Assembly: GCA_015501055.1 (NCBI GenBank)
Contig: JADNYV010000102.1
Location: 62,001-126,000, forward strand
From: Mucidula mucida
Taxonomy: Eukaryota; Basidiomycota; Agaricomycetes; Agaricales; Physalacriaceae
Direction: 5' to 3'
Length of the DNA stretch: 64,000 nucleotides
Part shown: positions 1 through 64,000 of the stretch, piece after piece
How the letters are laid out: each line of letters opens with the position of its first letter
Numbering within the stretch: position 1 is the first letter of the stretch
The notes under the pieces: generated by a model
Told to the model about the DNA's origin: nothing
The model's database searches: none
Seen by the model: the letters and a program-made list of their open reading frames with translations, nothing else
Program-made: the position numbers and the translations under genes

Positions 1-584
1 TGCCACCATGGTCCAGTTCCAGAATGTGAACGCTTGCGGTACTTGTACGCAACTTCACACCGCATTGCGAGAGCGAAAGTGGCGAGCGCTATTTCATGCC
101 CAATCACGCCTGGGAGTCTCGGAATTCGCCCAGTCCTGCCGTTGTGCAGTAATCCTCCAATTGGTGAAATGTATCTGCGCGAGTCCGACCGATGCCGCCT
201 CTATGCTTCCGTGCGCTGTGTAATGTCCACAACGAAATTGATATCGGCTGTGATGTTATTCAGAAGACACGTAAGAAGGCCAAGGAGGGAGACAATACCG
301 GAAAGTCAGAGTTCTGCTGAGAATACTTAGTATCCGACCACGATGCCAGTTTCAATTCAAGACAGTCCCAACTTTATTAGTAACATTGAAAGAGGCCAGC
401 TTTGACATACTGACAAGAGACGACAACGCATGAGGCGACGCCTGACGTGTATATCCTCACTCAAATTTCGAGGAGATGAGTAGGACCGGGCTTTTCGTCG
501 CTAGTCACGTGATCAGCCGACGGCATTTTCCACTTTGAACCTGCTTCATCATGAATCGAGTCAGAGAACTCATTCTCTGCCGTC
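1..584. other. No recognised gene; upstream region of the MFS pseudogene
   Basis: Short open frames exist on the + strand from about position 8 to 330, but I recognise no domain, codon pattern or splice structure in them. The stretch ends at the start codon of the decayed transporter. It may hold the tail of a gene lying outside the window. Confidence 0.4.
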
Positions 585-2429
585 ATGTCTCCCGTTTCTA
601 GCGCCAAACTTACAGACGACGTAGAACTAGCGACACGCATCCCCCTCCCATCTTCTCGTTCTACACTCGCGCTGACCTCGTCTTCGTCCTCCCTGGGAGA
701 AAGTCATGGTTCGGAGATCCCAGTGATGCTCAACGAATCGTCCTTGGCGCCAGTAGACGGATGCATTAGCGCCTAGTCCTTCGTAAATACAAGACTCTCC
801 CTGGAGAGCCTATATACTCGGAACCGCGTTTGATTTACTAACTACTTGCAGCTCTTAGCTGCATTCTTCGTCGAGGCAATTGTTTGGGGTTTCCCTGCTG
901 CGAATGGTATCTTTTTGGACAGTGAGCATATATTACTGCTATGATTCTTCGAGAAGAAGGAGCTGAACACGGCGTAGGCTATTTGACGACTCAGAAATAT
1001 AGTTCGCAGCCGCACGCGATGTCTATACTTCCTGTGATTGGCCCACTGGGCTCTGGTATCATGTACTGCTCAGGTAGGTACACGGGACTCTCGATTATCT
1101 ATCCCATCTTTAACCTAAATATCATCAGGCGTCGTGCTTAATCCTCTTTGTGTGCGCTATCCTTACCATCGACGAACATCCATGTGGGTGGGAGTTCTTC
1201 TGGCTTGAAGCTTACTCGCTGCTAGTTAGTCGTATGAACACTACCAGTCTTAAAAACTGACATTCATTGAATTTAGGTCATTGCGATTCTCTGCTTCGAG
1301 GGCGCATTATACGGAGTCGCCGGCTCACTCCTCTACGCACCTTGCATGTCGTACATGTCGGAGTAGTTCGTCAACAAACGCTGCATAGTAAACGGTGTTG
1401 TATTCGCTGGTCTGTAATCATTATTCGCTTGTTCTCCTATCTGACTGTGCATATAGGTACGACCGTCGGAGGATTGATTATTCCTTTGACGGTACCCCAG
1501 CTCATACAGGCGTATGGCCTGCCTAAAACCATACGTATATTCTCCATTGCTATCGTCATCATTTTCGCTCCTCTTCTTCCTCACCTACGGCCGCGACTTC
1601 CCGATTCCAGAACACGCCAGCAGATTCCTGCGCCGCAAAGCAAGCAATGGATGAAGAATACGACAATCTGGGTAGCTCTGGCTGCAAATACGTTACAGGG
1701 GTTTGGATACTTCGTGCCACTCGTATGGCTTCCGAGTATGTGTCGCTCAAGGCTTCCTTGTCTGCATCAATTCTGATTATCTGCGCCTATGTAGCGTTTG
1801 CGCGTGAACTCCATGTAACACCCAGCCAGTCTGCGTTGACTGTAGCCTTTCTGAATGGTTTGTGTCTGGTCATATCGTAATGCGCGACAGACCAACTCAC
1901 TTCTTATGTAGGTGCATCCGTCTAAGTCTTTGGACGATTATCAATGGGTACCTCTCTGACATACTCAATCCCTTCTTCCTCGCCATTTCGACCTTGCTAT
2001 CGACCTCTCTCGTGACCTTCATTGTCTGGGGCCTTTTATCAAGGAACCTAGCTGGCTTACCTATGCCAAAGGAATGCTTGCCGGGGGTTGGAGCAGCTTA
2101 TGGACCGGATTCGTGCGACCAGTTGCCAGTTGCTACATCGTTTTCACTCCGTTGATGTGTCCTTAGAAGAGAACCCGAGCTTGAATACAACTCTATTTAG
2201 TTACTTCTTGCTGTCGAGAAGTTTGGGCAACATTCTGTCGACACCGATATCGTCTGGCTTGCTCACCGGCTCGACCGTTGATATGACGAAGGTGTTCCCA
2301 CTTAGTGGTGGGAAGTACGAGAACGTGATAATCTTTGTCGGGACGTGTTTTGCCGGGGCTGCAGGGATCAGTCTCTTTGGTTGGTCTTTGGAGCTTCGAC
2401 AACGTGCGAGAAGTTCAGGCGGAGACTAG
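585..2429 (+). pseudogene. Decayed MFS transporter, monocarboxylate-porter-like (paralogue of 31601-33396)
   Basis: Exon by exon this matches the intact MFS gene on the minus strand at 31601-33396. The shared N-terminal motif reads LNESSLAPVD here and LNESNLAPVD there. Later blocks also match: AAFFVEAIVWGFP near 850, YAPCMSYMSE near 1340, and the final transmembrane region near 2210-2400. Several splice sites are still visible. The frame is broken by in-frame stops: TAG at 774-776 where the paralogue has Trp (GAW-SFV), TGA at 1206-1208, TAG at 1227-1229, and TAG at 1364-1366 where the paralogue has Trp (SEW-F). Four stops in conserved exons make a working transporter very unlikely. Both Trp losses are TGG to TAG changes. 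The family normally has 12 membrane helices and imports small organic acids or related solutes; the substrate cannot be told. Confidence 0.82.
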
Positions 2430-2738
2430 GTAGTTGAATGTATCCTTCTCACGACGGAATGGATATATAGAGGTCCTCGTCTCGCGTACACATTCTGTAT
2501 GGTCTACAAACCTGCCGGGTGCTGCAACCTTCTCAGAAATTACCCAAGGCTGCAATTAACTTTGTGGGGATCGTAGCAATTCAGGAGATAACATGACAGA
2601 CTTACCAGTGTCGACGTGAACATGCAGATAATCAGACACCAACTTTTGGCCCAAACGGAAGACTTGCTGTGATTCATGCAACACCTTGACTCTGAATTAA
2701 GGGAAAATTTGAACCATAATGCAGGCTTTCCTGACACG

Positions 2739-2828
2739 GTGGTGGTGGTGGTGAAAACGGCGTACGGTCCCGAGATGGAACTGCCGGTTGCGGATGCGTT
2801 GTGATCGGGCAAGGATCCAGCATCCGCA
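2739..2828 (-). repeat. Dispersed repeat copy A (about 90 bp), within a 730 bp intergenic stretch
   Basis: Read on the minus strand, this segment nearly matches 19695-19784 on the plus strand. It shares GCGGATGCT, then TTGCCC-ATCACAACGCATCC, then ATCTCGGGACCGTACG and a run of CACCAC triplets. Copy A has about 7 extra bases near its middle. The surrounding minus-strand frame (about 2540-2893) stays open, so the repeat might derive from a coding exon, but I do not recognise the protein. Nothing else is identifiable between 2430 and 3115. Confidence 0.6.
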
Positions 2829-3115
2829 CCGAGTGTGATAAACACGGTACGTAGATAAAATTCAAGATTGGAGCGCGTGATTTCGAAAGGCAAGTTCCGT
2901 ACGTGTCAGTATTGCCCCTTTCGGACTCTTCCTTCCGTGATGGCTGCACAGAGCAGCGCTTAACTCTGCGTTTTTCTTCGCGCCGTGCTCAGTCAGTATG
3001 GCTCTGTATCTGTCATGTAGTGTCCGTCTTCCCGTGATTACCGGAAACCTCTGATCTAACCTTATATTGAAGGTCAGTTAAGACAGGCGATATGATTGCA
3101 ATACACACTCTCCGG

Positions 3116-3122
3116 TATAAAG
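3116..3122 (+). promoter_or_regulatory. Putative TATA box of the lipase gene
   Basis: TATAAAG lies about 45 bp upstream of the lipase start codon at 3164. Position and sequence fit a fungal core promoter; no functional evidence. Confidence 0.45.
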
Positions 3123-3163
3123 AAGGCGGCATATCGTGACAGGCTTCAAGCGAGTCCTCAATC

Positions 3164-4424
3164 ATGGTCGTTCTCCTACTCTTGTTGTCGAGCGCGTTCT
3201 TCCTTGTCCCTCACGTCCTCTCTTCGCCTATCGCTTCGTTTATTGAGACTAGGCAATCTATAACCACGCTTAGTCCGAGTGCCATTGCTGCTTTCAAGCC
3301 GTACACGCTCTATGCTAGCACGGCTTGGTGCAACGCTTCCGTGACCTTGACCTGGACATGTGGTCGTACGCTCAGTTCACGTCTTGGTGATGGCTCACTG
3401 AAATGCTGTGTTCCCAGGAAACTGCGACGCGAATCCTGACTTCAAGCCTGTGGCATCGGGCGGCAACAGTGACTCGGTGCAGTACTGGTATGTGGGCTAC
3501 GACCCCAACCTGAACGCTGTCATCGTTGCGCATCAGGGTACCGATACATCCCATCTATCAGTTCAGAAATAGGCTTCGGAACTGATTGTTGATTGATGCG
3601 ATTTACAGGTTGCCCATCCTGACTGATGGGGATTTCTTCCTCTCCGAGTTGGACGCTAATTTGTTCCCCAACCTTAGCTCCGACATCAAAGTTCACAGCG
3701 GTTTCAAAGAGTCACAGGCAGAGTACGGATTCTTTCTCTTAGTTTAGGTGATAGCTTACATCACCCGAAGTACCGCGACGACTGTCCTAGCATCCGTCAA
3801 AAGCGCCATGTCAACATTCTCGACCGACGCAGTTACAATTGTGGGCCATTCGCTTGGTGGTGCAATCGCCCTCCTTGACGGTGTATACCTCAACTTGCAA
3901 TTACCTTCTGCCAACATCAATGTTATCACCTATGGAATGCCTCGAGTAGGCGTTTCAAGTTAATTGTTGTAGCATCGACTAATCTCGCGTCAGGTCGGAA
4001 ATGGAGCATTTGCTGATTATGTCGACGCGCATGTGTCCGTGTCGCGTGTCATTAACAGAGAGGACCTTTATCCCATCTTACCCGGTTAGTCGGATGATGC
4101 TGTACAGGACGCACGTTCACAGGAGATCTCTTTGTAGGGCAGTTCATGGGATTCCATCATTGCTCGGGAGAGAAACATATTCTGGACTCTGGAGAATGGC
4201 TGGCTTGCCCCGGTAGGTTGATGGCGCCTCAGAATCGAGCAGTTTCTCACGCCTATCTATTCAGGTCATGACAACGAAGATGAGCGATGTAGCGCCGGAA
4301 ATGTTGACAACATCTTTGAAGGAAATACTGTGGACCATACCGGTACGTTCCATCTCACATATCCGAAATGCTTTTGCTCAAGACCGTTACAGGACCGTAC
4401 GATGGGGTCGAGATGGGATGTTGA
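3164..4424 (+). CDS. Secreted class 3 lipase (alpha/beta hydrolase), possibly disrupted
   Basis: Begins with a hydrophobic signal peptide (LLLLLSSAFFLVPHVLSSP). Family landmarks follow in order: YASTAWCN, a paired-Cys segment CG-NCDANPDF, YWYVGYDPNLNAVIVAHQGTD (oxyanion region), HSGFKESQ, and the nucleophile elbow GHSLGGA near 3850. Then come YGMPRVG, the catalytic Asp region NREDLYPILP and the His region LGFHHCSGE. It ends in VEMGC and TGA at 4422-4424. Clear introns lie at 3366-3417, 3946-3993, and before the GRFLGFHH, GHDNEDE and PYDGVEMGC exons. Two junctions do not resolve. After HQGTDTS the expected donor seems to lack one base (near 3551), and only about 25 nt separate the SQAE and VIAYITR exons (near 3723-3747), too short for a normal intron. 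Either the gene is decaying or the sequence has small indels. The family hydrolyses triacylglycerols outside the cell. Confidence 0.72.
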
Positions 4425-4870
4425 ATACCGAAAGTGGCTCTTTTCACCAGGAGACCTATTTGCCACAGCTCGGCTACACGAAGTGCAAAAATGAAATTGG
4501 CCCACTTGAAGATAAAATTTCGAACATGGTCGAGACTATTTCAAGATTTGAAGCTGCAGTACGCGAAGCACTGTCAGGAACGCTGAGTCAAGTTTCGGAC
4601 TGCTCAATTTGCTCTTTTTTCCATCACGATGTCGCGTCGACTTGGTATCTTTACAACCGTGCTCCCCCTCGATTAGCGCTGACCTGATCAGTCGTGTAGC
4701 CGTCCCCACCATGTACCAATAAACTCGAAGGAGTGAATGATAATCACATACCTGTAGGATGCATTGATTGAGGCCTCTTCCTTTTCCTGCAGCTGCTTAC
4801 GAGAATACCCAGTGCGTTGGGTCAAAACAAAGATTAGGAAGCACTGTACATGTCAAGAACACTATCACAT

Positions 4871-7157
4871 TCAGTCAACCTCTGGCGAAGGTTCCTCTTC
4901 AGGTTGCGCCTCAGCCGTCTTTTTCTTCTTTTTCTTGTTCTTCTTTTTCTTCTTACCGCTGCTGCTCTCCCCTGGAATAACCAACGCACTCTCCGCCTCG
5001 TTCGCGCGCGCCACCGACTTGGTCAGCGGGTGTCCATTCGTGCCAGGTTTGTACCAATATCCTTCCGAGCCCGAGTCCTTGAGCTCGCTCCACGCGGTGA
5101 CGGCGCCGAGCGACTGGACAACGTTCTTCCCAAACTGCACCTTGGCGTAAATGGCGCCAGTGGGCTCTTTGGAGGGGTCCGATAGCGGGATACCGCCAAT
5201 CTTGAGATACCGTTTCATGGTCGTAAAGTCGACGATGATGAAGGGGTCGACACCCGGCGGGACATGCTTGCGGATGTAGCCCATGCGACGCTCCGCCTCA
5301 AATTCTGCAGCGTTGCGGGCAAAGTCGCGGTCCTGGGCGGGGCTGATGTCTGAGAGAAAGATCAGGAGACGTTGCGAGTGACATTAGATTTGGATACCCT
5401 TCTCGTTGAAAGTAGAACAATGTAACTTGTGCTTTGGCCAGTCCGCTTTCTGGCACTTGTCGCTACAGTACCTGAAAGAGCCCGTGTGTGCAAAGTGCTT
5501 TTCAGTGAGACGCCTTGCTAAGCTTACCTCGTGTATTCGCATCGGCCACAGCGCTTGAGCTTGGGCAGTGGATTCATCGTTCGCGTCTCGCACTGTTAAA
5601 ACTTTCAGTGGCTTTGAGCGGACCTAAAGATAGAAGTTATCGAACCTTCTTGTTCGCACATTTCATCGTGGCTTCAACCTCGTCATTGTCGTCGCGATAT
5701 TGAAGTAGGGTCCAATAGTGATCGTAGAAATCATACCAAACAGAGTCTTGTTCCTCCGACAAAGCTCGTAGAGGCTTCAGAAGACCTGATCTGTTGATAC
5801 TCTGCTCTGCAGCATGCAATACGGAGCGAAAAATGAGACTTGGTCCTAGTTCCAAAAAGTCAGGTCTCGTACACAAAAGCTCATGATAGCACGTACCAAC
5901 AGCTTGGTCAACAAGGTGAGTAATCGCGGAAATACAGCCTTCATGACGTGCAAACTGCCAGCGTGCAGTCCAAAGATGCTTGATGAGATCATCGTCGACG
6001 GCCTTGACCAGGCTCACTACGCTATCATCGGCGGACAGCATATAGTCGATTAGGACCAGACCGATAAGCATCTCTGCGGCCTTGTGCGCTTTGACTTCGT
6101 TCGGAACAACCTTGTGGTTCTTGTCTGCCTCAGCAAGTGCACCGACAGCCTTTCCGACAACAGCCAATGTCCCGACCTTGTGTAAGGCGTCGCATAAGCT
6201 CGGCGTCTTAGCAAGTGATTCGAGAAGATACGCGTCTTTGTGTATCTCGCTAGCATCCAACACCGGACCTGCGATGAGACGTTCGAGATAGGCAGTAGCT
6301 TTCTTCATGACGACCTTCGCACCCACCCGTTGCTCGGCAGCTTCAAATATAACGCGATGACTGTTCGCCTCATCCTCCCGTGGTCGTTTTTCGTCGAGAC
6401 TAACGTTCTGGATAGCCACCGTTAGCTCTTCGTGCACAGTGTGCGGATCGGGGAACTGCTCCAGCTTGGGATCATCAACCCACATATACCCAATGATACC
6501 AAGAGCCGTAGGGCAATTGATGATTTCTTTGCAAAGAGCTGTAGAGATTGTCGCGCCTTTCAGGGTGGCGAAGACCGTTATGATGCAGATGGAGATGGGG
6601 AACGGGAACGGGCGCTCCGGATTGGCAAGAGTATCATTGAGATCCAAGCCACCATTGTAGAAGAAGACTACCCATTTCCACGCGCCATTGCGCCAGGTAT
6701 CCAACACGAGATTCTGCAGGGTTTTTACGCTGCGCTCCACCCTGTCCGTAAGCGGTTGGTACACCATCAACGCGTCAAATGCTGCGAAGACTTTCTGCAA
6801 GTCATCCTCCGAGAGCTTTAGCCGGCATGGCGCGTCCTTGGCGACCTCGTAGTTCTTTGGGAGACATTTGGAGTCGAGAGCGCGGAAAAGGTCTGCCAGT
6901 TTGTGCTTCTGTGCAAAGCTGGAAGCCACAGAAGCACCTTTCTCCCGATAGCCAAGGCGGGCAAAGTCTGCGCAGATGCCGGGCCCTTTATATGGGTAGG
7001 GTGGCATGTCAAAAGGGTTGACTGCGACTGTTCCTGATAATACTTTGGTGGAAGTTGGAAAGAAAGTCACGATCGGCGGTCGATCGGTGATTTCCCAAAA
7101 GGAGTAGGTAGGCCGTTCTCCCCTCGTTCTCCCCTGGTTCTCCCCATACCACGTCAA
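4871..7157 (-). CDS. MYND zinc-finger protein of about 709 residues
   Basis: Four exons in my reconstruction: 7157-5646, 5592-5528, 5471-5398 and 5349-4871, which together stay in frame. The first 500 residues are a helical, HEAT-like region typical of large Agaricomycete MYND proteins, with no catalytic motif that I recognise. The finger spans exons 1 to 3: KCANKKC, then CGRCEYTRYCSDKCQKADW, then H and C in KHKLHC. This gives the C-C, C-C, C-C, H-C ligand order of MYND. The C-terminal exon has an unrecognised domain (DPFIIVDFTTMKRYLKIGG, later YWYKPG) and a lysine-rich tail (KKKKKNKKKKKK) that may bind nucleic acid or act as a nuclear signal. MYND fingers usually mediate protein-protein contacts. 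Between its stop and the lipase stop (4425-4870) the genes converge and I see no other gene. Confidence 0.8.
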
Positions 7158-7373
7158 AATACGTGGTTTATAATACTTGAATACTTGTTCTGCCGACTCA
7201 CTCGAGATTTTTGGTCTTCCGATAGACTCACTGCGTCTGCATCCGAGGACCTTAGCTTCTACGGCTATATATGGAGATCATGGGAATCCGGGATACCACC
7301 GCTGGATAGAATATAAGTTGTCAGTGTGGATCAAGTTCTCTCGTTATCCTCTACTTCCACCCGACGTGGTCTA

Positions 7374-9979
7374 ATGACTACCTTCCAGGCGCCTCCAAGC
7401 TCGGGCCAGCTCCCTGAGATTCCCGACGACCTCACAATCCCCCAGTTCATTCTTGACTATCAGCATCCTATTCGACCTCAGCGACCGAATGGTGTTCCAT
7501 GGCTAGTTGCCGACAAAAGTGGGCAAGCAATGGACTTGGAAGAGGTAAGATACATTCTTCTTAGAGCGCACGTTCTTGAGAGAGGATTGCTCTAGATTCA
7601 AAGGCGGACGAATGGTCTTGCTCTTGGCCTGCAAGCTAATTATTCAATTGGTGCGTTAGGACTTTGTCTTCGTCGTCTTTGTCTAAACCCTCATTGTTTC
7701 TCAAGGCGACGGCGACTCCGGTAAGAGCCTGTCGGCGGTAGCCTTCTGATTTTATGTTAACTGACGCGGAGGTTTCTAGTGCTTTTCTTCAGCAGTAATC
7801 ATATAGGTAAGTCCGGCCTCATACGGCGCCGTCTAGAGTCTGGTCCAACAATCCTCAGACTATCCTATCTGTATGTGGGCAGTCCATCGCCTTCTAGGCA
7901 TTGTCACGTAGGCGTTCCGCGACGCTGTTCATGCAAGCCAAGATTTACTCGATTACTACAGTCCATGCAACGTCGCACTAACCACGCCGGAGCTCGCCCA
8001 GCATATCGAGCTCTCCGGGGTGTCGCTCATTATCACGCACGTGGATTTCTTGCAGACCGTTCGTGGGGTTGGTTTCCCACAAGACCGCATCATCGTGCTT
8101 CTCGACCAGGACTCTCCGAGATCGGCGACTCCCCCCGTCGGCTTCGTCGGTCTGGAAGCGGTCATCGCGTACGGACTCAGGTCTGGCAAGCGGTTGAAAG
8201 AGGTCAAGTTGAATCCCGGTGAAGGAAAGACGAAAGTCGCATTTTACAGCTCCTCGAGCGGTACCACAGGCCCTCCAAAGGTCTGTAATTATGGCATGCA
8301 TTCGATTGCGATATGAAATTCTTTTGTAGATCGTCCAGATTTCGCATTACGCGTTCATTGCGAATGTGCTTCAGATCGCTACGCTCAACAGAGTTTCAGA
8401 GCCTTACGACGATTGGTCTAAGCTCAGGTATCGTCCTGGGGATGCCTGTCTTGCCATCTTGCCGTTTGCTCGTATGTGAAGTTGTGACTGAGCTCTATCA
8501 AAGTTAACCAGTGCCTTACTACAGACATTTATGGCCTTGTTCTTGTGGTACGCCTATGTAAGCTCTTTTTCAACAATGATTCCAACTCGACGTCTTCAGA
8601 CACATTTCAACATGTTCTCCGGTGTACGTGAGCATTGTACATCTGCATTTAGTGCAGTCTGATTGATACGTGTTAGATCTCTGTGGTCGTGGTACCAAGA
8701 TTCCACTTCATGGACATGCTGCAGAGCATTGTTCGTCACAAGATTACTTCGTTGATGGTAGTTCCGCCTCAGGTTGTCTTACTCTGCAAGGTACGATAAT
8801 CACCGATTTCCAATGCTTTCGCCTGATGGACGCGAGTAGGATCCTATCGTCAGACAATTCGATCTCTCCACTGTTCGGGTTGTATTGTGTGCTGCTGCAC
8901 CGCTGTCAGGTACGTGTGGGTTGGGTTCACGGAGATTTAGGGATTGCTAATAGTGCTACACAGCCGAACTATACGAACAACTGCTTCAGTTGATGCCGAA
9001 AGTGTACATTGGACAAGCATACGGTTGATATTCTCTCTTTCCTTTCTGTGATTGGCTGAATAAATCCTTCAGGCTCTACTGAGGCAACGGGCGTTGTGTC
9101 GATGTGCCCAGTTAAAGAAAAATGCGGTAGATTTGGAGGCGTCCTGGTTCCTGGTGCGACTGGTCGAGTAGTGAAGGCTGACAGCACACTCGCTGGCTAT
9201 AATGAAGAAGGCGAGTTGTACATTCAAACCCCTGCCGCTGCAATCGGATACTTGCACAATGATGCTGCGTGAGTCCTCTGACTAATTCACGACCCGCACT
9301 AACAATAAGTCACACAGGACAAGAGAAACGTTCGTAAATGGGTACGCAGCAACGTTCAAAGTTTCCTCCAGGAGTATAATATGCTAACAAATTTGTCAAG
9401 TTGGATATATTCTGGTGATTTGGTCAAGATTGACGATAATGATGAAATTGTTGTTATTGACAGATTGAAGGTATTTTATTCACTATTAAGGCGTGGATTC
9501 CAATTTTCTGATCATGAATAATTGCGTAGGAAATGATCAAGGTTGGCTTGCAAGCACGTTGTTTACTTAGATTCTGACAAGTCCCGTAAGGTCAAAGGTT
9601 TTCAAGTGGCGCCGGCGGAGCTGGAAGGGTGTATTTTAGACCATCCCTACGCGGCAGACGTCTGCGTAGTCGGCGTTCCACATCCGTACAACGGGGAAGT
9701 TCCCTTTGCTTTCGTTGTTCTCACTGAGAAGGGACTCGAGACACTTGATACCAACGGCGCACATGTCGTCAAAGCATCGATCATGGAGGTGACTCGACAT
9801 TGCCATTGATTACTTCTGGAACCTGATTTCAATCCTAGCATGTCGCGGCCAACAAGGCGTCGTTCAAGCACCTCCATTATGTCAGAATTGTGCAAAGTGT
9901 ACCCAAAACGCCCAGTGGCAAGTTGCTTCGCCGGGAGCTTCGAGATGTAGCCCGAAATCAGTCGTCTACTAAACTCTAA
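7374..9979 (+). CDS. Acyl-CoA ligase of the ANL superfamily (4-coumarate-CoA-ligase-like)
   Basis: An adenylate-forming enzyme split by more than a dozen short introns. Core motifs: the phosphate-binding loop SSSSGTTGPPK (ends at 8280), HIYGLVLVTHFNMFSG, VVPRFHFMDML, the A5 motif YGSTEATG, YSGDLVKIDD (A7) and DRLKEMIKVKGFQVAPAELE (A8). The catalytic lysine segment KTPSGKLLRREL lies near the C terminus. All splice junctions I followed keep the frame, for example 7374-7544, 7596-7650, 7705-7719, 7780-7806, 7859-7907 and 7962-8280. The family activates a carboxylic acid (phenylpropanoid, aryl or medium-chain fatty acid) with ATP and transfers it to CoA; the substrate is not readable here. The protein ends in TKL, a weak resemblance to a peroxisomal PTS1 tripeptide. 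Start chosen at the first Met of MTTFQAPPSSG. Confidence 0.88.
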
Positions 9980-10431
9980 AAATTCTTGAGTAGCTGACAT
10001 GCTCAGACTGTGGGCATTACGACGCTGGAGTCTGGACGTCCCCATTCTAGTTACAATAAATATTCTCTATTTGAAAAGCAGCCTACCAAGCCTAGACTTT
10101 AAACAACCAATGAAAGGGGACGTGGCGAAGAACGTGGGATTGAGTTCTCACAAACCTGTTGAATCTGAAGCAGTGCCGAAGCGTTGCCAACGGCTTTTTT
10201 GCGGAGATTAAACAGCAAGCACTTCTTGTTCTTTGACACATCTGAACCTCCCCCGTTTGGTCCCCCGCCACTTGTTGCTTTGAGTCCATTCTGCGTACAG
10301 ACTTCATTTGTATCATCTGGAGAGAAAATCCTCAGTACGTCTACGCCTTATACGCCACTTGTATTGTTTGTAATATGGTCATGACTGTAAGGCAAATCGA
10401 CACGTTTTCCCCCTCCAAAAGACAACAGACA

Positions 10432-11147
10432 TGTCACTTAAAGCCAGTGCAGGCCTTCACTATGCCCCATGCGCGGTGTACACTGTGGACGCATCGGAAC
10501 CTGTCCTATCGCATGGGCACAACCTGCTCGCGACAAAGCTCGACCACCTGCTTCATGGTAACCAATCCCCCAATGACAATGATTAGAGCCTGATTCACGA
10601 TTGGGAATGCTCTTTTGACGTGCCTCTTGCGCAATTGGATGAGGCCATCTCGCGGCTAGCCCAAGAGTTGGCATTGGCCCAAACACGCAAAGCTGCTACT
10701 GAAGCTGCGAAACACCATTTCTGCCCTGCGTTATCCGTCACCTATCCCCCCTGAGATCTACCATGCCATTTTTGAGCACCTTTTGGTTGCCGAAGGGCAC
10801 GAGTTAAAAGTTTTGCGACATCTTCGACATGTCGCGGATGCCGTGGCCGCTTGGCACGCGGGTGTCCCAATATTGGCGCGCTACTGCGCTCTCCTGTAGC
10901 GCCTTGTGGTGCTACCAAATCAATATCAATCTGGAAGCGGCCAAGAAAAAGAAGGATGCTGTCGCGATCGTGCGCTGCGTCTTGGAGCGCGCTGGGACCG
11001 AGCGCGACCTCAGGTTCTCAATTTATTTTGAAAATGGGGATGCTGAGGCATCCGCCAGGATCCTGACGCTCTTGATGATGCATTCATCGCAGTGGAAAGA
11101 GGCTTTTTTGTATGATATTCCCCAGAGGCTCGTCTCTCTCAGATAAT
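10432..11147 (+). pseudogene. F-box-like gene relic, copy A
   Basis: Opens as MSLKASAGLHYAP and shows an N-terminal coiled region (DEAISRLAQELALAQTRKAA). The F-box-like signature SPIPPEIYHAIFEHLL follows, with a C-terminal block (AKKKKDAVAIVRCVLE..., then DAEASARILTLLMMHSSQW). These blocks lie in different frames. There is a TAG after NQSPNDND (about 10587), a shift near 10700 before RNTISALRYPS, and another stop after ILARYCALL near 10900. The C-terminal block is closely shared with 30656-31195 on the opposite strand. Agaricomycetes carry large families of such PPEI-type F-box genes, normally SCF ubiquitin-ligase adaptors; this copy looks dead. Between 9980 and 10431 I see no gene. Confidence 0.65.
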
Positions 11148-11604
11148 CAATGGAGAATCAGTGGGTTTGCCTTGCGATACTTGTGATGCAGAGCCAGCAA
11201 AAGCCATCGATTGTGTTCATGTTTTACGCATCCCTGTATAGTATCTTATTCTGAAGAAAGGAAAGTAACAAGAAAAAGTGGCTCACCGACAAGTAATCGC
11301 GCAGGGGACGTTCAAAGGTGGGCTCATCTGGAGGAAATGAAGCCTTCCTTTTGGATTTTTTCCATGAGCCTGTGCTGCCCTTGTCCCAATTTACTGGTGA
11401 CTGAAGATTGCGCGATGTTTTTATCTTACACTCGAGCCTCGTCTTCGTTTGCCATATTGGAGACAACAAGTTTCTTCGGCTACATATCTAGATCCCGGCT
11501 ATCCCGTGCAATGACGTTTCGTGTTCTGACCAATCACGGCATAGGCGGGACCTAACATTCTTACTCTTTGGCTCTTACCACCACCATAAATTATTAACTT
11601 TTTA

Positions 11605-14600
11605 ATGAACAACGGCGACGATGAGCACATCTTCGACGAGGACAGCGACGAAGAAGACTGGGAAGAGGTGGCCATCGAGCAGCCCCAACACTTGGACATA
11701 ACGATTAACCAACAGCCTAAACCAGAGGTCAAGTCTGTCTATTTCTCTGCCTTTGGTCCTGGGTTTCCTGACAGTTTAATGCAGGAAGAAAGGCATTTCT
11801 CAGGCGGAAAGACTACTACGGGTCGATTGCCACAAATTGCACACCCTTGCCTTAATCGCGAACGCGCAAGTTCGGAATAGATGGCTGAATGATGAACTGC
11901 TGCATGTGGGTCCATTTGTTTATCACGTTTCGCGATTACTTACCTTGTTGAAGGCTAGACTAGTATCCTTGACGCCGATGCCCTTGCAAACCGCCTTCGC
12001 TATGATTCACAAGTCGCGTTTTCCCGAGCAAGCCAAACGCGGCCGGATGTTCGAGTCAAGTCTTACAAATCTTGTCAACTGGTGGACTTCTTCCTTCTTC
12101 CAGTCGTGCCAGAAGGCCACCTTAGGAGCCGCACCTTTGACAGCGTGCAGAAATATATATACAGCAATGATTCCGTTCTAGATGACGAAACATTAGAGGA
12201 CATTTTGGACGATCAAGGCGAACTTATCCGACGACCCAAGAGCCTTATGAAGCACGCCTTAATGCAGAGTGGCTCCAGGGATACCAGCGCTCAGCTCTTC
12301 ACGGCGCTTTGTCGTGGTCTGGGATTACCAACTCGATTAGTGGTTAGTCTTCAAAGCGTGCCATGGAAGTCAAGTATCGGTAAGGCGAGGCCTCCTGATA
12401 AAGGCAAGGCTCGAGCGAGGCCTTCAGATGTTGACGCGCCTGTCGCGTCCTCTTCCAAAGCAGTGTTTCCAGGTGGCGGCCAACGTCCTGACGGAAGCTC
12501 GACTCCGACCAGCGACAAGGGAAAGGAGAAAGCGAAGTCGGTTATAAACCTACGTCGGTCGCAGAATAAAGGCAAAGTATTGGGAAAGAAACCGGCACCT
12601 AAAGAAGGCATGTATTGTTTCTCCCATTTCTTTATTATTTGACTAACGACATGTATAGATCCCTTATCGAGTCCACCCGTCTTCTGGACCGAAGTTTTCT
12701 CTCGTCCTGATGGTCGTTGGATACCGATAGATCCTCTTCGAGCCCTTGTCAACAAGACCACTCGGTTTGACCCCCCGCCCACGTCGACGCAGAACCGTAT
12801 GTTATACGTGCTCGCATTTGAGGAAGATGGATACGCGCGGGACGTAACACAAAAGTATGCCAAACAATACGCTGCCAAGATTATGAAGGCGCAAGGAGGC
12901 AGCGCAGTAGGCGGCGGAGGAAAAGTAAGAACCGAATGGTGGCAGCGTATCGTCGCGTCGTTGACCAGACCTTATAGACTTGTACGTGTTAATTTTTCTG
13001 CGTCTTCTTGAAGTTTTATCATGCATCGTTAGAATCGAGATGACGTTGAGGACATGGAGCTTAATTCGGCTCAGTACAAAGAGGGCATGCCGACTACATT
13101 GGCTGGTTTCAAAGACCACCCACTGTATGTCTGTTTTCCATCCTCGCCCATTGCCAACTCACGTCTCTGATAGCTACGTGATCCCGCGACATCTTAGACA
13201 AACGGAAACGATACATCCGCCTCCCCCAGATACCCCAGAACTCGGCACTTTTCGTGGCGAACCAGTTTACCCTCGCTCATCTGTTGTGTCACTGAAGACC
13301 GCAGAGACGTGGATGCGGACTGAGGGGCGCACCATTCAAGAAGGAGCTCATCCACTGAAGATGGTTAAGATGCGGACAGGAACGATTGCCAAGCAACGCG
13401 AGTTGGAGATGCTTAGAGATGGACTGCGAGAAGCGGGAGAGGCAGCCGGACTTAATGGAGAACAGCAGGTCATGCAAGGCTTATACGCTAGATCACAAAC
13501 AGAGCCTTACGTGCCACCACCGGTCATTGATGTGAGTCCTCTTGAGCGCGGTAGTATGGGGATATCACTCATTTTGCCTTTAGGGTGTCATTCCAAAAAA
13601 CGACTTTGGAAACATCGACTTGTACGTCCCGTCGATGTTGCCTCGAGGTTCGGTGCACGTGCCATGTACGTTTGCCTATACATGCTGCTGCGTATTCGCC
13701 AATAATGTCTTCAGATAAAGGCGTTCAGAAAATCGCCAAGAGATTAGGCATAAACTATGCTGAAGCGGTAGTATGTAAATTCATTTGATTACCTCGAAGC
13801 CTGCTGACCGCCTCTTAGACTGGGTTCGAATTCAAGAAGCGCCGAGCTTTTCCCGTCATCGAAGGAGTCGTTATTGCCACGGAGAACGAACAAATACTGC
13901 TAGATGTAAGTGTAATCATCTGCTGTCGTCTATAGTCTTGACAGATCACAGGCATACTGGGATTCCGAGCAGGATGCTCAGAGGAAGGCGCAGATCAAGC
14001 GGAGAGAACGGGCGATTAAACAATGGACACGTTTGATACACGGTTTGCGTATCCGTCAAAGACTACAAGCACAATACGCCAGTGCGCCCGATACTGTGCA
14101 AGACGATGGTCCCGACAAGGCAGCGGAAGCGCCTGATGCAGATGCTTTCCACGGTGGTGGAGGTGGGTTTTTGGTGGGAGCAGACGATGTCGTCCAGAAG
14201 TTCCGTTTGCCCAGAGTTCTGAATATCGATATGGACGATGCGCCACGCGCTGGGCTTAGCAACACTCAAGTGGCGCCTATCGAGTCAGAGCCTGGCAAAC
14301 GTATGAGATGGAAACTATGGATCTCGATGACGAGATGGACGATATCCCCTTTGCTGTGCTCGCGGACGGCGACGCTGTTCCCCAGTCGATGAGGGAAATG
14401 GCTGAAGCGGAAGCAATGGATATTGATGAAGAGGGCTGGGAGGATTCTGTCGCTGAAGAGCCGGCGCCTCAGATGAAACGGCTGACGCTGACGCTGCCGA
14501 AGAAGAAGGGCAAGGCGAGGAAATCTTCTACGAAACGGAACAAGGGGAGCAAGCGGATACGTGGTGAGGAAGAGCAGGAAGGGGACGTTGAAGAGATGAC

Positions 14601-14763
14601 GCCTTCCCCAGCGAAGAAGGCGAGGGCAAGGGCACCGGCGCCCGTTGTGATCAGCACACGGACGCTGCGCCCTCGTAAGTCAAAGACGAAGGCGGAGTTG
14701 GACGCGGAGGCAGAGCAGGAGCAGGCGTTGAGGGTTGCTGCGGGGGAGGATTCCGATGAGTAG
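11605..14763 (+). CDS. Rad4/XPC-type nucleotide excision repair protein
   Basis: The damage-recognition factor of global-genome nucleotide excision repair, acting in the nucleus with Rad23 and centrin partners. Visible in order: an acidic N terminus (EDSDEEDWEE); the conserved RVDCHKLHTLALIANAQVRN and ARLVSLTPMPLQ; the transglutaminase-like fold with RDTSAQLFTALCRGLGLPTR; a lysine-rich insert; and PPVFWTEVFSRPDGRWIPID. Next are BHD1 (SVVSLKTAETWMREGR-like), and BHD2/3 with NDFGNIDLYVPSMLP, VQKIAKRLGINYAEAVTGFEF and PVIEGVVIATENE. The tail is acidic and basic and ends in EDSDE. Two oddities: the frame appears to slip by one base at about 12083-12085 (LVNWW to DFFLLP), and the junction to the tail needs a small intron (perhaps 14216-14259) or another slip. 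A region from 11148 to 11604 upstream has no recognised gene. Confidence 0.85.
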
Positions 14764-16864
14764 CGTGCAGGTTGTGTATCTCGAGATGTCTTGTCAAAGT
14801 TGGTTCTCATGATTCTTGTTCAGTAGGACCTTGTTTGTTTGCGGAGAACCAAAGCAGAATTTTTATGGACCTCGTCTATCACTTTGACCATCTCCGGAAA
14901 CCTTTGTCATCATCGTGTCCCGCGGTAGTCGACGATATTCGTCGAGATAGTGGACAGTGAATCGACCATGTCCATCACACCCAAGGAGTCTAGCTGGTTA
15001 TTGTCGTTCGCTGATAAAATTGGGTCACGAATTGTGGCGCCAAAGCGTGTTCTATATCATCTTCCCTTCTTGATAATCGAAAGCGCATCTTCCTTGCGTT
15101 CGTCAGGCATCAATATGATATCTCTCGTCGTTGTCTTTCGATTTCTCTTGTGAGTGGATGTCGCGTTGTACGTGCTCGATGTTCATTCCGGAGGTGCTTG
15201 ATCGCCACGACGCTGCTTATGGGCTCTGGATATCGCCGCCCGTTTAACTTACTACTTTGCAAAATTGACTCTACGTTGGACCTGTGGCGTTTTCGCACAG
15301 ATGGTACCGAAGACGTTCGGGGTGACAGAAGCATTGCGGAGGGGATGTCGGGGATGCCGCTGTTGTATGGAGAGCGGACGCGCTCTCCGAGTTTTCGTGC
15401 TCGTGGACTTCAGCTAAGACAAAACGCTGCACCGCTACCGGCGCACTTTGAATGACATGGCACCGCCGAAGATTTCGCTTCATTCCTGTTGGTGAGTACC
15501 TCCGGCTTCGTGTATTCCTTCTTTTGGGTCAGTTTTTTTCGCCATTCATTATTACGACTTCCCGTGTCTAAATTAAATCTTAGATCTTAGGGTTCACGTA
15601 CTTGCCATCTGTCGGAGAGCCAATTTTCTTTCGGCGGTGCTGCAATAGGTTCGTGGTTACATATGTTTCAAACTATGTTTGGCCCTCACACTTTCATTAC
15701 GAGAGGACCCATATCGTCTTTCAAGCAAGCAACAAGTGGCGTGGCGGTTACGGAGCGTAGCTTCACGTTCGCGACTCTTATTGTACAAGAACTGACAAGT
15801 ATCAATTGAAGGCCTCCTCCGATACCGATGCTACCCTTGGCATACTATTGTGGCATGAACCAAGATCCACCGGGACCGGTCTAGTACCCTTCCTTGTTCC
15901 TCTTTTGGAAGAACGAGCAGTTTATATTGTAAGCGCGGCTGTGTGAAACGCCACGGGTTTAGTCTCTTTACGAAGGGAGGTAACTCACGTGATATCGTGT
16001 TTTGGATGGCACTGAATTAGCAAAAATTTCGAAAGATTCAACATTCACGATCCATTGTAACTCGTTGCTGTCCCTCGTGACGCGTTTCCTCTGTAGCTCA
16101 TCTTAGTGACTAGAACTATGATTATTGGGGCAAGAGCCCTCACGGTGCAGTTCCCGGTTTCGGGACAAGACTCGGACTGGTCTGGTTTTCGTGTTGAAAA
16201 TTGCGACTTCGGTGGAGATCGGTCATGTATGAGGCCCACCGCATCTGTTAACTTGGACGGGATTATGAGAAAAAGGCCAGAGGTTCAATTCAACAAATGT
16301 TGCTCACGTGTTCATGCATTTCAGAGGCCAAATGTTCCTTGGTCTTCGCATGATCTGGAAGGACTTCCGGCAACGGCACTTACTACGGTGGCATTCTATT
16401 ATACGTGCTTCCGATAACGCATGACCCACGTTGCTCTGAACTTGCCCCTCGCATAGAAGCTTATTGCCGGAGAACCCGACGCGTCTAACGCGTTTAAAGA
16501 AGGAGAACAAGATTCTCGAACTGTGCCTCGAGTTTCAATCGTGATATCTGACGCGTCAACGTTCGCTCGTCGAGCATGATGAGGACTGATGAGAGATTAA
16601 ATTTGGAAAGATATCACCACCGTTAGTTGCGAGTCAGTGGTGCTACGCTTGAACGGTACTGTTTGCCCGTGTGTTGCTGTTTCTCAATGTAGTTCCGCAC
16701 ATGAACCACTGACGTTGGGAAATAGATCTCGCGCTACATACCTCAGGTTGAAAGAGCTGAATGGCAGTAGGTACCTAGAATCTGGTTACAATGTCAAAAC
16801 TCCTGCAAACACGCAGAATAGGGCGGTCCGCGACATTGACTGAGCCCGTTCTCAAAGGACTGCC
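14764..16864. other. About 2.1 kb with no recognised gene
   Basis: Several short open frames occur on both strands (for example 15150-15455 on + and 15110-15334 on -). None shows a family motif, and I could not link them by splice sites into a convincing gene. The 5' part is the 3' flank of the XPC gene. The rest may be relic sequence. Confidence 0.4.
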
Positions 16865-16900
16865 CCGGAGGATAGCCACTGGCGGGTCGCTGGCGAACAG

Positions 16901-16908
16901 TAAATAAA
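16901..16908 (+). promoter_or_regulatory. Altered TATA element of DPBB copy 1
   Basis: TAAATAAA lies 82 bp upstream of the start codon, at the place where copy 2 has TATATAAA. The base change could lower expression of this copy; that is inference. Confidence 0.4.
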
Positions 16909-16989
16909 CGAGGGAGGTTTGAACTCTCTACTCATCACCAGCTCTTCCAAGCTTCAGTGTTCTATCAGCCTTCCCAACCTATTACAACC

Positions 16990-17435
16990 ATGGTCTTCTC
17001 TTTCTCCAAGCTTATGGCACTCGCCACTCTTATCAGCGCCGCCCACGCCTTCAGTGGTGACGGTGAGTTCAACTCGTTCGTCTGGTCTGTCGTGTGCTGA
17101 TGTCGACCAGCTACCTACTACTATCCCAACGGTGGCTACGGCGCCTGCGGACAACCCCTCCAGAACTCGGACCACGTCGTCGCGCTGGCTTCGGCGCAAT
17201 ACAGCAGCGGCGCCAACTGCGGACGCCAGATCAGAGTTAATTGTACGTCTATTTCACAGATTATTGTGATTTCTTCGTCTCACAATGAATAGACAATGGC
17301 AAGAGCGTCACTGCCAGGGTTGCCGACCTCTGCGCGGGATGCGTCAGTGGCGATGTCGACCTTACTTCGTCGGCCTTCGAAGTCCTCGCTCCCTTGAGCG
17401 TGGGCCGCATGCGAGTGACATGGGACTACATTTAA
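16990..17435 (+). CDS. Small secreted single-domain DPBB protein (RlpA/expansin-like), copy 1
   Basis: Three exons with introns starting GTGAGT (after FSGDG) and GTACGT (after QIRVN). The protein is about 120 residues: a signal peptide (MVFSFSKLMALATLISAAHA), then one double-psi beta-barrel domain. It contains TYYYPNGGYGACG, NSDHVVALASAQY, NCGRQI, and DLCAGCVSGDVDLTSSAF, ending in RMRVTWDYI. Four Cys are placed as in basidiomycete DPBB proteins related to loosenins and the so-called riboflavin-aldehyde-forming enzyme group. There is no C-terminal carbohydrate-binding module, so it is not a full expansin. The likely role is extracellular cell-wall association or inhibitor-like; enzymatic activity is unproven for many members. 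Confidence 0.82.
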
Positions 17436-17735
17436 ACGAATGTATTCCCAGCCTAAGTCCTGAATCATAACGTTAGAGTACCACTTTGTAGAGTTCATAC
17501 TACATAGGTCTCCTCAGAATCCGACGTTGCCTTTGGTTTAGATGCTAGTTTCAACATACGCGCTCGAACCGTGATATGAAACTTGGGCTCTTTCAGTGTC
17601 ACTAGTCCTGTTCTCCCTTGCCCAAAAGTTATCTGTCAGAATAAGCAAGCTTGACGAGGTAGCACTATGAAGTTTGAACATATACCTAACAGGACTGTAC
17701 CAGACGCCACCAGCATTTTGCCTCATTGGTAAGAT

Positions 17736-18403
17736 CTGTAACTTCCATAAGCCTATACAGTTGCAAACCTAAAATCTTTTCGAGGACAGCGGCAATGGCG
17801 TCCACAAAATATTTGTTGACTAGACAAAGACTGGTCAGGTCAGAAAAAACAGGGAACCATGTCCCTCAACGACGCGCTCGAAGGCGGTATCGACACAGAT
17901 AGGCGTATGCGAACAATACAAACCCAGCCAGACGGCAGCGCGAAGCGTACGGCACTGGCGGAACCCGAGAGCGGTGGTTTACACACTCGCGGGATTATTT
18001 TTGTATTTTTGTTTTGCTTTATGCCTGACGACTGCCGGAGCACGTCGAACAGGGCTTTAAATGTATTGAGAAACGCACCAGCGGGTTCCCGAATAACAGT
18101 GGCCTTGACTTTACGAGCCACAGACCAAGGATATCCAGTGAAATGAATATCTCCAAACAACGCGAATGAGGTGTGCGCGTAATAGGAATGCATCTTTGCC
18201 GTCGAAACTTGCAACACCAACGCCGAAGGTGCAGGTGATTACGCTCCGCTGGTGCTGATGCTGTGGGAAGTTCTGGCACAGCGAGCAGCTAGTGCAAGAA
18301 AAAACTAGCCTGGCGGCGCTATGTATGATTCACGGTACATCAGATGCTACAGCTAACGGGAGTCCCCTTAAGCCAATGGGAAACAGGTCAAACGGACACT
18401 GAG
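17736..18403. other. Intergenic stretch between the DPBB copies
   Basis: Short frames on both strands (17859-18146 on +, 17840-18220 on -) overlap each other and show no family features. I see nothing that supports a gene here. Confidence 0.4.
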
Positions 18404-18730
18404 ATGCTTGCGCGACTTCAAGACTTGGAGCGTATGTACCAACAACCCAACCCAGTTGTCTGTCCAACTCATTCTCCTAGACCAAGTCGCTACTGAGAAG
18501 GAGGATCGTCTTGAGGCTGAGCGTCGCGCTGAGACCGCCGCCGGGAGTGCCAGCAAAGGCCGGCCGGTCCCTCAAGGTACACCAGTACCACCCAAAGAAC
18601 AGTACCAAGCCATTCCTCGGCCGGAAGGCGAGGCTGGCAACGTAAAGCGTGGCTACGGAATCATTGACGGTACGGAGACTGGCGAAGACGGCGCACCAAA
18701 GTTAGCGCAGTACGAGTGCGTTCGGGTAAG
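18404..18730 (+). CDS. Unrecognised, probably truncated coiled-coil ORF
   Basis: Joining MLARLQDLE to QVATEKEDRLEAERRAET across an intron (GTATGT...CCTAG, about 18432-18479) gives a short charged coiled coil. A proline-rich linker follows (PVPQGTPVPPKEQ), then IPRPEGEAGN and RGYGIIDG. The frame ends near a GTAAGT donor-like site at 18726, after which no convincing continuation is seen. The order coiled coil, then IPRPxGEAG, then a GY motif resembles hypothetical proteins common in Agaricomycetes, often near mobile DNA, but I cannot name it. It is likely a fragment of a longer gene. Confidence 0.35.
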
Positions 18731-18916
18731 TCAAAGTTTTTGCATATCGTCTGTGGTGGTGGTGGACCTTATTGCGCCCTCTGCGTTCGTACTCTCAGTG
18801 CAGGCGTACATACCGAAATTCTCCATTGGAGGCAAAACCTATATATGTTTTTTAATGGGTAGACAGCACGGAGAGCTACCGAAACGACGGTCTCTCTAAG
18901 TGCTGCCCAGCCTCTA

Positions 18917-18969
18917 CTATCTCTTCTGCCTGTCACTATCTCTTCTGCCTGTCACTATCTTTGCCTGTC
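18917..18969 (+). repeat. Short tandem repeat, 19 bp unit
   Basis: The unit CTATCTCTTCTGCCTGTCA occurs twice in succession (18917-18954) followed by a partial third copy. It lies in a pyrimidine-rich stretch. Confidence 0.8.
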
Positions 18970-19694
18970 TTTTTTATCCTCCACGCACCTTTACCTCAAC
19001 ACACTCATACTGCTTCTTTGATGTGCAGCCTACGAGATTGCTCACCAAACGCCAACGGGTAGATAGCGCGGGGAGCCATTAGTCTGCCATTAGTTAAGCG
19101 GCAGGTGAAACCACGCGAAGAACCTGCCGCAGCGTCCAGTCGAGCAGGCAAGCGTGCCTTTCCCCACGATCAATTTTTGCTTCTTACTACCACTGTAGTC
19201 TGTCGCGACTCGCGACTCGTCCGATTCTTTAGACATCCTCTCGTTACTTTTTGCATTATTTACTCGACATCGACGGTGTTCCCAAGTGCCACCCAGGTGT
19301 TACCCCTTCTCTGTATACCATTCCCTACATTCCGATTGCTTCCGCCCAAGCCTTCCCTGCCTTGGCTCTCTCTTACATCCATTTACTTTCACCTGCATCT
19401 CCCGCGCCATTCATTTGTCGTACCATTTACGTACTAAAATCTCTACAGCTCTAGACCTTCAGCACTCAAGGCGAGACTCCCGCGCTCCTCCATTGCAGCA
19501 CGCCCAGTATCTAGACCGAAAGCTTCAGTGGACGCGTCGACACGGAAGGTCACCATAAGCGACGTGATTTTGTCGACACTATCTCATTAGCCTTTTTTGA
19601 AAGAAAGTAAGTACTCTATCATAGTCATACTCTCACATTCTGCAGTTCTTCAAGTTGCGAAGACGACTGTGGAGGTGCCGGACGCCGCACACGC

Positions 19695-19784
19695 GGCGGA
19701 TGCTAGATTCTTGCCCAATCACAACGCATCCGCAACCGGTCATCTCGGGACCGTACGACGTTTTCACCACCACCACCACCTGGC
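19695..19784 (+). repeat. Dispersed repeat copy B (matches 2739-2828 inverted)
   Basis: Shares the GCGGATGCT, ATCACAACGCATCCGCAACC and CGGGACCGTACG segments and the CACCAC run with copy A. The flanks 18970-19694 and 19785-20214 hold no gene that I can support. Confidence 0.6.
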
Positions 19785-20246
19785 TCTTTAGGGCCAGGCG
19801 TCGGGCAGCAGTGGCCGCGACATCGCCGTCGCGTACAGGCAATGTTCGCCATATCGACGATGATGAGCCTGAGGAACCTATTGCGGGCACCAGCAATGGC
19901 GCTCAGTAGCGTATTCACCCGCGTTGTGCAGCCATTGAAATCTCATCCATTTGGGGTATAACCTTCTATGCGTTCCCGAAGCAGCTAAGTCCTAGCATTC
20001 ATTGAGTGAGACTACGGAATTTCATATGTACGGGTTTACCAGATGACAAGGAAACGGATGAGATCTAGGTGCGTGTTGGTGTTGCTACAGATCCTAATGA
20101 AACCGGTGAATTTTCTCCTTCAATTCATTCGAGAAACGGCTGATGCTCATTTGGTTATCATCCGTGCTTCATCCGTTCTTCATCAGTTTGACCTGACGAA
20201 TGTCATCCGCGACGGGCCTTACAGTGGGCGGGTAGCTGGCAAGAAG

Positions 20247-20254
20247 TATATAAA
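20247..20254 (+). promoter_or_regulatory. TATA box of DPBB copy 2
   Basis: A perfect TATATAAA, 79 bp upstream of the start codon. The paralogous site upstream of copy 1 reads TAAATAAA. Confidence 0.6.
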
Positions 20255-20325
20255 CGAGGAGGTTTGAGCTCTCTACTCGTCACCAGTTCTCTCAAGCTTC
20301 AGAGCCTTCAGAGCCTATTACAACC

Positions 20326-20772
20326 ATGGTCTTCTCTTTCTGCAAGCTTATGGCACTCGCCACTCTTATCAGCGCCGCCCAAGCCTTCAGTGGTGACGGT
20401 GAGTTCAACTCGTTCGCCTGGTTTGTCTTATGCCGATGTCGACCAGGTACCTACTACGACCCCGACGGTAACGAAGGCGCCTGCGGAGAGAAACTCCAGA
20501 ACTCAGATTACGTTGTCGCGTTGGCCTCTGAACAATACAGCAGGGGCGCCAACTGCGGACGCCAGATCAGAGTTGAATGTACGTATAATTCACAGATCAT
20601 TGTGATTTTTTTCATCTCACAATGAATAGACAATGACAAGAGCGTCGCTGCCAGGGTTGCTGACCTCTGCCCGGGATGCGCCAGTGACGATCTCGACCTT
20701 ACTTCGTCGGCCTTCGAAGCCCTCGCCCCCTTGAGCGTGGGCCGCATGCGAGTAACGTGGGACTACATTTAA
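20326..20772 (+). CDS. Small secreted single-domain DPBB protein (RlpA/expansin-like), copy 2
   Basis: Same three-exon structure as copy 1. Signal peptide MVFSFCKLMALATLISAAQA, then GTYYDPDGNEGACG, NSDYVVALASEQY, NCGRQI and DLCPGCASDDLDLTSSAF, ending in RMRVTWDYI. Differences from copy 1 are concentrated in the loop after TYY (DPDGNE against YPNGGY) and around the second Cys pair (CPGC against CAGC), so the two copies may have diverged in ligand. Copy 2 keeps a consensus TATA box. Secreted; precise activity unknown. Confidence 0.82.
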
Positions 20773-21136
20773 ACGAACCATAACGTTAGACTACCACATT
20801 GTAGAGTTCATGCTAGATAGGTTCCCTCAGGCCTTTGGTTTAGATGCCAGTTTCAACAAATATTTCCTCGAAATGTGAAACGTGGACTCCTTTACTAGTA
20901 CTACCCTTGCCCAAAAGTTGACTGTCAGAATAATAAATCTTGACGAGGTAGCACTATGAAGTTTGAACCTATACCTAACAGGCCGGTACCAGACGCCGCC
21001 AGCATTTGGCCTCATCAGTAAACTCTCATAGCTTCTGATGTTTGTGAATCATGACAAGTGCAAGGGCCCTGAGGCCTGAGCACGTCGGCAGCAGCGCCCG
21101 GGCCCCGAGGCCAGGCAGGGCCCAGCGCCACACTGC

Positions 21137-21142
21137 AAAAAA
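21137..21142 (-). terminator. RNA polymerase III terminator (T6) of tRNA-Glu
   Basis: On the minus strand a run of six T lies 24 nt after the discriminator base of the tRNA gene, as expected for a pol III gene. Confidence 0.7.
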
Positions 21143-21166
21143 TGAACAGCAGAACATCCAACCAGT

Positions 21167-21745
21167 TTCCGATACGGGGAATCGAACCCCGAGCTGCCGC
21201 GCATCGCCAGGACCCCCGAAAATGCTACCAAATGTATGATCCTGGCCCAAATTCTTATCCGGATCCCAAAAAGGAAGGTGTATCCGCACTTTGTACCAGA
21301 CCTTGCCAGATACTGGATTTTTATCCGCACAATGTACCAGACCCTTGTGTGGCGCAGGGTCCTCGGAGACCGAAAAAATGCCAAATTTTGCTCAAGAATC
21401 GCGCAAAATCGTCGTTTCAGCACAAAATCACGTAGAGGGACGTAAATTCACGGCTACAAAGCTGGTGACCCTTGCCGGGAATCAGAGCCTTCAGCCTCCT
21501 TTCAGCCCACCCAAAATCTTATCCGCACTTGACATCAGACCTCTCCAGATGCCCAAAATTTATCCGCACATGGACTCAGACCTTTTCTCCAAAAAGCTCG
21601 ATTTTTATCCGGAAAGGTACCAAACATAGTCTCAAAAAGTTCAATCTTTATCCGCACAGGGATCATACATTTGGTAGTATTTTCGGGGGTCCTGCATCGC
21701 CATAGTTGTGAAAGGCGGCAATGTTAGCCGTTACACCATATCGGA
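21167..21745 (-). tRNA. tRNA-Glu(UUC), intron enlarged to 507 nt by a transposon
   Basis: Exon 1 (21745-21709, 37 nt) gives a 7 nt acceptor strand TCCGATA, TG, a D stem GTGT/ACAT with GG in the loop, anticodon stem GCCGC, and loop CTTTCA with anticodon TTC and A37. Exon 2 (21201-21167, 35 nt) gives C38, the pairing strand GCGGC, a T arm CGGGG-TTCGATT-CCCCG, acceptor strand TATCGGA and discriminator A. All stems pair, and the mature length of 72 nt fits tRNA-Glu. The intron starts exactly after position 37, the canonical site. Removing the inserted element and one target-site copy leaves a 14 nt intron. The B box GGTTCGATTCC (21188-21178) is perfect. The gene lies 74 bp past the stop codon of the AMP deaminase gene on the same strand. 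Whether it is still expressed is doubtful. Confidence 0.9.
21209..21693. mobile_element. Non-autonomous DNA transposon (hAT-like MITE), 485 bp, in the tRNA-Glu intron
   Basis: Terminal inverted repeats begin AGGACCCCCGAAAAT and continue with TACCAAATGTATGATCC at both ends, about 36 bp with two mismatches. It is flanked on both sides by GCATCGCC (21201-21208 and 21694-21701), a perfect 8 bp target-site duplication. An 8 bp duplication is the hallmark of hAT-superfamily elements. It has no coding capacity. Inside are seven copies of a TTATCCG core (near 21255, 21281, 21321, 21519, 21560, 21605, 21648), several followed by GTACCAGACC or TCAGACC. Such repeats look like the subterminal transposase-binding repeats known from hAT elements. 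Assignment to hAT rests on target-site length only. Confidence 0.85.
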
Positions 21746-21818
21746 TTTCAGTGCCAAGTCCAGTAGGCTCATGCATCAAATGTCAGCAAAACCTGTTGTA
21801 GGGAATTATTCTCTACAT

Positions 21819-24790
21819 CTAATGCCTCTGCATCGCCTTTGCAGCTACATTATCCGCCGTCGGGAGCATCCCAGCCGCTTGGGGCACCATTGGGTGCACA
21901 TGTCCATGATGACTCGCCCCAATCATCTCCAACTCCTCCAACAATGTCTGATGACGATACGCCAATCGCCCGTTGGGCACGTTCGTCTGAAAAAGTTGAT
22001 GTGAGATGGATATAGAAAGCGAAGTGTATCATTTACTCTGGCGATATCATTCCCAGCTACACCCGGAAGATACCACTTGGACCCAATCCAGTGCCGCTTA
22101 AGCTCCATCTCGAAGCCACTCTGGATAACCGAGTTGCGCGCGAGTTCGGCGAGGGAGCTTTGCGGCAGTTTATAGATCTGCAAGCGAGTCAGCTTCACTC
22201 GTAGTAGCTCGGTAGACTCACGTGCGCGGCGACGCTGTATTCCTCCAACAAGGGCTCCTAGATCACGTTCTAGTGCCGCTATTACATCCGGCTGACGATG
22301 CAAAAACGTACTTTGGTGAAATGGAACTGCAGCGGGTCGTCCGTGCTCAAGCTCACATTCAGCCCAGTTTTGAAAAAGTCCGGGAGTGGGTTCCTTTCAT
22401 ACGTCAGAAATAGTGCGTTGTTGCTGAGGGGACTCATGGCGATGCCGATTTGCTTCAAATAGAACAGGTACTGTAGAGCGGGAACCTTGCGAAGGAGAAT
22501 TCCGTGCGATATCGAATGCGACGTCAAGAAGGCAGAGGTAAGATGGTCCGTGTCGCCTGCCTCGCCGCAGTGCGGGCGGAAGACGAAAGTGTCTTGAAGA
22601 CCGCAGTATAAGCGAAGGATCATTACTTGAGAAGAAGATACTTACTGAAACCACGTTGACGACGCCAGTTGTTCAAGCTCGCCATGTTGGCAAACATGTA
22701 GTAGACCCTATGAGAAGAGTCAACGAGCAAGTACACGCGGAGACAGAACATTTACCAGTAGGAATATGGCGGCGATTGATTGGTGTTCCATACTCGTGGG
22801 TACGGGAATTTCTTGTATATCCGACGTTCTGCCTTGGACTCGTCGTCAACTGTATCAAAGCCAATGACACGATGAAGGAAGACGTGTAATTCGGGATGCG
22901 TCCTGGGATCTTTCGTAACCTCGAACAGCGGCTTGAAAACATCTACAAGCGTCTGAGCTCGAAAGGCCCCAGCGGCAGGAGGTCAATAGCTCACTAACGA
23001 CGATATCCTCAAACTTCTCTACAGAACCATTCATCTTGTACACGTCATAGAGACGAGGTATCTGTATGAGCCATCGAACGTTGTGCGAATAAAGCTTGTG
23101 GTTCACGATCCACTTGGCCAATTTATCCCATTCGTCCATCGATCGACCGTAGATGCTAATCCGCCATTCGCAATTCTAACTCCCTGTCAGCACCCTGGAC
23201 CCGAGATCTGGAAGCGACAGGTTACCTGATACTTGCTCTGCTCCAAATCGGTCATAACCTCTGCGAAAGTAAGATTAGCTTCCGATGAGATAGACTTGAA
23301 ACATTCATACCTTTGGTGAGTTCGGCCAAATATCGCCCTTTGATAAAGTTGTCTGTCTTGAGAAAGATCTCCCGGAGGCGTGACTCTCCGATGGGGTTGT
23401 ATTTTAGGTTGAACTTGTCAAACCGGTGAAACGAATCGTTATGAGCATGCATGTCAAGGGTGTCTATAGATAATTCGTATGCCGTGAGGCCGAGCGAGTC
23501 AAAGACCTGTTTGAGCGTGAGCTCAGCTCCATCACGGTAAATAACGACATCGTCGGGGCTGCGCTTCATCTTGGACTTGATGAAGCGCAGTAAATGCTTC
23601 TGGTTCATACTGCTGGAGTGATGAACGTGGGTATCAACTTTACGGAGGTTGTAGAAGTCTCTTCAGGGTTCGTCAGACGCATCTAAGAAGATAACAGGGA
23701 TAGTGCACCTGTGAGGGACACGCTTCATATCTGCCAGCTCCTGATATTCGTTGAGAAGAGTGTACATATCAAATTTGCTCGACAGGTAGCGGAGTCGTCT
23801 AAACGCAAAGCTTTTGGTGGGTCCATCTGATATGACGCCGAGAATATAGTCTAAATCGACGAAATACTCTCTTATGGTTGGTATATCGTAGAGCGGGGAT
23901 TTGTCGTCACCTGTTCAACATATCAGGAGGCATTGTAAAAACATCTCATACCAACGCGTACTCTTCTCCGGGTCGTAAACCTGGTAAACGCCCTTGTCGT
24001 CGATCTCAAACGTCCAAGGATGTTCGCCGGGGATATCGCAATCCTCGAATCTAAACTCCTTAGAAGCATGAGTACCATCTGTGCTGATCACTTCGTCGTC
24101 CTTCCAATGCCAATGAGGCGGGGGTGGACTAGGGTAGACTTTCCAAGGCTCAAATGGCGGTTGTGTGGAAGGGTCCGGTTCGTCTGGGATGGCCACGTCT
24201 GGCCGAACGCCGTTCACATCGGCGCATTTGCTAGAGAAGCCCTTGAAGTCCTCGTCGTGGTCCTTGGGGTTGTCCCCGAGACGTTGACGCGACTTGAGAA
24301 TATATTTGTCGCGAAGGGTTAGACAGCGCTGGAGAGACTGGAAGAGATGAACGAGTTCGAGGTTCAATGGAGCCTCTGTATCTCGTTAGCTATTTGATGC
24401 AAGGTTGAGGCAAGTGCTTGTACCGGGGATATGTCCCTCTAACACAGACTTTTCAAGGATTTCTTCGTCCTCGTCTATGATTGCGCTACCGTGATGATCA
24501 CCAGCAGCGGAACCAGTCAGACCGGCGCCCAGAAAACCGTGCACAAAAGAAGCGGCACCCTCAGAGTGCGCGTCCGATCCTCGTCGATTAGCCCAGATTT
24601 TTTCGTCAATCTAGACAAGGCTTCAAAAGCCCGTCTTTTGTGGATACAGACACTGCCTTACATGTTGTTGGTGCCGTTCTTCAGGATAGCCAAAAAACCC
24701 GTCTCTAGATTCTGGAATCGCGAGTGGAGGTGTTCCTCTGCCTGTGGGCATGGGTGTAGATTCTTCAGAGGAATGCTGGGAATGGGACAT
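21819..24790 (-). CDS. AMP deaminase
   Basis: Converts AMP to IMP and ammonia in the cytosolic purine nucleotide cycle. Begins [10 protein letters not shown] at 24790, then a regulatory N-terminal region ([15 protein letters not shown]). Next come [21 protein letters not shown] and the [12 protein letters not shown] segment. The catalytic domain shows the metal-binding [83 protein letters not shown] and the active-site [20 protein letters not shown]. It ends in [10 protein letters not shown] with the stop at 21819-21821. About a dozen short introns, all those checked in frame. The start was chosen because the frame [20 protein letters not shown] joins exon 2 across an intron with good GTAAGG and CTAG sites. 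One of the best conserved genes in the window. Confidence 0.93.
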
Positions 24791-25447
24791 TTTGTGCAGA
24801 TGATGGCAGGAAGCAACTCATCATGAATTTCTCGATCATCCATACGATCTCTGTGCCACGTTCTTGTGATCGCAATTTAATTTCATATTGCTTGGCAGCT
24901 AAATTAGGCCGTCGACTCGAGTTCATGTACACATGAGGCTAGCCAGACGCTCACAGCTTCCACTTACTTGTGTTCCGTTCTAGGCCGCGTGCTTCTAGCT
25001 GGCATTGTGTGCAACAAATCACGAATCACCACACATTGTCATTCCGTCTCGATTCGGCGGACATCTTCTCGTAGTGACTCTACATACCGTGCGACAATAT
25101 CTCATGAAACAGTTTGTATCCTTGGCGTTCGCACTTACTCTACTTCAAGCTAAGCATACCTGGTTTTTACGATATGAAGAAGCTCTTGTGCAACAACGTA
25201 CTATCTGGTTCGAAGCCTGAAAAGGCGACACATATTCTCTCACCAGCGGGTCATGGGGCGCTCAGTCCTCCCCCTGGTACATTTAAACGTGAAATATTAC
25301 TTATATTCGTTCGTAAGTCCGGAACGTTGCGAGATTATACTTGTACGTACAGTTACTACACCCACTTTAGACCACGATAAGAAAAAAAGAGCATTGCTGT
25401 ACATTCATTTCACCCCCATTGTACAGAAAGCAGTCCTCGCGCGCGCT
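24791..25447. other. Intergenic: AMP deaminase promoter side and PAS gene 3' flank
   Basis: No gene recognised. Contains the presumed minus-strand promoter of AMP deaminase and the 3' flank of the PAS gene, both read leftwards. Confidence 0.5.
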
Positions 25448-26832
25448 TCATGAACTTGCACGCCGCAAAATAACTATAATCCCATCCGAATGAGCAGAAA
25501 AGATCGCATCCACAACTACCGAATCGTCTGGCGACTCTTGCGGGGGCGTCACGCGCACCACCGTCTTCGCAGGCCGTGGTCCAAAGACGCTATTCCTTCG
25601 ACTGTTCTTCGCACGCGTGCTCCGGCCCCCATTCCGAATCCGCGATGACGGTTCGGGAGATGGTCTGTACACTCGCATGAGCACAACACCTAAGCCAAAA
25701 CAAGGTAGGGACAACGCACTCCTCCGACTCCCTGCCCTCCTTCAGCAGTGCAAACTTACCAAATCCAAAGCCGCCATCACTCGGCTGCCCCGTCTCATTA
25801 ACTCCCCAGCCTTTGACGAGATTGATCCAGTCCCGGACGTTCGTCTCGGAATTCCGTGATACGTAGTCGAAGAAGCTGCGCCCCAGACTATCGCTGGAGT
25901 CGATGAGCAGGTCATTTGAGCAGTAAAGGATGTTGCAGCGTAGGCTAAAGCGGTCGAGGATTAATGCGGTGCGGAAGGATTGAGAGGGCAGATGGTTGTA
26001 AGTTATTTCAGAGTTGTTGTCTTCGTCTTCATCGTCGAACATGCGTGGGCTTGGTGGTAGTGGGGAAGGGTCATGCCACCGCTGAAAACGTCAGCATAGT
26101 GTGAAAGTAAAGAATTAAGACGTACTCGAAGTTGGAAAGACTCAGAGACTGGTGCGAGAACGGTGATTTCCTGCGCGGTGGAAGCGTTATGCAGGGCCTT
26201 GGCACCAGGGCTAGCAAAGGACACGCTTCCGACGACGACGTTGTGCACTATCGTTCTGTTGGAATGTTATAACGTCGGCGTTCGGGGGAAGGGAGCTACT
26301 GACCTAGACTATAAACGAACGTCAATGAGTTATGGACTAACATGGGCGGATATACTCACAACACTGCAGAGGACGTAGCCCTTGTATGGGTCCTTATGTC
26401 GCATCCGGAGATATACGAGTGCCGCGGCTTTATCAGCCCTTATAGTGTCACTGCTGATCGTGAGCAGACGCGACGGCGGGAGCAGACAGACTTCACTGGT
26501 GCAACTTTCGTACACGCATAGATTCGTCGGGGTGTACGAGCTCAATAGACGGATGACCATACAGTTCATTGGCTTCGAATCCTGTATTCTCATGTTAGAT
26601 TCGTCAGAGTCAACAGTCAAACGACGCGCCTAGTAAATCGACCACACTGTCGGTCATGTAAAGCCACCTCGCCTAATTGTAGGCAATGAGCATTGGCTGT
26701 TTCCTTGAGGGCGCAGGACACTCGTACCTCTTGGGAGAAATCGACGATGCCAACTTGAATTACATTAGCGACCGTCAACAGCAGAGACAATAACTCACTG
26801 AACGAAAGACACGGTGGTGTTGAATCACTCAT
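25448..26832 (-). CDS. PAS-domain protein, function unknown
   Basis: Starts MSDSTPPCLSF (an in-frame upstream Met at 26937 is possible). After introns comes a first PAS-type block: TDSVVDLLGAS, then GFEANELYGHPSIELVHPDES, then ADKAAALVYLRMRHKDPYKGY. A second PAS-like block follows: TALILDRFSLRCNILYCSNDLL, LGRSFFDYVSRNSE and GVNETGQPSDGGFGFGKFALL. The C terminus has a basic stretch (RNGGRSTRAKNSRRN) and ends AHSDGIIVILRRASS. No GATA finger, kinase or bHLH is visible, so this is not a complete white-collar protein. It is probably a sensor or protein-interaction module acting with partners. Intron edges near 26100-26600 are approximate. Confidence 0.72.
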
Positions 26833-27946
26833 CGTAGCCTGAGACGATGCCTGTACCATGCCAAGTGTTGAAGAAATAGTAAGAGGCCAAGCGGGTAAGG
26901 TACCGAACGAGCCGGGATTCCCTTTACACGCTTCCATTGCTTACTTATTACTATTCATGAGGCAACGCCTGACGTGTCGCCCCAAACGTCGTGGCGGCGA
27001 CTGCCTTCATGATTGCAAGATAGAATCAGGTTCTACCGCAACACGAGGCAAGATTGGCGGATCTTCCGAAATCTCGTTAAGATCCAGAGGCCATTGACAG
27101 CCTGGCGATAAATTTGGGAACTGGGCGCGACCATGTCCTCGGATAAGTGAGTTGCTGGTGAACGCCACATCGGGATCTCAGCGCGCGACCGTAAGGCGCG
27201 TAACTTTGAAGCCAATGTCAGGAAAGTGAATGGTCTTCAGACTCCGCGAAATCGGAAGCATCCGCGAACGATATAAAATGGCGCCGATCAGGTGGGAAGG
27301 CACCCGAACTCTGTAGGAGGCGCTGGTTGTCTGCTGGGACAAAGTGGAGATTGTAAAAACTCATTGACAATCAGTAGGATGGCGTTCACCTTCGCAGAAT
27401 CGGATGAAGATGCGCAGTGTGCATCGATTAGCCCCGTAAAGTTATGGAGCGGGATTCGCAAGGAAGTCTTGTACATATCCTTTAAGTTTGAAGATCTGGC
27501 AGGTACTAACCAGACTCACCAACGTGTAAACAGGTAAGATACAGTGCGTATCGCAATTAATCTGCGAGGTAGATAGACGTCCAGAACCAAGTTCTGACAA
27601 GTGACAGATCCTGGGGCGTTTCGGAACTGGATCTGGTTCGAAGCCTTGGGAAACGAGTCGGCATTGAGCGCTGTCGTGGACTCGGCTGGTCCCGCAGAAT
27701 GTCACTGGATGCGTCATTGCCGCTGTATTGCGAGCCCCAATCCGCGTCGGAGGGAAGAAAGAGAAGGACGCCATGCAGTATGGCCGCGGACTTGCCAATT
27801 GACAGTAAGTGGATAGCGTTGGAATAACGCCTTGGGCGGTACTCGAACCCACCCACTCACTGTCGGGGCAGGCAAATCACAGAACAGGCAGGCAAGACTA
27901 TCTCCTGACCACCATCCAAAAAATCCTCAAGTTTACTAAAAACGGG
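26833..27946. other. About 1.1 kb without a recognised gene
   Basis: Overlapping open frames on both strands (27442-27856 minus, 27292-27537 plus) show no family motif. The region lies between two divergently transcribed genes (PAS gene leftwards, TRM61 rightwards) and probably holds both promoters. Confidence 0.45.
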
Positions 27947-29261
27947 ATGTGGTCAACAGAACGCACGATAGCTGACGGGGACGTAGTCATTGTTTGGCTA
28001 GTAAGTGACCACAACCTTGAATAGCCCCTTCCAAAGCTAATTGAAGCAAAAACACAGACTAGGGACATGATCCAACCTCTCCAGATTCAGGCTGGAAAAG
28101 ACTTCAACAGCAGGTTCGGAAACTATAGACAATCAGACTTCATTGGAATTCCGTACGGCTCCAAAGTTGGCGCCAAGAATGGAAAAGGCTTCGTACACCT
28201 CCTCCGTCCAACCCCAGAATTATGGACCATGGCCCTTCCCCATCGAACCCAGATCCTGTACATAGCGGACATCTCTTTCATCATATCCTACCTCAACATC
28301 CACAAGGGAAGCACGGTCATCGAAGCTGGTCCGTACTATTGGTGGCGTCACCTACAGTGAATCCTCATTAAACGCCCCAGGCACTGGCTCTGCATCATTT
28401 TCCCATTCAGTCATTCGTACCATCGGCTCCTCAGGGCATCTCTGGTCTTATGAGTTTCACGAGGCGCGCGCAGAAAAAGCCAGGTCGGTCAGACTCGCAT
28501 CCTACTCTCGTTACAAACTAAATATCCTCAGACAGGAATTCGCGCGCCACGGCTTCCTCGACATCGTAACTCTCACACACCGAAACGTATGCAAGGACGG
28601 TTTTACAGTGACAGACACTGCAGACAGTCGTAAGCTTCTTCCACCCGTCGTCCAGTATTTGTACCCAATTGCGCTCACAGTCTTTCTTGACATCCCTGCC
28701 CCCTGGGATGCCATCGCCCACGCGAAAACCGCTCTCCGAAAGGACTGCATAACGCGTATATGCTGCTTCAGCCCATGCATGGAGCAAGTCCTACGCACCG
28801 TGAACGCACTAAACGAATCGGGCTTCACGGATATCACCATGTTCGAAACCCTACTCCGTCCACACGATGTCGCGCAGGTGCCAGTGCCGTTGAAGATCAG
28901 CGAGATATCCGATCGGCTGAAAAAGGCAGAAGCACGGCGGGAGGTGAAGCGACTCCGGCAGATTGCGCAGAACCAGGCCAAGGGGAAGAGAAAACGTGAG
29001 GATGGCGAAGATGGCGAGAGCGAGGCCGACGGAAAGAGAGTGAAGACGGAGGAAGAGAAGGGAGATGAGCTTGTGGAGATTATACCGGAGACGGTTGATG
29101 ACGGGGAGGAGATACAGGTGAACGAACCGGAGACTGAGAAGATGAGCGTCTCGAAAGTTATGTCCGAAGTAAGAGGGCATACGTCGTACCTGACTTTTGC
29201 TTCTCTTATGCCTGTGCATCCGGACATGGCCGCACGCAAGACATTTGCTGAGGGTGTATAG
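27947..29261 (+). CDS. TRM61: tRNA (adenine(58)-N1)-methyltransferase catalytic subunit (TRM61/GCD14)
   Basis: Forms 1-methyladenosine at position 58 in the T loop of tRNAs, in the nucleus, as a complex with the non-catalytic TRM6 subunit. Opens MWSTERTIADGDVVIVWL. After an intron comes IPYGSKVGAKNGKGFVHLLRPTPELWT, then LPHRTQILYIADISFI. The SAM-binding motif GSTVIEAGTGSG is split by an intron starting GTCCGT. Next are WSYEFHEARAEKAR, then VFLDIPAPWDA, then ICCFSPCMEQVLRTV, where partner and tRNA contacts are expected. The tail carries a charged insert (GKRKREDGEDGESEADGKR) and ends in LMPVHPDMAARKTFAEGV. Four introns were followed, all in frame. Confidence 0.92.
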
Positions 29262-30655
29262 TATCGATTTCATTCCTCTCAGTTAGATGACTAGTACTTT
29301 ATACACAGCATCAAAATTGATTTCTTTTTCTATTGGGCTGACTTGTCTCTTTGCTTGAGCGGTGGTTCCACGCCGCTGTGCAAGTTAGTGGGATCTAGTG
29401 GGATGAGCCGGGTCGTGCCAAACAATGCCAACAAGACTTGGCGCGTCGTTCTACGTCTCTCTCCTTATCGCCTCTCTGTCTCTCGCTTAACACGACCGTC
29501 AATCTCGGATACAGTCCCGCGAGGATAGATAACCCGCGGACGAGAGCACCTCGCCGCTGCACGATGCAGCGGGTGCTTGACTGTATGCCATCGGCGCTGT
29601 CCAGTGTCTTGGACGTATCGCCCTTTTGCGGCGGGGTGGCTGAACGTCGGCACTGTCATAATCGCACTCAACAGGGTGACCTGCTTGCATATTCTCCCAG
29701 TCAATGGTTCATTTTTACTTTGCAGATCCGACCTTGAACTCGCGACACAAACGCGGCAACAATGAGTCCTACGCGTCTACGTCTATCTCTTCTCATTACT
29801 CGCCTTACTTTTTGTGCTGGACATCCGTCAATGTCGAACCCGTAGAACGGTCGCATACGTATGCAGATATGCGCGCATATAGGGTCAGGAACTGCATATA
29901 CGGCGTTCATCCGATATGCACCGTATGCGCCTGCATATACCAGCAATTTTGCCATCAAATTTCGATTAGAATCTCCGCGAACACGTTGCCGCCTCTGATC
30001 GCGCCCTCGGGGCGGCCTCCAAGCGTGGCGTTGAGTGGCGGCGTAGTGTCCTTGGTGTCTCTCTGATGTTTCTTGTTAGTATCTGCTCAATTTTGTCAGT
30101 CTTGAATGGCGAGCAATCTTGTAGCACCAACTCTTTGCCCATTGTAGCAAGTAGAATTAGTGTATTGAGCTGTATACTACCTCAAAAATGTCCTTTAATT
30201 CTCCCTCTTCAATGAACACAAGTAACAGTACATAGTAGATGACCATAAGAACAGAATTCACTGAATCTACGAGAATAACGCCTTGTCCGACGTTGAGCAG
30301 CTTGCCGTAGCGCATCAATCCCGACCAGGGTCAAGGCAGGGTTCGTCTCGGGGGACATCCAGAGATGGATCGTGGACGCGACCGCAGCCGCTTGAGGTAC
30401 CATGATCGTCTTGAACGGGAAGAAGGTTGTGGATGGAGTAAAGCCTGATCATGACAGATAGTAAGTGCTTCTTTCCCTGGAATTTTAGACGCATATATTC
30501 ACAGTTCTAGCAACAGAAAGGCGACCATGAAGCTCTGGGTGAGTGACGTCGTGGGTTCCTCTCTACCATCATCGACTCATCGCTTCTACCTCTAGTCGGC
30601 CAACCTCGCCGCCCTTGATGGCGCTGCAGTGTGTAAGGTGGAAATGGGAACCACG
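29262..30655. other. About 1.4 kb without a recognised gene; contains a GCATAT-rich block
   Basis: Open frames here are short and mutually overlapping. Around 29846-29942 the motifs GCATAC, GCATAT and ATATGC recur many times in both orientations, giving a locally palindromic block. A short ATG plus GTGAGT pattern near 30526 could be a small exon, but I cannot extend it. Confidence 0.4.
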
Positions 30656-31195
30656 TCAAGTAGCTTTCGCTTGCCGAGGAGCTCTAACCTGGTGACAGAT
30701 GGACAACTTGTAAAGGTATCGATCCTTCTCCAAGGCAATGTGTCGAATGAAAGCGCAAGGTTGGTCGACCATGAAGCCGACTATGGACGGCGGAGAGACG
30801 AGCCTCTGGGGGATATCATACAAAAGAGCATCTTCCCACTGCGATGAATGCATCATCAAGAGCTTCAGGATCCTAGCGGATGCCTCAGCATCCCCTTTCT
30901 CAAAATATATCAAAAACCTGAGGTCGCGCTCGGGTACAGCGCGTTCCAAGCCGCAGCACACGATCGCGACAGCATCCTTCTTTTTCTTGACCGCTTCGAG
31001 ATCGAGCTCAATTTGTAAGCAAGGCGTTTCATGACCACAGTCACAGTAGCGCGCCAATATTGGGACACTCGCGTGCGGCTACGGTATCCACGACATATCG
31101 ACGATGTCCAAAAGTCGCGCCCTTGGGGGGATTCTTCCGGTGACGGGTAACGAAGGGCGGAAACGGTGTTTCGTGGCTTCAGTGGCAGCTTTGCA
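30656..31195 (-). pseudogene. F-box-like gene relic, copy B
   Basis: On the minus strand the 3' block (KKKKDAVAIVCCGLERAVPERDL-like, then DAEASARILKLLMMHSSQW, then ALLYDIPQRLVS) is nearly the same as copy A at 10829-11147. Upstream, GCAAAGCTGCCACTGAAG and GAAACACCGTTTCCGCCC match copy A near 10690-10720. The part encoding the F-box core (EIYHAIFEHLL in copy A) is deleted and the frame is lost. The 3' part extends further than in copy A (VDQPCAFIRHIALEKDRYLY). A dead relic of an F-box-type gene. Confidence 0.65.
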
Positions 31196-31341
31196 TGTTT
31201 GGGCCTAATTAAAATGTCGCGCAGACGTCGATTTTTATCACTTTCTCGGGCATGTCCTCATGTTCGCAAGAACTTGCCCTGCCGCTTTGACCTATCTCCT
31301 AACCATTCGGTGTTCCTCTGTGGGACCGTGCCGTGTATCGA

Positions 31342-31362
31342 CTTCCTTCCTTCCTTCCTTCC
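31342..31362 (+). repeat. Microsatellite (CTTC)5
   Basis: A pure run of CTTC tetranucleotides. The surrounding stretch 31196-31600 shows no gene. Confidence 0.85.
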
Positions 31363-31600
31363 GATTCTGTCTGCAAGTTCCCTGTCTCAACGGTGACATC
31401 GAGAAAGACTACGAATCTGGGGCATCGACGCAAGTTCAGATTAATGGGCTGAGGGTATGCCACCGATACCAATAGGGATCTGCTAGATTCTGCCATATGG
31501 TAGACCATGATATCCGTGCGTTTGTTTGAGGAACACAAAGTAATGTTTCGGTTACACAGACACAACTTTCTGCTGCAGAGCGGAACACCATTTGAGTTGC

Positions 31601-33396
31601 TTATAGAGTTTCAGCCACAGTACTCCACCGCCTCTTCCGGAAGTCCATACCCCACCCGAGGACGCCAAACCCACCAGCTCCTGCAAGACACGTCGCGACA
31701 AACACAATAACGTTCCTAAAACGACCCCCGCTTATCGGAAACACCGCATTGACAAGGTCACCTTTCGAACGCGATGCGGATGCAATCAAAGTCGTCGATA
31801 TCGGCGTAGCCAATATGTTGCCTAGCCCTCGTGAAAGTGTTAGATACCCAAAAAGGTACGTAGCGAGGTTTGGGTCGTCTTCTATCAATGAGAGTTTCCG
31901 TATGTATTTCTTGAAGGACGATTAAGAGACTTACTGGCGACAGGTTTGCTGAACCCGGACCATAAGCTTGTCCAGCTCCCTGCGAGACAGCCATATGCTA
32001 TGCCAAAGCAGATGAGACCCGTAAGGTTCTTGGAGAGTAGACCCCAGATGATGAAGGTGGCCAGTGAAGACGGGAACAGTATACACAGAGCTAACGACCA
32101 TGGATTCAACTTGTCACTGAGATAGCCCAATGATATACGACCGATCAAGGAGGAGCCTTTATTCGAGATCAGATGAAAGTCAATGACCATGACTACTCTT
32201 ACCGTTCAGAAGAGCGATGGCCAAAGACGATTTTGAAGCACTGATATTGAGGTCACTGGCAAAAGCTGACCGATTTGCATGGCGTCAAGACATTCAACGT
32301 GGACACTCACTAGGCAGCCATATCAAAGGCAGATAATACGCGAACCCTATCAGAGTGTTGATGATGATGACAACCCAGAAAATCCTGTCCGTCATCCAAT
32401 CTCGATTTCTCGGAGGGGCAACATGCGACGTCCGCGAGAGTGGAATGCGTGGCTTTACAAAAGGTAATAAAGGAATGAGGACGACCGTAATGCCGATGGA
32501 GATATAACGAAGAGCTTTCGCGACCCCAAAAGCCGATATCAAACGTGGTATAACGAGCGGAAGCACGATCCCTCCCATCGCGGTTCCTTTAGCCCGAATC
32601 AGAATCAGAGTCGCGCTGCTGAATACGTGCCGGACTGACCAGCGAAGATGATGCTATTTGCGAGGCCACGTCTGTTAATGAACCACTCAGAGAGGTACGA
32701 GATGCACGGAGCATATAGAAGCGATCCTCCAATGGCATAAAGAACACCTTGAAGGGCGACCAGAGTCGAAACCTGGCCCATATCAATACACGTGTTGAGC
32801 AGCCGGTGTCCTGTTGATTACCTTGGATATGTAACTGGCACTGAAAAGGCTCGCCCAGCAGAGGACTAGTCCAACCCACATCGCCGTCCGCCGATGTTGT
32901 GGATATCGCGCTGTTAGAGGATATATCAACGGCCCTAGTGAAGGTTGAGATTTTAGCCACAGGTAATAGACATACTCTCACCCGAGCAGTTCATGATTCC
33001 AGACGCCACGGGTCCAATAAGAGGAAGGACGGACGTCGCATGTGCCTGTGAGCTATATCGAGGATCGTTAAAGTAGCCTATGAAGAAGTTAGATTGACTC
33101 TTTTACTAGTATTACGCAGTTTCAAGGAGCACGAACCATCGAGGATGAGTCCATAGGCGTCTGGAAAGCCCCATACGATGGCTTCAATGAAGAACGCAGC
33201 GATGAGCTGCAGCGCGAAGTTCACGATATCGATTAAAGGATGCAGAATGCATAAATTGACTGACAAAAGACCACGCGCCAAATCCTTTGTCTACAGGAGC
33301 GAGATTGGATTCGTTCAAGTGAACCTCTTCAATTGTTGATCCTTCGCGCGCCGTAGAGGAAGAGGCTCTGGCACCAAGTTGGATGGTTTCTGACAT
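31601..33396 (-). CDS. MFS transporter, monocarboxylate-porter-like
   Basis: Intact paralogue of the pseudogene at 585-2429. N-terminal cytosolic stretch (VHLNESNLAPVDKGFGAWSFV), then membrane segments: LIAAFFIEAIVWGFPDAYG, SVLPLIGPVASGIMNCSG, AMWVGLVLCWASLFSASY, and GVLYAIGGSLLYAPCISYLSEWF. Next are GGIVLPLVIPRLIS, VVIIINTLIGFAYYLPLIWL, LIGRISLGYLSDKLNPWSLA, LATFIIWGLLS and a last pair ending in LAGAGGFGVLGWGMDF. The order and the GRISLGYLSDK loop fit fungal members of the monocarboxylate porter family, which resemble Mch/MCT proteins. About eight introns, all followed in frame to the TAA at 31601-31603. Substrate unknown; plasma membrane location is expected from the family. Confidence 0.88.
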
Positions 33397-33931
33397 AGGA
33401 AGTTACCCGAATCCAGGGTCTCGTTATCTAGAAAAAATCTTTCGGTTCGACGGACCCGACGACCCCGAATCCTTTAAGCAGACTCTGTGGCGCGTTGACA
33501 TGATTGCATGAGGGGGTGTAGTGAAATCCGAATCGCGTTGACGGTTTCCTATTCGGTTCTACACGTGTGCCACACCGGGTCTGTGGTCATCCACCATGGT
33601 CCATCTCCACTCAAATTTGAACGTTGCTCATGATGCAGCTATGATGCCTATAGTCTATTAATGATAGCAGTTCCTCAGGATCCAATCACTCCCAAATTTG
33701 TGCCGCCACGCCTCCTTTCTCTCATCTGGGCACAATGTATCTAAATCTTACCTGATCCATCTCCGCTTCTAGATCGCCGAACGTTCATTTCCTTACCCGC
33801 GCATGAGGCTATCCCGGGGCAGTGTACTCAATTGTCCTGCAGGCTGAAAAACCGCAGTAGTCCGCTCTGACGTCAAGCTCCAGGCGCAAATGGAAGACCT
33901 ATTCTTGGAGAGTCAAAACGAAATGCGGCTC
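33397..33931. other. Intergenic, divergent promoters
   Basis: Lies between the MFS gene (leftwards) and the CYSTM-like gene (rightwards). No open frame of note. Confidence 0.5.
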
Positions 33932-33939
33932 TATATAAA
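33932..33939 (+). promoter_or_regulatory. TATA box of the cysteine-rich small protein gene
   Basis: TATATAAA, 80 bp upstream of the start codon at 34012, followed by a C-rich leader. The spacing equals that of DPBB copy 2. Confidence 0.6.
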
Positions 33940-34011
33940 GGCCAAGTTGCCTGTCACCTGTTGTTAAACTTTACCACCCCCACTCACCTCCCTCGCACTC
34001 CCTAAACAACT

Positions 34012-34497
34012 ATGGAAGCCCCCCCCGCCGCGCATATGAAGGCTCCCACCGGCGCTCAACCGCAAGCTGGAGTTCAAATGAGTGAGTTCTATCGTTTCTC
34101 CGTTGGCAGGCTAGTTATCGTGCACAGGCATCATGAACCCGTCCGCAGGCAAGACTAGCCAGCAGAACGAGCCTTGTGAACACCAGAAGAAGGCTATGCG
34201 TCTTCGCGGAGGCGGTGCTGGCAAGGTGTGTCCCGTTTCTACGCCTACTATTCCCCTCTAACACTCTTCGTCAGGACTGTTGCTTGGGAATGCTCGGATG
34301 CTTCCTCTGTTTCGAGTGCTGTGAGGTATGAATTCGTTTCCAATACGATACAAGTCCAAGGAATCTCATCACTGTTGTATAGGGCTGCTGTGATTGTATC
34401 GCGGATATTATCTGTGAGTATCAGTTCCTATTGAATCCTTCACGGCCGAAACTGACACGCCGCTACCACAGGCTGTCCTTGCGAAATGTGCTGCTAA
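34012..34497 (+). CDS. Small cysteine-rich CYSTM-like protein
   Basis: Five exons give a protein of about 75-80 residues. The N terminus is proline- and glutamine-rich (MEAPPAAHMKAPTGAQPQAG). Then come EPCEHQKKAMRLRGGGAGK and a C-terminal cysteine block: DCCLGMLGCFLCFECCE, GCCDCIADII, CCPCEMCC, stop at 34495-34497. The paired Cys on a hydrophobic helix resemble the CYSTM class of tail-anchored stress proteins. The final exon (after GCTACCACAG) adds only seven codons. Strong TATA box and leader suggest high or inducible expression. Function inferred from composition only. Confidence 0.75.
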
Positions 34498-34687
34498 AGC
34501 GCCATTCACCGCGTGTTGTTTGACCAAGAAAGAGAACTTTACCCCGCCTTGTCTTTGTAAATCTGCTCCGTCGGACTTGAATGAAGATGAATATATTATT
34601 ATCATTGTCCAAAAATAAGGTCGTAATTATAGATCCCTAACTACGCGCCGCCACGTTTCAGACTGTGGTCTACGTCAAACGATACTC

Positions 34688-36423
34688 TCAGCTTGACTGA
34701 ATACCGCCGGCATCTTTCCATTTTCCTAGACCCATACCTTGTTCAAACAGCTCTAACGCCGCCTGCCCGACCTCAAGTGATCCATATCCATAGGCCGGCA
34801 CCTCGTGTCCCGCGCCGTACACTCGAACATAGGTGAAATTCTTTGCCGTCTTGTAGAGTCCAGCGGGTTGCCCGTCGACAGTATAATCCTCGAACTTGGA
34901 CAAGGAGAGCCCAAGCGTCGCGTCGATCATGTTCTCGACACCTTGGTAGTTGCAGATGTAGTCCTACATTCCCACATACCGGTCAGACAAGGCTAAAAGT
35001 CCGAGGGATAGAAAACTCACAGCGTCTCCGTCTAATATGACTACTTTCACGCCTCTTTCAATGACATCCTCCAACGCCCCTCGCGTACTCCTCATCCAGT
35101 CCCCAGTCATCGCGAAATTGGTGTACACATCCAGATTGAACGCAGTCCAGTTTGACTCTGCTCCGATGGATGCTTGGAACGATGCATCGGTCAGCAAGGG
35201 CTCAAGCGCAGGCGGATACGGGTTGGGAACAGGCGTGGGGACATAGTATACCTTCGTGTTATGAGCACGGTAGCTATCAGGGAATGAAGAAGGACATACG
35301 TCGTAGATCCCGGATAGAGGGGTCAGGATAAACTGATTACAGAATACCAGTGCGTTAGCACAGACATGGTTCGTGCCATCGTCATTGCAGGAGGTTATCT
35401 ACGCATTAAAGATTGAGTGTTCTACAAACAAAAAAGGGAACACACTAGATCCTTGCAGCCGTTCGGGACCTCCCACGAATAGTTGGATACTTGGACGACC
35501 GCATCAGACACCAAGGGGTGGTACGGGTTATTCTGTGCATAGGAAATGTAGCCGGGGTATTGGAGCAAGGGATCCTAGAACAATAACTTAGCAGTCTAGT
35601 CGAGACATTGGAGGAATCCAAAACTAACAGTCAGTCCGTTGATGATCCCTAGCACTGTCAAATTTAACGGTACGCCGTCAATCTCGCCCGAGTCAATGGC
35701 ATCGTTCTGCAAGAGGAAGTAGTCGGCGAAGGTCGGTCCGTAATGCCCACCGTACCTATGGGACTTGTTCAATGCAACCACCCGAAGACGAAAAAGGAAG
35801 ACCCACGACTCCGTCCAAATGGACAGCTCCTTGCTCTGCAGATGCGTAAACCTCTCGTTCGCGAGAAAGATCTGCATGAACTTCCATATGTCTACCGCTG
35901 CCTCTTTCGACGAGAACACTTTCGTGTCACCGTAAGAGAAGCCAACGCCGACAGGTTGGTCGATGAAGAGCACGTTCGCGTTGTTGTTCCATGCATACGC
36001 GTTGGGCGTGACCGACGCGCTGTCGTTGGTAATGCGGCAAGGTCCTAATTCCTGAAAGAGACCGATCATACTGGAGCTCCCAGGCCCGCCGTTAAACCAA
36101 AGCGTGAGGGGCGCGTCCTCCGCGTTATCACGCGCCGAAAAGTACCAGAAGAAGATGGCTTCCGTTTCCGTTAAGTTGACATACCCGGAGGCCTGGTATA
36201 CGTCTGGCGTCGTTTCGCAGATCCCAAAGTTCTCTGTTACGCGCAGGGATCCGTTAGTCGGAGCTGATACGGCGTCGCGCTGCGCTATGGCTGAGATTGG
36301 CGACACTGCGGCTTTGGTGGTCTTTGGGACACCGCCTAGAATGCCGTCAATGTCGGGAACTTGGCCTGCGCCTACGGCTTGCGAGCCCAGCGTACATAAC
36401 ACGAGAGTGATGAGAGGTAACAT
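34688..36423 (-). CDS. Secreted serine carboxypeptidase (peptidase family S10)
   Basis: Signal peptide MLPLITLVLCTLGSQAVGAG, then a short pro-region. Then ENFGICETTPDVYQASGYVNL, the substrate-binding LTLWFNGGPGSSSMIG, and ANVLFIDQPVGVGFSYGDT. The nucleophile motif WTESYGGHYGPTF is split by an intron after the Ser codon (GTGGGT...CCATAG). The catalytic Asp segment VVILDGDA is followed by an intron, with NYQGVENMIDATLG next. The His segment VRVYGAGHEVPAYGYG precedes the stop. All three catalytic residues are present. The family removes C-terminal residues from peptides, usually at acidic pH, in the vacuole or outside the cell. Several Asn-X-Ser/Thr sites fit secretion. Confidence 0.9.
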
Positions 36424-37214
36424 GAATGGGGTGGAAAAGTCCTTTCATCCCGCTTTATGTAGGCGATGGAGAGCAAGGTATTCGGAGCCGAAGTTGAACC
36501 CTACAAGTGGAGCCTATGGTTGCTGTGGAACTGCACCGGATGAGTTCATCAGGTGTAGCAGCTGAAAGGCGGAAGAAACTGCGATGTGCTTGGCTGAGTG
36601 CCGTAAGAAATACGACAAGTTGTGGAATGACGGAGAATGACTTTCGTGATTCTTCCGGTGGAATTTTGCTATTGCTAAGTGGCGGACCAATCGAGACAAC
36701 TTTCTGCTACACACGTTCAAGCAATATCAAGCGGAAGCATCGAAAGTGTATGAGGAAGATGATACTTTTTTCTTAGAGTCTCAAACTGAATTGAGCCAGT
36801 TTACGCATGGACGCAATGCCTCAGCCGAGACCATCCCTGGAACGAGCTCGCACGAGTATGAGGCTATGAGCGCGCTCGCAACGGGCAAGCGGAGTTGTGG
36901 GGACAAGACTCCCAAAACGTCAACTCGAAGAGCTCGAAAATTGACATGAATCTTGCCAAGCAAGAGTATTTGAGCGGTCGAAGTCATTCGGAGCCGACGA
37001 TCCTGGAACACTGCCTGATCATTCGGGTGCTGAGCGCTGAGCACTATCAAACGGGAAAGAACTCGACGCGACCTAGTCGCGGACCGAGAAAGAGGATCCT
37101 ACAAACTACCGGAAGTGACATGAGCAGGGTATGCGCATCGTTCAGTCATGCGGTGCCTACTGTTCTCGTGTTGAGGATGTTTGCGTTTCATATCCGAAGG
37201 CGGTGAGAGTCACT
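36424..37214. other. Intergenic, nothing recognised
   Basis: Upstream flank of the carboxypeptidase gene. Short frames on both strands show no motif. Confidence 0.45.
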
Positions 37215-37921
37215 TCAGCTCCGTATGAGATATGAGGGAGACCAGAGCGCCACACCAGTCGTTACAAAAACCAGTATAAGCACACGGCGCGACCTGTTTG
37301 CATGTAGAAAGTTTGGTACTTTCGTCTCCGCAGCGACGCCCACACGCCTTGTGTACGATATCAACGTCCGCCGAAAAAACTGAGCAACCGCATCTTCTTC
37401 AAAACTTGCCACCTGACTATGTAAAAGTTGGCTCTCAATTGCGGAACGCTGAGTCCAACGGTACTTACTGTCGATCTCCAACCTGATATTCACGGGATTC
37501 TCCGGTAGCATTCAAGAATTCAATCGCCAAGGGACGCGAGTTGGTTTGAGATTTGGGCGAGCAAATTCACTGACAAGTCCTCGGCGTTGTTCTCCAGCCA
37601 CCGAGCAACGTGTCGACTTCTTCATTCCAGACTCTGCACATGTCCTGGTCGTACTGCCGAGCTAACGCCAGGCAGCTTTCCCATGGATCGCCAGATTTTG
37701 AAGTTTCGTGGTGCAATGGGTCCCCACAACGCCATCCTTTGGGAGCCTAACCAGTCTTCAATATTCTTCGTAGACTCAAGGTAGATGTGTAGCACGTACC
37801 GCCCTAGTCCCGTGCAATCGTCGTCCTCGGATGGCTGCCTAAAATCTTGCGGAATAAAGGCTGATGGCGAGTCGGTTCTCGTGAAAAGGCAATCGTCCGT
37901 GTCAAAGCGCAGATTTTCCAT
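37215..37921 (-). other. Possible hypothetical or broken gene
   Basis: On the minus strand an acidic start (MENLRFDTDDCLFTRTDSPS) is followed by blocks that look coding but lie in different frames: ARQYDQDMCRVWNEEVDTLL, then NAEDLSVNLLAQISNQLASL, then IPVNIRLEIDSKYRWTQR. The end is a hydrophobic C terminus (VLILVFVTTGVALW). I could not connect all of them with clean splice sites, so this may be a multi-exon gene or a frameshifted relic. No family recognised. Confidence 0.3.
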
Positions 37922-38501
37922 GGTCTAGGCACAAGTTGAGTTTTTCCCAAAACAAAAACCTCGGCACGCGCACTTCTGTCATGGTGGTCTGGGAGTCGCT
38001 TTAGCGTGGGAGCCAGCTAATCGTTTTCTTTCCCCTTCAAGGCTAAGGACGAGGAGTAATACGGTAAGCTTGACTGAGAGGTGACATGATACATGATGGC
38101 GGGAGTCAAGGACTTCAAGGGTTGCTGTGATCATATGTTCTCGGCCGCTATTGCCGGATCAGTGCGCCACATAAAACGTTTTGGAAAGATGATAAGACAA
38201 CGAACTCAGAACCACGCCGGTAGATCTGTCAAAGCCAGGCTGGTGCTGGTTGTAAGTCATTACGTTCAATAGAAATTACCATAAACAGCAGTTCTAACTT
38301 CTAAATGTCAAGACAAACGAAGGTTAGGTAGCAGACCGTTTACGCTTCTGCAATTCCTCACACTCTTGCTTATGTGTAGACTTTTAATGACCCTGCGAAG
38401 CGCGTCAACCATCTTCAGCCCAAGAGTATTGAAGTTCATTCACCTTCTGACATGGGGCGGAACAATAGAACCTCTGGCGACATCCCGCACATATCTTGAG
38501 G
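37922..38501. other. Intergenic, nothing recognised
   Basis: No supported gene between the hypothetical locus and the 3' end of the pRiA4b-like gene. Confidence 0.45.
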
Positions 38502-40273
38502 TCATGCGGACTCCCACATGCCGCAAGCCGTATTAGTAAATTTATCCCTTCCATCCTTCTTCAGTTCCTCAAAATATCCCCAAGAATCTTTATTCATGGT
38601 GGCTGTGATTTCGGTGGTAACTTTACGCGAGATCTTGCCCCGCGCGTGCTCGCGGGAGTCAACGAAGAACCCTTCGAGGGAAGTGGGCATGACGAACATC
38701 TTGGCACCTTCCGTAAAGGATCCTTTTGTGCCCAACGCGGTCATCACAGCTTTCTGAGTCTCTGCGAGGTCGAAGTAGTCGGGGTCAAAGTTACGTCGAA
38801 GGTTCCATCCACGCTCCCTGTAATTAGGCGACGAGTTGATTGCCTTCATGGCCTCTTGTTTCTCCTTTGGTGATCCATTTTTCAGCGTCTCGAGTTTCTT
38901 AGCCCATTGCGCATTGCCCTCGCTATTCTCCATAGGACAGATACCAGACCCAGCAAGGACTTTGACAGCTCCGGTGCTGCTTTCCAGAGGAAGTATATAT
39001 TCAAGCTAAGAGTCGTTAGATAGGTGGTACAAAGCGAGGACTTCACACGGCTTACTTCAATATCATGGTCGTTGTGGTCGCCTAAATCGTATTGATACTT
39101 CATGACATCACCAGTTTTGGCTAACATATGGGCGACACAGAACTCGTCCTCGTTCAAGTACCCATATCCTGACTATGTGAAACGTACATTATATATAATG
39201 AAAACACGTCGAAGAAAAGCCGCGACGTACGAGATCGAGATGCATCATATCTATCGCCTTGCTTTTCTACACATGGGCATCAGATTCATCGGAGACCTCT
39301 AGAGGTAAAGGAAAACCTTTGGGCCAAATTGCGTGCCGTCGAGATAGTCCGTCAGCAAATGTCCATGAAAGTTGCGCACCCTGAAAAAGATTCATCAAAC
39401 AAAACACATCTAATAAATCAGCAGCGTACCATCCCATCAAAGGAGCGAGAATCTTGTCTTGATACACGTCGAGGGCCATGCCGCCAGAGACAACGAATCT
39501 CCTCCAGATACGGGGCTCTCCGTTTGCCTTCAATATTTCTCTGAAAGGGCAGTGTGAGTGGCATGATTTGCCTGAAAACGGTCTCAAACCGTATGGCATA
39601 TAGATCTTGAGCACATAGTCGCGCCTGGTGAGGTCTCCAAGGTTGACCTGCTTGAGAGCGCGTTTCTGAAATCATTAGTAAGGATCGCAGTACAGGCGCG
39701 TCCACCGCGCCTCTGCCGATTCAAACGTACCCTATTCTCAAGGAGTGCTTTCATAAATTGATCTTCAGGACGCGGTAAAGAGAACTTTCCGAACGGAGCG
39801 TATGTCATTTGATGTTCCATCTATCATCATCAAACAGTGAAGAAAAAATATATATCCCACGAAAGCTCTGCTTACCTCGCGAGCACGTATAACCATATGT
39901 CCATCATTTAGCGGATTCCTCTATATACTACCAAAAGGATCACGCTTCAACTCCACATACAAATTTGACGAGGAAAAGAACCCACAGGATAAAACCCCCA
40001 AGATCGAATGCGTCCATCTGGACCTACGTGTTTCTTGTACGTGTCGGGGTCTATCGGACATTGGACATCTCGTTTCACGTATCAATGATGGGAAAGGCAG
40101 AAACTCACGCTCAAAAAACACATCGTGCAGATAAGCGCCATCGTCGTTTGGGGCAAACGTGACAAAAGTAGGTCGTTGCCCCGCGTGCGTCGCTGTACGC
40201 GTCAAATCAGAGTCTGTGAAGCCCATCATCTTCGCAATCCCAAACATGGGATTCGATGAGGAGAAAGGCATCG
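38502..40273 (-). CDS. pRiA4b ORF-3-like domain protein
   Basis: Start chosen at MPFSSSNPMFGIAKMMGF, followed by an N-terminal part (TFVTFAPNDDGAYLHDVFFE, PLNDGHMVIRAREMEHQM) of unknown function. The conserved domain follows across several introns: RRDYVLKIYMPYGLRP, then GEPRIWRRFVVSGGMALDVYQ, then LAPLMGWVRNFHGHLL, then KTGDVMKYQYDLGDHNDHDIE. The last exon has PNYRERGWNLRRNFDPDYFD. The pattern xIWRR...LMGW...H...YDLGD..DH.I is that of the pRiA4b ORF-3-like family, first known from bacterial plasmids and IS1096-type elements and also present in fungi. Biochemical role unknown. Exon edges in the N-terminal half are approximate. Confidence 0.72.
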
Positions 40274-41858
40274 TGAACAGTGTTTCCGGGAGGGAGAGAA
40301 GCGAAGAAAGGATGGAAGGACAAAGCTTTAGGTAAATAGCTCCTGTCCGACACGTGACCATCAGCCGACGCGTCGCGTAACGAGGATGGAAGAAATACAG
40401 GCTGATAGCTATTCTGCAGGAGGTACACAAGGTATTCGTGCGATTATACCTCGACGTGATCCATGAGCTATCCAAATCTGAACTGTGAGTGTACTCATGT
40501 TTCAAAATCCCTTTAGTACTCTTCCCTTGTTGAACATAACATAAGTAGTCTACTATACTCTGCTGTCCTTTGTATAGCTCTGTCTCTTTGCCATGTCCCT
40601 TCAAGGCTTCTATTGTCATTTCTTTTGAGAGTGTGCTGTCGGCACGGGAGGCGTGCCCATCAGCCTTCATCTCATCAACCGGCGTCGCACATAAGTATCT
40701 CAATACTCCGATGAAGTACTACCCTCGCACATCGATGTCACTAGCAACGCACCTCAAAGCTCCTTCTCCCTTACACATAGCTCCTTCTGGAGGCCCCGCA
40801 GCTCCTCACACGTCCGGACATACTCCGCCTTCAATTCCTTTGCCTGTTCTACGTCTACTGGCAGCGCAGCACTCATCTGAAGAAACGAAAAATATGAACT
40901 TCTCAAGTCACGCCAGCAGTGCCGTCGCTTGTCTCGACATTCTCTGCATGACATTGTGATTCTTGGGGACAATATCCGACCAAGGTATGCTACCTACCGT
41001 TGTTAAGAACGGTAAGCTGGCACTGTACAATGCGATTGCCTCGATTTTCGCGGGCGCAGGGCGTGCTCTTCTCGAGATGAGCGTAAGATTGCGTTGTCGA
41101 GAAAGGCAAGACTACATCTTTGCGGAAAATGTAGCTTTGAACAAGAAAACGTTGTAAGTCTTCTTGTCTTTCCGACAAGATTGGCTATCAACCTCGATCA
41201 AGAAGTCAGTTGATGGGATCCGAGTGGGGACACTGCACTTGGATGAATTCGGCGACATAACGTGGACTTACCCAAGAGAAGACCTAGCATCTTAGGCTAT
41301 GAAAGGCAGAGTAGTCCACTGTAGAGTCGATCCGCGTCCAGGCCGTACTTAAGCGGTGCTCGACATTGATTTGACGGAGTACGAGTTACTAATGCGCGGA
41401 GTAAAGTGCCTCTTGGGCGGCGATGATGAGAGTACTGCCACGTAGCGATGTGGACACGGATCTGTGCAAAGAGCAGAGTAGCCGGGAAGGAGATTCAAGG
41501 ATAGAGAGTGAGCATTGCGAGATAGTTGTATAGGTTCAGGATAGCAAAGACGCCATCGCTTGAAATACGAGACAAATGATTGACTTTACAGTATTGCATC
41601 TTGGAGTTGATGAACTTGTTGCGTGGTGGTTGTGATGAGATCATCCGGCTGACGGGCGCGATCACAAGCCGATCAAATTAGTACAAGCTGAGCTGCCCCT
41701 TTCGTTCTTGCTTTCTTACCACCACGACCACGCAAGCAGGTTCAGGAGCCCGACGACGACTTACCAAGTGCTCCGACGAGTAGTACAACGACGAGAAAGG
41801 CTGCCCGACCGCTTGCCCGCCCGCCGACAGTCGTGTCACATATCATACCCCACCAACG
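40274..41858. other. About 1.6 kb without a supported gene
   Basis: A long minus-strand frame overlaps the promoter of the pRiA4b-like gene, and a small frame at 40754-40972 could encode a short coiled coil (VEQAKELKAEYVRTCEELRG). Neither has supporting context. The right half is the upstream region of PSD2. Confidence 0.4.
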
Positions 41859-44800
41859 ATGGCGAAAAAGACGCTGAAATTACCGAGGGCGCTCAAGATT
41901 AAGCGCGGCAATGGACGACGGGGACGCGACCTGAAGCCGATTCCAGGGGAAGACCCCATCGTGCTGCTGCGCGTGCAGGTTATTGGCTGCTCAGACTTGC
42001 TCGCCAAGGATCGGGGTGGCACGAGCGATCCGTAAGTGGGTTTTCTCCGTCTTTGTCTGTTCTAATCCATTCTAGATTCATTCTTCTCACATTGCTTACG
42101 ACCCGCTTCACGACGCCTGTAATTAAGAAGAGTCTCTCGCCCACCTGGGTTGAGGGTACCGCGACGTTCGACTTTCCGATCTATCTCAGCATGAGCGACA
42201 GGCTCGGCGTTCTCGAGCTCGTTGTCTGGGACAAGGATATGCTCAAGAAGGAGTACCTCGGTGAAGTTAGCGTCGCTGTGTCTGATTGGTTTGGCAAGGA
42301 ACAGGAGAGGGCCTTTGGGTTTACTGATAGCAACAACACGGTATGTTCAACTTCTCTTCTTAGAACGTTTACTTAATCTCTTTATAGCCGTTCACACTTC
42401 CTTTACTTTCGACACGGTCTAATACTACCGCGTCTGGTTCTGTTACGCTCAAGCTTGGATTTGTACATCCGCCGAACACGACAGTTCTATCCGAATTTGA
42501 AGAAACCTACGATGAACTTGTCAAACGTGGCAGACGCAGTCTTGTATCTGCACCTCCGGTAAGAGAACTTGACTCTACGTTCTGTCTCACCTGACGGTCA
42601 ACTTCGATTTCTACTCAATACTTGTCGACTTATAGACCGAAGGCGTGGGCACAATTCGGTCCTACTCTGGTGCTCCCAATCTGGTCGACGACTATGAAGA
42701 CGATGGTGGCATATCGTCTGGCTCGTCCTCTGAGGATTCGGACGATGAAGACGAAGAGGACGACTTTGTCGATGCGCCTGACGACTTGGACGCGTCAACT
42801 CCCATAGCCGCGCCATCGTCATCCCTATCTACTCCTCCCAAGACTCCAAATTTAGCCATTACACCGCCATCTCCGTCTGCGCCTCTCCCCGCCTCTGCAC
42901 TTCCCAGGAGTCAGATATCCACTCCCAAACCAAAGAGCCCTACCTTCATGCGCATGAAATTCCCAAGGCGGAATACCGGTGGATCTCTGGTGTCGAGTGG
43001 CGCGAGCACTCCCGTTTCAGACGAGGACATGAAGGAAAAGAAAAAGCGATTTAGAACCAGTTTCCCAAGTCCAAGCTTATCGAGAAAGAACACGACTAGT
43101 GGAGAGGACAGCGGAGGCGGAAGCAAGAGGGAGCGGAAGAAGAAGCCGTATAGCATAAGCAGTCCTAACGATATTGTTGGGATCGTGATGCTGGAGATCA
43201 AGAGCGCAGACGATCTACCGCGATTGAAGAACAGTATGCACTCCCCTCTATTCTACTTCACAGCTAACAGCTTTTCCAGTGACACGCACTGGTTGGGACA
43301 TGGATCCTTTCGTTGTTATATCTTTTGGGAAAAAGGTTTTTCGCACACGCGTCATTCGCCATAGTCGCAACCCGGTATGGGAGGAGAAGCTTTTATTCCA
43401 TGTCCGAAGATACGAAACCAACTTCAAGATACAACTTACGGTGCTCGACTGGGACAAATTGAGCAGCAACGATCTTATCGGAGAAGGGGCGCTCGAGGTG
43501 GGTCAACTCATAGATGCCTTTGCCGGCGACAAGGTAGACGCGCCGGTCGAAATTGAGATAGGGAAAGGCGGCGCTTCAGTCCCCACGGACCAAGAAGGTG
43601 GTACGGACGACAAGGAGATGAAAGAGTATAAAGTCCAGATATCGACTGGTGGCAGCGCGGCTTGGGAGGCGATGCACAAGCCTATCCTTACCGTGCGGGC
43701 CAAATACCAACCTTACGCGGAGCTTCGACGCAAATTTTGGACGCAGTATCTTAAGCAGTACGATACGGACGACACACAGAGTCTCAGTCATATCGAAATT
43801 ACGAGTATGCTTGACTCGCTCGGCAGCACATTGACGAAGACGACAATCAACGGATGGTGGGAACGCTTGGGAAAAGACCCACATACGGATGAGCTGAGCA
43901 TCGGGCAAGCAGTAATGTGTCTTGAAGAGGAGCTAGGACGACCTGATAGCGAGAAGCGCATGGCCAATCCAGACGGCGACGAAGACACGAGCATCAGCGC
44001 CACGCCTGTCATGATGGTGTCCGATTCACGTGGTGGAGAGATCAAGTTGGATCAGCTCAACTTCTCTGGCCCACCGATGAGTGTTATACCGGGGGAGAAG
44101 GCCGAGACGGAAGGCATGCAGATCCCCCTCAGGCCAGATGGTACACGGCTGCCCTCGTCGGAGACGTCGCCTGCCGCGCCTGGAAGTTCGCCTGGTGTTG
44201 CCGGGAGACGTATTCCTTCTTATTCCAGTTCGGATGATGGAGATGAGGCTGACGATGCCGAAGATGAGACTTCGTCCTCAGCGGTAGCGTCGTCACCTGG
44301 GGGCGCGCGGAAGGGCGGGAAGATCAAGGGCCGTTTCCGTCGCAAGGGGAAGAAATCCAAGTCCTCCGAATCGTCCTCGTCCAGCGGCTCGAGCCCCCCT
44401 GGTCCGTCTCTGGAACGTGTTATCAACGTGAAGAACTGTCCGCTGTGCCACCGACCGCGACTTAATTCCAAAGCGGAGATGGATATCATTACGCATTTGG
44501 CGGTGTGTGCGTCGAGTGACTGGAGCAAGGTGGGCTCGATTGCGGTGAGCAATTATGTGACCGGGGCGCAGGCGCAGAGGAAGTGGTACACGCGTATCAT
44601 GGGTAGAATTGGTGGGGGTGATTACCGGCTTGGGGCGAACAGTGCGAACATTATCGTGCAAGATCGGATCAGTGGGGGGCTGCAGGAGGAGAAGATGGCG
44701 GTGTACGTGCGACTCGGGATCAGATTGTTGTACAAGGGGACCAGTCGGATGGAGGGCGGCGCGGCGAGAAAGTTGTTGAAGAGTTTGTCGATCAAGCAAG

Positions 44801-45714
44801 GCGTGAAGTATGATGCTCCTGAGAGCGCGGCGGGCATACCTGCATTCATCGAATTTCATGGGTTGAAGGTCGATGATATTCTGGATCCGCTGGATTCGTT
44901 CAGTAGGTCCCCTTGAGTCGACTGTTGACATTTTGCTGATTGCCTGATCATTTAGAAACTTTCAACGAATTTTTTTATCGCAAGCTTAAGCCTTCCGCAC
45001 GCCCAATCGAGCAGCCGGAGAATCCTTTCCGACTGGTGTCAGCCGCTGACTGCCGACTAATGGCATTCGAAAGTGTTTCCGAGGCGACGAGGTTGTGGAT
45101 TAAAGGGCGCGATTTCACTGTGGCCAAGCTTCTAGGCGATGTGTACAAAGCGGATGCGCCACGGTACGACGGCGGTGCTGTTGCGATTTTCCGGTTGGCG
45201 CCACAAGATTATCACCGTTTCCACTCGTCTGTGGATGGTCGCATTGGGAAAATGGAGTATATTAGTGGGGAGTATTATACTGTCAATGTGGGTCTCCCTA
45301 ATCTTTCATGGTGGCCTCCAAACTGATGAATATTTAGCCCCAAGCTATTCGGACCCAGCTCGACGTGTACGGAGAGAATGCGCGTAAGGTCGTGCCTATT
45401 GATTCGCCCCAGTTTGGCAAGGTGATGGCGGTGTGCGTGGGTGCGATGATGGTTGGGACGATCAAGACTACTGTTGAGGAAGGTGAGGATGTCCGGCGGG
45501 GGCAGGAGTTTGGGTATTTTGCATTTGGTGAGTGCACGGCGATGTAAGGAATAATGTAAACTAATGTGATTTAGGTGGCTCGACGATTGTGATGCTTTTC
45601 GAACCTGGAAAAGTTGTGTGGGATGAGGATCTGTTAATCAATGGACGTGCAAGTTTGGAGACGTTGGTGAGAGTGGGGATGGGCATCGGGACGGCTGTTG
45701 GAAGTCCAGCGTGA
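41859..45714 (+). CDS. PSD2: Phosphatidylserine decarboxylase, PSD2 type with two C2 domains
   Basis: Makes phosphatidylethanolamine by decarboxylating phosphatidylserine on endosomal/Golgi membranes. Start MAKKTLKLPRALKIKRGNG. The first C2 domain reads LLRVQVIGCSDLLAKDRGGTSDP, then SLSPTWVEGTATFDF, then WDKDMLKKEYLGE. A serine- and acid-rich linker leads to a second C2 domain (WDMDPFVVISFGKKVFRT, SRNPVWEEKLLFHV, LDWDKLSSNDLIGEG). Next is an EF-hand-like loop (YDTDDTQSLSHIEITSML) and a Cys-rich patch CPLCHRPRL. The catalytic domain has NEFFYRKLKPSARPI, PQDYHRFHSSVDG and the self-cleavage motif FGGST, split by an intron after FG. The Ser of GGST becomes the pyruvoyl group of the alpha chain. 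Seven or so introns, all followed in frame. Fungal PSD2 usually carries the same C2, C2, EF, catalytic order. Confidence 0.93.
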
Positions 45715-46239
45715 TGTTGAATGCGAACGGACGCTAGATTATACTTATGGAGGGGGATGGGAGGGACGATTTATATACATAGCATATTGCATTGTTTTGT
45801 AAAGTGTAAATGTACGGTGAGAAGCGTTATAAGGGAAGTGTTGGTGGATATTTAGTTGTAGCTAATTCTTAAATTGCGCCACACAAGGCAAATATTCTTG
45901 CTGACTCAGCATTACCTGTGGTCCTCGCCTTTGCTCTCACCATTAGTTTTAGGAAACAACAGCGAAGGGATTCCATGTCTCTGTAAAAACAGGCGCTGCC
46001 AAACTGGTCGACGTCTACTAGCTCTCAAACATGCAGTGGGACCGGACATTCGACGGCGCGTACACTGGTAGCCTCCCATTCGGATATTTTCCGAGTCGCA
46101 CTGGCTTTTTTTAATTCAGGGAGTCTAGAGTGCGTTTAAGACAGCGATCTCGTCATCGTCATCGTACTTGTACTATGATGATTTCGCGCCGATGATGCTC
46201 TACGTACAAGCTTGGTCATCCTGAGACAGGCGCGCCAGC
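45715..46239. other. Intergenic
   Basis: 3' flank of PSD2 and upstream region of the next gene; no open frame of note. Confidence 0.5.
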
Positions 46240-46245
46240 TATAAG
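46240..46245 (+). promoter_or_regulatory. Putative TATA box of the histidine-rich protein gene
   Basis: TATAAG, 62 bp upstream of the start codon at 46302. Confidence 0.4.
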
Positions 46246-46301
46246 AAGCGCGGCACTCGTCAAAGTCTTCTCTTTACCTTCTCTCATTCCCACAACACAC
46301 G

Positions 46302-47957
46302 ATGGGTACGCTGTCTGCGCTCGTATTATTGGTGCACGACCGATTGACGTTCCGTTTGTAGGTATTGGCAAGACTATCAAGAATATTCTGACAGACCATC
46401 CATCGAAAGAGGATCTTTCTGACCGTAGAGCCAGAGGTAGCGGTGCGTTTAAATCTACGCGTATACTTTGATTTCCCATATTTTTTGGTAGATGATAGCG
46501 GTTTGACCCACTCCAGCGTCGAGACTGCTTCTGACAACTCTCCCACTCGCCCGTCGGCTATAGGCGGCGCGGCCAATCGCCATGTTGACAGCGTCAACCC
46601 CGGCGGTCAAGGCCCTACCAATCCCATTACACCCACTCGCGGTAACGTTGGTACGGAGCGCACTGACCAGCCTACCGATCATCTGGGAAACGGGCACAAG
46701 ACTGGCGGGTTCACCGAGCAACACACGCATGGGCATCACGACAAGGCGTCGCGCGATTTAATGCCATCTGCTGGCCAGACCCACGAAGAGGAAATGCATC
46801 GTTTGGACCGTATGTCTTGTCTTCGCGCATGTGGCGTTTTATATCATGGTTTTTCTAGCTGTCACGCATGAGCATGTTCGTCACCAGGAGGTTGAAGAGG
46901 TTGTTCGTCAGAAGGAGAAGGATAGGCACGTTCATCACGTTCAGCACCATTCCATTCCCGTTACGCAAAAAGAGGAAAAGGACGAGGTTCACCACGAAAA
47001 GGTTTAGTGTACTTAGCGTTATCGACTTGTTCTGATCATCGGCAGATTCATCCTATGACGGAAGTACACGAAAAACACGCAAATACCAACGATGATACTG
47101 TGCGCCTCGATGCGCAGGTTCAAGGAAATAAGGACCATGTTGTACGTGGTAGATTCGCAGCACTTCCCCATTCTCATGCTTGGAATGCAGTATCATGGCG
47201 ACAAGGAGCGCACAGTCCTTGACAAAGGAACCGCGGTCAATGAACATGTTCATCACCACACCCATCATGTCATTCAACCCATTATCGAGAAAGAGAGTAA
47301 GTTCAAAGAGCATTGCCTTTCGCCATCTCCCTAACTTTTTGCTTCCAGCCTTCGACAGACATCGCGTCCATACAGTCATTCCATCGCACGAGGAAATTCA
47401 CGAGGCGCCGATTGTCCACGATTCTCAGCAACATGCGCCCATCAGCATGCAAGATTTCATGCAGACATACGGCGGGGACTCCGTTACCAGCGGGGCTGTT
47501 CCTCATGACCAGATTGGAAGCAAGGTGATGCACCCGCCGGACTGCGAGCGCACGGTTGATGGCCCTGGTGAAAAGCTCGCTAAAGAATTGCGACTGGGTG
47601 CCGCCGAAGTATGTCTTATTTCGCTTATGAACCCTTCTGGATTCTGACGCTGTATATAAGCCGTCGGACGTTCAACATACGAACGTTGGCGAACGGAATG
47701 TGCCCGGTCGCTTTGTCGCAGGTACCACCCAGGACAGCGACGGTGTTGGAATGCATAACCCTCATGGCCGTGCTGCTACTCAAAACACGAACGCGCGACA
47801 GGAAATGATGGCGGAGAAGGAACGCGTCTTAGGTAGTCATGGGAAGCATGAGCCATACCGCGGTATGGGCCATTACAATATCGGGCATAGCGCTGAAGGA
47901 ACATCGGAGAAGACGGGCTATGAAGATCAAAGAGCGGCGGGTACCAACCTCTCATAA
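46302..47957 (+). CDS. Histidine-rich hydrophilic protein of the fungal 'allergen-like' group
   Basis: First exon encodes only M and part of G (ATGG, then a GTACGC intron); it continues IGKTIKNILTDHPSKEDLSD. The middle is hydrophilic and rich in His, Glu and Gln: HTHGHHDKASRDLMPSAGQ, then HEHVRHQEVEEVVRQKEKDR. The repeating pattern VHHHTHHVIQPIIEKE, then HRVHTVIPSHEEIHEAPIVH, then APISMQDFMQ is typical of a fungal group annotated as allergens or stress proteins. It ends GYEDQRAAGTNLS. There is no signal peptide or membrane segment. Composition is reminiscent of disordered LEA/dehydrin-type protectants and could bind metals; that is inference. About six introns. Confidence 0.78.
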
Positions 47958-48130
47958 ACCATTTGGCTATTGGAAGTGTTCGGTTTCTCTGTATGCGTAT
48001 GGTGGTGTTATTGTATAGACATTTTGTAGATTCTCGTGTAATGAAGTACTCCTTGAGCATGGTTCAGGCTGAATTACTTCAAAATTATCGTTGTTGACGC
48101 GTCAGATTGTTTGAACCTCACATGGTAATG

Positions 48131-48791
48131 TATCGGTGTCCAGATGCACTTTTATTCCGATCGGCCGCGTGTACTATCTGCGCGGCGTCGAGTGTCGCGC
48201 CTTCGACCATGTCTGGCTGTACCTCTGGGTCTCTCTTCCAGGATGATACCACTCATGAGTGATTAGCTTCAATTGTGCTGAAGGTTAAATTCTCAGTCAA
48301 GTCGACCTGATTTCTGGTCAGTGATTTGTGGCACATCCTTACATATTTCTGGTTGCTTAGCTTGCATCGGGCTTCAATAATCTCTCTTTCGAAGCCACGA
48401 AGATTGATGGTTTGAATTAGCTCTGCTGTTGATCTGAGCAGCAGAGAGTCGGCACCGTCATCCAGAGAAGGAGTTGAGTCTACAGCACCATCGTGCAAGA
48501 CCACACTTCGTTAGCTCACGAACACCAATTAAGCGGCAACTTTCTAAACTAAGAAGCTACCGCATTGCTGCACCTTTTTTGTACGCACCCTTTGCCATCA
48601 TAATCGCCGGACCAAGACGAGTCAACACTCTGTGATCCATCCGGTCTGCGTTGAGGATATTCAACACTACAGAGAGGTATGTAGAAGCCCGGGAGCAAGG
48701 CTAAGCCTGTTGCCTCAGAAGGCGCGACACTCGACGCGGACGTGGAGATGCACGCGGCGGATCGGAATAAAAGTGCATTTAGACACCGATA
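48131..48791. mobile_element. Second non-autonomous DNA element, 661 bp, long terminal inverted repeats
   Basis: Left end starts TATCGGTGTCCAGATGCACT. The right end read in reverse starts TATCGGTGTCTAAATGCACT. Similarity runs about 75-80 bp inward, through TTTTATTCCGATC and ending near GTCGAGTGTCGCGCC on both sides. Both ends are flanked by GTAATG (48125-48130 and 48792-48797), a likely 6 bp target duplication. A TA duplication with ends starting TCGG is an alternative reading. No transposase is encoded. The termini differ from the element at 21209-21693, so this is a different family. Confidence 0.72.
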
Positions 48792-48797
48792 GTAATG

Positions 48798-49607
48798 TCT
48801 TTCACCTACGCGCGGTGTGATACATCCATCGAGCGCCACAACCAGCTGCTTTTCATTTCAACAAGACGCCTCTCAGATAAACCACTTCTGCTCCATCAGT
48901 AAATGTATTTAGCTCGCATGTGGGCGGCAGATACACACTGAAAAGATTAGCACACACTCACACCGTCGCCGTGTCCGCACACACAGTCATGCTTGAAGTG
49001 GTATCTATCCGCTTCCCTTCCCGGATGCTCCCACGGGTTTGAGTTCTCTCCTTGACCACATCCTGCCCGCCCTCATCTTCGCCTCTTCGCACTCCCGCCG
49101 TACGTTTGGGGGTGCGCTGATCAGATATCCACTGATCACATGAAAACCCTAAGGTTCGACATAGACTCGCCACCAGTCAAGTACTTTGCCCAACCGCTCC
49201 GTCAGGTACTCAATCAACAATCGGCGGGCGTTGGGCCTCAAAACTAGTATACATTTGACGTGTTACAGCCCCGACACAACATGCCTTCCCTCGGACAGTA
49301 TCCCGCACCGACGCGCTAAGTTGTGCCCTCATTCCACGGACCAAGTTGACTGGCGTGTTCAAGAGATTTGGAAGATTTCTGAGCACTCAGCTCCAGAAAG
49401 TTGCCGTGACACCAGGCTGCGAAGTCGATGAGGTAGGCCTGCAAGCTCTATATCAAAGCGTGTAATTTAATATCACTAGTAGTGGTCGCGATGCTCGTCT
49501 TTTGTGGAAGACATGATGTTCATACCTAGAAATCCCTCGGATCATCTATGTACACTGGTAAATAAAATCACAAGTCTGTCCTTTTCAGAGTGTCCACATA
49601 ACAGCGT
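48798..49607. other. Intergenic, nothing recognised
   Basis: Short frames only. The stretch separates the element from the 3' end of the S28 peptidase gene. Confidence 0.45.
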
Positions 49608-51630
49608 CTACTTTACTAAGGTGATTCGCGACTGGGCGAGCCATGTCCGCATATATGCAACTGCCGCCTCTTGAATGAGCGCAATAGTCGAATCCACAGC
49701 ACCATTGGGAATCCGCATATCCGAACAGTGGAATCCATTCCCAACGAAGACTGGCGTTAAAGGTGAAGCCTGAAAGTCGATGGAGCTGCTCGACACGGTA
49801 GCGTCCAACCAAGGATCATCTGCGATTGATGAGAACGAACATAGTCATTGCGCGGGAATAGTAGACGTACTGATGCCGTTGGCGAAGAAGACCCGATCGA
49901 CGTGGACGTCCCAGCCGCCGAATTTGGCGTTGATTTGGTCAATCTTGGGAGAGCCTCCTTCTCCAAAAGTCTTCGGGAATGGCAATTGACAACGCTGGCG
50001 CTACAGCGACATGAGTAGACATAGAAGCAAGCTCGACATTGAAGGCACCTTCGCCCACGCGACGTCCAAGTGACGGGATACAATGGTAGGAAATCCTTCC
50101 GGGGCACCGACGTGGAACCACCCAAGCTCGTTACATCTAGAGAGAAAGGTCTAGTTGATGTCAAAACGTCAGAGAACAAGTTTACATACACGAGCCAATT
50201 CCACGAGCGATGCGACTGGTCTAACGACGTGTTCGTATGTTCGTCTGGGGAAGTTCTATGATCGCAGGTAAGCATACGTATGCTTTTCCAGAGAGGACAC
50301 TCACTCAGCCCCGGCCCCTTCTCTGTTCATATAGGCACCCCAAGCTGACAAAGCATACCCAAGACCCCATCCACTGGCGGGCGCGCTTTTCCCGTTTCGA
50401 ACTTCCAAGGCATCGCAAAATCTATAAAAGTCCTGATCCCCGCCAGACAGATCCAATTTCTGCCACTCGTATAGAGGCTGAGCAACTGTTAGCAAGTCAT
50501 TAGCAACGCACAAAGCAAACATGAAAAACAATAGACATACGAGCGCTGGCCACGTCGCCGACATATGTACCATTTCCCATACCGAAGCGCTCCTTCACAT
50601 CGTTGATGGCAACCTCGCTTCCGCTATCGAAGACTGCATCGACGTAGGCGATCACAGCTTGGACGTCGCTGGAACAGTTGACGGGCATGTTAAGACGTAT
50701 AGGCTCAAAATATTGCCAGAAATTCCTGCACAGCGTCAGCCCGGAATGAGACCAGAAATTACGCAGCAACACACTCAATGGCTTGCACGACCGCAGACGA
50801 CGCATATCCGGCGTAGAAGACTTCGGGATGTCTGCGGGAGCGTGAGTGGAAGGAACACTATCAGACTCGAATTAACGCACTGGTACACAGCCCAGTTCAC
50901 GACAGCGCCTGAATAGAGTTGAGACTATGAACAATGACACGAGTAGTGCAACGGCAAACCTGGATAGCTGCCGCCAATCAGGATCCAAGGCGCCTTGTCG
51001 GGTGTAACAGAGGCGCCACCTTCCATAGGGAGAATAAGATTCTGAGCAAGGTACACCATGTCATCGATGTTCTGCTGCACTGTGAGATACTGGAGGCTCT
51101 CCTCGGAGAGGTCTGGGTACGGATTGCTGAGCCCAAAGAACCGATGCTCCATAACGATGGAAGCGCCTGACAACGATTGAGCAAGCCTTCCTTGTATGCC
51201 TTGGTCTGCCTGGGTCCAATTCCAGGCGCCTGAAAAAAGAAAAGAATAAGCCATGGACGAAGGTTCATAGCGGCGATATAGTTGTAGTCACCATCTGCGT
51301 TTCCCTCTCCGGCATTTTGGAGAAGAATTGGTCCACCTTGGAGAATCTGTGTTAAACAAAAGTAGACCATCAGACCGAACGCGAGGCCTTACCAAGTGCA
51401 TAAAATTCGGCAGAGAAAAAGAAACGCTGCTTGAATGTTCCCAATTTCGGATTGTTGTGATCAATGAGCTGATCGAACCAGTACGCCGTATCATCAGCGG
51501 GCAGACCTCTCTTCGCGGGATAAGAAGGGAGGTCACGTTCATCGACTAGATCCCATCTTTTTCGAGCTGGAGAAGCGCCTACACCAGTCAAGAAGACAAC
51601 GACAGCAGTGGAGAACAGAATCGACCGCAT
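49608..51630 (-). CDS. Secreted serine peptidase, family S28 (prolyl carboxypeptidase-like)
   Basis: Signal peptide MRSILFSTAVVVFLTGVGAS, then YWFDQLIDHNNPKLGTFKQRF. The GGPILLQNAGEGNADG and VMEHRFFGLSNPYPDLSEES segments are typical of S28. The nucleophile motif GGSYPGAVVNW is split by an intron after the Gly codon start. The catalytic Asp lies in ADDPWLDATVS and the His in FVGNGFHCSDM. Further landmarks: HPEVFYAGYASSAVVQ, NFWQYFEPIR, ASGWGLGYALSAWGAYMN, NELGWFHVGAPEG-like, and IDQINAKFGGWDVHVDRVFFANG. More than ten introns; those I followed (for example GTGCGT after VYQ and GTGTGT after QAIE) keep the frame. The family cleaves after proline near chain ends. Confidence 0.87.
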
Positions 51631-52862
51631 GTTCAGATTTCGGGAAGATGAATGAAAACATGGCGGCGTTGGGGCTTTTGTAGGTCGACATCACTTCCGA
51701 CTGAATGTAATACGCCTGGTAATCTGTGAAGCTACTATGCAAAAGCAGGATGAGCAACGTTGTCTTAGGACTGAATGAACGCTCACGGAAAAAACGACCG
51801 CTGATGATGTGAGACAAACGGCAATAATCGTTGGCCCACAAGGGTCGGTCAGGTCGCGGGACTGTCAATGCTACCTTGAGACCTCCGGAGATATCACACG
51901 GATTGTTCGAGTGAGTCCAAGCCCAAAGATCATAGCCGTCTAGTACAATGGAATGAGCGACTGAGAGCTTATTCACGAGCGCGTTCGTGACGCGTAAGGC
52001 ACCTAGACGGCGCCGATAGCCTATACACACCTCTACAATCGCGCTTGGTTGTACAGCGAGAAAGGCATTTCTTCTGATAGTAGCACGGACATGGCAGTAC
52101 GCGTTCACGGGTTCGCGAACACTCGACAATTGAGGTATGGTATCGATTGCACAGTTCAGGTGAGCCTAGTCGCGCGAAGTGACGCGTCGTTTCCCAAAAT
52201 TTGGTGGCAACTACGACGAAACGGATCAGAATGGGTATATGTTTCAGATAAAAGGCTTTCTGGTATGTTTGCAGGTCTAACTGGTTCAATCATGATAGTA
52301 GCAAGGAGAGAGGAGGAATTGCCTGTTTAGGACAACGGGTCTCGGCCAGACTCGGCCAAACCGAGTTACCCGATGAACAAGCCCCACTTCCCAGCCACTC
52401 CCACAACGCTGTTTTTACCTTGAGCTTCCTCTGAAGTAACAAACTCCTTTGAATACTCAAGTTCGTTGTCCCAAATTCAGGTCCCTTCGCATTTTCCTCC
52501 ATCGCGCGCATGCTTCACACTGACAATGTCTACTACATGTGCATTGTGCACCGACTCATGAAGCAGATTGTCGCGTCAGGCATGATGTCTTGACAATGGA
52601 CATATCCACTGAGGCTCATGTCTCTACCAAAATAGTCCGGAGGACGCCTTCAGTGGGCATACAAAACCAGCACTACTATTTGTCAATCCTGTCAGATGGC
52701 TTAATTGCTACGCCACACTTACGGGCATGTCGCCCGATGACAACTTGAACCACGCGGTAAACGCGGAACGTGATCGCAACAAGTATAATCCTATCAAATG
52801 CGTCATACTTAAGCCGACAGCTTTCTTCCGGATCCAATTGATATCTGACCAAGACCACTACA
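51631..52862. other. Intergenic between divergent genes
   Basis: Holds the presumed promoters of the S28 peptidase (leftwards) and the oxidoreductase (rightwards). A 196-codon open frame on the minus strand (51539-52129) overlaps the peptidase first exon and shows no family motif, so I do not call it. Confidence 0.5.
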
Positions 52863-54177
52863 ATGACGAAACCTATCAACACCTGCGTACTGGGAGTCGG
52901 TCTTGCTGGTCTCACCTTCCACATACCCTTCGTCTTGGCGCTTCCGGATCTCTTTACGTTGCATTCTGTTCTCGAGCGAAACCCTAGCTCTACTCACGGA
53001 AAAGTGCATGATCGATTCGGTGTAGCAGTCAAGATACATCGTTCGCTTGACGACGTGTTGGCAGATCCGGACGTGGAGCTCGTCATCGTCGGAACGCCGA
53101 ATGAGACGCACTACCCCTTCGCGAAAGCAGCTCTCCAGGCGGGAAAGCATGGTCAGTGCTGTTCACAAGCCTTTTGTATTGCAAGCTGATGTATCGCAGT
53201 CCTCGTTGATAAACCGGTCACAAGCAGCACTGTAGAAGGGAAGGAATTGGACGAACTGGCGCAGGCCAAGAAGCTCGTGTTATATCCGTTCCAAAACCGA
53301 CGCTGGGACTCGGACTATCTAGCCTTGAAAAAGCTCCTGGACCTTCCGTCTTCTTCACCCCAATCACTCGGAGATCTGGTTGAATTCGAGTCGCAGTATG
53401 TCATTGGCGTCAATTATCGTTGCGAATCTAAACATCTATAGTTTTGATCGGTATCGTGCTGCGCTTAAAGGCACTTGGAAAGATAAACCTCTTCCTGCAG
53501 CTGGTCAGACTTTCGACCTCGGAGCTCATCTGATCGACCAAACCCTTACCCTCTTTGGCAAACCGGAAAAACTGACAGCGTTCATCCAAAATGTCAGAGG
53601 TCTTGGGAGTCCCGAAGTCGACGACACGGTACGCATGAAGGATAAAATGATGATAGCCCGACTCAGCGCCTTGATAGTTCACGATCTACTTGCAATATCC
53701 TGCCGGAAAGCCATTCTCCAACCCGTTCACCGCCATCCTGCGCGGACACATTCTGTCTGCGCGCTCTAGGCAGCTCAGATATCTTGTGCGCGGTACAAAG
53801 GGAACCTACATTAAATACGGAGTCGATGTCCAAGAAGATCAGTTAAAAGTCATTGATGCGCCTGCGTCCATCTTCAAGACTGGCTACGGTCTTGAGCCAG
53901 AGTCCCTTTGGGGCACCTTGGATAATATACAGGATGATGGATCTATCGTGCAGTCGACGTGAGGTTTTACCAACTTCGTTCGATGAGACCGCTGAAGTGT
54001 CTTTGCAGGTGGCCCTCCAGCGCTGCAGGGCAGTATGTTGAGCTTTTCAAGAACCTCGCTGGCGTTATCCGGGAAGGCGCGCCTCAACAAGTGAAGTGGA
54101 TGCAATCGGTGTCTGTGATTGAGATCATTGAGCTCGCTCTGAAAAGCTCCAAGGAGGGTATCACGATAACTCTATAA
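52863..54177 (+). CDS. Gfo/Idh/MocA family NAD(P)-dependent oxidoreductase
   Basis: An N-terminal Rossmann fold starts MTKPINTCVLGVGLAGLTFHIP (GxGxxG-like). Then VLERNPSSTHGKVHDRFG, DDVLADPDVELVIVGTPNETH, and after an intron VLVDKPVTSSTVEGKEL with the conserved KP motif. PFQNRRWDSDYLALK precedes the C-terminal substrate domain (LKGTWKDKPLPAAGQTFDLGAHLIDQTLTLFG). GAHLIDQ supplies the usual catalytic His and Asp region. It ends SVIEIIELALKSSKEG. Four introns, in frame. The family oxidises or reduces sugars and related carbonyls; substrate unknown. Closest in style to the YhhX/GAL80-like fungal group. Confidence 0.88.
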
Positions 54178-54578
54178 TTTGTAAGTTAAGCCTGTGCACC
54201 GTCAACATACGTCGTTGAATATCGTGTACTTCTTCTGAGTTCTTTCATCTGAGCGCGCGTGTTGGATTTTTGTACGCTTCAATCTGTATCTGGTTTTGAC
54301 GTTGAAAGACAGTTGTTCATGCGCTACGACGGTATTTGACTCGCCAGCAGGCGGATACTAGCGACTCGGAGCCGGACAAATATCTTCAACAATCTTAGCC
54401 TACGGCATGTTGTGCGCGTCTGGGTATATCTTACGGCCCTTTGGAGATGAATAGACCATTTAGACTATTGTGAACGTGGGCGGAGTTGTGGCGGGGATTA
54501 AGCGTGTAACTTCGGCAATATGCGGCCAGCGTTCATTTTCCTCGGTTCCGACTGCTTGTTGACTACCACCAAGTACTC
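54178..54578. other. Intergenic
   Basis: No gene recognised between the oxidoreductase and the pseudokinase gene. Confidence 0.5.
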
Positions 54579-57179
54579 ATGGTCTTTCACAGTCTAATCA
54601 GTGCCCGGTTTGTGCCACCCCTCAACAACACTCCCTCGCACTCTCATCCAGCTAATGGATGCGTTCTACCCGCCTTTGTAGGTCTTCTCGTTAACCTACC
54701 TGAGGAGGACGCCTTTTCTCACCGTGACGTCCGCTACGGTGGATCTCCTACGATCTTTATCGTATCCTCACAAAAACCCGATCCTCCTTTTGCTTCGTTG
54801 TTTGTTCCTCTCAGAGAGGATACCAATCCCTTATATGTCCACCTTTTCCCGCCTATTCCTGTCTCGCCTGCCTACCTCGATGAGCCCATCGAGCCGTTGC
54901 ATCTCATCGAATCTTCCACCATTGACGCCATCATATGCCTTTTTGTTTCTCTCCTGAGAGACACCATCGTCGCCCTGGGCAGGACTGCGTTTGCACTTCC
55001 CGTTAAACCGACCTGGCCATCGTACCCAAGATATCATGTACCTACGTTCTATTGGGTTGTAATCACGGGTTCCCTTCCCTCGGACAATCCCCCTTATCAC
55101 GTTGTTTGGGGCTCGATATGCTTCATTAATAGCATCCATAAGGAGCTCTCATGCAGCGGCTTCGAGAGGACATCGCTACTCGAGTCACTAGACTGGCTCC
55201 GTAGCACCCGTTCCCAGTCCAGAGCCGCCTGGGTATTGCCGCCTAACCCCACGCCGCCGACACCTTCCAATCCCGTCATGGTTGACCTCTTTAGAATTCA
55301 AACTCTTACCCTTTCGGACGATGTCTACTCCCGTGCCCAGGAGTCGGCAGATTTTGAAAGCAGCAAGTCTATACCCCCACCTAACAGTCAATCGTCATCG
55401 TTTGACCTCATTGTGCTTAATATAACGGGACTAATGCAGGTAAGCCCTTGTTCTTTATGCCATTACCTCCACGACGCTTATACCGGCCTGTTGTTTGTAG
55501 GATCGTATGGGCGCCTTGCAGTCCTATCTTGGTGTATTACACGCTCAACGCCTGCTGGAATTGGAGAACTTGGAATTTTCTGCCGCTGGTGGTAGCTATG
55601 AAGACATCCTAGCACGCTCACTCAAACGCTTGACGACGGAGATGCCCACTGTACGCGCCGATGATGATGAACTATTCCGACGGCTCCTGCAGCGGCGCGA
55701 CGACCTGGATAGTCAGTTTCATGTTCTCATGCAGTCTGGAATTCCTATCCTCGGTTATAGTACCATCGACGGCGCCAGCTTGAAATCCGCCGGTTTTATA
55801 CCACCATCGTGGGTTAGTTGGGTGTACATACCGGACGATGCCGCAGGGCTCTATCGTCCTTGCACTCAACATCTCACTGCTGTCCTCGAACATGCGCGAG
55901 TTCACTTCCACGACCCAAGCACCGCTCGTATCCTCGTCATCTCTACCTCCGTTCTGCGGTGTCTTGTGCCAGCTACTGAGATGGGTATGGCGACTGTCAT
56001 TCCTGACTTTCCACATGACTTGGAGATTCAGGTGTTGCGTCAGGTTTTCAATTTGATACCTGAGGCTGTGGCGTGGACGCAGCGTATACAGCCACTCACT
56101 CATCTCCTTACTGTCAACCCGAACGCGGAGAAAGGAAAAATTTTTGATCTAAGTCTGATACACCACGCCTACGCCCTTGTGGACAGTTATTCTTGCTTCC
56201 CTCATGACCTGGGCGAAGCATCAGTTGATGTTGCCCATAATCTACTCAATAATCAACGCGTCACCATCAAATCCTCGGTGAATGCTGACCAGAATGTTGT
56301 CATTGAGCGAGAAGCTTTGGTTTACCGCCAGCTTGCTGGCTGTTCCTTCCTGCCACGCGTCATGTGGAGCGGTCCCATCGGCCATTTGCAAGGGATCTGC
56401 CTCGAGTTCCTGGGCTATCATCACGATTGCCATACGTCTGGTATACTCCTTCTCTTGCCTTCAAATTTCAGACTATACTGACACGCACTCTTTTACTAGC
56501 TCTCATTCTTAAAATTCGCTCACTCGGCCGGAGTCGTCGTACAGAACTTGGGCCCTCACGATCTCGCTGTAGGACTCGACGATCCGACTCGCATTTACGC
56601 ATTCGACTTTGATATCTCCCACACATATCTTGATCCTGAGACCGAGTGGTATATCCCTTATAATCATGCCAAAATCAAACGGCCGAGGTTACTTCTGCAG
56701 TCATTGGACCCACTACAAGATTGGTCAGTCCCCTTCTCATTTCATTGTTGCTGACTTGAGCTTGAATTTCAGAACCCACGCGACGCGACGACATCGCTAT
56801 GCTCGCCCACACGCTTCTATACTTCGTCCACGGCATGCTTCCTTGGGAACACCTCACCGCACCAGATAGAGACGCCTACTTTAAGCAGGTGGCACACATG
56901 AAGACGCCCGGCAACGTCGAGCTGGAGAGATGGCTCCAGGTGTCGCCGCCGATCATCGCCATTATCCTCTCGCACGCACACGGGCTGACTTACAAGCAGG
57001 ATCCTGACTACGACGACCTGCTGCAGCGCTGCCACCTTGAGCTGGGTGCGCATGGCTGGAGCGACGACGGGCAGTTCGACTGGACGGCTCCCGGGCTTGC
57101 TCCACTGGGCACTCTCCTCGCTGAAGAATTTCAGTTTGTTCCCAAGAACAGAGTCCTTCCGTTACTTGGGTATTCATAG
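54579..57179 (+). CDS. CK1-like pseudokinase with a long unique N-terminal region
   Basis: Exon 1 (to about 55440) joins exon 2 at 55502 (NITGLMQ to DRMGALQSYLG). The first 500 or so residues match nothing I recognise. The C-terminal part follows casein-kinase-1 order: VTIKSSVNADQNVVIEREAL (VAIK Lys and helix-C Glu kept), then LAGCSFLPRVMWSGPIGHLQ, then LEFLG. After an intron come AHSAGVVVQNLGPHDLAVG and YAFDFDISHTYLDP, then TRRDDIAMLAHTLLYFVHGM and LPWEHL. Where CK1 has HRD the sequence reads VQN, and DFG reads DFD, so the catalytic Asp is Asn and the Mg-binding loop is altered. Activity is therefore not expected. Start codon is the first Met of the frame and is uncertain. Confidence 0.78.
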
Positions 57180-60085
57180 TACACGTCACTTTGTATTGTC
57201 GACCGCTTGTTCCTCTTGCCTTTTCTCGCACTGAATTGGACCACTTTCTCATGTTCATTGTGCCCTGGCCGCGTCGCGTTCCTGCCCCTTTCTGCTCGGC
57301 CTTCTATTCTCTCTTCACATGAAAACAGAGCATGAGCCTTCTCTGACTCTACTAGTACTTACAATCGCAACATAGAAACAAGTCCGCTTCCACAGCACCC
57401 TCAAGCGCGAGCAGGTTGACGTCAGTGCCCTCAGTATATGTGAATATGTAGTCTTGTTGACCCGACTTTACGAAGAAGATGGGACTCGGATGCTCACAAT
57501 CTTCTCTATGTAAAGTGAATACGCACAAAACACCATACCAGACCTTTAAACCATGTCTTCTTATTTCTCACATCAGGAAAAAGCCTTTGGCTACGGTATC
57601 CTGGCTGAGCAATCAAGGAGCTCCGATATCTTTGATAGCCAGCGTAGCTCCAGTAGCTGGCCCTACCCTGATGAGTAGTGGCCCGTAGCATAGCTAACAC
57701 AGAGCAAAGGGTATGGTACTGGCAATAAATACTTCAATGACATTACTTAGGGTGTTGATGCTATTACTGAAGCTAAGAATGTCAAATGAAGGGCAGTGGC
57801 TCATTGGAGAGAGAAATCTATTTGGAAATGGTATATAAGATACTGCTGGTCTGAGCTTGTCGACTCAATTACAACAGTTTTGCGCTTTGGGGTGCATCAC
57901 TCAGATAGAAGGAAAGCCAACTTATGATTCAACCATTATATACATAAGAAGAGTGGTTGTAGCCTAACGGTGTAGCTGTGGCAAGGGCATCCACAATCAA
58001 TTCGCAGTTCATAGTGACAGTCAATGAAAGACGCGCAACATTAAGTCCATGTTGATCAGTTCTTATTTTTGGGATGGTCCGTGCGCTGCTTTCCACGGGC
58101 ACGTGGAATGTTGACTTTTGGAACTTTGGGCTCCGGTCTCTTTACCTTACTTTCTTTCCTTCCTCTACATTGGTCTGTCCAAGACTCCAAGTTCTTTCAT
58201 GGCCGCCCTTGCACACATAGACTTCCGCAGACTGAGACTGTATCAACATTGCCAAGTGTTACGGCGACTTGGCAATGGTGTGCTCGCCGCCTTTGTACTT
58301 ATGGACTTTGAGACCCGTTGTCTGCTGCAACACATTGATGTGCTGCATTCCGCATTTGTACATCCTACGCCCCCTCCTTCCACCGCTCAACCATGCCACC
58401 ATTGCTAATGTTAGTGGATATTATTGCTTCCTCAACCTCATTTGCTTAATTGCCAACATTTGTTAGGTTGTGCTTCTGCCGTGGTTCCGCTAGGCAAAAG
58501 ATCTGTACACAATTTTGTCTGTAGTAGTGCCTATTGTAGTGCTTGTCATGTAGTTGTGATCTGTGGTATAGCATCAATGATATTATTTTCTCACTTTCTC
58601 TTGCCACTATTGAGCTGTCCAAAGAATATTAAGTATAATATCTGATTTATACAAGCTGCTACATGCCGCTGATGCACCTCTACAGACCGGTACATCCTGG
58701 GTACATACTTGGTACAGAGTGCTACTAGCAGCTACCAAGCACTACATAAGGGCCAATCTCCTACCAGGCTACTGATGCTATATCTGTCAGGTACTACTAC
58801 CAAGCAGTGTTAGTTTTTCCTGATGCAAGTTACATTCTGACTATAAGTACCTCTCACAGAACTGCTAAAGCCAAGCCAATTCACCTTCATCCTTTGAAGA
58901 CTCCATTATGACGACCAAAGATTGCAAGCACATGAAGTCAAAAGCATTTATCACTGTGTTATGAATTGCCATATTTTCACATTTTCACATCTCATCATAT
59001 CTTATTGGGGGGCTTGTCTTATCAACCAACGGACTGTTTTATTACCTGTTTTGTCTACAATCATACTCCTTTTCATTACCGAAGCCGTACTCATGTCGGA
59101 CACACACCCAACATATGGATGACATCATACATGCCGATACCTCATGAACTCCCTATTGTATACACACCACCAACACTTGTAGCACACATGGTTGTTTCAG
59201 TATTATTACTTACATGCAGACACCACTTGTATTTAATGGTTTCACGGACTAGTAGCATACAACACTGGGTCAAGGGCGTGGAGTTATCCCTAGCGGAAAC
59301 ACATATGGACAAGGAGTCCCAAACACAGGCTTACTAGTATATAAGCAGTAGTGTAGTATCATTGTACTTTAGTTCCGATCTTGTTTATACACCTGGCCTA
59401 GCCTAGTTCTACGAACGCGAATACTTTCTTCCTTAGTTCTTGCTGTGGTACCTGGTTTAGTCTCGTGGCTATAGTCAGTCGCTAACAGAAGATCAGAACT
59501 ACTTTCTACCACCTACCACACATCCCTGATCGTTGATCAGCACTTCGCTGTTTGATCATCGCACATTCCCCCATCCCTTTTCCTGTTTACAGATCAAAGG
59601 AATCCTAATTCTAGCGCACATCCGCATATGTGTGTATTGGTCCCAGTAGCACCGGCTAACAGTTAGAGATAACTGCCTCGGGTGCTGGAAGTAGCCGCTC
59701 TCACGAGAACGAACTTTTGGCAGTTGCACTTCAGTGGGCGCTGTTTACGGGTCAACCCCCGTTCCCAGGAAAACTTCGGCTTACCTCACACCAGAGGGAC
59801 GTTGGCTGGGCAATTGTGAACTTGTGACGAGCTCTTGGGCTCCGTAGATACATAGTCAGTAGTCAGTAAAATAGTGTAGACAGTTACGATACTTACCTAC
59901 TTTACTTACCTTACGATACACATCATCATTCCCCACCCTACCAAGTCCTGGATTCTATTTCAGATCTAGGCAATTCCCCCTTATTCATCCAAACCTCTAT
60001 CCCCTCACCCGTTTCATCCAAATCTGCATCACCCATATCTCCATTTTCACCCTTTCACTCTCCGATCACATCACCCCGACTCACC
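57180..60085. other. Gene-poor, AT-richer stretch, probably transposon relic and 5' part of the gag-bearing element
   Basis: No conserved gene. Open frames are short and stop-rich. A TATATAAG box near 59337 and a long untranslated stretch up to the gag start would fit the LTR and leader of a Ty3/gypsy element. I could not define the LTR edges because no second copy is visible in the window. Confidence 0.4.
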
Positions 60086-61015
60086 ATGTCCAACGAAGCA
60101 CCCGAAACCGCTCATTACGCACCCGCTCATTATGCCGATGTTGAAACAAAAGGCCGATTCCTTGGCAACAAGCCTTATGACTATGACGGGGACAAGGCCA
60201 AGTACAAGAGCTGGTGGCGATCAATGTTCACATACATCCGTGACAAGAAGAACAACCTTACATCTGACTCCGAAAGGATCAATGTTATTCTCTCCTATAT
60301 CCGAGGAGATCATGTCGATGCATGGATCCAGAACTACTCGGATCAGAATTTTGATGAGGAGGAAGAGGAATGGACAGTCTCCTGGATGGAGTTCAAGGAG
60401 CATTTGAAGGAGCGATTTGTGGATTCCAACCTTGCGCGAGACGCGCAAGACCAGATCGAGCGGTTGCACCAGGGGCAAGACACCGCTCAAGATTTCTTCC
60501 AGAAGTTCGAGGTCCTGCTCACCCAGGCGGAATACTCGAAGGATGACGCATATGTTGTACAACTTCTCGAGACCAATGTCAACGAGAAGATCATCAACCA
60601 GATCTATGGCAGCCGAGACGGGTTGCCGGTGAAGTACAAGGATTGGAAGGCACAGATTATTCAGATCAATCAGTTGTGGAGGAGGCGGATGGCGAGCAAG
60701 AGGCCCAGCATGCAGTCCCGGCCCCAAGCTCCACAGATGGCTACATCGAGAGCCAATCCTACAAATCCACCCCCGACGCCGATCACACGACAAGATGCTA
60801 CCGGTGTTACCTATGGAGGAGCCGGCAGGCCGATGGACATCAACAATGCACGTCGAAGGGGACTCTGCTTCAGCTGTGGCGAACACGGCCACGTCAGCAG
60901 GTTCTGTCCAAAGAAGGGTCGACCTCAGACGATTCGGGGTCTATGGACTGAAATGAATAACAAGGAGAAGAAGAAGTTGGCCGAAGAGTTGGGTTTTGCG
61001 AAGCTCCCGCAGTAG
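60086..61015 (+). mobile_element. Ty3/gypsy-type gag ORF, intact, without pol
   Basis: One uninterrupted frame of 309 codons. It contains a capsid-like retrotransposon gag domain: KYKSWWRSMFTYIRDKK, DAWIQNYSD, WMEFKEHLKERFVDSNLARD, and then QGQDTAQDFFQKFEVLLTQAEY. A proline-rich linker leads to a CCHC zinc knuckle CFSCGEHGHVSRFC near 60868-60909, and the tail ends ELGFAKLPQ. Gag packages element RNA in virus-like particles. No protease, reverse transcriptase or integrase follows in the next 950 bp, unlike a complete Ty3/gypsy element. It is a truncated element or a solitary gag gene. Confidence 0.85.
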
Positions 61016-62011
61016 ACGCAGTCCTGCCGGAGCAGTCATTAAGGGAAGAATCGTCAGATGCAGAATCTACAATACAATAGAGAGTGGGGCGGGGTAACTT
61101 TTAATTAGCTAAGTAATGTTACTTAAGCAGACTGTGTGAGTTCCCCGGTAATCCTCTAACCCGTGCTGCCGGATTGCGGGAATTCCCACCATGTGCCTCC
61201 ATTGTTGCCGCGCCGGCCCGATTCGAGTCATTTTGCCTCTGCCCACTGTTCTGCCCGGTTGGCCACTGGCTCTTTGCACTCCCTGTGCTGCCAAGTTCTT
61301 TGGTATGTCCTTGATCTCTATTATTTGGATTTTTCTCTGATATTTTCATAGTTTCTGCCTTCATTTCTGTCTCTCTGCTGTTGTTTTGCATGTTTTTTCC
61401 CATTTTTCTCATTTTCTGCAGGCTGCTAACTACCATTTCAGGTGTCCCTATACATATCTCATCCCTCTTTAGTGGTTCTTGAGAAACACCAGCTCACTTT
61501 GTTGCTTCTTTGGTGCTACTAAGTGTGCTGTCCTCTGAGTTCCGGTATCCAAGACGTCTCCATCCGTGAAGTCTCCCCCTGGCCAGTTCAAATCCTACTT
61601 TTGGGTAGCGATACTGTTCGCCGGTTGACCAGAGTCCTCTCACCTGGGGTAGTATTCAGGGAGATTGGTGTGGCTGTGCTTTCGAGCGCGTAAGTTCCCC
61701 ACCGTTGACGCTCCAGTACTGTTGCTGCATACGTCATATTTGGCCCGTGATACAATACGAGGGTGGCCAGCAGTGGTAGTCCATTTTGGCGACTTGGTGC
61801 CTTGAGTGTTGGTATGTGTTGACCTGTTCCACTGCCATAGTTAGTGCTCAGTCCGTGTCGGCATGCACGTGCTGGGCGCGAGTAGCTTTTCTCTCCCACG
61901 TTGCCTGTGAGATCTTTGTACAATGTATGTTTAGTTATTTTCTCTTGAGATTTCATAATTGTAACTGTTTTATTCAGGCCTCCACAAACACCAACAGGTG
62001 AAAATCATCAG
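61016..62011. other. Pyrimidine-rich spacer between gag and Helitron
   Basis: No gene recognised. The 5' end of the Helitron probably lies in this stretch, but its TC terminus cannot be placed without another copy. A near-palindrome (AAGTAATGTTACTT) occurs at about 61111-61124. Confidence 0.4.
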
Positions 62012-64000
62012 ATGGACTGGAGTCCTCAGACGCCGGAACGTGACCGAGCTACTGCTGAGCGTGAACGCCAGCGTCTCGCACGTGAACGCCAGCGTCTCGC
62101 ACGTGAAGGTCAAATGACTTCTCCCTCTTAGCGACGGCGTAATCATTCTCCTCAAAGACTGAATGACGATGTTCCTTTGCCGCGTTTTGAAATTCCTCCT
62201 GCTACCCATATTCCTGATAATCTGAATGCTCCACGTCAATTCCCCCTACCTGCACGCATGGCAGCTGGAATGAGATTACCTTCACCACCACGTTGTGGAC
62301 GTCCACCTATAGCTAATCCTCCACCAGAGCAGGCTCCACGTACACGTAGACGTGGTCGTCCTCCACGCCAGCCACGTGCCGCAACTCCACCTCCACCTCC
62401 GCGTTCACGGTCTCCTTCTCCACCACTGCGTCCACCTTTACCACGTGATCTTCGTGAGCATCATGAACCAGTCCAAATACATAATGCTGGACGCATTCGA
62501 GATCTTACATGTCCTGAATGTGGTGCTTTTCACTTTCCTGATGAGAAACTCAGTGGCTCTTCCCGATCCCAACCACGATTTGGCATGTGTTGTTTAGATG
62601 GTCAGGTTTACTTGCCCATCCTGCCAAAAGTTCCCCGTCTTTTAAGCGAGCTGCTTATGGGTGTTCATCCACGATCCGACACGTTCAACAGAAATATTCG
62701 TCAATATAATGCAGCTTTTGCTTTTACGTCTTTGGGGGCCAAAATCGATTGTTCTGTCTTAAATGGCACTGGACCTTATGCTTTTAGAGTTTCAGGCAAA
62801 TTAAACACCGTATGGGTGCACTACTTCCCGAACCAGGCCAAACTCACTCTTATGCTCAACTCTACATTCATGACCCTGCTGTTGCTTTGGGTATACGTCA
62901 GAACACAAACCCGAATCTTGATCCCATCATCATAACAGACCTCCAGGCGATGTTGAACGACTGCAGTCCATATGTCCCTCTTTATAAGCAAGCTTTCCTA
63001 ATCATGCGCGAACGGCCACCCGAGGAACAAACCAATATAGGTGTTCGCCTTCACCTATCGGAGGGTGCCGATCAGCGACGTTATAATCTACCAACTGCAG
63101 GCGAGATCGCTGCTGTGATTCCTGGAGATGGTACAGAGGACAACATAAAAACAGACCGAGATATCGTTTTGCACATGCAAGGAGGTGGACTTCGTTGAAT
63201 CAGTCAACTTAATCCAATGTATTCCCCTCTCCATTATGTGCTTCTTTTTCCCAAAGGAGACTTAGGTTGGGGTCCGGATTTGAAGCTACGAACTACTGAG
63301 CGTAGTGCACGAGCATCTCAAACACGGTTGACGCAGGCAATGTACACTGCTTATCGTATTCATCCACGTATCGGCGATCAAGATTGAGCACTTTTTTTGG
63401 CAAGACATCTGTTTCAGCAGTACGTTGTTGATGCATGGGCTTTGACCAAGCAGAACCGTCTCAACTGGGTTCGTAATAACCAGTCGACAATTCGCTCCGA
63501 GTTGTATAACGGCGGCAGACGCTTTACACAATGGAGATGCTGATATGGCACAGACTGGCAAGGTCACCGTTCTACCCTCATCACACTCTGGCAGTCCACG
63601 TGCTATGCATCAGCTCTACCAGGACTCTATGGCGATCTGTCGGGCATATCAAAAGCCTGACATCTTTCTTACCATGACGGCAAACCCCAATTGGCCTGAA
63701 ATCCAAGATGCTTTGATGAAAGACGATAATGGGAATCCTGTGCAGACAGCAGCAGATCAACCTGATATCGTTGCACGTGTCTTCGAGATCAAAAAGAACG
63801 CTCTTCTCAAAGAAGTGCGCGAAGGACTTTTTGGTCCAGTTCAAGCATTGGTTCATACAATCGAGTTTCAAAAGCGCGGCCTTCCTCACATGCATCTCCT
63901 CATCTTCCTCAGTCCCTCTCATAAAATACGTACACCTGCAGATGCAGATCGTTTATGTTGCGCTCAGATTCCGGACAAGGATTTGAATCCTGTGCTATAC
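62012..64000 (+). mobile_element. Broken Helitron, N-terminal part of the Rep/helicase ORF (runs off the window)
   Basis: The frame starts MDWSPQTPERDRATAER with a 21 bp direct repeat at 62060-62101 encoding RERQRLA twice. A proline- and arginine-rich region follows (PPPPPRSRSPSPPLRPP), then LTCPECGAFHFPDEKL and the Helitron-like N domain: QLYIHDPAVALGIR, MYSPLHYVLLFPKGDLGWG, LFQQYVVDAWALTKQNRLNW. Then come MHQLYQDSMAICRAYQKPD and TANPNWPEIQDAL. The rolling-circle HUH motif lies in FQKRGLPHMHLLIFL near 63870-63905. The ORF is broken by TAG at 62129-62131, a one-base slip near 62790, TGA at about 63196 and 63385, and another slip near 63535. The helicase part would lie beyond the window. Helitrons move by rolling-circle replication. 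Confidence 0.87.

Follow-up and report, generated by a model that had tools for sequence, protein, structure and literature searches.

A 485-bp transposable element lies in the intron of a nuclear tRNA-Glu(UUC) gene in the stretch of Mucidula mucida DNA analysed here (the window: 64,000 nt, contig JADNYV010000102.1, positions 62,001 to 126,000). The insertion has exact ends and is flanked by a perfect 8-bp duplication, the same assembly holds an empty allele of the gene, and the element belongs to a family for which empty alleles are also found at two other sites. We consider it very likely that this is a recent, heterozygous, MITE-like insertion at the intron border of one tRNA-Glu(UUC) gene, with a filled allele that is probably silent and whose loss is tolerated. 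An earlier note on this DNA had proposed that a DNA transposon sits inside a nuclear tRNA intron, and the target duplication, the inverted ends and the empty site uphold that proposal.

With introns of up to 600 nt allowed, ARAGORN calls a tRNA-Glu(ttc) gene of 72 bases plus an intron of 507 on the minus strand, at window 21167-21745; with an intron limit of 150 nt it makes no call anywhere in the window. Once the insert is skipped, both halves make up one tRNA with a UUC anticodon. Exon 1 and exon 2 of the filled gene are intact and identical in sequence to those of the empty allele, and the exon 1 sequence is also shared with sibling tRNA-Glu genes. The claim that both tRNA halves are complete is thus borne out by the ARAGORN call and by the match to the empty allele. 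That the halves would be called as one tRNA across a long intron stands for ARAGORN. In Rfam the empty allele is found as a tRNA (49.0 bits; cut-off 29), but the filled gene gives no family at the gathering cut-off in a search of the window, as would be anticipated when the two halves lie so far apart; at a loose threshold, exon 2 has two weak matches, to mascRNA-menRNA (18.5 bits) and beta_tmRNA (10.2 bits).

The break had been placed at the canonical 37/38 intron site. Sibling genes support this position and ARAGORN puts the break at 36/37; the border is uncertain by 1 nt. We read 16 other tRNA-Glu genes (11 UUC and 5 CUC, with alleles counted apart and the empty allele included), a subset of the copies that a genome search gives; in every one the matched halves are separated by 12-27 nt at this same position. 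Three of the 16 are labelled otherwise by ARAGORN (Met, SeC and Tyr), and L028 is called intronless. Intron-containing tRNA-Glu genes are clustered on contigs C394 and C466 (G000).

The assembly, the one examined, comprises 59.9 Mb in 1047 contigs. One of these, C266 (43 kb), aligns with window 15208-52714 as a collinear series of five blocks (98.4-100%), separated in places by unaligned sequence. At C266:6677-6762 (G000) the gap between the tRNA halves is a 14-nt intron rather than 507 nt, and joining the window flanks over one copy of the duplication reproduces all 86 bases. The extra 493 nt in the filled gene are therefore the 485-bp element plus one 8-bp duplication, and the expectation that excising 21209-21693 with one duplication copy would leave a 14-nt intron agrees exactly with an allele that does exist. 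Because of its collinearity with the window, C266 appears to be the other haplotype of a dikaryotic or diploid individual, and this site an allele rather than a recent duplicate. The two contigs also differ elsewhere. C266:25219-31086 is a 5.9-kb insertion without a counterpart in the window (at 40847-40851), bounded by TTCTA on both sides and with ends TG...CA, the pattern expected of an LTR retrotransposon, and about 717 bp at C266:900-1616 are missing from the window at 16106.

The duplicated 8 bp consist, in RNA sense, of the last 7 intron bases and tRNA base 38, so that the 3' intron/exon border is itself present twice. The element has terminal inverted repeats, a target duplication, several similar copies and no transposase, which makes it MITE-like; it has no long reading frame (the longest stop-free stretch is 129 codons), and it contains TATCCG seven times, in a single orientation. 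Coordinates are collected in Table 1.

Table 1. Features of the filled tRNA-Glu(UUC) gene and its insert, in window positions.
Feature	Position	Strand	Basis
tRNA-Glu(UUC) exon 1, 37 nt, 5' half to A37, with A box	21709..21745	-	Identity to empty allele and siblings; ARAGORN
tRNA-Glu(UUC) exon 2, 35 nt with A73, with B box	21167..21201	-	Sequence comparison; ARAGORN
Interruption at 37/38, 507 nt (14-nt host intron, 485-bp element, 8-bp duplication)	21202..21708	-	Border +/-1 nt
Non-autonomous inverted-repeat element, 485 bp, starts AGGACCCCCGAAAAT	21209..21693	.	11 genome copies
Left terminal inverted repeat, 34 bp, 33/34 match	21209..21242	+	Sequence comparison
Right terminal inverted repeat	21660..21693	-	Sequence comparison
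Target site duplication copy 1, GCATCGCC, 7 intron bases and base 38	21201..21208	.	Single copy in C266
Target site duplication copy 2, GCATCGCC	21694..21701	.	Single copy in C266
T5 run in tRNA sense, terminator-like, intron nt 71	21634..21638	-	T-run scan
T5 run in tRNA sense, intron nt 114	21591..21595	-	T-run scan
T6 run in tRNA sense, intron nt 331	21373..21378	-	T-run scan
T5 run in tRNA sense, intron nt 437	21268..21272	-	T-run scan
Downstream T6 run of the gene itself	21137..21142	-	T-run scan

The genome holds 10 other copies of the element, with matches of 92-99% for eight of them and 72-76% for two, and because of these further copies elsewhere an insertion is far beyond what chance would explain. 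The 11 copies occupy 10 sites, those on C620 and C937 having the same flanks and so counting as one; C265 and C67, which match one end in part, were not included in the count. Every copy has an exact 8-bp duplication, the 8-bp target sequences vary between sites, and the 14 end bases are the same in 10 of 11 copies, the copy on C382 having shortened ends. A pattern made of a pair of neighbouring TATCCGCAC motifs retrieved one match only, a copy already known. The earlier suggestion to look for an empty-site allele led to C266 in the same assembly, and empty alleles are found for three of the five copies checked: C25/C266, C655/C87 and C303/C349, the last deduced from match coordinates. For the copies on C205 and C115 a second allele was sought in the assembly and none was found. 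These three of five indicate that the family moved recently. The element present at the same site in both C620 and C937 is an older copy and gives no sign of polymorphism.

By its 8-bp duplication the element could be hAT-like; all 11 copies have this hAT trait, which is not unique to hAT. MITEs and hAT-like non-autonomous elements are short, with inverted ends, no transposase frame, near-identical copies and 8-bp duplications. Our element resembles hAT-like MITEs in each of these features, and in its recent mobility. The ends of hAT elements usually start with CA or TA, whereas this element begins with AGG. Transposase domains are common in the genome, with at least 104 matches to the hAT dimerisation domain, at least 89 to KDZ and at least 122 to Plavaka; among the matches listed, no hAT dimerisation domain is tied to the ends of the element. 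Searching with 15 end bases (one mismatch allowed) brought up further elements, and those examined share the first 12 bases only. They include an element of about 0.7 kb on C249 (L085) and one of 3.2 kb at C2:423526-426751 (L084), each with an 8-bp duplication, and a pair of ends 12.3 kb apart at C360:138182-150471, bordered on either side by identical 8-bp sequences. None of the listed hAT, KDZ and Plavaka matches falls inside the C2 or C360 elements.

We scanned nine frames, four from L084 and five from a locus on C14 (L083), and the four from L084 had no transposase match. A 1.5-kb piece of the C360 element carries a DDE_3-like frame of 215 aa (20.6 bits, below the cut-off of 28.6) with 27 relatives, many of them with DDE_3. 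This frame may be either the element's own transposase or part of a nested element. Searches of structure databases using two frames returned no matches. A hAT gene on C14 was considered as a partner and rejected: the end-like sequence 1 kb away from it does not belong to that gene, since three other hAT copies cease to match about 0.9 kb inward of this sequence. A fourth locus, on C59, matches the C14 sequence throughout, as an allele would.

Either of two further proposals, that this fungal MITE family inserts by preference into Pol III genes or next to them, or that the filled allele yields some mature tRNA-Glu, is in our estimate rather unlikely to be correct. The former has a precedent. 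According to the accessible parts of two descriptions (PMC3706591, PMC8869645), members of the Dada superfamily of DNA transposons integrate into tRNA genes, including the stretch around the anticodon. Complete Dada elements measure 4.7-11 kb and occur alongside shorter derivatives that carry deletions; terminal inverted repeats were not found, the duplications are of 6-7 bp, and the target is mostly a family-specific RNA gene. The likeness is that of a DNA transposon inside a multicopy tRNA gene, in the anticodon region for some Dada families. The differences are that the present element is 485 bp long with 34-bp inverted repeats and an 8-bp duplication, and that eight of its ten sites have no tRNA gene in the flanks fetched. 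Its inverted repeats, its duplication and its varied sites rule out membership of Dada as so far described in those parts.

If the family favoured tRNA genes in the manner of Dada, whether through their open chromatin or through the Pol III machinery, tRNA genes should recur at its sites. Two of the ten independent sites do fit, one in this tRNA intron and one 80 bp upstream of a tRNA-Leu(AAG) gene (C655:3079-3562), and both of these insertions are missing from the other haplotype; the chance of two or more in ten is about 0.001, assuming 1000 tRNA genes with 100 bp on each side. The other eight sites, however, lack a tRNA gene within 1.0-6.6 kb of flank per side (ARAGORN, and Rfam on nine loci), and their 8-bp targets differ. 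One of the two fitting sites, moreover, is the one that prompted the study; without it the count is one in nine, with a chance of 0.01-0.04 (assuming 300-1000 genes). We therefore regard a preference for tRNA genes as unlikely. Intron-containing tRNA-Leu(AAG) genes are present on both C87 and C655.

The earlier note had also said that few if any cases are known of a DNA transposon occupying a nuclear tRNA intron. That part stands as far as titles and the beginnings of abstracts in the open-licence literature go, where we found none, which does not imply absence in print; the accessible parts of the Dada descriptions (PMC3706591, PMC8869645) do not include a tRNA intron insertion. The wider novelty does not stand, as Dada strikes tRNA genes, even in the anticodon region. 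The site is unusual and the transposition ordinary: DNA transposons in tRNA genes are already known. In archaea, from what is accessible of two sources, tRNA introns are linked with mobile elements and themselves transpose between tRNA genes (PMC10714607, PMC4033280). Sequence is gained within tRNA genes in both settings, but here a transposon landed in an intron that already existed. An archaeal paper reportedly treats the disruption of tRNA genes.

It had further been suggested that an intron of 507 nt could in principle still be spliced. This looks unlikely: in tRNA sense, runs of T5, T5, T6 and T5 precede exon 2 (Table 1), and the distance from A box to B box, start to start, grows about tenfold, from 57 bp in the empty allele to 550 bp. 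Five T4 runs also lie in the insert before exon 2. As controls we took 56 tRNA genes of the same genome (40 of 63 matches, and the 16 tRNA-Glu genes). Their longest internal T run is 2 in 27, 3 in 28 and 4 in a single gene, and each of the 56 is followed within 100 nt by a run of T4 or longer, the first such run being T5 in 22 and T4 in 21. Read in reverse, the window element has two T5 and three T4 runs, and nine other copies have at least three runs of T5 or longer in either direction. A Pol III limit of about 365 bp for A-B spacing has reportedly been published; the figure was not found in the accessible part of the one source consulted for it. Yeast A-B distances are 31-93 nt (PMC5356446). 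For S. cerevisiae in vitro, T5 is given in part of one source as the minimal terminator and T6 as relatively efficient (PMC9278858). According to the same source, termination at T4 and T5 runs can be inefficient and may need a hairpin in the RNA close by or a helper factor. Carried over to the host fungus by analogy, the S. cerevisiae rule suggests that the gene is probably switched off, because the insert carries Pol III terminator-like T runs, and we infer that the filled allele is mostly or wholly silent.

A functional filled allele would have Pol III read through the insert, the repeats form a stem, and the splicing endonuclease remove the 507-nt intron. In its favour, the two exons are undamaged and give a single tRNA fold once the insert is left out, and the inverted ends are predicted to pair in a long stem, which would place the two tRNA halves close together (fold z-score -4.67). 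Read-through at yeast terminators is about 10% on average and over 40% at some, according to the accessible part of one source (PMC5356446), which makes some full-length precursor conceivable. Against this are the four T5-T6 and five T4 runs before exon 2, where none of the 56 controls exceeds T4 internally, and the spacing of 550 bp. The intact exons say nothing about function, because a recent insertion leaves them intact whether or not the gene works. Minimum-energy folds show no cloverleaf for the filled gene, and since they show none for the empty allele or three siblings either, folding speaks neither for nor against function. We thus think it quite improbable that the filled allele works. 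The locus had also been put forward as a natural test of how large a tRNA intron can become; it is a poor test of length alone, because the insert brings terminator-like runs as well.

That the insert was misjoined into the tRNA gene during assembly is hardly credible: only one assembly is at hand, but the duplication is perfect and not creatable by a misjoin, the ends are those of the other copies, and the empty allele is exact within tens of kilobases of collinear flank.

Under the preferred reading of a recent, heterozygous insertion, a transposase supplied from elsewhere in the genome would have acted on a short, non-autonomous, MITE-like element, which would have landed recently, in one haplotype of the two, where the 14-nt intron ends on its 3' side. 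The T runs would then stop Pol III before exon 2, and the filled allele would fall silent. The loss would be tolerated, as the other haplotype and the other UUC genes remain; a count of the latter, as had been proposed, gives at least 10, with alleles counted apart. The locus offers a clean natural pair of empty and filled alleles at a tRNA intron in what is apparently one individual. It illustrates how transposition can take a single gene out of a tRNA family, probably at little cost, and single-nucleus strains would allow Pol III read-through and the splicing of tRNA to be quantified in a natural context.

Several other features of the window are of note. Window 16881-17726 and 20227-21015 appear to be direct repeats, about 82% alike, the second of which ends near the tRNA gene. 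A frame at 28266-29261 matches the GCD14 tRNA methyltransferase subunit; its position about 7 kb from the tRNA gene is probably due to chance. At 43228-44913 lies a frame of the phosphatidylserine decarboxylase kind, with its best named relatives in the agarics Agrocybe chaxingu (57%) and Galerina marginata (55%), which points to an agaricomycete host, and at 59870-61015 a retrotransposon gag with a zinc knuckle.
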